Source of the DNA: Patagioenas fasciata
Lineage: Eukaryota > Chordata > Aves > Columbiformes > Columbidae
Length of the DNA stretch: 64,000 nucleotides
Reading direction: 5' to 3'
Assembly: GCF_037038585.1 (NCBI RefSeq)
Contig: NC_092525.1
Location: 20,046,867-20,110,866, forward strand
Shown: positions 1-64,000 of the stretch, piece by piece
How the letters are laid out: each line of letters opens with the position of its first letter
Position numbering within the stretch: position 1 is the first letter of the stretch
Notes under the pieces: model-generated
The model's database searches: none
What the model was told of the DNA's origin: nothing
Seen by the model: only the letters and a program-made list of their open reading frames with translations
Position numbers and translations under genes: made by a program

Positions 1-3000
1 CTAGCGTAAGACTACTTGCATAAAAGGAATTAAAGTTTTGACACCAGGTTTCATATTTTAAATTTCTCCTTTAAAATAACTGGTTTGCCAAAGCAGTTCA
101 GCTGCCAGAAAGGGAGAAAAGCAGGCAAACTATTCCCTTAAAAGCAATGACTGTGCTATGCTGCTCAGGTACACAAGGCATCGCTCTAGAACTAGGGAGT
201 GCTGGCTCATTAGAAGCAATTAAAAAACCTCTAAGGCGATTTCAAAAACAACAGCTTCCAAAAACAAAACATGCATGTATACCACATGCATTTGTTTATG
301 CAGCTGTAATGAGTGATGAAATCCATTTATGAGCTGAAGTCACAAGATTCTGAGCAGGTCTTTGTTTAATCTCAGTAAGTCATGACATTTCCCTACTACT
401 TTTAATAATGTGATTTGGATGAACATTTTCAAACTTATGCACCTGGTTTTTCACAGTGCTTCCCAACTGCACTTCTCATCTGCATCACTGGAGACTGAGC
501 AGTCTACTTCTGAGCCACCTCGTTGATTAACCGTCCTAAAGACAGATAGAGAAACCTTGGTTCAGTTTAACACATACCTGTAATTCTTAAATTCATCATA
601 TTCTACAATTCTTACTCAAACAGAGACTCTGTGCAACCTGCAAAGAGTGTAAAGAAAAATCAATGAGACCATTAGTGGAATGAAAACTTAGAGCATCAGC
701 CCTTCTGCAATCACAAAGTCGATCCAGATGGATGCCCTTAGAAGACTTCAGGGGGTTTACTATAGACAACAGCTTTTGTGCCAGCATGTTGCTATCACTT
801 GGAAGAATAAAATAAAGATAAATGCAGCAGTTTGCTGCTTACATTAATGCAGTATTAGTGCCCAGAGTAACAAAGGTAGGATGGAGTATGGGGGGAAAAA
901 AAATATTTGGCACAAATAACTATTGTTACATATGTTTTCTGTGTTTGTAAACTGTGCCAGCCTTTAGATGTATTATTAAGTAGTTATAACAGTATATGAA
1001 AATCAAGACCACATTTTCAGCTTTGATATTACGAAAAAAAAAAGGTATTTGCCACTGCTGCTCTTGCCATTACACTTCTATTAGCTTTGCAAACAGATCT
1101 GATGTTTTCTGAGGATCAGATCAAAACTGAAGGAATCTAGGTCTACTCTTCACATAAAGAGAGTGATTTCTTTATACTTGTATTAAGAAGGCAAAGAAGA
1201 TTAGACTCTTGATCTGAACAAAAAGGGTCTACCTAATGCACAAGAGCAGGACATCCCTGACATAGACAAAATTCTCTCAGCCTTTAAGGTCTGAAGGCAG
1301 CTGTTGCTGCCTACATCCATTCTCCATTCTGTTTCTCATGTTTGGTTCACTCACCCATTGCTCTTCAGAGTTCCCAATGCACCAGGGAAACAAGTGGATT
1401 TTACGGCATTGCCAAATCAAGACAGCAGCAGGATATAATGAAAATGTAAGGATCTTTCACCTAGAACATTTTGTCCCAACCACCCTCTTGTTTATACTCA
1501 AAAGCATAAAGTACAAGACACTTTCTTCAGCAGCTTGGACCCAGACTCAGGGGAGTTTTAAAGAGGTCAAAGCAAAATATGCATAACCAGCAAAGTCAAC
1601 CTATCACCTAACTGGCACAGCGTATGTTGCTATACCTCACACTTTTTACAATATATTTTTGTTGATGCAGGAAAATAATATGCACTATTGCCAGCGGCTT
1701 TCTCAATGTGGGAAAAAAAAAATCTAAAATTATTATCAACATGAAGTAGCCAGGGAAGCACCTTTTCTGCCATTTTCAGATACATGTATCTATTGGATGT
1801 GTTTTTATGTTACAAGTGAGCACTACATGGACTCAGAAAGATGACATTCTGACCAGGACAGTCTCAAGGCCTTGTTGGCTTTCATTTTCTTAGGATGGCT
1901 GCATCGCTCCAGTAAAAAAATCACAAAATATACAGCCACATCAAACAAGAATCTGTAATATTCTTAATGCCACATCAATTTACAGATGCTAGATATATTC
2001 ACAGGAAAATAACCTCAGATGCAATCTTCCTACCTAATTTCTAAGTCTATCAGGATGATATTTTATATTCCCCCATTTCCAAAGTCCTCTTCATTTATTT
2101 TCCTTAAGCTTTTTGGGATCTACTGTACCAGTGTGCCAGAAAGAAAATTACTGTAACTACTGAAGTCAGAGTAACACCTGAAAAACACATATCAAGTAGA
2201 AATTATTCAATATGCTAGTCCATGTGAACTAAACCCAGCTAAAAAGCTCTGAAAAGGTACATTAAAAAAATAACTGTAAGAGTGTTAAATAAACAGTTCC
2301 CTTACTGGATTTGCTGTAACCGACTAAAACCTTTCTTCCCCTTTCCACATTAAAGGAAAGCCCTAAAACCACATTTTGCATATTTTATTAGCTCAAACCT
2401 TTTCTAACCTGGTTCCCATGGCAGAGCAAGTCTAACAAACTTTAAAAAACAAATCTAACATAGTTTTAAAATAACAGTATTAGAATTTGGTGGAGTGTGA
2501 ACAACAGGACTATCCATAAATGTCTGCTTTTATTCCCAAATCCAGAATGGAATTCTAAACAATTTTAGCCTCTAAGATTCACAGTTTATTGAACTTGAAC
2601 TTGCACACAAGCTTTAGCAATCAATGTTACCCATCTCATGCTTCTGACTGCTTTCATCAGAGAGCAGAACTGCAATTTGGAAAAAGAAGAACATTTTTGT
2701 GACTGTTTTAAAAATTGTAGTTGAAAGTTTCTCAGAAGGTCAGAAAGCTGGGAGTTATCCTGCTAGAAACAGATTAGCAAGCAGAGGGTAGGCAAGGTGG
2801 TCAGGGGTGTATGGAAAGTATAATCTATCAGATTGATAGCACCACTATGTATATGGTACAATTATATCTTATCTTCCCAGCCCTGCAACCAAAATAAGCC
2901 ACATAGAAGTCTTGGAGTCTGATTCTGTTGTCTTTAAGTACACACCCCTTAGGGTGGTGACCCAGGACACACCACACATATTTTAGTTCATGTAAGACAA

Positions 3001-5540
3001 AATCAAAACAAATATAATCAGTATTTTTCCTTTTAGAACTCTCCCTGAGACTCTTTGATGTGTTTTCCCTAATTGTTTTATCTTTCTAATCATCACACTT
3101 AGGGGTTTCTCTGAGCTTACAATAGTCTAGTTTTTATGCAACCTCTTACATGCGGGCGCCTTCCCAAGCTCCCAATACAGCAACTGCTGTAACAGTACAC
3201 AGCAACACTACACCAAAGAATACCTTGTCCAAATGAAACTAAAAGGAAAATTTAGATGAGTACATTCTGCTTAGGTTGGAATTTTGGCTCAGACACAAGA
3301 CTTAACACTCCTAGTCTTGCAAAAAGAAGAGATACTGAAAATGAAAGTATCTCTTCTACTTCAAAGCTGAAAATCTGTCCACTACTTTAACATGCTTCTG
3401 TTCTCTGGGAAATTTTATTTCTCTGTACCCATTCATGAAGGGGAAATCTTTGGTCCTTGCTATGCCATTCACTGACAAGACCTGAGGCTCCACCAGTATG
3501 TTCTAGTACCTGCGCTGTGAAACTAGTTAAATTTCTAATTTCTCTCTGGCTGATTGCCAATTTTTCTTTGTCTTAGGAGCAATTATTCACATTTATATTT
3601 TATCTTTATTCTCTTTATCAATATCCGTATTTACATACAGAATCCTTAAACAGATTATCACACTCTTTTCAGTGTTATCTAAGAGGTGTGTTGTTGTACT
3701 ACAGTTCTAAAATTTTCCAGACACACTATTAATAAAATGCCTGAACTTAAAATAGGTACTATGCAAAACTCGCATAACTGGAACACCTATGAAGTGCCCT
3801 GTAAACAGCTGCCCTACATCTGAGCTGCCAGTGGATTCATGAGGTTCTAGAGTTAATTTCCATTTATCAGGTAAGATTTAGTGATACTGCCAATACTCAT
3901 TTCTCTTCTTCTCTGCTGTGCCTTGTCAAGACACTGCATGTGGAGGAGCAGGAGCTAAGACAAGAACTGGAAACCTTTCCTTCACGTGGGAAGGTGCCCT
4001 GCTAAAATACTGCTTATTGAACCTGACAGCGAGCGTATAAACAACATTAGAGGGAGTGCTCACACATGGACTCTCAACCAAGGGGAGGACAAGGCAGTGA
4101 AAGTCAGAGCTATTACAAGACAAATGCAAATTAAAGACACTTTTTAATCTCCAGGATAGTAAAATATTTTTGAGAGCTCCCAGTGTTTGGGGGAAGAGGG
4201 AAGGAGAGAAGGGGATAGGGGGGCAGCAAACTCTACTGAGACTTCTCTTATGGTTTGTATCACCTTTTTTGGGAAAATCATTCTGAAAAAAAAAAAAAGC
4301 AACAGAGGAGTTTGAAACTAACAGAAAAGCACTTGCTAAAAGGTAGCTTGCTCTTTGTAAAACTTCCCATGAGGCCTGAGAAAGCACCCTAAGCATACAC
4401 TTTCCCAGGCAGTTTTGCATATGAAATGCTGTTTGTTTCAGAAACAGTCATGTATTTTTACCAGGGGGGTTATTCCTGTCGATTGTCCCCTGATTACTGA
4501 TCTGTGAGAAGCAAAAAAAAAAAAAAAAGTCAGAGCCACCACAAAGATATAAGCATAACTATTAAAGTTCATGGGGTTTTCTACATTCCTCCTCCTTACC
4601 CTGAAACTTCAACCCTTGAGTGAATGCTGCCATATATATTTCCTTTGTTTGACTGTCTGGTGGGCCACCTGGAAAGCATCAGCGCTCTAAGAAGAAAACT
4701 GCTATTGCTTATGCGGAATTTCCTTAAAACAAAATCGTGCTGCCCATTACCATTTCCCAGAAAGGTATATTGTTCTATCACCACCCATATCAAATTCAAG
4801 TGCAGAGACATGTCTACGGTACGTGCAGCAGCTCAGATAGGCTGGGCTGTTGCAATCCTTTTGCAATCCTGTGCAGAAAACAGAACGTTAACGCTGGTAT
4901 GCTGCTCCCACGCCCTCCCCTTCTCAGGCTTTACATTAACTCAGCGACACCCTGCTAGGCACAAGGTTTATTTACACAACACAAAGTCTTGAGAGGAACC
5001 TTTGTTCCACTGCAATGTTGACAAGGCTTATGAAGCACTAGTGACTACAGTAAAGGTGTCTTAAGACTCAACTGAGGACCACGTATGAATGAAATGTTTT
5101 GAAACTTGCTTGATCGAGTTTCCAGCTGCAGCACAATACTTTTAGCCAGAAGCCTAGCGAAGGTCCTGGCTTCCACGAAGACCAGTGAATTGCAGTAACA
5201 CAGTGGTTCCACGAGGACTTTAATCCAGGATATGCTGGTGACAGCCTGAAAAGAAGCAAATGCCTCTCTCCCCAGCCATTCAGGTTTTTTGCTAGGATAG
5301 ATTTGAACGGGATGTATTTCCCAACACACTTCACCTCACGGCTGTGTCAGCACAAGGGAGGGGACAGCGTGGGAGCAGGAAGAGGGCAGGACTCCCTCTT
5401 ATGTCAGCAGTGCCGACCGAAAGCACTTGGGGAACTAACGACATTGTAATTTGTGCTGATTTACGTCTGCTAAAAAGCACTCCTTACTTGTCCCTAAAAA
5501 TGATTGCTGGATGTATAGCATTTTAAAACTTAACATACAG

Positions 5541-5713
5541 GCTACCCAGGGAGGTTGTGGAGTCTCCTTCCCTGGAGACATTCAAAGCCCGCCTGGACAC
5601 ATTCCTGTGCGACCTCACCTAGGCGTTCCTGCTCCAGCAGGGGGATTGGACTAGATGATCTTTTGAGGTCCCTTCCAATCCCAAACATACTGTGATACTG
5701 TGATACTGTGATG
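5541..5713 (+). mobile_element. CR1 LINE 3' end, 5'-truncated
   Basis: The segment begins at a motif typical of the CR1 tail (gctacccagggaggttgtgg) and runs through the GATGATCTTTTGAGGTCCCTTCC-type 3' UTR common to avian CR1 elements. It ends in three 8-bp terminal units of the form tactgtga. Only about 170 bp remain, so the copy is severely 5'-truncated and carries no reverse-transcriptase coding. The 3' end lies at the right, so it is inserted in the same orientation as JUN. Confidence 0.9.
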
Positions 5714-6429
5714 TAAAAACAGGCAAGAAAGCTTCGGTGCAGATTTATTGGATGGAAGTGTCCAAGGGGGGCTGTAAGCTTCACTTCCTTGGGACTGGCA
5801 ATACCCACTCCTGCGAGGAGGGAATGGCTGCTGCGCTCCCCCTCTTCCCCAAGGGCTGGGTAATACAGATGAGTTCCTGTATTTCACCTGACCATCTTCT
5901 TGTCAAAGTTTTGGACTAAATATCAAGGCTTTTTCTTCAAAGAAACTATCTGTGATCCTGGAAAGGTGCTGATCGCTGTGCCTCACCTTCCCCCTTCTGG
6001 GAAGCCAACATGTAATACTTCCTCCTACACAGCATTTTTGACATTCACAACTTCAAACCATTGTCGGAGCCTCTCACAGCAAAGACTCTAAACGTAAAGG
6101 AAAACAAACTCACACCACGTCCAAAAAAGCAAGCCGATAGCAACGCAGATATTTGGTCAAATGTCAGAGAGTGACCAGAGAGTGAAAACGGCATAAACCT
6201 AAGTGCCAGTATATGCTCTACACAGTCCTGGGTCCGATTCAAAAGGCATTACAAGGCTGATGAACCAGTAAAAATGTCAATGGTTGATATCCTAAAAGCA
6301 AATGGGGCCAGTAACAAATATGTTATACCAATAAGTTAACCCTAGATCTTTTTTTCGGATGAAATCCCATTCTTTTTCTGTATCCTTTCCTTAATGCATG
6401 TTTTAAAACTAAAATACTTCATACCACTT

Positions 6430-6570
6430 ATATAGCATTTATTCTCCACAGATCTGCACACTTTACTAGAACTTCAGTCTCATTATACCCATTTTACAGG
6501 CAGGGAAACCAAGCCACACAGATGCAAAAAGTTATTACGGGTCATTGAGCATGGAGGGAAACCAGGCAAG
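6430..6570 (+). repeat. MIR/CORE-SINE-like ancient fragment
   Basis: The segment contains the series cattatacccattttacagg followed by cagggaaaccaagcc. This resembles the widely shared MIR/CORE-SINE tail (an attatccccattttacag-type motif, then gaaact-gaggc). The similarity is from memory and the copy is diverged, so the family assignment is tentative. Confidence 0.45.
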
Positions 6571-9500
6571 ACGGCAGTTGTATCCCATTTGAGTTTATTC
6601 TGTTTTCCTGTTTTTCTCTACTGGCACACAAAAAATAAGATTATTTCTCATTATACTCACAAGGTTACATTAAAGAGGGTAATGAATTTTCGCTTCACTT
6701 CATACATTCTCTTGGTTGTCTTGAAGGGATATATATTCCCCACAACTACTGTTATAGGGTAAAGTAAACACTTTACAGACCAATAACATAAATGTGAAAT
6801 ACACCACTGTTCTTATTAATATTTATGTAATCATCTAGGGCTGAAATCGGCTATCATTGAATTGACCTCAGATCTTTGACATAAATGCCTATTTGAAGCA
6901 CCTGGCAATGGGCTGTAAGCATCCACACCCAGAACTGCTTTGTCTGGGCTTGCAGTTCTGCCAGCCACACACCTTTTCCTATCCTGACTGTAAGGAACGC
7001 AGTAACTGGAGAACATCAGCACAAAACATGCTTATATAGAACGAGGCTACATTGTACCATTAGCTCTAACAACATAGTGCTTAATCCCTCTCACATGACT
7101 TACCTGAGTCCACAGCCCATTCTCAGCTGAACAGAAGCCTCTCCAAATATGTGCACACTGCAACTGGTACCCAGATCTCTAAATACCATACAGCCATTTT
7201 TGGAATGTCTTTCTATTTGTGCTGCCTGAATTTAAAAAATTATTTTTTTAAATGTTTTTTTTTAAAAAAGGAAAATTTTTTAAAGCTGCATTTCAATTAG
7301 CAGCCATCACAGCCCTTAGGCCTTCAGCTTTATATTGTCCTTTTATCATAAATATTTTCCTTGATCTCATGAACTTGTTTCTAATATATTCAAATGTTAT
7401 GGATTTTTACACATTTCACATGTTCTCTAAAGTCTGTCTAAACAGTCCTGTGAGCTGACCAACGCGTCTGCCAAATGCCCTGCCAGCTGTTGGTGCAGCA
7501 CTTCCTCTAGCACATACGTGAACAGTGCTCCTGAAAAAACAAGATCTCGGGTAGGGATCAATACTGATTCTGGACTCTCTCCTTCCTTCTGAAACAAGGG
7601 GACGTACAGACACTGCCGTGTTGGCAACTGCATACAACTTTTACCAAAGACAAGAGGAAAGAACAGCAATTTTGAGGGTTTCAAGTATCCTGGTTCTTCT
7701 CCTGTGGAAGTCCTAAGGGGCTGCTGTGGACAAGACCAGGACATTCCCATCCCACAGGGGGACAGGGCTGCCCAGACCAGTGGGGAGCAGCCATGCTGTC
7801 ACTGGGTGATATTTCAGCTGTAATCAGAGATCAGGGTTATTATTAATCAGATGTGATAAAGGAAGAGTAGCATTTTAGTAGCATCTTCTCCAAAACTGAA
7901 GTCTTCAAGTCTCCTTGTGCTTTGAGGCATCATCCTACCCAGGCCATGCCCTTTCCTCCCTACAATGCCATCCTTGGCTATTTGGCAACCCTAAGTGCTC
8001 CCACATCATGACTCCAACACAAATGACTTGTCATCCAGGTGAATGTTTGCATTTGCATGACATGAGCAGGCACTCTCTAAACTTCCCCACAGGCTCCGCC
8101 ACTATAATCCCTGGGAAGGAGCAACCTGCAGGACCTACTTTCACTGTTCAATGCTTTCTCTGTTTATTGCCACCACTGTCAGAAACATTACTGGAATTCA
8201 GGTAGGTGTCCCTACATCTGCCACCAATCACTGGTGACATTCAGTAACAGAAACTCCCTGTCCACATCCAAGCCTGAACCCACAGCACGGGGAAGGAAAG
8301 CTTGATTGCTCACTGGAAATCCCTCATCTCTGTGGTGTTTTACACTAGACATTTTTGGTCTCATGCAGACTTGCTTCCTTTCCTTCTCCTGTTGGAAGCA
8401 CTGCTTTATCCCAGGTTGCCAGAAGCCTACTGTTCCAACAGCTGCTAAGATAGAGTGAGGTGTCAACTTTGACAGGATGCCAGATTTTTTATTAATTAAA
8501 AATCCAAGCATTTTGTATCCATTCCAAGACCCTAATCACAACCAAGCTATTTTACCAAGGGCTCTGAATGGTTAAATCCAGTTATTCTGAAGCTTTCAGT
8601 CACAACTGGCAATCATAAATCAATGTATTTTGTTGCCACTACTTACTTTAATACATGTTTATTCACACATCAAAGTGCCAGAAAGCTATCTTCAGTTCTC
8701 CACGGTGAAACTGTAATGTCTGAACAAATGCACACTTCCAGAGGGATCTTTGTCCTCAAACACAGTAAATATCTTTTCGAAGGTGGAGTTCTGTCTCCCC
8801 ACCACTTCGCATTAATATGCTTCTATTAGTATGGTATATTTTTTCATGCTGTCAGCTCACAATCCTGAGTGCAGCCGTCTGCTTCCCATATGCCACACGT
8901 CCTCCAGTGCCTCCTCTGCTCCTTACCCTCGCTCTTTGGGCTCCCGCCATGGATCAACTGCTATTCTGCCAGCCCTCTTCATGCACAGAGGATTTTTCTG
9001 ACTCTAAGCTCCACAGGATGGGAACTTTGCCTATTTCTCTGTTTCTTGGAGCACAAGGTATGCTACGGTAAAGAAATAATGAACACAGAGACATTAATGG
9101 TCTGACATTTAGATTTTTAACACCCTAAAAAGCACAGGGAGCAAGGCCTCGGGGTTCCGTTCAGACTCCTCTCTAGACAATTTAGTTAACTTCTATTTGG
9201 TCAAGCTTTTTATCAAAAATTATACAATATATACAGTTGTTCAAACAAAAACATATCATTCATTACTTATTTGAAAATCTACTTCTGAACACTTGCAGTG
9301 ACCACCGAAATCCTCTATAAAGCTAGCTGGGAATGAGAAAAACAATAGTGAGAAACCTAGTATAACTAACTGTTGGGTAAAGAGCAGACCACTCTACCAT
9401 CCTATCTGCCTTAGAGACAATCAAATCTTTCATTCATATGTTGCACATAAACATCCAGGGTTTGAATTGCTCGGACAGCATTCTAAAGAAAATGGAAAAT

Positions 9501-10710
9501 GTTTTTAGTGGTTCCTCCCTTACTTCTGCAGCCTTTCTCTGTGTTCCGAGTCACTCTTCCTGTCCTGCCTCAGAGGTAACCCAACAGGTCTTGCAAAGTC
9601 TTCTAACTTTGCCCCACCTCCATCACTCACAATCTTGCCTCTCTAACCAACTCATTTTCCTCCATTCCACAAACGATTAGTTTCAAAGAAATCCAGAGAT
9701 TAATTAAAATGATTGGTGGGATGAGTAGGTGAGGGGGACAGGCTAAAGGGCTTGACAAGAAGAAAGATGAAAAGGACTAAATGCGTACAGCTTGGTTATG
9801 AGATGACTAATTGAGGGTGGAGGAGATGGACATGATATTCTTTTACAAGTGCCTGTAGTTCTGAGGAACCTTTTTCATGTGCAAACTGAAGACTAGCACA
9901 AGACTAGTGCTCAGTCTTCTTATACAGTCTTCTTATACAGATTGGGTTCCAGGGTCCTTTACTTCAAGCTGTGAGTCCCACTGTTCCTCCAGCCAATGCA
10001 TTCCCACCCTTCTCTTGTATGCTCAATTTTTTTTTTTTCTTTTTTTTCAGCTCAGCTTGCAGCCACATTTAGTTCCTGGATCTCTACCACAAGAGCCCTA
10101 CTGGGAGAAAAGAGCAAAAGGAGAGGCCACGGAAGCTGGGGGTGGATGAGGTGGCACTTGTTTGCCACACCTCTGCTGCGCTGCAGACTGAGGTGGACTT
10201 GAACCGACTACGAAAACACACCTTGAGGAAACAGGGAGGAACTGGGAGCAAGAACACCCATGAATTATTTTACCTCCACTTGGCCCAAAGAAACTCTGCT
10301 CCTTGTGTCCTCTCACCCCAGCTTCTTTTATTATACTCTGGTGTAGTAATTAGAATACTTGCTCCTTCTGACTCTTCAAACTCTTGCCTCCCTCAACTGC
10401 AGACACCTGCTCTATAGTAAGCAAGTGAAAAGCAGTATGAGAAGATACAGTAATTCCTACTCTTATTCACTTCATGCAGAGGTGAAGCAGAATGTCACAT
10501 TTGAAAGCATGAAGTTAGGGGAAAAAATAAGAAAAAAATCTATATAATGAAAATAATTGTCTACATAAAAAATATTGTGGAAACATCTCTGATGAGGGGA
10601 AAAAGCAAGATGGTATAATAGATCTAAGTTTAAAAGAAAAACTATGGAAACAAGCATTTTATTTCTGTGAGCATTGTTTCCAACATAAAAGAGCAGAAAC
10701 TGTGATTGAT

Positions 10711-10800
10711 CTTTTATTGTTTTGATTTGGTTTTTATTTGTTTTAGTTTGGTTTGGGGTTTGGTTGTTTTTTGGTTCTGGTTGGGGTTTTTCATGTGTGG
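10711..10800 (+). repeat. G/T-rich low-complexity tract
   Basis: About 90 bp made almost only of T and G, in irregular units such as ttggttt and tttggttg. It accounts for the lysine/asparagine/threonine/proline-rich minus-strand open frame at 10472-10900, which is therefore not a gene. Similar tracts lie at 28426-28482 and 29936-30007. Confidence 0.75.
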
Positions 10801-12244
10801 TTTTTTTTATTTCTTTTTCAAATGGTCTAGAAATAAGCCAAAAGCATTTTTGATACAGGAGTAAAACAAAATAACAAACCCATTTATTCCTGGACCCCAA
10901 ATATAATTTAGATGGATGAGGTATGTAGAAGAAATTTGAATTTGTCCCTGAAAAGCCATTTAATTATTCAGATTATCTGACTGCCTCAGTCAGCCTTGTA
11001 TTCATTGATTAGAGAACTTTATAAATCAAAATCTACATTACTGCTGCTCAGAGCATCTGCCTCTCACGGCAACAGAGGTATATAGTTCATTTCCAATCCC
11101 TACCCACAAGTTAGTTTATTGAGACATGTAAATGGCTCTGGTTTATAAACGGGTCAGTAAGTGTTCTTTCTTACTGCTAAAGGAGTATTTACTTAAGGAA
11201 ATCAGGAAAAAAGTCCCTAGAGTAATAGCTGTTTAATAAATCAGGACATAGTCACCAAAATTCCCAGTTCCTTGGCTAATGGCCATGAAGGATCACGGTC
11301 TCTGTATTCACAGGGCCCACTATGGGGAAGAACCCGGGGCTGAAATCTCAGCTGAGACCTCTGTAACCACGCACTCACCGGTCAGTCCGGAATTAGGAAC
11401 AGAGAGATAGAAAAACCCCTCAGAGCAGCAAAGAGCATTTGTCTTTCATTTCAGAGCTCTCCTGCTACGCACAGCCTCCATTACCAGCTTGACTGTCTAT
11501 TGCCAGCCTCAACCAAATAACCTCCAAGTGAGCAGCAATTAACATAATGAGTGGACTGATGGGTGTCCCCTATAGCTACAGGCCCCAGTAGCAACATGTC
11601 TTTGGCAAACTGGAATGTCTAGTCCTGAAACTCCACCTCTGTTCAAGGAAGGAAGTAGAAAATTAAAATGGGCAGCAGATTAAAAAAAAAAAAAAATAAT
11701 AATAAAAAAAAGTTAATATCTCCAGCCTGATCCAACACTCACTGAAGCTAATGAAAAACTTGCATTGATATCAGTGGGGCTGAACTGGACAGACTACAAG
11801 GGCGAATTTTTCTAGATTACACAAATACATATTAAATGGAGTGGTTAAGGCTACACTGACGATGTTCCTTATAGTCTGAACTCGGCTTTCTAGTACAAAC
11901 GAAACAATGCAGGAAAACAAAAAAACAAAACAAAACAAAATAACTCTAAGAAATTAAATACGTCAACAATTAGCCAGAACAAACTTAATTAGTATTATTT
12001 GTCTACACAAAAAACTGACCAAAGCAAATTATTTGCATGGCTTGCTATGTAACAGAAAAAAAGGATCTTTTTGGCTTAATTTTAAAATAATTTTTATTTA
12101 ACAATAAGAACTTCCACACAGCAAACTACGTAAAATTCATGTCTTATATTTCTCCAGAATTTCTTCCTTGCATAGACAAGCCCTTCATAAACATCAAACT
12201 GCATGCTGACACAACAGAGACTGATCATTTACAGACTATCTTAG

Positions 12245-12720
12245 GGGAGTTTTAACGCAGCAAGGGCCAACACATCAGGTCCGACTAGATATCCCATCTC
12301 GGCCAGGAGCCACGGGTGGATACCTGGAGAGGCAAACAAACCCAGGGCAGCACTCAGCAGTTTCACCTCGGGATGCTCTCCCAGGCACAAGCCATTTGCA
12401 GCTTTAGGATTTCCAGAGCCAGAGATGCACTGCGTTCAACAGCCCTTAAGTGACTTCTGTGAATTCATCTAATCACTTTAAAATCTCTCAGTCCACACAG
12501 CACTCTTGCCAAGGAGTTCCACCGCTTAACTACAATTCTGTGGAGACATTTGTCTTGTTTGTTCTGAACCTGCCAGTTTCATTTTATGTCCCTTGGCTCG
12601 TGTGCCAGAAGAGTCAGGCACTGGCCTCTATTTATCTTGTATGTAAAGATTAAAAAGGAGTTAAACAACTGCTTATAGCACTCACTGCATTTATGAATTT
12701 TAGAGACTTTTTTGTGCATA
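12245..12720 (+). repeat. Diverged ancient amniote interspersed repeat
   Basis: The stretch shows a series of motifs that I recognise from old repeats shared by reptiles and birds: a 'gccaaggagttccaccgctta' block, a 'tttgttctgaacctgccag' block, a 'tgtcccttggctcgtg' block and a degenerate 'tttatgaattttagagac' end. The order matches the remembered consensus, but each block is heavily mutated. The family name is uncertain; a LINE 3' end or a related non-autonomous element is most likely. No open reading frame is preserved. Confidence 0.4.
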
Positions 12721-14680
12721 TGCAGTAACCTACTGCTGCTTGGCAAAACTATTTGCCACAGAAGGTACAGCAGCAGTGGAGTATTTTGAGTTACCCGCAA
12801 CACAGACAGGTGCTGCCTACATGAAGGTTGTGTGTAGACCAATAGCACACAGTGACCCCACCTGCCAGCCAAAACCTTGTATTTTGTGCCACAGACTGTT
12901 CACACAATGGTGCAAAGAAGCGCATGTATTATTTGCATAATTCCAGTTAGCACACGAAGTAGCACCAGTGCTCACTCACCATGTGGTCAAATGAAGTCAG
13001 GTGGGAACAGCAGAGGGAAATTGAGAATGAAAAAAAAAAAAAACCAACAACTTCAAACAAGGGAGCTAGACCTTCACTTCTCTTTCACAGCTGCTTGTGT
13101 TTCTGTTTGCTTCCTATACTGTAACTGGTAATTATGTCATTATGTCTACGGAAAAATAGCACTGGAGAATTTGAAAGTGCTTTTTCAAACTTAGATGTAA
13201 ATTTGTCAGCCTCACATATTGTAAAAACAGACCAAACTCGATAGACCAAGTTCTTCACTGACATAAAAAGTGGGACCAGCCAACACCAGCAGGTACCAGC
13301 TTTGTGGTGTTGCAAGTGCAAGCAGCACTTGTTGCACTCTTGGCAACACAATACAAAAGTTCACCTCCTCAGTCCCTATTCTACCTGTATTGTCACCGCC
13401 TGTCCTTAAATAGCTGCTGCACTTTACTCCAGAGGCAGCTGCATGTCAGCATTCACAAATTCACAACCTCCCATAGAAAAGGGTGTGTGCAGGGCAAGGT
13501 GAGGAGGGGGAAGGTAAGAAAAACAAACCCAGACAGTCAGGCACACCCTTTTATTAGAGAGATGTACTACACTGATGCATCCCACGTTCAGCGCAGAGCA
13601 GTCACAGCGAACCAGAGATCACCCATCTGTTGCTTCGAGTGAACATGCCAGCACAGACTTTTCTCCTCGACCAGGATTCTTCAACTCCAGCCTTTATTTT
13701 CCCTGCCGGCTAACCTGTACTTCCACAGTAATACCAGGGCACTCGTTCTAAAATTAGGCCGTCGCTGTCCTCTCCCCTTGGAGGACGACTTTAGAGAAAC
13801 CCATCTGGCACCAGACTTTTTCCTGTCAGGTTTTATTTCCCCTCTCTGTTGTCCTGACACACTTTCGAGGCCGGGAATTCTCAAAGCCGATCACTATAAT
13901 GGCAAAGCCCTGCTCTGCGCACACCCTCACAGCGATCAGGCGGTATCGGACAAAACTCGCAGAACCCAGCCCCGCGGCTCCCCTTGGGCTGAGGGGACCC
14001 GCAGGGCCCGGGGGCCCCTCAGCCCTGCGGGAAGGCGGCTGTGCGCCCTCCGCAAGGCCGGCGGCGCTGGCGGTGCTCCGGGAGCCGGGACGCCCTTCCC
14101 ACACGCCCGGGCTCCCCCGAGAGCCGCCGTCCCCAGTTCGAAAGATGCCGCGGGCGCAGCCTCGGCCGCCGCCAGCCTCAGGCACACCCGGCCGGGGGGC
14201 CGGGAGGCGCTGGGCCCCTCGGCGGGACGGGCGCGTGGGCGGGGGCCGCCCCGCGGCTGCTGGTGCCCGCCCTGGCCCCAGCACCACCCCCGGCTCTGCC
14301 TGGAAGCCGCACGGGCGGCGGGACGGCGGCGAGGAGGGGAAATCACGTGAGGCCTCCCCCGGAGCGCCACCTGAAGGGCCGTACCACCAGCGGCGGATGG
14401 GGGAGAAACAGCGGAGGACGACAGGTCGAAACACGCCGGCGCACGGCGGAACGCGGCCCGCCTCCAGCCTGTCGCAGGGACCGGCCGAAAAACAAACAAA
14501 CAGACATGAAAACAAACAGAGGGAGGCGACGGCTTGCGGGCGACGGCCGTAGCGGAGCGAGGGGGCTGAGCGGCGCCCCCGCCCCTCCGGCGGGCGGTTG
14601 GTACGTGGCCGTTGAGGAGGCACCGCCAGCGGCCAACCCCGCTCGCGCTCTGGACGCGGTAACCAGATATTCAAAAACAA

Positions 14681-14688
14681 TACGTCAG
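14681..14688 (+). promoter_or_regulatory. JUN: CRE/ATF-like half site upstream of JUN
   Basis: The octamer tacgtcag contains the ACGTCA half of an ATF/CREB element and sits about 30 bp upstream of the distal TRE. It differs from the full palindromic CRE, so binding is only plausible. Confidence 0.35.
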
Positions 14689-14716
14689 CCCACAATGCCC
14701 CGAGCGGCCGCCAGCA

Positions 14717-14724
14717 TTACCTCA
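14717..14724 (+). promoter_or_regulatory. JUN: Distal jun2 TRE (TTACCTCA)
   Basis: The octamer TTACCTCA, in the context attacctcatccc, equals the distal jun2 element of the mammalian JUN promoter, bound by c-Jun/ATF2 heterodimers and involved in autoregulation. It lies about 146 bp upstream of the proximal site, somewhat further than in human. Confidence 0.8.
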
Positions 14725-14761
14725 TCCCACAAGGCCCCGCGCCGGCCCTGAGAAGCTTCTA

Positions 14762-14770
14762 GGGGCGGGG
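14762..14770 (+). promoter_or_regulatory. JUN: SP1-type GC box
   Basis: A ggggcgggg box lies between the distal and proximal TREs, where a GC box is also found in the mammalian JUN promoter. Confidence 0.7.
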
Positions 14771-14842
14771 TGGCCATGGCGACCGGCTCCGATGCACCGG
14801 GCCCGGCCAGCGGCCCGCCTCCCCCGGGAGAGGCGGCGGCAG

Positions 14843-14847
14843 CCAAT
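14843..14847 (+). promoter_or_regulatory. JUN: CCAAT box
   Basis: CCAAT in agccaatgggg lies 16 bp before the proximal TRE, in the CTF/NF-Y position known from the JUN promoter. Confidence 0.75.
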
Positions 14848-14862
14848 GGGGAGCCCGCGGGG

Positions 14863-14870
14863 TGACATCA
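14863..14870 (+). promoter_or_regulatory. JUN: Proximal jun1 TRE (TGACATCA)
   Basis: TGACATCA is the proximal AP-1/ATF element through which JUN regulates itself. In human it occupies about -71 to -64. The gap to the next (MEF2) site is 4 bp, the same as in human, which places the start site near 14934. Confidence 0.9.
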
Positions 14871-14874
14871 TGGG

Positions 14875-14884
14875 CTATTTTTAG
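14875..14884 (+). promoter_or_regulatory. JUN: MEF2 (RSRF) site of JUN promoter
   Basis: CTATTTTTAG fits the MEF2 consensus CTA(A/T)4TAG and sits where the human promoter has its RSRF/MEF2 site (about -59 to -50), a target of growth-factor and ERK5/p38 signalling. The promoter has no strong TATA box. Using the human spacing, transcription would start near 14934, giving a 5' UTR of about 455 bases; that position is inferred. Confidence 0.85.
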
Positions 14885-15388
14885 CGGGCTCCCGGTCGCT
14901 GATAAGTGAAGGGCTGCACGCCGTGAGCGGGCTCAGAGCGCGGGGCGGGCAGGCGGCAACAGAGCGAATCCAGCCGCCGAGTGGAGGCGAGTAGAGCGGG
15001 CACAGCGCGGCCGCGGTCAGCACAGCAGTGCGGAGCCGGGGAGGGCGCGCAGGAAGGCGGGGAAAGTACTTGCGGCAACTCGTGGCGCCGGAGCAGCGTC
15101 CCGACCCCGCGGCGGCAGCAGCAGCAGGAGGGCGGCGAGGCGCCCAGCTGAAGCCCCGGGCCGCCGGGCCAGGCGGACTCTCAGAGCGGCGGCGGCAGGG
15201 ACCGCGGGCCCGGCCCGCGCCGGGAGGACTCTCCGCGTCCGGCGAGAAGTAAGGCTCGGATTTCTCCTTCCTCCTTCCCTGCGCGGCCGGGAGGGTTCGG
15301 GTGGCCGCGCGGAGCGGAGCGCAAGCGGCGGCCGGGCAGCTTCTCCGCGCTGCCGCAGCTCCCGGCGCCACTCCGCGGACTGTGTTCT

Positions 15389-16333
15389 ATGAGTGCAAAG
15401 ATGGAGCCTACTTTCTACGAGGATGCCTTGAACGCCAGCTTCGTGCCGCCGGAGAGCGGCGGGTATGGATATAATAACGCCAAAGTGCTGAAGCAGAACA
15501 TGACGCTGAACCTGTCTGACCCATCCAGCAACCTGAAGCCGCACCTAAGGAACAAGAACGCCGACATCCTCACGTCCCCCGACGTGGGACTCCTGAAACT
15601 GGCCTCGCCTGAACTGGAGCGGCTCATCATCCAGTCCAGCAACGGGTTAATCACCACCACGCCGACCCCGACGCAGTTCCTCTGCCCCAAAAATGTTACC
15701 GACGAGCAAGAGGGGTTCGCGGAAGGCTTTGTGAGAGCCCTGGCGGAACTGCACAACCAGAACACTATGCCCAGCGTCACCTCCGCTGCTCAACCTGTTA
15801 ACAGCGGCATGGCACCTGTGTCCTCTATGGCCGGCAACAGCAGCTTCAACACGAATTTGCACAGCGAGCCGCCAGTGTACGCCAATCTCAGCAACTTCAA
15901 CCCCAACGCACTCAACTCTGCACCTAACTACAACGCAAACAGCATGGGCTATGCACCTCAGCATCACATAAACCCCCAGATGCCGGTGCAGCATCCCAGG
16001 CTTCAGGCTTTAAAAGAAGAGCCTCAGACTGTACCTGAAATGCCAGGAGAAACTCCTCCCCTGTCCCCTATTGACATGGAGTCACAGGAGAGAATCAAAG
16101 CTGAGAGGAAACGCATGAGAAACAGAATTGCAGCATCCAAATGCCGGAAAAGGAAGTTGGAAAGGATTGCCAGGTTGGAAGAAAAAGTGAAAACTTTGAA
16201 AGCCCAGAACTCAGAGCTGGCATCCACTGCCAACATGCTCAGAGAACAGGTTGCACAGCTTAAGCAGAAGGTCATGAACCATGTCAACAGCGGGTGCCAG
16301 CTAATGCTAACACAACAGTTGCAAACATTTTGA
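15389..16333 (+). CDS. JUN: Transcription factor c-Jun (AP-1 subunit)
   Basis: This is an intact, intronless 314-codon gene. c-Jun is a nuclear bZIP factor that dimerises with FOS, ATF or JUN proteins and binds TRE/CRE sites. The JNK-docking delta region lies at about residues 30-57. JNK phosphosites are present at Ser63 (TSPD), Ser73 (ASPE), Thr91 and Thr93. A KEEP sumoylation motif and the GETPPLSP cluster (GSK3 and priming sites) precede the DNA-binding region, with [12 protein letters not shown] at its core and the redox cysteine in SKC. A leucine zipper and the end QLQTF follow. Length and sequence match avian c-Jun; a few residues differ from other birds (for example Asn37). The first ATG has a weak context (T at -3), while a second in-frame ATG at codon 5 (A at -3, G at +4) is stronger, as in mammals. 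No lesion is seen. Confidence 0.99.
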
Positions 16334-16790
16334 AGAGACTGTCTTAAGTGAGAACTGTGGTATAGCTAAAACAAAAACCCAAAAGTGGCAGATGCATAAA
16401 GCTGATGGGGAAAGCTGAAAGGCTCAGTCCTGCCTGTGCTCTGCAAAGCGCATGTGTGGAAAGACTGGCGAGCCTTCAGCTCGAGTTAGTGGTGAAGTGG
16501 CCAGCACCACTCTGAGAAGTGCTATTCCTGCCCAGATGAGATGTCAGATCTTCGTTTAACATTGACCAAGACCTGCATGGACCTAACATTCAATGATCAT
16601 TCAGTATTAAGGTTAAACTGCAATAGAAACTGTAGATTGCTTTATGTAGTATTCCTTAAAAAAAAAAAAAAAAGTGGGAGGGAGGTTTGTGGGAGGCTGA
16701 TAAACAAAAAAGAACTGTTCTGCCTGCCTTCAAGTAAATTGTGTATGTACATATCTTTTTTATTTTATTTTATGAAAGTTGATAATTGTC

Positions 16791-16796
16791 AATAAA
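16791..16796 (+). terminator. JUN: Proximal poly(A) signal of JUN
   Basis: AATAAA in gtcaataaactactt, about 460 bases after the stop codon; this hexamer and its flanks are conserved in human JUN. Confidence 0.85.
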
Positions 16797-16909
16797 CTAC
16801 TTCATGACTTTGTAAGTTATTTTTATGTTGTTTATTTGGGCACTGCCCAGTATTGTTTGTAAATAAGAGGCTTTTTTTTTTTTTTTAGCACTCTGAGTTT
16901 ACCATTTGT

Positions 16910-16915
16910 AATAAA
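16910..16915 (+). terminator. JUN: Distal poly(A) signal of JUN
   Basis: AATAAA in gtaataaagtataat, 119 bases after the first signal and followed by a U-rich element; it is also conserved in human. Tandem signals imply two mRNA 3' ends. Confidence 0.85.
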
Positions 16916-19900
16916 GTATAATTTTTTTAATGTTTCTGTTTCTGGAGAAAAAATCTAGAAGGTTCTATTATATTTAAGAAAAATAAAATAATTGAAATGC
17001 ATTTCCCCCTCACACTTTTTTTTTGTTAGTACCTGAGTTGGGAAAATGCTCTTTATGCTAAGTTTTAAAGGGTAAGGATTATGTTAGACTCACTATGTAA
17101 CTACAGGCGTGTCCTGGAGAATGTGAGGAGAAGGAGAAGCCAGATTCTGATGACCAAACTAATACGACTTTTTGAATTGTTCTGAAGCTGTAGTTCCCCA
17201 ATCATAACCTGAGTAGCTTGCTGGCGCTATTCTAGTGACCTGGTTTAGCCAGCTAATGTCAAACAGGTTGTAGAGTGGTAGAAAGGCAGTGTAAGAAATT
17301 GCTCCATAATTGGAGCAACTGGCTGCTTGACCTGACATGCTTTCATGCTTTTTATTAAATTAATGTCCTCAAGAAGATAAGGCAAGTGACTTTATTAAAA
17401 AAAAAAAAAAAGTGCTATAGCCTTAAAAAATAGAAACATTTACCTTTATTCCTGTGTGTCTTCCCATGTAGGAGGTGATCTTTGTTTATGACAATACTGC
17501 TGTCAACAGGAAAACAATTCTATAACCCTTTCCCTGTCTTGATCCTTTCCCTTTTGGGTGTTACTCTGGGTTCTAAACTTTTTAGCAATTGAAAAGCTGT
17601 GAAAACTGAACCTAGTGCAACATGAAAAGTGCAGTTCGTTGAAAAACAGCAACTCCTGTTCCTTGTTTTCAGCAACTTTTTAAAAATAGCAGCTTCTCTC
17701 GCACTTCCCATGTATTTTTTAGAAAAATAATCTTGGTTTTTAGTGACACTATAAATATATACCTGAGAAACTTGCTACTTAACTCATGGGGGGGGGGAAC
17801 AATTATTATACCAGGATTTTCAACACTGTACCAAATTCATTTAGTTCAATAAGCATATATTTTAAAGGAGACCAGATGTTTTCCTGCTTGCTGTCTAGAG
17901 CCAAACATCTAAGAGGAAATGGATAGTATCAAAAGATAGCCAGAAAATATTAGAAATTGGCTATTAGTGAATGCTAGTATTTTTAGAGCAGGCAGTCTTA
18001 AAAATGTGTTTTTTCCTTAGAATAGGAATAAGGATAATTTTAGCTGAAGTGAGAGTTTTATTTAAGGTCACTTCACAAGATTACATCAATGGAGATACAT
18101 ATACACTTTTACTGTTACCAAAATGATACCCTGAATCTTGCAACTACTGTGGGTCACATCCTTACAGGAAGCTTAGAAGTATCCTTCCTCTAATTTTTTT
18201 TTTCCTACTCCCATATTATATGCATTTTATCATGATGGGTTGTTTTAATCTTTAAAATATAATAATATGGTAATCTCCTTTCACAGCATAATCCAAGTGT
18301 CAAGGTAGGCACTGTTTAGGTGGTGTTTGCTGCTGTCAGAGGAATACAACTGTAATAACACCAACCAAACAAAGGGTTACTAGGAGGATACTGTAGTTTG
18401 CCAAGAGTACATTCTGCTGATGTCAGCAACCCGGAAGGTAAGTTGATTTTGACCATATGTAGGAATAGACAGCAGAGGGATAATACACAGCATTGCTGGG
18501 TGTGGTTTTACAGGGATTTAGCAAGTGCCAACTAGCAAAATAAGCAGGGCAAGGAGATAAATTACATGCAAAGGTGCATGTTTAACTCCCAACAGTGCTG
18601 GGTTATGGAATTGATGTTACTAGCAAGCATTTTGCTTAATGACCTAATTACGTAAAAAATAAATACATTATATAAAATACTATGTTAATTAAATGCAGCT
18701 GAGTGACAGTCTGCTCCACCCTATCCTAATACGCACACAGAGACATTTAGCGTTGCAGTTATGTGTTTTCTCTCTCAAGGATGACATTCTGTAGCACAGG
18801 CAAAGAAGTTACTGCGTAATAGCACAGCTAGTTAAGTGGGCATCCTCTAACGGGTTGGCTTCTGAGCCATGAGTTCCTTGACTTGGTCCAGCTCAGGAGG
18901 TACTGGTGTCCCATCACGGAATCTGCTGTTAAACAAGGCGTTTTAATGCCAGCGATGCAGTTTCACAAGGAGAAGAGGGGCGACTACGCTGAACACTTTC
19001 TTTGGTCCCACAGCTCGTTTGAACATCAGGCCTAAGACAAGGCAAAGTAAGTTTATGTTCCCTCCACCTCCATCTGTTTTGTAAACAGTGTGGTGGGCTA
19101 CGAATTAAGCACTCTTCGTATATTACTGGATCACTCGGTGATCAATATGCACAACTGTAATTAAAGACGTGCATGCATTTGTATGTGGTGAAATGCAAAG
19201 TTTTAATGGTTACTTAACTGCTGAGATTAAAATTGCTTAATGCATTATGTGCCTTACTACTATAAGGAATGGTCAGGTCTCTTTGAGATTCAGAGAGAAA
19301 CTCTCTTTTTGTTGCCCCAGCTGTACTCACAAGGGAATATTTTGCAAATAACAGCATTGTGAACATGTATTTTGTTTGGCTGTGCGTGTTGTCAACGGAT
19401 TCAGGAAGTGAAGTCAGAAAAGGCAGGGTTTCAAACAGGGCAGGCTACACAGAACTGCCTAGGCAAAGAGCCTCTAATCAGAACAACATGTTTGGGACAC
19501 AGAAATACTAATTAGAATTTGGGTCTGTACTAAACCAAACAAAATCCTCACACTTCTATTCCATGAACAGAAGTGAGCTACATGAGGGGTTTGGCCATGA
19601 TGTCTCACTGAATAATTTTAAATCCAAAGTAGCTGTCATTACAGAAATAACAGTAACAATCTAACTTTTTCTACGGTGGGAAAGAGTTACATACCAAGAA
19701 GTTTCAGAACACAGTAGCAGTTACTAATAGACTCCCCATTCTTGAATTGCCTACATTTCCTGACCTCAAAACACGGCACTTTACATATCAGTCTAAGGCA
19801 GCACATACCCATTTAACAATGAAGTCTGGAGACCAAGAGATGCCTTAGCTATCTTTCCATCTTACAGGAAGTTGTCAAGAAATCCAGATAATATCCCTCC

Positions 19901-22900
19901 AAACCTATTGGAAAAAGAACTGCCAGTTTTTTTTTCCCATGCAGAAGCCTATGAAATCCATTCTAATAATTACTTTCTGAAAAAAGTATATAGGCCTTTC
20001 AATGAAGTACATTGCTGCATAAGCATTAATGATCTTACCCCACAACTCTGCAGGAAGCAAAGAATCTAACTTACAGACACGCAGGCTACTATACATCAGG
20101 CTTACATCATTTATCTAGTATCGCACAGCACTTACGGACACTGCACGGTGGAGTGTGGAGCCTGAACCAGTGTCAAAATCAGAAGTTATAGAGCTGGATC
20201 CACACAATGCTCTGCCTGAGCCAATAACCCTGACCAAGGCTCTGGGGTTATCAGTCCAGGTAGCATCACTGCATCGACTGTGGAGGTAGATGGACCAGCT
20301 CAGGCTGGAACAAGCTCGGGCATCGGTAGAGTGCACCACAGAGTATGGTGTACCATGTCCATGAGAAGCACAAGGCAGAACTGAAAAAAAAAAACCCTCT
20401 ATCTTTAATATCAAGCCTAGCGCTTTCTCTGTTTTCCATCTCTTCCTCTCTAGCCCTATCCCTAAGACTTAGGTGTAACAGTGTAGGGTTACCCACATCA
20501 AGAAACTAAAACCAGTTCAGGCAAAGCTCACTGTGTAGAAAAAAAAGGTTGCAAACATCATAAGCAAACACAAAACATTGCTGACAGGCAGATGGACAGC
20601 AAGGAAATAATATTTGAAATTATCACATACACAAACCCATTATGAAACAGAATATATCTTAGTAACATCTAGCATTAGGCTAGGGACAGAAACAAGGTAG
20701 TATTAGCCTTCCAACCAAAGCAAAGAAAAATTAAAAATGAAGGTGGTTTGCTTTTTGAGACAGTAATACTTCCAGGAAAGCGCTTGTTCTTTAGAATTAC
20801 ACACACTGCCAACACCAGTGTCTGCACCCAAGGACTGGTCGCAATCCTAATTCTACACATATACATTATTGTTGAGATGACATTATAATATATCCTCTGA
20901 ACAGAGAATGGTGCTTCTTACAAAGAGAACTTGTAGAAAGTCATCATATAATTTACCATGAAAGCCTTTGACTACTTAAACAGTTTTAGAGTGGTTTTGC
21001 ACAGCAGGGCCCTTTTTTTCCAATTTTGCACATTATTCTTGGCAGTACATTTTTGTTAAGGAACAATGGAGCTACAAAAATCAAATTAGCTGTTCACCAT
21101 GGTCCCTTCTGTCCTTAAATATTCTGAAATACTAGAAACACAGTTACAATGGGGAAGAATGCCTTTATAAAAAGTTGACTAAATATTGAAAGCACTGCTA
21201 ATTTTCTTAGTTATGGAGTGACAACAGACATTAGGAGAAAAGAAAACAAAAACCTAATTCACAAAAAATAATGAAGTGAGTGACCTATTTCTGAAATCCA
21301 ATACAGAACTTGATAGGTTATAATGGACCTGATCAATCCAAATCTCTACAAAATACCTAGAAACTAGCTCTGTAAACAAAAGTGGAGGAAGAACTAATAT
21401 TTCTTTTCCTCGGTCTCACAATTATTTTTGAGCCTTGCATTCTCCAAGGAATCTTCAGGCTGATTTCTTAAACAAAAGCACCAATGACTTGGTAGAAATT
21501 CCTCTGAATTGTGAGCTTTGTTCTTTATTCTCTTTTAAATTAAAACAAATTCCTGTGAAACCTGGCAGCATAACACCGAAGACGTGGGAAACAGGACACA
21601 ATTCCAGCAGGTGGAGCTCAAAAGCAAACAGTCCTGGAACAAGCTGCACAGATGTCTGCAACAGGAGCTTTTGCACAGATGATGGTGTAGTAGCCAGAAA
21701 AGTCTTCAGATGAAAGTCACCGTCATGCAAATGTACTAAAAAAGATTAACAGCTTCCCTGTTCCCCAATCCTGCATCATTTTAATCATGGAATAATCAGT
21801 TATTTCAGAGGACACTAAGGGTTCAAAAAACAGTGCCCATGGCTATTTTCCAGAATTCTCATCCACACGATTCACCAATGGGCACGACTTTAAGATATCT
21901 GCTGTTGTCATGGAGGTAAGAAGTTTTGAATTGCCACTGAATGGGTTACCAATAGGTTTAAAAGCATGGCTTAGCACTACCAAAATTGGAGCCTACCTAT
22001 TTGGAGTGATGTGATTCTCAAAGTTGCTGACCTCTGTGTCACTACAAATCAAAGCACCTTGGCAACTATGAAAATTTCATTTTCATTTGTGTCCAAAAGT
22101 AGTTCTAGAACTTTTAACGGTGTTAAAAATTGTGAGCTAGTGCATCTACCTCACAAGCTCTGGTTCTTGTTTTATTTTCACCTTGAGAAGTCAAACACAT
22201 AAAGTTCCTTTTTAAATGAAGCCATAACATGTTAATGATATAGCTCAGGTTTTCTTCAGTTTTAACTCCTGATGCCTAAGTTATGTAGCTAGGTTAGGAG
22301 GCACCACAGGTTCTCCTTATCGTTAAAAGAAAAGAACAGGCTTCTTCAGAGAGTGATCTGGGTAAACTAAATTGCTAGTTGGAAATGCCTATGCCTCAGC
22401 AGTCTACTTTTTTTAACTTGGGAGCCTCTAGTCATATATGAAGAAAACAGAGTGTAATGATTACCTCATTAGCATCAGGAGATACCTCCTTCTACTAAAC
22501 AGAAAAGTTCTGCAAATATCCACCACGTTAGTGCTCAACAAATTTCTGTATGCAAAGTTTTACTCTACTGCATCATATATATAATGTATGCTCTTTTTTT
22601 TTCCTATAAAAACACTAAGGTACCCCAAACATTAACTGTTCAAAACTCCTCAGAAGAAATAATTAAACCCAAGACTTACTCTGAACCCTCTAGTGGTGCA
22701 TCAGGGCCCTAATCAAGATACGATCTTTATCATGCTAAATAATTACCAAGTGTCTAACCCAAATACCTGAAGGGAAAATAACGAACCCAAATTCTCAAGG
22801 CAAAATCCATCTCTAAGTTTTCTTGTTTGGCTTTGCTGTCATACAGATTGTCTGTCCTTTCTGCTTCCTGACTGAACCAGACAAAGTAGTTCTAAATATA

Positions 22901-22935
22901 TTCTAATTAGTTAACATAGTGCTTTTATATGCAAA

Positions 22936-22962
22936 ATTTAATAAATAAATAAATAAATAAAC
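22936..22962 (+). repeat. (AAAT)n microsatellite
   Basis: Six to seven uninterrupted aaat/ataa units, followed directly by a short CA-rich stretch. It is likely polymorphic in length. Confidence 0.9.
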
Positions 22963-25900
22963 AGACACACACAAAAAAAAACCCACACACAACACAATAT
23001 GACACTGTGCACTAAGTATAGCTGACTTCAGTACTGACAGCACAGGTTACAGTTAGTCTGCAACAAGGTTCTGACCAAAGCTAGCCCTGGAAAAAGTAAA
23101 GAGCAAAGTTTCCTTCTTTAAAATGATGGAATGTGAACAGAATTTAGTGGTCTTTGGTCAGGTTCCTTCGCCTTGAAGCAGAGATTTCTAAGATTTTCTG
23201 TCTTAGCAGTGCAGTACTTCAGGTAGCAGCACATCTTTCTCTGATTTCCTACCACATTAGGCTGTGACCTGTGGAAAAGCAGGCTGTTTTTCCCTATGCA
23301 GATTAATCTGTGCTTTCAATATATTAACTTGGTTAGAGACTTCTGAATTTTATTTCCCATTTCTTCTTTCTCCAAACCACCTAAGTATATTTAGGGAAGT
23401 GCCCCAACTAAGCTTCACAACTACTGACATTTTTTGCTTCTGTGTAATTTTGCAAAAGTAACAATAAAGTTGACCAATTTGATTCTTTCTCAAAATACTG
23501 ATTGACAGTCACAAAAAAAGTAGTACAAGTCCAAAGGATGTCGGATATACCAGTTTGGGAAATCAGGCCACTGATAAGTATTGGAAAGAAAACATGTTTA
23601 AAAATCATACTATCTTATGTTGGGAAACAGGGATGTCAGAATTTCCAGAGCAGAAAGAAAGAAAATGAGCAAGGGCAAAACATTTTGTCCCAAGGGATTT
23701 TTTTTCTTATCAGGAATTTACTTAGGCTCAGACCAAAGTTTTATTTGCATAAGAAAATTACATGGCTCTAGCTCTTTAAAAACCGATTGTTTCAAACTGC
23801 TACACAAGCATGCACAGTCTTACTTTACTGATTTTGATATATATTAGATCTTTGGTGCATTACCTCGAGTAGCTTTAGCTGTGGTGTTTTGAGAAGCTAC
23901 CAATAAAGCAGTTTAGGTTTATAGGCCCATTTGCGGAGGGCAGCTGCTGAACAGTTGGCCAGTGCTGCTCCAAAGGCTCTGCTGCCAGGCGAGCACTGAC
24001 AGATCTGCCTCCTGGCCTATGGGGAGCTCAGCTTTGATGCGTGTAAGCATTTTTTTCCCACCGGTGCCAGCCTGGGCAGCCACCTTTCCCCTCCTCTTTT
24101 GTCTCTTCCACCCCCTCATTTGTGCTGGTAGCACTTTTTGGAATATTGCAGGATACTTCTTTTAATCTGTATTGCTTCCCTTATTTGGTTAACTCCACAA
24201 GTCTACAAACACCTGAAATGATGGGGAGCAATAGGGGAGGTGGAACATAAATGCAGGTATGAGCAGTAGGGATGTGGCATCTTCTGACAGAAATGCTCAC
24301 CAACAATCTTCAAATTACCAGAGATTGAGTCAGAACTTTTAAATTAATTCTTCCCAATCTAAACTACACTACTAAAATGCCTGGGCAGATTTTGCATCAG
24401 TTTCAATAACTTAATTCGAATTCACACTTTTGGTTAAACAAGCTCAATTTCCCATATGGACAAACCTATAAAACGTGGTTTGAGTTTCACAGTGAACATT
24501 TTTTCATGCACCCATTAACTTGAACAAGAACTGTGAGTCCTTAATATACCTGCTTATAAAACTGTTTATGTTAGATGACTAACTTTATGCATATATATTT
24601 AAAATTATTTAAGAGGGCAGTGAGGTTATTATTCAAAGTCTTATAAATGGAGTATCTTGCACATGTTCCTGATATTGGTTTCCATGTCTGTTTTGAATTT
24701 ACTCACAAAATACACCAGCACACCTCAAATTAGTTTCAAGCTATTTCCTTGCTCTCCTTTGTTTACTGTGTTATCATTCTTCTGTGCAGAAATTGCTTCT
24801 GTGTTTCTCACTGGACAGGAAATGCCAGATTGGCAATAACAGAAAGGCTTGGGTTTTAACTTAATGTTAACTGTTGTTTCTTCCATGGTTATGTGCCCTT
24901 GTGATGAATGTGGCAACTTGTTTAACAAAATGCTCTCACAGTTGCTATCTATAATACCTATTTGCTCCTATTATAGCAAAGCCAGTTACATTTCCAATCC
25001 ATCTCTAAAGGTAACAATGACAAAGTATGATGACAAAAGCAACAAAGCAATAAGCTCAGGAAAGCAAAGATCTTACAAAGTTATCCTTTTCCTGTTAAAC
25101 AGCTTGATTACCAAATCTGTTGCAAATTAGGAACACCAGCATCTCCGGTGAAGAATAATGCCTGCTGATTTTCCAAAGCCTTTCTAATGGTATTCTCTCC
25201 TCATAGTCCCACACATGATTTTTCTGTAACCACTGATCATGGGAAGTACAAGTGAGATCTACAGTGCAGAAGCGAAGTACTGAACTTAATTCTCCCTATT
25301 TCCAGGCAGTCCAGGTTTTGGCTTAAAAAACAAAACCAAAAAGCTCCAAACCAAAGAAGTATGTCTTGGCTTTAATCCTCTCTCTGTTTTGGATCTTCAG
25401 AATAATATTGACTTAATAGAGATCTACACTCTGACTTAAATGACTGTATGATTCTGTGAGTCTACCCAATAATTCAGTAAGCTAAGGCAGTCTGTTCCCT
25501 AACAGTCTATGAGTTGAAAAAGTGAAGTTTTGTAAGCATAGGCCAAAAACAAACAGAAACTCTCCATGTAGCCAGTGAAAAAAATAATTTTTGCCTATAC
25601 AACCAGAAATGTTTATTTGTAGTGGTAAGGTTCCAAAGAACATACAAAGGGCTCTTGAAATTCGTAAGAAGAGTCAGAATAAAAGTAGAACTCTCAAATA
25701 CTGAGAATGTTTAATGGCTTTCCATTTCTTTTATTGTCATCCATCAGTATTTGCATAATCTAAAGCATATCACCTATGACCAATTACATAAAATGTATTC
25801 TGATTAATGTAATAAATCACGTTAAACTATATTTAAACATTGCTGTATTTTGATCTAAACCTGGAGTACTATGATTCACAGCATTACCAAAAAACTCTAT

Positions 25901-27289
25901 GATTCTTTAAGTTCATTTGCTCAATATATGCTTGCCATGCCTAACATCACAAGCCTCATCCTGATCTTGAATTTAGCCATTATTTGATACTTCGTGCTCT
26001 GGGATTCCTTTCTTAAGTCTGAAAACTTAATTTAAGCCAGCTGTTCCACAATAACTCAACATGTGTGGGATTTTCCCACTAAATGAAAATGATAACAAGG
26101 ATTTTTTTTTTTTTTGTTAAGATTTATAATATCTTTAGACAAAGAAGGTATCAAAGTTGGTTCACCCATGTAATATGAAAATGAACCCGTGCACCACAGC
26201 TGTATTTGTTACTTTCATACCTTGACCATGTTATGGTTTAGTTTACAAAGTTATGTTGCTTTTTTAGCTTCCCATTTTTACTGAGCTAAACAGTTTGATG
26301 CTGATGATTAACATGTGAATATTAACATATTTGCCCTTTCAGCATCATGGTCTGAGCCATTCTTTAAGGCAGGAGCATGCCGCTGGCACTGAAGTTCACG
26401 TGCCATAAATCCTCCTCTGAGCACCATGGTAGTGCCACTGCCATTCACACACTACCATCACAGCAAATTGCTCTTTGTAGTAATCTGCTGGTGTATGTAC
26501 ATACACATATGCATCTATAGAATGCTACCAGTGTATTATTAAAATACAGAAAACTTTTGCAGTGAAATATAGTTTTTCAATATCATTTTGATCACAAGAA
26601 ATTGGGAAATGGGTTCTATTAAAAAAAAAAGAAAAAAAGCACTGTCGTATCAGATGCAATAGCATGTAAAGGGTTAAAAATCAATGCAGTATTTAAGAGT
26701 AACAGAATATTTTCCTGTAAACTCCTTCTATGGTGTGATCTAGGGGAAGGTCCAACTTAAATGCTGGATGTTCATACAGGATTTCCTATGACTAATGCTG
26801 TCAGCATTCAAAACTTTTGATTTAAAATGTGGGTGTTCTGCACAGATAGGAAACCTACCATTTAAAATTTCTTATTCTAAAATGAATGAAAATCACTCTG
26901 ATTTTCAGATTCATTTTCTGTGCGTGGAATGATAGCATAAAATAAGGAAGTCACTAAGTGGCATATGCTGGGGTTGCCTGCCAAGCTCTTACACAAGGCT
27001 TGTGTATCTGGATAGGATTCACAGGAAGCTTGTATAGGAAGGCCTTTTCCTTCCTTATTTTTGAAAAGCTTTGTTGGATGGAAATTATGTCAGTGAGTCA
27101 AAGAGGGGAAGGGGGAACAAACTGCCATCCTGGTGGTTTTGGTGCCAATCCATGCAAAACTGAAAATCACATCTAGATAACATTAATGCAACCCATTGTA
27201 AAATAAACTAACAAAAAACAAGCCTACAGAGCACAAAACATGTTTAACAGTTTTTTATTTAAAAGATTCAAAAATAAAGTAATACAGGT

Positions 27290-27321
27290 ACCAAACCAAA
27301 ACAGCACCAAACCAAAACAGC
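27290..27321 (+). repeat. 16-bp direct tandem duplication
   Basis: The unit accaaaccaaaacagc occurs twice back to back. Similar small duplications occur at 9915-9940, 39424-39462 and 41079-41139 (the last two with a few spacer bases), consistent with replication slippage. Confidence 0.8.
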
Positions 27322-28425
27322 ATGGGAAGTGCAAATCTTGAGATGTAATCTGCTATAATTAAGTTAAATTTGCCAGTATTTCTAGCAAGTTTGCCATGGC
27401 CATGTATGGTCTGTAATAGGTTTGCTCTGAATTCTATTGCAAGCTCTGGCTGTTTCAGATAAATTTTAAATATTGATATTTTGTTGAATTAAACACAAAG
27501 TTACTAATATAGCTTGAGCTGTCACTATAGTATCCCTTATTTCACTTCTTATGTCATGTTGATCCGATTTTCATGATGCTTTATTAACTTTTAGCTGAAA
27601 TTAAGCTTTCTGTATGTCTTGGGAAAAAGAAGGTTCATTCTCTACCTTATGTCTTTATTTGCTGCAGCTAATAACTGCACAAGTACTTGTTAAAAATCAC
27701 TATCCTTTCCTTAAGCTGGGTCTTCTAACATTGCTAGTGGGCATATTACTATCCTGTGTACTGTTACGTTACACATATTTAATCAAAGAATTTGGGGAAC
27801 CACAGCAGCAGAAAATATACCTAGAGGCAAACTACAACAGGTGTAGATGCCTCTTCAGCATCTACCACATCACCTGGCAGGAGCCTCTAAAGTCTCACAG
27901 AACACAATTTAATCCTGAGAGCCTTGTAAATCCAGAACTGGTATTTAGGCAAGGGGAAAAACAACCACCTTAAAAACTTTCTCAAATAGGGAATGCCTCT
28001 ACTGCACAGTAAAGGAGATAGAAATTGTGAGTGGGTCTGATGATACAGTAGTAACGGTGGAAGAGGAGACTCAAAAAGGCATAAAGCAGTAACATTCAAA
28101 GGATGAAGAGGAGAGTAATACAGGGGACAACAGAAGACATCAAAAGCATGGGAAAGAATGACAGAAGAGCATGCAGCTCTTGTAAACACTGCTGGTGGAG
28201 ATGTGCAATTCTCCCCAGCTGGACATCAGAACCAGACATTCAGAGTGTAAAAGCTATTATTAAAATAAATGATGCTGGTACAATGAGTCAAGCTTGTGCT
28301 TTTACCACAGAGTAACTATAGCACAGGTAACAACTACAGGTATTCATCTGCTGTGAGAAAAGGCATTTCTAGGGGAAATGTAATCCATGCTGATGTGTTT
28401 TCATTGCTCCTGTGAGCAAAGCTAG

Positions 28426-28482
28426 TTGGGTGGTTTGTTTGCTTGTGGGGGTTTTGTTGTTGTTTGATTTTGGGTTTTTTTA
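28426..28482 (+). repeat. G/T-rich low-complexity tract
   Basis: An irregular run of gtttg, ggggg and ttgttg units on the plus strand, of the same type as the tracts at 10711 and 29936. Confidence 0.7.
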
Positions 28483-29935
28483 AACCAAATGCCTCTTTAT
28501 GCAGTGAACATTTTCCTGCTCATAGTGCAGACAACAGGAGTAAGGAATAAAATAATTAATTCCAGGAACAGGAAAAGAGAAGTCTGAAATGAAAGCTCCA
28601 GTTCAAATGAGACTGCACGTGATTTGCAAAGTGATGGAAACTGAGGGGGCAGCTAGGTCATGCCTTTCCCCTGCTGTATGAATCACTCTTTGAATGGAAA
28701 TTTGAGTAGGAAGACATAATGGCTTGGGAACAAAGAGAGCTTCTGGAATATCACAGGTGCAGCTGAACAGAGAAGGATGTTTTGAGATATGCCAAGGAAA
28801 GCAAACACCATGAATCTGGAGGAGTTGTCAGGATTTTGTGATTTAGGGAGCTATCCAAATCAACAAGGGTATTTGTCACAGAGTCAAACTGACAGGTGAA
28901 TAGATGAGGTCCTGATTCAGTGCTCCACTTAATTCCTTAATGCTAAAACATAATTCACAATTCAGGAAAAGACAGGGGGTGCTAATATCCTACTAAACTT
29001 TCTGAGAGGTAAACTTGCAGTTCACTGAGGCATCCTTCTATAGTCAGATGTATAATTACATACTTTGCTGAACTGGAATTAATGTGAGGTGCAGAAATCC
29101 AGATTTGGACATACAAGAAGACACACATTCTGGAGGAACAAAAACAGCCAGACAAAGCCAGAGGATTCCAACAGAAGACAGGGGAAGCTGTCAGAACTGG
29201 AAGAAGATAACATTAAAGAATAAACTCTATAAGCTTAAGAAAACCCTCTAGCACTGAGAAATACTGCAAAACTGAACAAAAGGCATCACCAAACTACAGA
29301 ATTTTTAACAAATCAAAACACTACTATGAAAGAAACAATTACATGCCAATGACTTTCTAGCATTGCTGTACCAGGAAAGTTAAACTTAATTTTGATGTGT
29401 AATATAAACTGTATGCAACTAAAAATCCAAGACAATTTTAACTAGTTGATCAGCATAGAGCACAACTGAATGATTATAAAAGTAGACAGAAAAAAAAAAA
29501 AAAGCCTCCATATCTTTTTTTCAGAAGAAGGAAGAAGGGAAAAAAGGTGTTTACAAGCAAGCTCCTTGAGTAATTTGAACTGTCTAAAGAATAGACAAGT
29601 GCTACACATAAGGAGATTTAGAATAGTAAAGATGTACTGGGGATGGATATCTCAATATTAAGACAAGTAGAATGTAAATAAAAAATTTTTTTTGGCTATT
29701 TAATTTGAAAAAACAAACAAACAAAATCAACTTTCCTCTTCTCTAAGTATAGACTTCTAGACAAAGAAAAAGTAATGGAGGAAAGCTAAGACAGAACTGC
29801 CAGTTAATCTTTTTTAATCCTGACTTGCTTTGTCTTTCCATACTGCAGTGAGCAATGCTATCGAAAAACTGAGAATTAAAGAAGTAAGGTAGGAATTACA
29901 GTCACTCAAGGGTCACAAATGAGCTTGCACAGGTT

Positions 29936-30007
29936 TGGTTTGGGGTTTTTTTGTTGTTGTGTTTTGTTTTGGTTTTGGTTTTTGTTGTTGGTTTGGTTTG
30001 GTTTTTT
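29936..30007 (+). repeat. G/T-rich low-complexity tract
   Basis: About 70 bp of ggttt/ttgttg/ggtttggttt units. The complementary strand reads as an A/C-rich (AAAAC-like) tract, possibly an expanded poly-A tail of an old minus-strand retroelement. Confidence 0.7.
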
Positions 30008-33000
30008 AATGGTGCTGATTATTATCAGTCCTCTGTAAAACTGCGGCAACAAGAAAAACCTAAAGGACTCAAAAGACTCACAATGCAATAGCCACCTTCC
30101 CAAGCTCAGACAGAAGGGAATACAGGAACCATTTTCAAGGTAAACAGACAGAAAAATGAGAAACAAAGCTAGAATATCAAGGGGGAAAAGAAAAAGAAAA
30201 AAGGGAAAAATTAAAAAAGCTTATGGAGGCATGAAAACAGAGCTGTGAAGCTGTTAGGCCCAACTGTTTCAATCTCCCTCTAATAGATTTAAAGAGGGAA
30301 TTAAATGAGCCCCTATTCCCTAATATCCGCTCGCCCACTCACAAGACTACAGTATCTTTTTTGCTTCTGGTGGAAAGCAGAAAGATGGTGCTAAGCTTTA
30401 GAAACTAAATCTTATTATCATTAACTCAAAAGACATACTGCAATTTTTTACAGAGTAATTGTAACATAATTTTCTTACCAGAACTAAAAATACTTATATT
30501 GTTTTCCACACTGAATTGAAATAAGTTTTCTCTTTCTTCAAGTTCAGAAAAAAAACAGCTGTGGAACTAAAATAAATGTATCTGAAAATTCTTTTGACAT
30601 AGTAAATAAAATTTATATACATTTTACTGTAAATGGATTCCTCAGAGAGAGCAAAATTTCCAAGTGTGTCTGTGTAGACTTCATTAGCAAGACATTGTTT
30701 AGGTAAATGTCTGTACTATGTCTGATGCTTGACATCTAACTGTAATAACTTAATAAATAACAGCAATTAAAACTGCTTTATGATGTGGCAAAACATTATT
30801 TCCTTTCAAAGTCACGTTAGTCTCTATTCATATCTAGAGCATTTGATAATCAGTAAGAACAAAATTCTGCTTGTGTACTGATATAAATGCAGAATAGTTT
30901 TTCACAAAATACATCTACAGAGAAAATCTGGCCAAAAGGCTTCTGTGGGAGATCCAGTGGTACCACCATATCCACCTTCTGGGAGTATTGGTGCCAGTAA
31001 GATTACAGGGGATGTCACAAGGATCTTGCTCTTCAACGGTTAAAGAGCTTCTACAAAGTATTTCCTTCTGTAAGATTTCACTGACAAAGTGTGTGTTCCT
31101 GACTCAAAACCACAAGGGCTTATTTGGTTTGAAATGGAAAAAAAAGTGCCCATTTTGGAGGAATGAGTCCTCTCTCCATTTGGTTTTGCTGAGACTTGAA
31201 GCTGCCTCAGCATTTAGTAACTTAATACTTTTACATCATTTACATTTTATGCTAATGATATGTGGGTTAGTGTTTTGCCATAACCGCTTTCTATTAGCAT
31301 TGGTCTGAAAGAAACTCTAAAATGATAATTATTGTAAAAAATCGTGACACTGGTACAACTTTAAACCAATGAATTGGAAAACGTTATCTCCTGATTAGCA
31401 AAATTAGTATTAGTGTCTATACAAGTTTATTCAATAGATTAACAGGAATGTTAGTTCTTAAATTTAAATTAAGCTTATGATAATAAAGACTTCTGCAGAA
31501 TAAATATTTACAGAAATAAAGGACTAGTAATAATCATCATTTAGATGCAGAAATGTTAATTTTTTTTACATTGTACTATGAAAATTACAGTAACTAAACC
31601 TAAATTTCATCATATCATCACTAACATTTTTTCTATTTCAAACCAACTTTTACTTTATTTATTATATCCCAAAACAAGAACATTACTTTTCCTTAGCCCT
31701 ATGAAGCTGAAAAAGAAAGTTTTTTTTCTTTCTACCTCCACTATGCAGCTTCTCAGAAAACTATCTGGCAAGTAATTCCATGAAGAACTTTGGAAAAATA
31801 CTTAAATCTAATTATTCAAAAATCTGAATGGCAAAAAGAGGTTTCTAAGTCACTCTCCTTAAACTTCACCAATATATGCGTGTTAAACTGAAAACCAATC
31901 CTAATACTCACTTTGGCTGAGTTAGGTACGTTAAGCCTTGTTCTTACAGTTCGATCCAGACAGCCAACCTGTTCTACCTGTGGCACTTTGTAGCTGTGTA
32001 TTATCCACTTAGAGTTACCTCAGGTTGGGAACCTCATAAAAATACACGTTAATCTTCAGAAAAAAAGAACATTTTGGATCATAGAGGTGCAGCGCTTAAC
32101 ACATACTTCACTTGTTTATACTTGAGGAAATAGTACTGTAGTGTTGGGATAACATTGTGACTTGTAGTGGAAATACAATAAAATACTTGAATTATTATAA
32201 CAGCTTAGTATTTTGAAATCACCCACAAATAGCAGACAAAGATGCGAAGCTGTGCCTTCTGTGAGGCACCTCTTTCAAGTTGGGGCCTGGCACAGGACTC
32301 TGCAGGGGTGGTCGTGCCCTGCCAAGGTTGAAGTTGCAGAGAGGATAAGACGGGAGCCCAGTGCGCTTGTCTGAGATGCAGAGACTGGACAGAGCAGCTG
32401 TCCCCTCCCTCTCGCAGGCCCCCGTTCTGGCCCTCATGATATGCATGTTCTGTGTGTGCCAGTAGCACTCAGGGGACGGCACTACGCTGGGGAATATCTC
32501 ATATTTAAATACCAGCCAGGGTAGGGATTTCTCAGAACCAGGAAGGCCCCAAGCCTGCTCTCCACAGAAATATGACTAACACAAACAAGATCGCTCAGTG
32601 CCAAAGCTCCCCTTTTGACTTCCTTAACTTACTGCAGTTAATCTTTCAGCAACACTAAGCACTAGATTTTGTCTCTCTTGCAGACATTCTGACTAGTCAG
32701 CTTCTCTTCCAGTGTTATAATAAGCCAAGTACACTCTAATCATCGTCATGAGCACTTCTAACACCGCTGTTTCTCAATCTAGCTATACCTAAATATAGTT
32801 CAACCTCAACCAGCTAGGCCACACTTAGATTTCTGGTTATCCAAGGCAAAAATTCATCCTCGGCCATGTTTATTAATGAAAATGCCTTGATTACCCAGAT
32901 ATACTTCTCCATCCCTCATGATGGGTAGATAATGATGTTGGCTTTATTATGTCTCACAGACTAGTTCTCCTACAGTGAGGTATGTTCTCAATAAACCGTT

Positions 33001-33480
33001 GGCATTACTGCAAGCAATTGTCTTAAATGAAATTAAAGTACACATTGGGAAACATAAAAATATCACGGTGAGTGAAACCGTGTTATTTTTATGTTTGACA
33101 TTCCATCAATTTTATCAAGAAAACGCCCTGGAGAACATAAGAAGTTACTGGAAGTCATTCAGTTGCATTACATGCAGTTTCAGCAGCAGACTAACCGCAG
33201 CTGCAGGCTCCAGGCTCACAGTGGAAAAGCCTCAGTGGAGAGCTGGGGACCTCTATGGGTTCCTCAACTCCATGGCCACAGCATCTCACAAATTCTTTTC
33301 TCAATACGCAAGGTGTACTTTAGATTGCTTTCATCTTCGAGAAATTAAAATAGAGAAAATTAAATGTATATTTGATGATGACATAGCAACATAAAATAAG
33401 CTAGAAAACATGGGCACGTTTTAATTTAAGAAATAAACGTTCATCTTTGAGAAGTCAGAAAACAATACTTCAAAGGACAA

Positions 33481-33690
33481 AAAGTTCAAAGCACTCTATA
33501 ACTTCAAAGCACTGCACCAACATTAATAAACACTTAGGACATGTCTGTGAGGTAGAAAAATTTCCTTTTTTAATGCTTGTGTAAACAGGGCACACAGATT
33601 AAGTGATTTGCCCAAGGACACAAGTTGGTAGCAAAACTGAGACTACATGTCAGAAATAACTGGCTCAAGCCTCCTTTCTCAGACCATCTA
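33481..33690 (+). repeat. MIR/CORE-SINE-like fragment
   Basis: The order 'caaagcactgcacc', 'ctgtgaggtag', 'aagtgatttgcccaaggaca' and 'caagttggtagcaaaactgag' follows the remembered MIR consensus (an aagcactttac-, ctatgaggtag- and aagtaacttgcccaaggtca-type series). The copy is diverged but more complete than the one at 6430. Confidence 0.5.
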
Positions 33691-34540
33691 AAGCTGAAAT
33701 AAAACAGTGAGCAAACACTCCTATTACGGACACTTACGCAGCAGAGGCCAAATCAGAGACCTTTTCAGGCAATAGCATCACCTGCCCTTTCTAAGGTCTG
33801 CTGTAAACTCCATCATGTTGTTTTCAGCTGATACCTGTCCACAAAGTCAGTGCAAAGTATACACAGATCTGAATTAAAGTAATCTTACATATACACAGAC
33901 TTTTACTTTCGCATTTAACAATTATATTAGAGCTTAAGTGGTCTGTGTGAGGATTTCCAGTATTTCTATGTCACAACAATCTACTCCCTGCAGGGTTCTT
34001 GACAACACACTGAATTAAAATACAATCAGCACATTTACAGCACAAAGTTTCTCCGATGACACCATTGAAGCTGAATGAATCAGAATTTCTTACTAAGTTC
34101 TTACAGAGTAAAATGAAAAATTTCCTCAATGCATACAAGCTGATCTGCTATATATCCCTGCTATATATCTATACTGCTGAACACAAAATCCTTAAGTGCA
34201 ATCTGACAAAGAAGACAGAAGCAAACCCCATCATTTTATTTTCAAAATAATCTAGTAAGATCTAATAAGGAACAGTCCTTGGATACATGGAGCTAAAGAA
34301 GCCAGGAGAAATGAAAGTGGTCTGTGAGGTACTTACCAAAAAAAAAAAAAAAAAAAAAATCACCTTATGCCCCTCAAACAACAAATAAATGTAAAAGATA
34401 ACAAAGAAAGCCAAATATTTACCTTTTCCTCTGTCCAACTTATTTATTTTCTCAGATCTTTAGTAATATTAAATTCTGTCATTCTTATTTTTAATGAAGA
34501 GCTTCCTGGTGATCCCATGTGTTTGTGGTCTCATGCACTT

Positions 34541-34605
34541 CACAGTATCACAGTATCACAGTATCACAGTATGTTTGGGATTGGAAGTGACCTCAAAAGA
34601 TCATC
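34541..34605 (-). mobile_element. CR1 LINE terminal fragment
   Basis: Read on the minus strand, this is the CR1 3' end: a gatgatcttttgaggtcac-type block, then aatcccaaacatactgtga and further tactgtga terminal units. Only about 65 bp remain, so it is among the shortest 5'-truncated copies. It belongs to the same subfamily as the element at 5541-5713. Confidence 0.85.
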
Positions 34606-35419
34606 ATTCCTTAAAGAAGAGGTGTGAAACCATAATATTTGTCCATTCTCTAAAACATTTATATGTGAAATAGAGTTACTAATTTAAAAAGATATAGATA
34701 AAAAGCATGCTTCGAATAGCCAATTTTGAATCTCTTTTCTTCTCAACTATCTGGTTTTAATCTTTCTGTGAAGTCATTGTTGGAACAAAGGCTTAATTCT
34801 AAAAGTAGTTAAAATACTAATTAAAAAAAAATTGGCTTCTAAGACATAATTTCTAAAAATGAATCCATACAAGCTTCCAAAATTTGTGATTGTGAAATGT
34901 GATTCTTGTTTTAAGACAGAATTTCCTCGTAAGTCACATACTTATAATGAAGAACATTTTTTTGAATGCATAATTATATTTTGAAGGCTGTGATTTGCAT
35001 CTAGTAACAAGTAATTTGCTGCATATTATTTTCCCGAAATAAAGGCCCACCGTGTCTCTGAAAGAGATGCTGCCTGCATATATTGTTCAAATGTTCCTCC
35101 TCAAGGCCAGTTAGGAGTACTGCACCCTTTCATTTGTACTTGTAAAATTTGTGTATTCAGCACAGCAGGAAATTACTGCCATGGTAACAGACTCTTAAAG
35201 AATATAATAATTTCTGGTTTTAAATTTTTCAGGAGTTCCAAACATTCTTGTGCTGTCTATACTAACAATACTGCTCAGCACTCACGTGACATTTTGCATT
35301 GCGGGAACTCAAAACTCTCCTGTGAAGGTAATCAAGTTTTGCTATCTCTGTTTAACAGAGATTATTCACCAAACTATAATAATTCACCAAACTTTAAGAA
35401 AGGACTATTAATTTACTCA

Positions 35420-35545
35420 CGACACAGACAGATCTTCAGCACTTTATTAAGTTGAACCTGAAGACTAAATAATTTGCAGATCACAGACCAAGTCATTAGC
35501 AGATTTGGGAACACAATTCAGACCTCCTGACTCCCTACAGTAAGC
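35420..35545 (+). repeat. Possible MIR-like fragment
   Basis: The words 'ctaaataatttgcagatcaca' and 'gggaacacaattcagacctcctgactcc' resemble the 3' half of MIR-type SINEs. It is strongly diverged and low confidence. Confidence 0.3.
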
Positions 35546-36922
35546 CATAGTTTTTAATGTTGTGTGTTAACAATCATTAACTAAATGACAAAGGTTTTGC
35601 TATTCTTGGTGTAGTGCCCTTCTTTGCATTTCAGAGAAATTATTGGGCTCTCAAATTGGCTGTCAAATTTGCTGACTTGCTAATTGGCTGGCTTTCAAAA
35701 TATATATTAAAAGTCTTGCCTTTCCCGGCTATTTCTTCAATGAATCTTTTTCCTAATAGAAAAGCTTTGCAATCTTACTTATAAAACTAAAGTGAACAGA
35801 AAAAAAAAAAAATCTTATCAGTGACACTGTACATAGTATTAAAGAAAATACATACAAAGGCAGCAGGACCCAACAGAAAAGGCACTGAACTAAGAAACAG
35901 ACAGCAAAATTTCCCATTTGCTTAAATAAGGTCAAGCTTTTGGCTTTTTGGCTCATTTTACTTCTAGCTCTTACAGAACTCAGTAATCTCAATTTCAAAA
36001 TGTGTAGATTATTATTATTATTTTACTTCCTTCTCTCCATAAGGAATTTTAACACCAATAAGTTAAATTAATTACAGCTAGATTCAAAGGTCCTACACCC
36101 ATGTTGAAGACTATATGTATTCCCAGATTGGATGCTCTATTTAATGATACTTTAAATGTTGCATGCTGAATCACATGCCTTGATCCACCTCATGTAAAAG
36201 AATTAAGTTCCAGACAGACTCCAGGTTATAGCAGGAATGACAAGCTAAATAGCCTTTAAGTTAAATATACCTCATAGACTTAAGTTGTAGCTCATATTAG
36301 AAAGGCTGGTTCACTTTTTATAACTAGCTGCTTATACAGTTTATTTTTATCTACGTCTCTATGTTTTTATTTCATTACATTCTAGGGCTTTCACCTATGT
36401 AGCTGGCAATGTGTACTCTTTCATTTAAGATCACAGAAGGTATGTAATCATGGTAACAGTAACTATGCTGTGAATTTTCTTTTGTCATGTTTAATAGACT
36501 GGTTATTTAGGCACCCTCAAAAACAGCTTGGCCAGGGGAACAGGGGAACTCGATAAACAAGTATCTTCTCTTCAAGTATCAGATTCACAAAATAATTATT
36601 TTCTCTCTAATTATACACAAAAAATTTGGAAGAAGTCTTTCAAGTGGAATATCCTTACATATCACAGATTTTTGCTTTGTTACTAAACTTCACTTGTTGC
36701 TAAGGAAGAACAGAAAAGATCAAAGGACTTTTAACAGAAACAAAAAAAGGTGAGGGAGTTTTGATTTCTTTCTCATTCTTTGAAGATTTATCACTGGACT
36801 ACAACAGTTGCTGGTTCATAGGTCTATGAAAAGAATGTGTGAAATTATGTGAGCCTGCTTTGCTATTTCATATTTAACTGCAAACACCAAACGATAGCTC
36901 GATTCACTTTTTGATTATCAAC

Positions 36923-37117
36923 ATGATCATGCATTCAACTAGACTGTTTGCAAATCCATATGCAATTCAAGTCCTAAGAACTAAAAAAGAAGAGCTAGTA
37001 GAAGGCATAAATGACCCAGACTATCTTCTGAACTGGCTGACAGACAATGGTATTTTTACCCCAGAAAAAAAGATGGTCATTAGTTTCTACAGGACACGAA
37101 CAGAAAAGAACTCTTGA
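36923..37117 (+). CDS. CAIAP: CARD-encoding N-terminal frame of CAIAP, prematurely stopped
   Basis: From the ATG at 36923 (a second ATG follows at 36929) the frame reads through a helical segment containing LRTKKEELVEGI, then YLLNWLTDNGIF and ISFYRTRTEKNS, typical of the first helices of a CARD. It stops at TGA. The same frame continues after the stop with [17 protein letters not shown], clearly helices 4-6 of the CARD, and stays open to 37420. As read, the product would be a 64-residue half CARD without a foldable six-helix bundle. CARDs bind other CARDs, such as those of caspase-1-like proteases or ASC. Confidence 0.7.
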   Translation: MIMHSTRLFANPYAIQVLRTKKEELVEGINDPDYLLNWLTDNGIFTPEKKMVISFYRTRTEKNS

Positions 37118-37375
37118 GTTTTAGACATACTAATTTCTCAAGGTGAACGAGCCTGCAGGCTCTTTTTTTATCCATGTTTAAAGCAAGTGGAGCCACAACT
37201 TTATAGCAAGATGAGAAAATATGTCAGTGAAGTAAATGAAAGCATTAGAGATGCTAGAAGACAATTGGTAGGATATTTACTTGAAAAAGATAAGGTTTGG
37301 TCTGAAAACAGCAGTGAACAGCACCAGGGAAAAAAAGACAGTCCTAGAAGAAAAAAGCAAGAATGGACTATTAAG

Positions 37376-37388
37376 AAAAAAAAAAAAA
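37376..37388 (+). repeat. A13 homopolymer at the CAIAP frameshift
   Basis: Thirteen consecutive A residues separate the CARD-linker frame from the ankyrin frame. The offset equals one extra base (or two missing). The run is a natural hotspot for polymerase slippage in the genome, in transcription or in sequencing. Confidence 0.9.
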
Positions 37389-39191
37389 GAAACTCAACTT
37401 TCGAGAGCAGCAAAACCTAGAAAGGTTCATTCTGAGGTTGGCATCTTTGATGCAGTTGCTAAAGGGTATCTTTCTGAGTTGCAGAAAACACTGAAAGATA
37501 ATGATATTAATGTGCTAAACTCTTTGAGTGAAACACTTCTGCATGTTGCAGCCGCTAATGGCCATCTCAAGGTAATGCAATATTTGATCAGCAAAGGTGC
37601 AAAGACAGATGTAAAGGACAAGACAGGAAGAACAGCACTGCACAGGGCTGCGGAGAACAGCCACGGTGACGCAGTGAAAGCACTTCTCCAATGTGGTGCT
37701 TATATGTACAGTTTGGATAGGCAAGGCAAGACACCACTTCATTTGGCTGCACAGAATAACCACAGTCATGTGTTGAAGTTGATCCTGAAAGAAGAGGCAA
37801 GAAGTTACAGGAACCAGCACAACATTTTGCACATGTCAGCTCTTAAAGATGAGAGCAGTCTGGCAAAAATGCTTTTACAGGCTGGTGCCTGCACTGATGG
37901 AAAGGATGACAGAGGACAGACTGCTCTCAGTTATGCTGTTTCTCAGGGGTCTGAAAATACTGTGAAAGCGCTCCTAGAAGCTGGAGCTTGCGTTGATTCC
38001 AACATGACCGAAAGAGCCTTCAACAGCAGCCACCCATCCATCTTCAAAATACTACTAGAATATTCTAAAGGTCTGTCGTCTGACATGATGGAGTCAGCTC
38101 TTTTTAGAGCTGTACAGAAAAATCTGCATGGTATTGTAGCAGCTTTAATTGACAGAGGTACAGATATAAACCCCTACAATGAAATGCAGTACACTCCTTT
38201 ACTCCTGGCGTGTGAAACAGGCAAAGTTGAATCAGCAGAAGTTCTAATCAAAAAGGGAGCAGACTTCAAAATAAAGACTCCTGCTTCAGACACAGCTTTG
38301 CATTTGGCAGTTCAAGCTGGGGCGGCTTCCATCACAAATCTGCTTCTGCGCAAAGGGATGCAAGTTAACCTTAGGAACCAAGCCGATGAAACCCCTCTCC
38401 ATGTTGCTGCACTGCATAATAAAAGGGCATTAGTTGGCCTTTTACTTAATGCTGGGGCCAAAATTAATGCTGTCACTAAAGAGTTTGTTACTCCTCTGCA
38501 TATTGCAAGTCAAAGAGGTAACAGTGATGTTGCCCAAGAGCTGTTGCACCACAAAGCCAATGTTAATGTCAAGGATAGGCAGTCAAAATCGCCCTTACAT
38601 TTTGCTGCTGAAAGGGGAGACAAAACAATGGTAGAGATGCTTCTGAATGCTAATGCTGACCCCAATGCAGAAGACAGGGAGAAAAAGACTCCCCTGCACA
38701 TGGCAGCTGTGAGAGGACATCTCAGCATCGTGGAAGTTCTGTTAGCTAAAAAAGCAAGATTTGGAGTTAAGGACATGGATGGATGTACTCCGATGCACTA
38801 TGCAGCTATCAAAGGAAACACAGAGATCGTAAAAATTCTTCTGACATCAGGGACAAATAAAAATATTGAGGATAGAAACATCTGGAGAAAGACCACCCTG
38901 CATATTGCAGCAGAATATGGACACAGCAACCTGATAAATCTACTACTGAGCCACGGGGCAGCCATTAATGCCTTAGACAACACCAAGGATACCCCACTGC
39001 ATTGTGCGTGCAAGGCTGGTCATTTTAATGCTGTGAAATCCCTTGTAAACTGGTCACAAGGAGAAAAAGCAAATTTATTAGCTGCTAACAGTCTCAAAAA
39101 GACCCCATTGCAAGTGGTAGAATTAAATAAGATGGAAAATCAGGCTCAAATTGTAACACTTTTGAAAAAGAAAATGTTAATAACAAAATGA
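37389..39191 (+). CDS. CAIAP: Ankyrin-repeat array of CAIAP (open frame)
   Basis: Downstream of the A13 run a frame of about 600 codons is uninterrupted. It contains repeated T-P/A-L-H-x-A-A signatures about every 33 residues ([99 protein letters not shown] and others), giving 16-18 repeats, with a degenerate one after ERAFNSSHP. Ankyrin arrays bind proteins; in CAIAP this part is reported to associate with the caspase catalytic domain (from memory). The first in-frame ATG is within the second repeat (near 37576). Whether an ankyrin-only protein is made is unknown. Confidence 0.7.
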
Positions 39192-41240
39192 AGATGTAAA
39201 GTAAAAACTTCAAAATTTAAATGCAGAATTCTCTTCTAATGTAATCTGGATAGTGTTTTTGCCCAATATGATTGAGAATTATGTTAAGGTAGTTAGCATA
39301 ACTTATGCTAAGAACTAAGTTAGCAATCAAAGGTGGCCATGGCAAAAAGGATCTTAAAGACACTGTTAAACTTGCAAGTACTGATTAGTTTGCTTCCATA
39401 ATGAATCTCATACCTATTTCAAAAGCCTCAGTCTTAAACACATTAAGCCTCAGTCTTAAACTCTAGTATAAATCAAATTTTTTTAAAAGAAAGGATTGAA
39501 AATAACTTTTCATGTGTCTGTGATTATCAGCCTGTACGGATAGCTCAGTTAAGCATTGTTTGGTAAAATCACATTTTTAAAAAGCCATCTATTATGAGTA
39601 AGGAGACATCTGTATCCCCAGGGATATAGAACATAGAGATGCTAGAGTAGATAACACTAGTTTTGTTTAGCTTAGGCAGACTTAAGCGCAGAGTGCTGCC
39701 AAAATAATCTGCTCTCCCTGTCAGTCCAGTCATGCATGTCTGCTCCAGGTTGCATGTGTGTGCTGATTCAACCTACTCCACAGCTATAACTGAACATGGG
39801 GAAAAAGAGGGTAGCAAACAGCTGAACAGCACCAGCTCTCCTGAGGCTAATGTAACATTAGCTTGCTTTATGCTGATCACAATATTGCTCTCTGAGCTAA
39901 CCAGAGATCAGAAGGCATCTCCCTGCAAATGTACTAGTGTGGGGTTTGCTCTACTCTAGATTTACTAGACCCACTCCCCATGCTAATAAATCTTATCAGG
40001 AGGCTCAGTATAAACCAACTAGAGGAGGAGTGTGTGCCCAAAACTTTGCTAACACAATGTTGTTTTCAGGCCACTATTATGTGCTATATTGACATTCAAT
40101 ATCTGGCTAGACCCTCTTTAGACATTTATATATTATACCCTCTGACATGGCATTGACAGATCCCAAGACTAAATGGATCGTTTTTCTTCCTATCCTTCAT
40201 TACACTATTTCTCCAGATTTTGCATTTTTAAGTAGAGGTAACAAAGCCAATCATATTTGCTGTTTGTTAATTTCACTTTCAAATCAGTTCCAGCACAAAG
40301 ATGAAATGTTCAGATTAAAAAGGTTGTAATGAGTTTATTGGTTCAAAATATGCATTATTTTAATATCTTAAAAGAGAAACTCTTTCTCAAGTCAACAGGA
40401 GGATCTCTGTGGTCATTTTCTGTATGATGATAATCAACCCCTATGGTTCTTCGCATTTTCATTCACTATATGATTAGAAGCTCAATTACCATGAAAAGAC
40501 AAATGCATTTTGCAAAATGAAACAACAGATTTAAGAATGTTTGGAAAAAAACCGTGACTTTTATGGGTGTGTTACAATGTGCACAACACCCTGCTGCTGT
40601 CATCTTCTTGATGCACAGCAAGACACGATGGTGAGCTCAGCAGCGCAGAGGCTGGCAGACCAGAAATCTGCAGCACGATGCACCAAAAGCATCCCCTCTT
40701 GAGTCAGCTTGATACCGTAAAATCGGCAAATTAATGAACGCTTAAAAACATGTTTTTGGGTTTTAAAAGGAGCATTTCTTTATTCGGTACTGGGGACGGA
40801 CTGGAGGTGTCCCTCCATAGATCAGCCGCTGACCTATACATGGCTTATATTGACAGAAACACTACAGTTGACGGAAAACTGACAAAAACATTACAATTCT
40901 TGACAACCATTAAGATATTCCATGCCTATTCTAACACAAGCTATCTTTTAAGCAATGCTAAGCAACATTTGCCTGTTTCTCAGTTACCATTCACGTTTCT
41001 CAGTTACTTCTCAATTATCTATTTTAAAATAATGTCATAAATCTATATCAGTTTCAAGAATAAGGTAGCACTACAAAGTACAAAGATTCTAGGGCTACAA
41101 GGTTTGCTTATACAAAGATTCTATGGTTACAAGGTTAGTTGATCTTTAAAGGTTGCTACCTTAATATTCTCCTAAACTGTGAGTCCTATAATTCCTTCAA
41201 ATACAGTCCAATAGTTAGAAATACAGGTATCAAGTCTACT
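39192..41240. other. Intergenic DNA between CAIAP and MYSM1
   Basis: About 2 kb of AT-rich DNA. A possible poly(A) signal for CAIAP, AATAAA, lies at 39985-39990, about 800 bases after the ankyrin stop, and is only a candidate. Near-perfect short duplications occur at 39424-39462 (agcctcagtcttaaac twice) and 41079-41139 (a 'tacaaagattct...acaaggtt' unit twice). No exon was recognised. Confidence 0.6.
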
Positions 41241-41360
41241 GTAACGCAAGGGGCCGGGTGCGCCCCGGGCAGTTCGCAAACCGCCGCTGCCCCAGCGCGC
41301 TCCAGCAGCAGCAAGCGAGGAGAAGCGGATCTCCCAGCAGGTTTCTCGCCGCCCTGAGGC

Positions 41361-41397
41361 ACGACACGACACGAGACGACACGAGACGACACGGCCC
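41361..41397 (+). repeat. 10-bp minisatellite in CpG island
   Basis: About three copies of an acgacacgag-type unit in tandem, preceded by a shorter cgaca repeat, immediately upstream of the MYSM1 promoter. Copy number may vary between individuals. Confidence 0.75.
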
Positions 41398-41713
41398 GGC
41401 CTCCCATTCCAACCGCCCCCGCCGCAGAGCGAGCGGCGCACCCGGAGGAGCAGCCGGCACGGGGCGCGCGGCCTGGGCGGGCTCGGGCCTCCCTCAGCCG
41501 CAGGTCGCTCTGCCCCGTCACGCCGGCGCTTTCCCCGCAGCTCCCGCGCTCTCCCGTCCCCGCCTGACACTCGCCCCTTTCCGTTCCCCTCCCACTCCTG
41601 CCCCTCGGCGCCCGGCTCGCCCTCAGCCGCCCCCTGAGCGCCCCGCCTACCCCGGCGCCATCTCTCCGCCTCCGTCCCGGCTTCTCCTCAGGGCGCAGCT
41701 TCGCTGAGGGGAT

Positions 41714-41725
41714 TGCGCACGCGCG
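41714..41725 (+). promoter_or_regulatory. MYSM1: NRF1 motif
   Basis: TGCGCACGCGCG fits the YGCGCAYGCGCR consensus of nuclear respiratory factor 1 at every position. It lies 73 bp before the MYSM1 ATG. Confidence 0.65.
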
Positions 41726-41770
41726 GCGTCCCGCGCACGCCCCGGTCACCCGCGCGGCGCTGCCGCCTGT

Positions 41771-41780
41771 TCTCGCGAGG
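41771..41780 (+). promoter_or_regulatory. MYSM1: TCTCGCGAGA-type (BANP) box
   Basis: tctcgcgagg differs by one base from the palindrome TCTCGCGAGA, the CGCG element bound by BANP in unmethylated housekeeping promoters. It ends 17 bp before the start codon, so transcription may begin close to it. Confidence 0.6.
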
Positions 41781-41797
41781 GTGGTGGGGCCGGTGTC

Positions 41798-57096
<15,299 letters not shown>

Positions 57097-58700
57097 TGAT
57101 GTTAACAAAACAAAATGATGGAGTTTTGATTTTATTTTTTCATTTTCTTCCCCTCCTCCCCATTATGTCAACTCTTTCAGACTGATTATCCAGTCTAGTA
57201 GTAACTGTTAGAGAATCCAGTGTCATTGTTACGGTTTAAACATAATTTGAAAAACTCCTAATGTGTGTGACCTGACTACACGCTGAAGCACTTAATACTG
57301 TTTGTAAACCATGAGTGCCACAGGACTGATTGATTGACCAAGTCTGCCATGGGGACAGAGGACAACCTCTCAAGGATATTGTGCCTCAGTCTTCCAGGAG
57401 AGTTTGTCCGCTCTCAAGTCATTTGGTTTGGGAATTTTCCCTTCCTTTCTCCCTCCAGGTACACACGTAATGCTGAATGAATTTGTTCCTTAATGCTTTA
57501 GACTTTTAAAGTTTGAATGAATTCACAAAATAGAAACTTAACTAAAATGAAAATATTGTAGCTCACTGATTTCACACTTCCCTGGTATCCAGTCTGAAGT
57601 TTTATTCAATTGTAGTTTAATACATCATCTGATGTTTTTTTCCTTCCCCCCTCCCCCCCCGCCACCTCCTTTTTTCATTTTTCTCTCCCCATTGATCCCT
57701 ATGGTCAAGTAGCTTTTTGGCCTGTTCTTGGCCACCCTCCTTCTATATTGGGGAGGAAAAGCTGGCAAGTTTTCGTGACTTCTCAGTAGTAGTTGTGCTT
57801 GTTTCCAGTGGAAATGGTGATTCCTGTCTTGCTACAGGTTGTGATCTTTCTGGTCTTCCATTCTGCAGGGAGATATTATGTTGTTCTGCCAGATCGTTGT
57901 GATTTGTCCGCTTCTAATTGCTGCTGTTTCCTGTGGAAACAAGAGCTCTCAATTGATGGCAAACTTTGTGCACCAAGCAGAAATGTATTTGTCTTTCTAA
58001 AGAAAAAAAAACCCAAAACACCAACTTTTATATTGAGAGTATTCTCTATAATGTGCAGTTTGAGAAGAAAACATACTAGTTTATATCAGTTCTTCAGCTA
58101 GAATTCCATACAAGTGTATATTCAGATAGTCATAAATTGATCCTGATTGAAAAGTTTCTTGATTGTAACTTGGAAATGTTTCATGAGCTATATCACTGTG
58201 AATCTTTACGGAAAAAATGTGCTTTAAATTTTGCTTTCTAAGTCATGAGGAAACGTGACTTGTGTACAGTTATTACTATTTACACAGATTTACTTTGGGC
58301 AGAGTTTCTCAGAGAGGTCTAAAATATATTTGAAAACATGAAACAAGCAAGACCTTGAGTTTATATCCAGAGGGGTGACTATGGACTCAATTCTTATTTA
58401 AAATATATATTTACATGTGTGTGTATATCCCTAGTTCTACATAATATAAATGGCATTTTAAGATTTTATATGTTTGCATTTTTAACTTCAGCTTTCATTT
58501 GTATAAAGAGTTTGAAAATCTTTAACATTCTAGAGTTGCATCCCAGCGAGGGAACTCCATTACAGGTATTAACTGGACTTTTTTTATCATGTCTCATAAA
58601 ACGTTTCTGTTATGAAGTAGAAGGTGCAGAACCTGATGGTATGAAAACGTGAGCTCTGGGTACTCAGAGATTCTGCCAGTGCAGATTCAAGAGCTGAGCT
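57097..58700 (+). other. MYSM1: Probable MYSM1 3' UTR
   Basis: No AATAAA follows the stop codon closely. The nearest variant signals seen are ATTAAA at 58864-58869 and near 59575, so a 3' UTR of 1.8-2.5 kb is likely, as MYSM1 has a long 3' UTR in mammals. A C/T-rich tract at 57642-57675 is a possible regulatory or structural feature. The actual end cannot be fixed from sequence. Confidence 0.5.
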
Positions 58701-61700
58701 AAAAATATCGGTGAACGTTCTCTGCTGTCTTTGACGTGCAGATCTGGTGCACAGCTTTAGGTCCCACTATTGTGTGGAGTTTACAAACTTGGTGTATCCC
58801 CCTACATAAGGCATGTTGATTCAGTCTGCATATATTCTAAAATGTCATCTTTGGGATTTCCTAATTAAAAATATTGCATGACTTTCTCTGTTCCTAGTTT
58901 AACTAGGTATTCTGGTGCAGTTTTGCATAGGTTACTCTCTAGAAAAATCACACCATATAAACATATGTACTAAAAGCTGTAATTAGTTCTGATTTGTAGG
59001 AAGATAATTTTGAACCTCTTGTCTAACAGCAATAGGAAGTAGATAATATTTGTTGTCCACGTATGGTCTGTTCCCAACCATTTGAGGGTAGATGTCGGTA
59101 TTAGCCTACTAGTGGTAACAATGTGCAATGACTGAAAAGAGTTAAAGTAATACAGTTATATTAATTGAATTTTGCAGTGATGTCACATAAGAAAAGCTTT
59201 GAGTAAGACATTTTTTTGAAGCTGTTTGTCTCAAGAAGAGCACAAGGTGCTGCACTAGGTGTTTGATGCACACACACAGACTCCAGGTCTTCTAAGGGTT
59301 TATTAGCAAGGTGGTGTGGGAGGAAATATAACGGTGGGTACCATCATAATCCAGTATGATCACACAATAATGCATGAGAATTGGGAATACCACCTGTGTG
59401 ATGCTAAGTGATCATTTTGTTGGCAGGAGCCATGGTAAGAAAATCTCTAACCTACTTTTCATGATTTATTTTGACTGTGTGGTTAATAATATGAGTATGG
59501 AAGTTGCATGCTCCTAAGAAGAAAAAAATCTAATTTACTAATTCTACCAGTTCTGCTACCAAACACATATAAGGCATTAAATATTTTTATTGCAAAGCTC
59601 TTCTTTTTTTTCCACATAGCTATTCTTTTCAGGCTAGTTTTACTTTGTTGTGGACTAATATGCCATTTCTTTAGGTGAGAGCAGCTGTTACACCTTGATT
59701 TTGCTCAGGTGATGGGAAATGGTTGAGAAGCGAGTAAAATGGTACAATTTAAACTGGAAGAATCAACAGTTCAAAAAGATTAAGAAATGAACAAACAAAA
59801 ATACCCCTAAGATGTAACATTAGGCAGATATCCTTTCTTTGTTGGCTGAGTGCAGCTCTGCTATCCCAGCTTTCAGCAGCGCTTCTTCGCAGGGATGTGT
59901 GGATGCCTTGTGTTCTGGGGAGGGGATTGCACAGATCTATTTATTTTTTTTTAATAAGTAACTTTCCAAGAACAATTCAGTTGAGGAAAACAAAAATTTA
60001 AAAAAAAAAAAAGCAACCAAAAAAGCTACCACTGTTGCCATGGATATGAAGTACTTTCTTCCTTTTGCTTGCTTCTTTGATATTCCTGCCTGATGGCAGA
60101 CAGGAGGCTGCTAATAGAGAGTGTACATGTGGGACCCTGAAAGCTGTGAGCCGCATTTGTAACAGCTCCTTGTCTCTGAGCGTGAGATCTGGTATTTACT
60201 CCAAGTCAGGAACAATAACAAAGTGATTCAAGGAAGCTTAATACCACTGGAGGGAGCTTTGTTACCGCTGGTACAAAAAAAGGGGTTGAACCTTTAAGAG
60301 CAAAACTGTTCCTACATGTAAACTTCTGGGTAGTGATTAAATTTTATGAGCAGTAGCTGTGTACCTCATTATAGATTTTTTTTTTTCTTTCCATTTGGTC
60401 TTATTATATAAACCCTCTGCTTTAGTCTCCAGAAGGAGACCCAGTGGTACTTTGTGGTGACAATGCCAGGGTGGCAGATCAGTATTTTCCTTACTGTTTT
60501 CAGAACTGATCCTGGCTGTAGGGTCACTAAAATAATATAATGGTTTTCATGGGCAACTCCAGAGAATTCTGAAAATGATGATCAAATTACCTTTCAAACA
60601 ACTATATTCATTACCCAGGTTTGATTTAAGTGTGTTGGTTGAGCTCTGTATCTGCCAGCGGCAGGAGCCAGATTCACTCTTTCCTGCTGCGCTAGCAGAG
60701 AATTTGTTCTGCTGGGTGTCCCCAAGCTGTGAGGACATCATGGAGGTGGGGACAGAGCAGTGGCAGAGCAGGGCAGCCAGCATCTGAAGGGGACAAATGT
60801 CCCCTGCCACTGCAAACCCGCTGAGGGACGTCAGGATGCACGGGGTGACTTACCCAGCCCCATCAAGCCAGCACATGGCCAGCAGCTGGTTGTTACATCC
60901 CAGCAAACGCTGTAATCATATCTGATACCGAACGAAGTATTTAATGGCCTAGATAAAAGCTTTCCGGTTGTTTAATTGGAAATGTCTTGCTGGTTTACAT
61001 AGACCTAGTGCCCTGGTTTTATGAGATTTAGAATTGTGCTGAGAAATTGTTTCCATGGAAGCAGAGATCACTAAAGAAATAATGCATTCCACATTTCCTG
61101 CAGGATTATTCCTTTTGCAGCCTGCTGTTCTAAATACCTAACTCTTGTAGTGCCATTGCAGCTTAGCATGGATTAAAGCAAGTAATATTTTTTTTTTAGT
61201 GTCACAGAGGCATGATGTATTTTTTGAAATATATATCTATAAATACATATGTATCCATATAGATACTTGGAAATACTTTTGGTTTTAAAATAAGTCTGTT
61301 TTCTCCTTATTTACAGAGGGGGAAAATCTACCCATACAAAAAAGTCAATGGGAAAGAACACTTTTATTTGGGCAATTTATGCAGCTCTCTCAGGGAAATT
61401 TGAAATGATCCCTTCTTTGCCATTCTCTTGTCACTGTTCTACACTTTTTGCTTGGTGATGGTGATATTGTAAAAGTGGCTACCTAGGAGGGAAGAGACGA
61501 TGAATGTGCTTTCTAATTAAGGTAACAGCAGTGAGAATCTTCCTCCAGCAGGTAAAACAGACCATCTTGTTCAGTTACCTGTGGTTTTTCTTCCATGTAT
61601 TACTTTTGACAAACCACTTTATCTTTTTCTACTCCAAGTGTTTGTAAGAAGGGAAAACTGTGAAATGATAATATGATGCTGAGACCAAACGTGATTGACT

Positions 61701-63227
61701 GCAAACATCACATAAACTACTATTTACCAAAAAGTCCTGTTAAAAAGAGTAGATTTCTATAGGTTAATGAATTATTTAGAAATTAAAAATGGGATAAGGT
61801 TACTAAACTATTACCAGAGAGTTGTCAATGTGACAACTTGAAATACCTAGTGATTTTTGTAATGATTTTAAATTTAGATCTCTTATTTTTTAGGAAAGGT
61901 AACTACTGTTATTTTTCCCTGAGGGAAGGGGAAAGTGTGACAGTGCTATAAAGAGGCCAGGGATAATTTGAAGAACTTGCCTCATCTTTACTCCCTCAAG
62001 TACAGTGTGTTTCTGTGGCTTATTTAGAAATAGCTCTAGCTGTGAAGATTATGCCCTTCTCTGGCAGTAGAGAGTATTGACACGTGGAGCTCTAGTTGTA
62101 AATGTGTACGGCGGTATAAATGCTCACTGGCAGCCAGGGTAATTGTTCTATCTCTAGAAGTAGCTGCCATGGCTTTGAAGCAGGGCAGGTAAAAGGAGCT
62201 GACGGCAAGGCTGGGTGCAAGTTGTGTGGATGGGAAAATGGCTCATATATTGTTCTGTGGTCATTACTGGTCCTAAAATAATGATTTATGAAGTGCCTGA
62301 CAGTGTTTGACAAAACAGATGAATGGGACTTGCTTAATGCAAACTGGAAAAGATATTTCAGTGGCTGCCAAAACACATGGAACAGTAACTTGTGCTTTTG
62401 TAGATTCTTAGGGCACTTGGGAGCTACTGCAGGGTACTGCCAGAGGCATTACTCAAAGCTTAGTTTGAAAAATTTCTGCAGAAACAGGTAACAACTTTGT
62501 AAGGGTAATGCAGGCATGAAAATCATCATTCCTAGTGCTGCCTTGGGATGAGTATGTGCCAAAGGACAAGCTGAGACTGCGCTCCTGTGCTCTATGTAGG
62601 GGAGCAGCCACTGAACTGAGCAACAGTTATTCCTCCTGAACTGGCAGCTGCTCCAGGCAGTTTACATTAAACTCCAAAAGACTTTACTTTATAAATGTAT
62701 GGCAGTAGAAAGGAGGAAGACAATAACCAGTAAGAATCTATACAGTGGAATGATACAGTTCTGTGATGGAAGATGGAGGAAACCCATGATGGAACCAGAG
62801 GAGTAGGATTTCTTCTAACAGAAATGGAAGAAATGCCTTAAATGTGTTTGCATAGTGCATCAAAAGGCGAAAGAAGGAAAAGGGCAAGTGGCTTGGGCTT
62901 TGATCCATAAAGGAAGCCCAGGATAGGAGCTTCAGGTCGGCTTTTGTCTGTTCCTGTTGTTTTCTCATCAAGTAAGAGGGGTGGGAGGCAGCTGGAGGCA
63001 GCATCGGTGCCACTCCCTGTGAAGTAAGAGATCAAAACGCAGCTCTTCACTAGGATTCGGATAGGAGATGCAACTTGTTTCAGAAGGAAAACCTGTTTGG
63101 TGGGATTTGGATCTGGATAAAGGGAGCAGCACACCAGTGTGTAGGAACAGAGTAGCTCTGTGAATGGGTTCAAGCCTCAGATCTTGCCTGCTATCCCTCG
63201 GGACCATCCATGCTTCTCACCTGCAAC
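58701..63227. other. Intergenic DNA between MYSM1 and TACSTD2
   Basis: AT-rich DNA without a recognised gene. Near 61212-61266 there is an alternating AT-rich stretch (atatatatctataaatacat). A region at about 60030-60200 is less AT-rich and repeat-free and could be regulatory. The open frames here are short and featureless. Confidence 0.6.
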
Positions 63228-64000
63228 ATGGAGCTGCTGCTGGGGGTTTTGCTGGGTCTGATACTGGCGGCAGCTTCGTCAGCACAGAACAACTGCACCT
63301 ACGCGACCAAGTGGATGGTGTGTGCCCAGACCTGAGAACTGCACCTGCACGCTGGGGGGTTCCAATCACAAGGTAGAATGTTCAATGTTGACGCCAAAAT
63401 GCTTGCTGATGAAGGCAGAAATGATGCTCCTGAAGGAGAAATGCTTCCAGGGCCATCCCCATGGGCTGCTAGACGTCAATGGCATTTACAGTCCAGACTG
63501 CGAGGATAGTGGCATCTTCAAAGCCAGGCAGTGCAATCAAGCTGATGCTTGCTGGTGTGTGAACACTCCTGGCATAAGAATCACCGAAAAGGTTGACAAA
63601 AGCCTGAGGTGCGATGCACTGGTTAGAACAAGCAGGATCTACATTCAGCTGAAGCACAAAAAATTCTGGGGCCTGGGATGCTGCCCATGTAGCAAACACT
63701 CTGAAACAGCTGTTTGAGAGTCGATACAAAGTACATTGCAGCCATTAAGTATAATTCTCCACTTACCCAAATCGACCTGAAGCAGCATGACTCTGGGAAA
63801 TTTAAGTGTGATGTAGATATAGCAAATGTAGCCTGTTACTTTGAGAAAGATAGAAAAGATGACTCCACATTTCATTCTAACAGTACATTAACTGTCTCTG
63901 TCAATGGAAATGCTCTGGATATTGAAAGGATTTACTACATGGATGAAAAGCCATCACTGTTTTCCATGAATCAACAGGCTGGTGAAGTTATTGCTGTGGT
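63228..64000 (+). pseudogene. TACSTD2: TACSTD2 (TROP2) homologue, frameshifted, cut by window end
   Basis: TACSTD2 is an intronless relative of EPCAM, an epithelial surface glycoprotein. Here the ATG at 63228 starts a plausible signal peptide (MELLLGVLLGLILAAASSAQ) and cysteine-rich region, but that frame ends at TGA 63333-63335. Homology continues in the next frame (PENCTCTLGG, then a thyroglobulin type-1 domain with KARQCNQADACWCVN) to TGA 63715. It then moves to a third frame (LKQLFESRYKVH, from the A-run at 63658-63663) and back to the first from 63738 (AAIKYNSP, DIERIYYMDEK), where about 11 bases appear to be missing. A Cys of the first domain is Tyr (CTY instead of CTC). Position downstream of MYSM1 on the same strand fits the ancestral TACSTD2 locus. 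The membrane and cytoplasmic parts lie beyond the window. Confidence 0.82.

Follow-up and report, generated by a model that had tools for sequence, protein, structure and literature searches.

A CARD-ankyrin gene, likely CAIAP, is interrupted by a premature stop and a frame change in the genome assembly of Patagioenas fasciata

We analyzed a 64,000-nucleotide stretch of the Patagioenas fasciata genome (hereafter, the window). One locus on its plus strand (36923-39191) starts with a CARD, continues with a linker rich in lysine and ends in an ankyrin array, in which we count about 17-18 repeats by eye (Table 1). An earlier note, made from the sequence, had described a CARD followed by 16-18 ankyrin repeats, and Pfam matches to CARD and ankyrin families bear this out. 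The CARD and the ankyrin array do not share a single open reading frame, owing to a TGA at 37115-37117 and a change of frame within 37272-37420.

Table 1. Layout of the CARD-ankyrin locus, in window coordinates.
Feature	Position	Strand	Evidence
Open frame at the 5' end, 64 codons closed by the TGA; holds the CARD's first half	36923..37117	+	frame reading and Pfam
CARD domain (PF00619 positions 2-83) with in-frame stop	36968..37216	+	Pfam with X at the stop; genome scan
Premature TGA stop, codon 65	37115..37117	+	sequence
Second half of CARD and lysine-rich linker, in the frame of the first half; closed at 37418-37420	37118..37420	+	frames and Pfam
Interval bounding the frame change, two frames open	37272..37420	+	frame reading
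A13 run, presumably the likeliest site of the frame change	37376..37388	+	sequence
Ankyrin array of about 17-18 repeats (by eye) with its stop, in the other frame	37440..39191	+	frames, Pfam, structure model
Longest ATG-initiated ankyrin-only frame, 538 codons	37575..39191	+	frame reading

The stop at 37115 is where the earlier note had placed it: 64 sense codons run from the ATG at 36923, and the TGA that ends them lies inside the CARD. When the stop was represented as X, the domain matched PF00619 with 48.6 bits (E = 8.6e-13). Its two halves alone scored 21.1 and 18.5 bits, each under the curated cut-off in Pfam, with the residues before the TGA matching profile positions 2-49 (E = 3.3e-4) and those after it positions 53-83 (E = 2.1e-3). 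Because both sides join as one CARD match, the stop breaks a once-continuous domain rather than marking the edge of an exon. A genome-wide CARD scan, which gave 27 matches among 29 candidates scored, ranked the locus eighth, above the cut-off (45.2 bits) and with 1 TGA inside. Among 177,635 distinct sequences of solved structures, 13 matched the CARD at E up to 1; the nearest were NOD1 CARDs (E about 1e-5 to 3e-5), followed by CARD8 (0.0019), and the weakest was a designed cage. A structure model of the CARD with W in place of the stop was too poor for use (mean pLDDT 57.5).

The 600 residues after the A-run match ankyrin families (Ank_2, E = 7.8e-110), and five Pfam ankyrin families each match 9-13 stretches of this part. 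In a single-sequence structure model of 37446-39188 (mean pLDDT 77.7, pTM 0.64, 36 of 581 residues under 50), the predicted fold looks by eye like the run of helix pairs seen in ankyrin solenoids. One repeat, at about 38001-38090, is short by eye and has no TPLH motif, which may be ancestral or may reflect a small in-frame loss. Eleven NCBIfam families, mostly of bacterial ankyrin proteins, also match the array, all far below their cut-offs, and we attribute these matches to generic repeat likeness. Prokaryote relatives, considered as possible host contamination, were rejected too: none of the 12 pattern-matching stretches in prokaryote genome contigs encodes a relative (tblastn).

The CARD is read in frame 2 and the ankyrin part in frame 0 (mod 3), a one-base offset. 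The ankyrin frame is open over 639 codons (37272-39191); 300 mononucleotide shuffles of this interval gave no open frame longer than 176 codons. In the ankyrin part, GC content at codon positions one to three is 0.53, 0.37 and 0.39; that of the 1-kb flanks is 0.33 and 0.38. Read from its first ATG (37575), the ankyrin frame gives 538 codons, fewer than the about 600 of the earlier note. Since the CARD and ankyrin frames are both open in 37272-37420, the change of frame can be placed anywhere in that interval, which contains A5, A7, A6 and A13 runs. Long homopolymer runs slip most, so we favor the A13 run (37376-37388) as the likely place. The earlier note had put the shift at this run; the run and the one-base offset are both present, but the site is bounded only to the interval.

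The architecture is that published for CAIAP, a CARD with about 16 ankyrin repeats (PMC5662874). In the zebrafish protein the CARD is N-terminal and the array C-terminal, and its length (744 aa; PMC5662874) compares with about 755 codons here once the one-base offset is set aside. The locus, which we liken to zebrafish CAIAP by architecture only, differs from it in the stop at codon 65 and in the frame change between CARD and ankyrin repeats. In the genome (1.45 Gb, 359 contigs), window positions 37500-39100 have one DNA match. A protein search in which 73 of 247 candidates were scored returned at least 64 matches, and the best non-self match among those listed reached 34% identity and 153 bits, compared with 1306.5 bits for the locus. 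Given its architecture and the one copy found, the locus is likely the CAIAP gene, as the earlier note had proposed. With its stop and frame change, we file it as a broken copy (pseudogene) rather than a working member.

The locus lies between JUN and exons like those of MYSM1, the neighbors named in the earlier note. JUN occupies 15395-16333, carries Jun and bZIP domains and is open over the whole Pfam profile; downstream of the locus, exons at 46503 and 47188 encode Myb and SWIRM domains, and we take them to be MYSM1. Beyond these lies an exon (63262-63714) with EpCAM N-terminal and thyroglobulin type-1 domains, which is presumably TACSTD2/EPCAM-like. Two CR1-like repeat ends (5654-5680 and 34579-34605) differ by 1 and 2 mismatches from what we take to be the CR1 repeat-end motif, with 0 expected by chance, and accord with an avian genome.

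Could a full-length protein still be made? Zebrafish caiap has two exons (PMC5662874), and splicing might bypass the two lesions together, or a short linker intron might account for the frame change; we regard either as very improbable. Scored with approximate tables, frame-joining linker introns exist on paper with a best summed score of 12.0, but so high a score was also reached at 34% of 400 non-coding positions drawn at random from the window, and such an intron would leave the TGA in place. The earlier note had named a spliced bypass of the TGA and the A13 run. In-frame joins of this kind can indeed be drawn (best sum 10.1, a value without a random control), but no donor upstream of the stop scores above 3.4 (top 14.6% of GT sites), a weak value next to the 8.8 of the presumed MYSM1 donor. 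Moreover, excising the stop would cut the CARD, because the domain aligns continuously across the TGA. The description of the locus as intronless applies to the stretch from CARD to ankyrin repeats only. Full-length protein by readthrough of the TGA together with polymerase or ribosome slippage on the A-run is more improbable still. Long A-runs are known slippery sites, but two rare events would have to coincide on one message, and the TGA is followed by GTT, not by CTA, the context of high readthrough. Selenocysteine at the TGA was rejected, as no SECIS element was matched in Rfam within 34000-43000 up to E 5; the two matches returned, SNORA51 and CLRN1-AS1, were both far under the gathering score.

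A weightier alternative, although we still think it unlikely, is that the gene is not a fixed pseudogene: the A-run change would stem from misassembly or be polymorphic in length, and the stop would be a segregating allele or another error. The frame change falls in the stretch that holds the A13 run, where indels are typical, whether as sequencing errors or as polymorphisms; this counts against a pseudogene. The sample is one individual's assembly, with one copy and one haplotype seen, and the rest of the frame is intact. However, the stop codon lies outside any homopolymer, and this assembly has two separate lesions in one gene, whereas its neighbor JUN is open over the whole Pfam profile.

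The reading that we prefer, with a probability of roughly 0.6, is that the locus is this bird's single CAIAP gene turned young pseudogene. CAIAP was probably lost recently in this bird, since its apparent only copy has both an early stop and a reading-frame change; we infer here that the gene is orthologous to CAIAP and that the lesions are real and fixed. Translation from 36923 would stop at codon 65 within the CARD, and even if the stop were passed, the change of frame in the linker would part the CARD from the ankyrin repeats. No protein with both parts would be expected, so that the CARD-driven self-oligomerization needed by zebrafish Caiap would be gone. The earlier claim that the CARD-to-ankyrin link has been lost is in this sense upheld, for one assembly, by the TGA and the frame change.

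The age of the event was estimated with a neutral mutation model run on the real codons under four parameter sets, in which the A-run received no hot-spot weight. Two lesions were expected at 0.006-0.012 substitutions per site; the chance of a lesion-free ankyrin part fell to 5% at 0.011-0.025 substitutions per site, and that of at most two lesions in the whole gene to 5% at 0.018-0.039. At a rate of ~2e-9 substitutions per site per year, the two-lesion divergence corresponds roughly to 3-6 million years and the limit for a lesion-free ankyrin part roughly to 6-13 million years. Because the neutral model accommodates the open ankyrin frame, selection is not required to explain it; nevertheless, 600 lesion-free ankyrin codons also fit continuing constraint, which counts against the pseudogene. 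The crowding of both lesions into the gene's first 20.5%, with a post hoc chance of 0.042 under random placement, likewise counts against it.

The same gene went long ago from another vertebrate lineage. Homology and synteny searches found no copy of CAIAP in placental mammals (PMC5662874), in keeping with the earlier note, which gave humans no obvious counterpart. In contrast, the gene body in this bird is still nearly whole, and the event therefore looks recent. That a single lineage loses an innate immune gene is ordinary; the literature searched, in the portions accessible to us, does not describe a pseudogenized avian CAIAP.

We also considered whether the ankyrin part has been kept as a stand-alone protein, begun at a downstream start or in a separate 5' exon, that binds active caspase-1 without oligomerizing it. 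The long open ankyrin frame agrees with this, as does the position of both lesions in the gene's first fifth, and zebrafish Caiap stripped of its CARD keeps its binding to active Caspa, with which it forms specks (PMC5662874). Two acceptor-like sites, at 37484 (top 4.5% of AG sites on the plus strand of the window) and at 37551 (top 5.4%), leave room for a further 5' exon. But the first ATG of the ankyrin frame (37575) appears by eye to sit within the first complete repeat and is preceded by 17 other ATGs, counted from 36923 inclusive, a layout under which this message could not yield ankyrin-only protein efficiently. The open frame, in turn, is explicable by neutral decay. We thus consider a retained ankyrin protein improbable, and the long open frame neither bears out nor contradicts retention for another use, one of the two alternatives in the earlier note: neutral decay fits, and neither starts nor splice-like sites offer an easy ankyrin-only product. 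A little less probable again is an uncoupled adaptor, in which the CARD-less ankyrin half persists, still grips active caspase-1 and so curbs or shortens its action, in a bird for which no PYCARD was found either. AATAAA signals are not above chance in L021 (4 found vs. 4.62 expected), and the nearest on the plus strand past the stop is at 39985.

In zebrafish, the ankyrin repeats of Caiap bind active Caspa and the CARD self-oligomerizes; knock-down of caiap reduces both the activity of caspase-1 and Salmonella resistance, and Caiap without its CARD gives no rescue (PMC5662874). Zebrafish Caiap acts with, and depends on, Asc (PMC5662874). By analogy, a bird without the CARD-ankyrin link should lack the self-oligomerization step, and birds may not have Asc. 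What is known of the function comes from zebrafish and its Asc-linked Caiap, so that the effect of the loss in a bird is a guess.

The genome contains a gene on contig C23 (2706363-2708888) with a full CARD in one exon (64 bits) and QACRG and SHG motifs. We take it to be caspase-1-like. One TGA lies inside one of its caspase-domain matches and may belong to an intron. At C10:40571202-40610980, four caspase-domain matches exceed the cut-off, three of them with a QACQG motif, and we take the cluster to resemble that of caspase-8/10/CFLAR. A caspase exon scores identically (43.3 bits each) at C47:358652 and C48:85515798, possibly in a shared Z/W region.

No PYCARD was found among the Pyrin- and CARD-domain matches of the genome, of which the best candidates were scored. 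The Pyrin scan gave three matches among the best candidates: one at C5:1344074, where the next long frame is NLR-like by eye, one at C35:6085703, where the protein also has a death domain, and one on C13 below the cut-off. None of the 27 CARD matches lies on C5 or C35, and ~316 kb separate the C13 match from the closest CARD match, hence no candidate PYCARD; as only the best candidates were scored, this is weak negative evidence. PYCARD/ASC was not found in chicken, turkey or zebra finch (PMC13076529), and it is likewise an inflammasome adaptor missing from birds. PYCARD was found in none of those three species, whereas CAIAP is listed as present in six birds: turkey, chicken (XP_004936902), budgerigar, golden eagle, barn owl and white-throated sparrow (PMC5662874 Table 1). 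Chicken caspase-1 cleaves chicken gasdermin A (PMC10948149). Loss of CAIAP may have been tolerated if bird inflammasomes already run on a changed adaptor set.

If the lesions are fixed, CAIAP would have been lost once more, and recently, this time in a bird whose copy is still legible. Other gene models of CAIAP in birds may hide lesions that automatic annotation passed over. If published results carry over, Patagioenas fasciata would have caspase-1 with neither adaptor; together with the apparent lack of PYCARD, the loss of CAIAP would then amount to a natural experiment on whether either adaptor is required by caspase-1 in birds.
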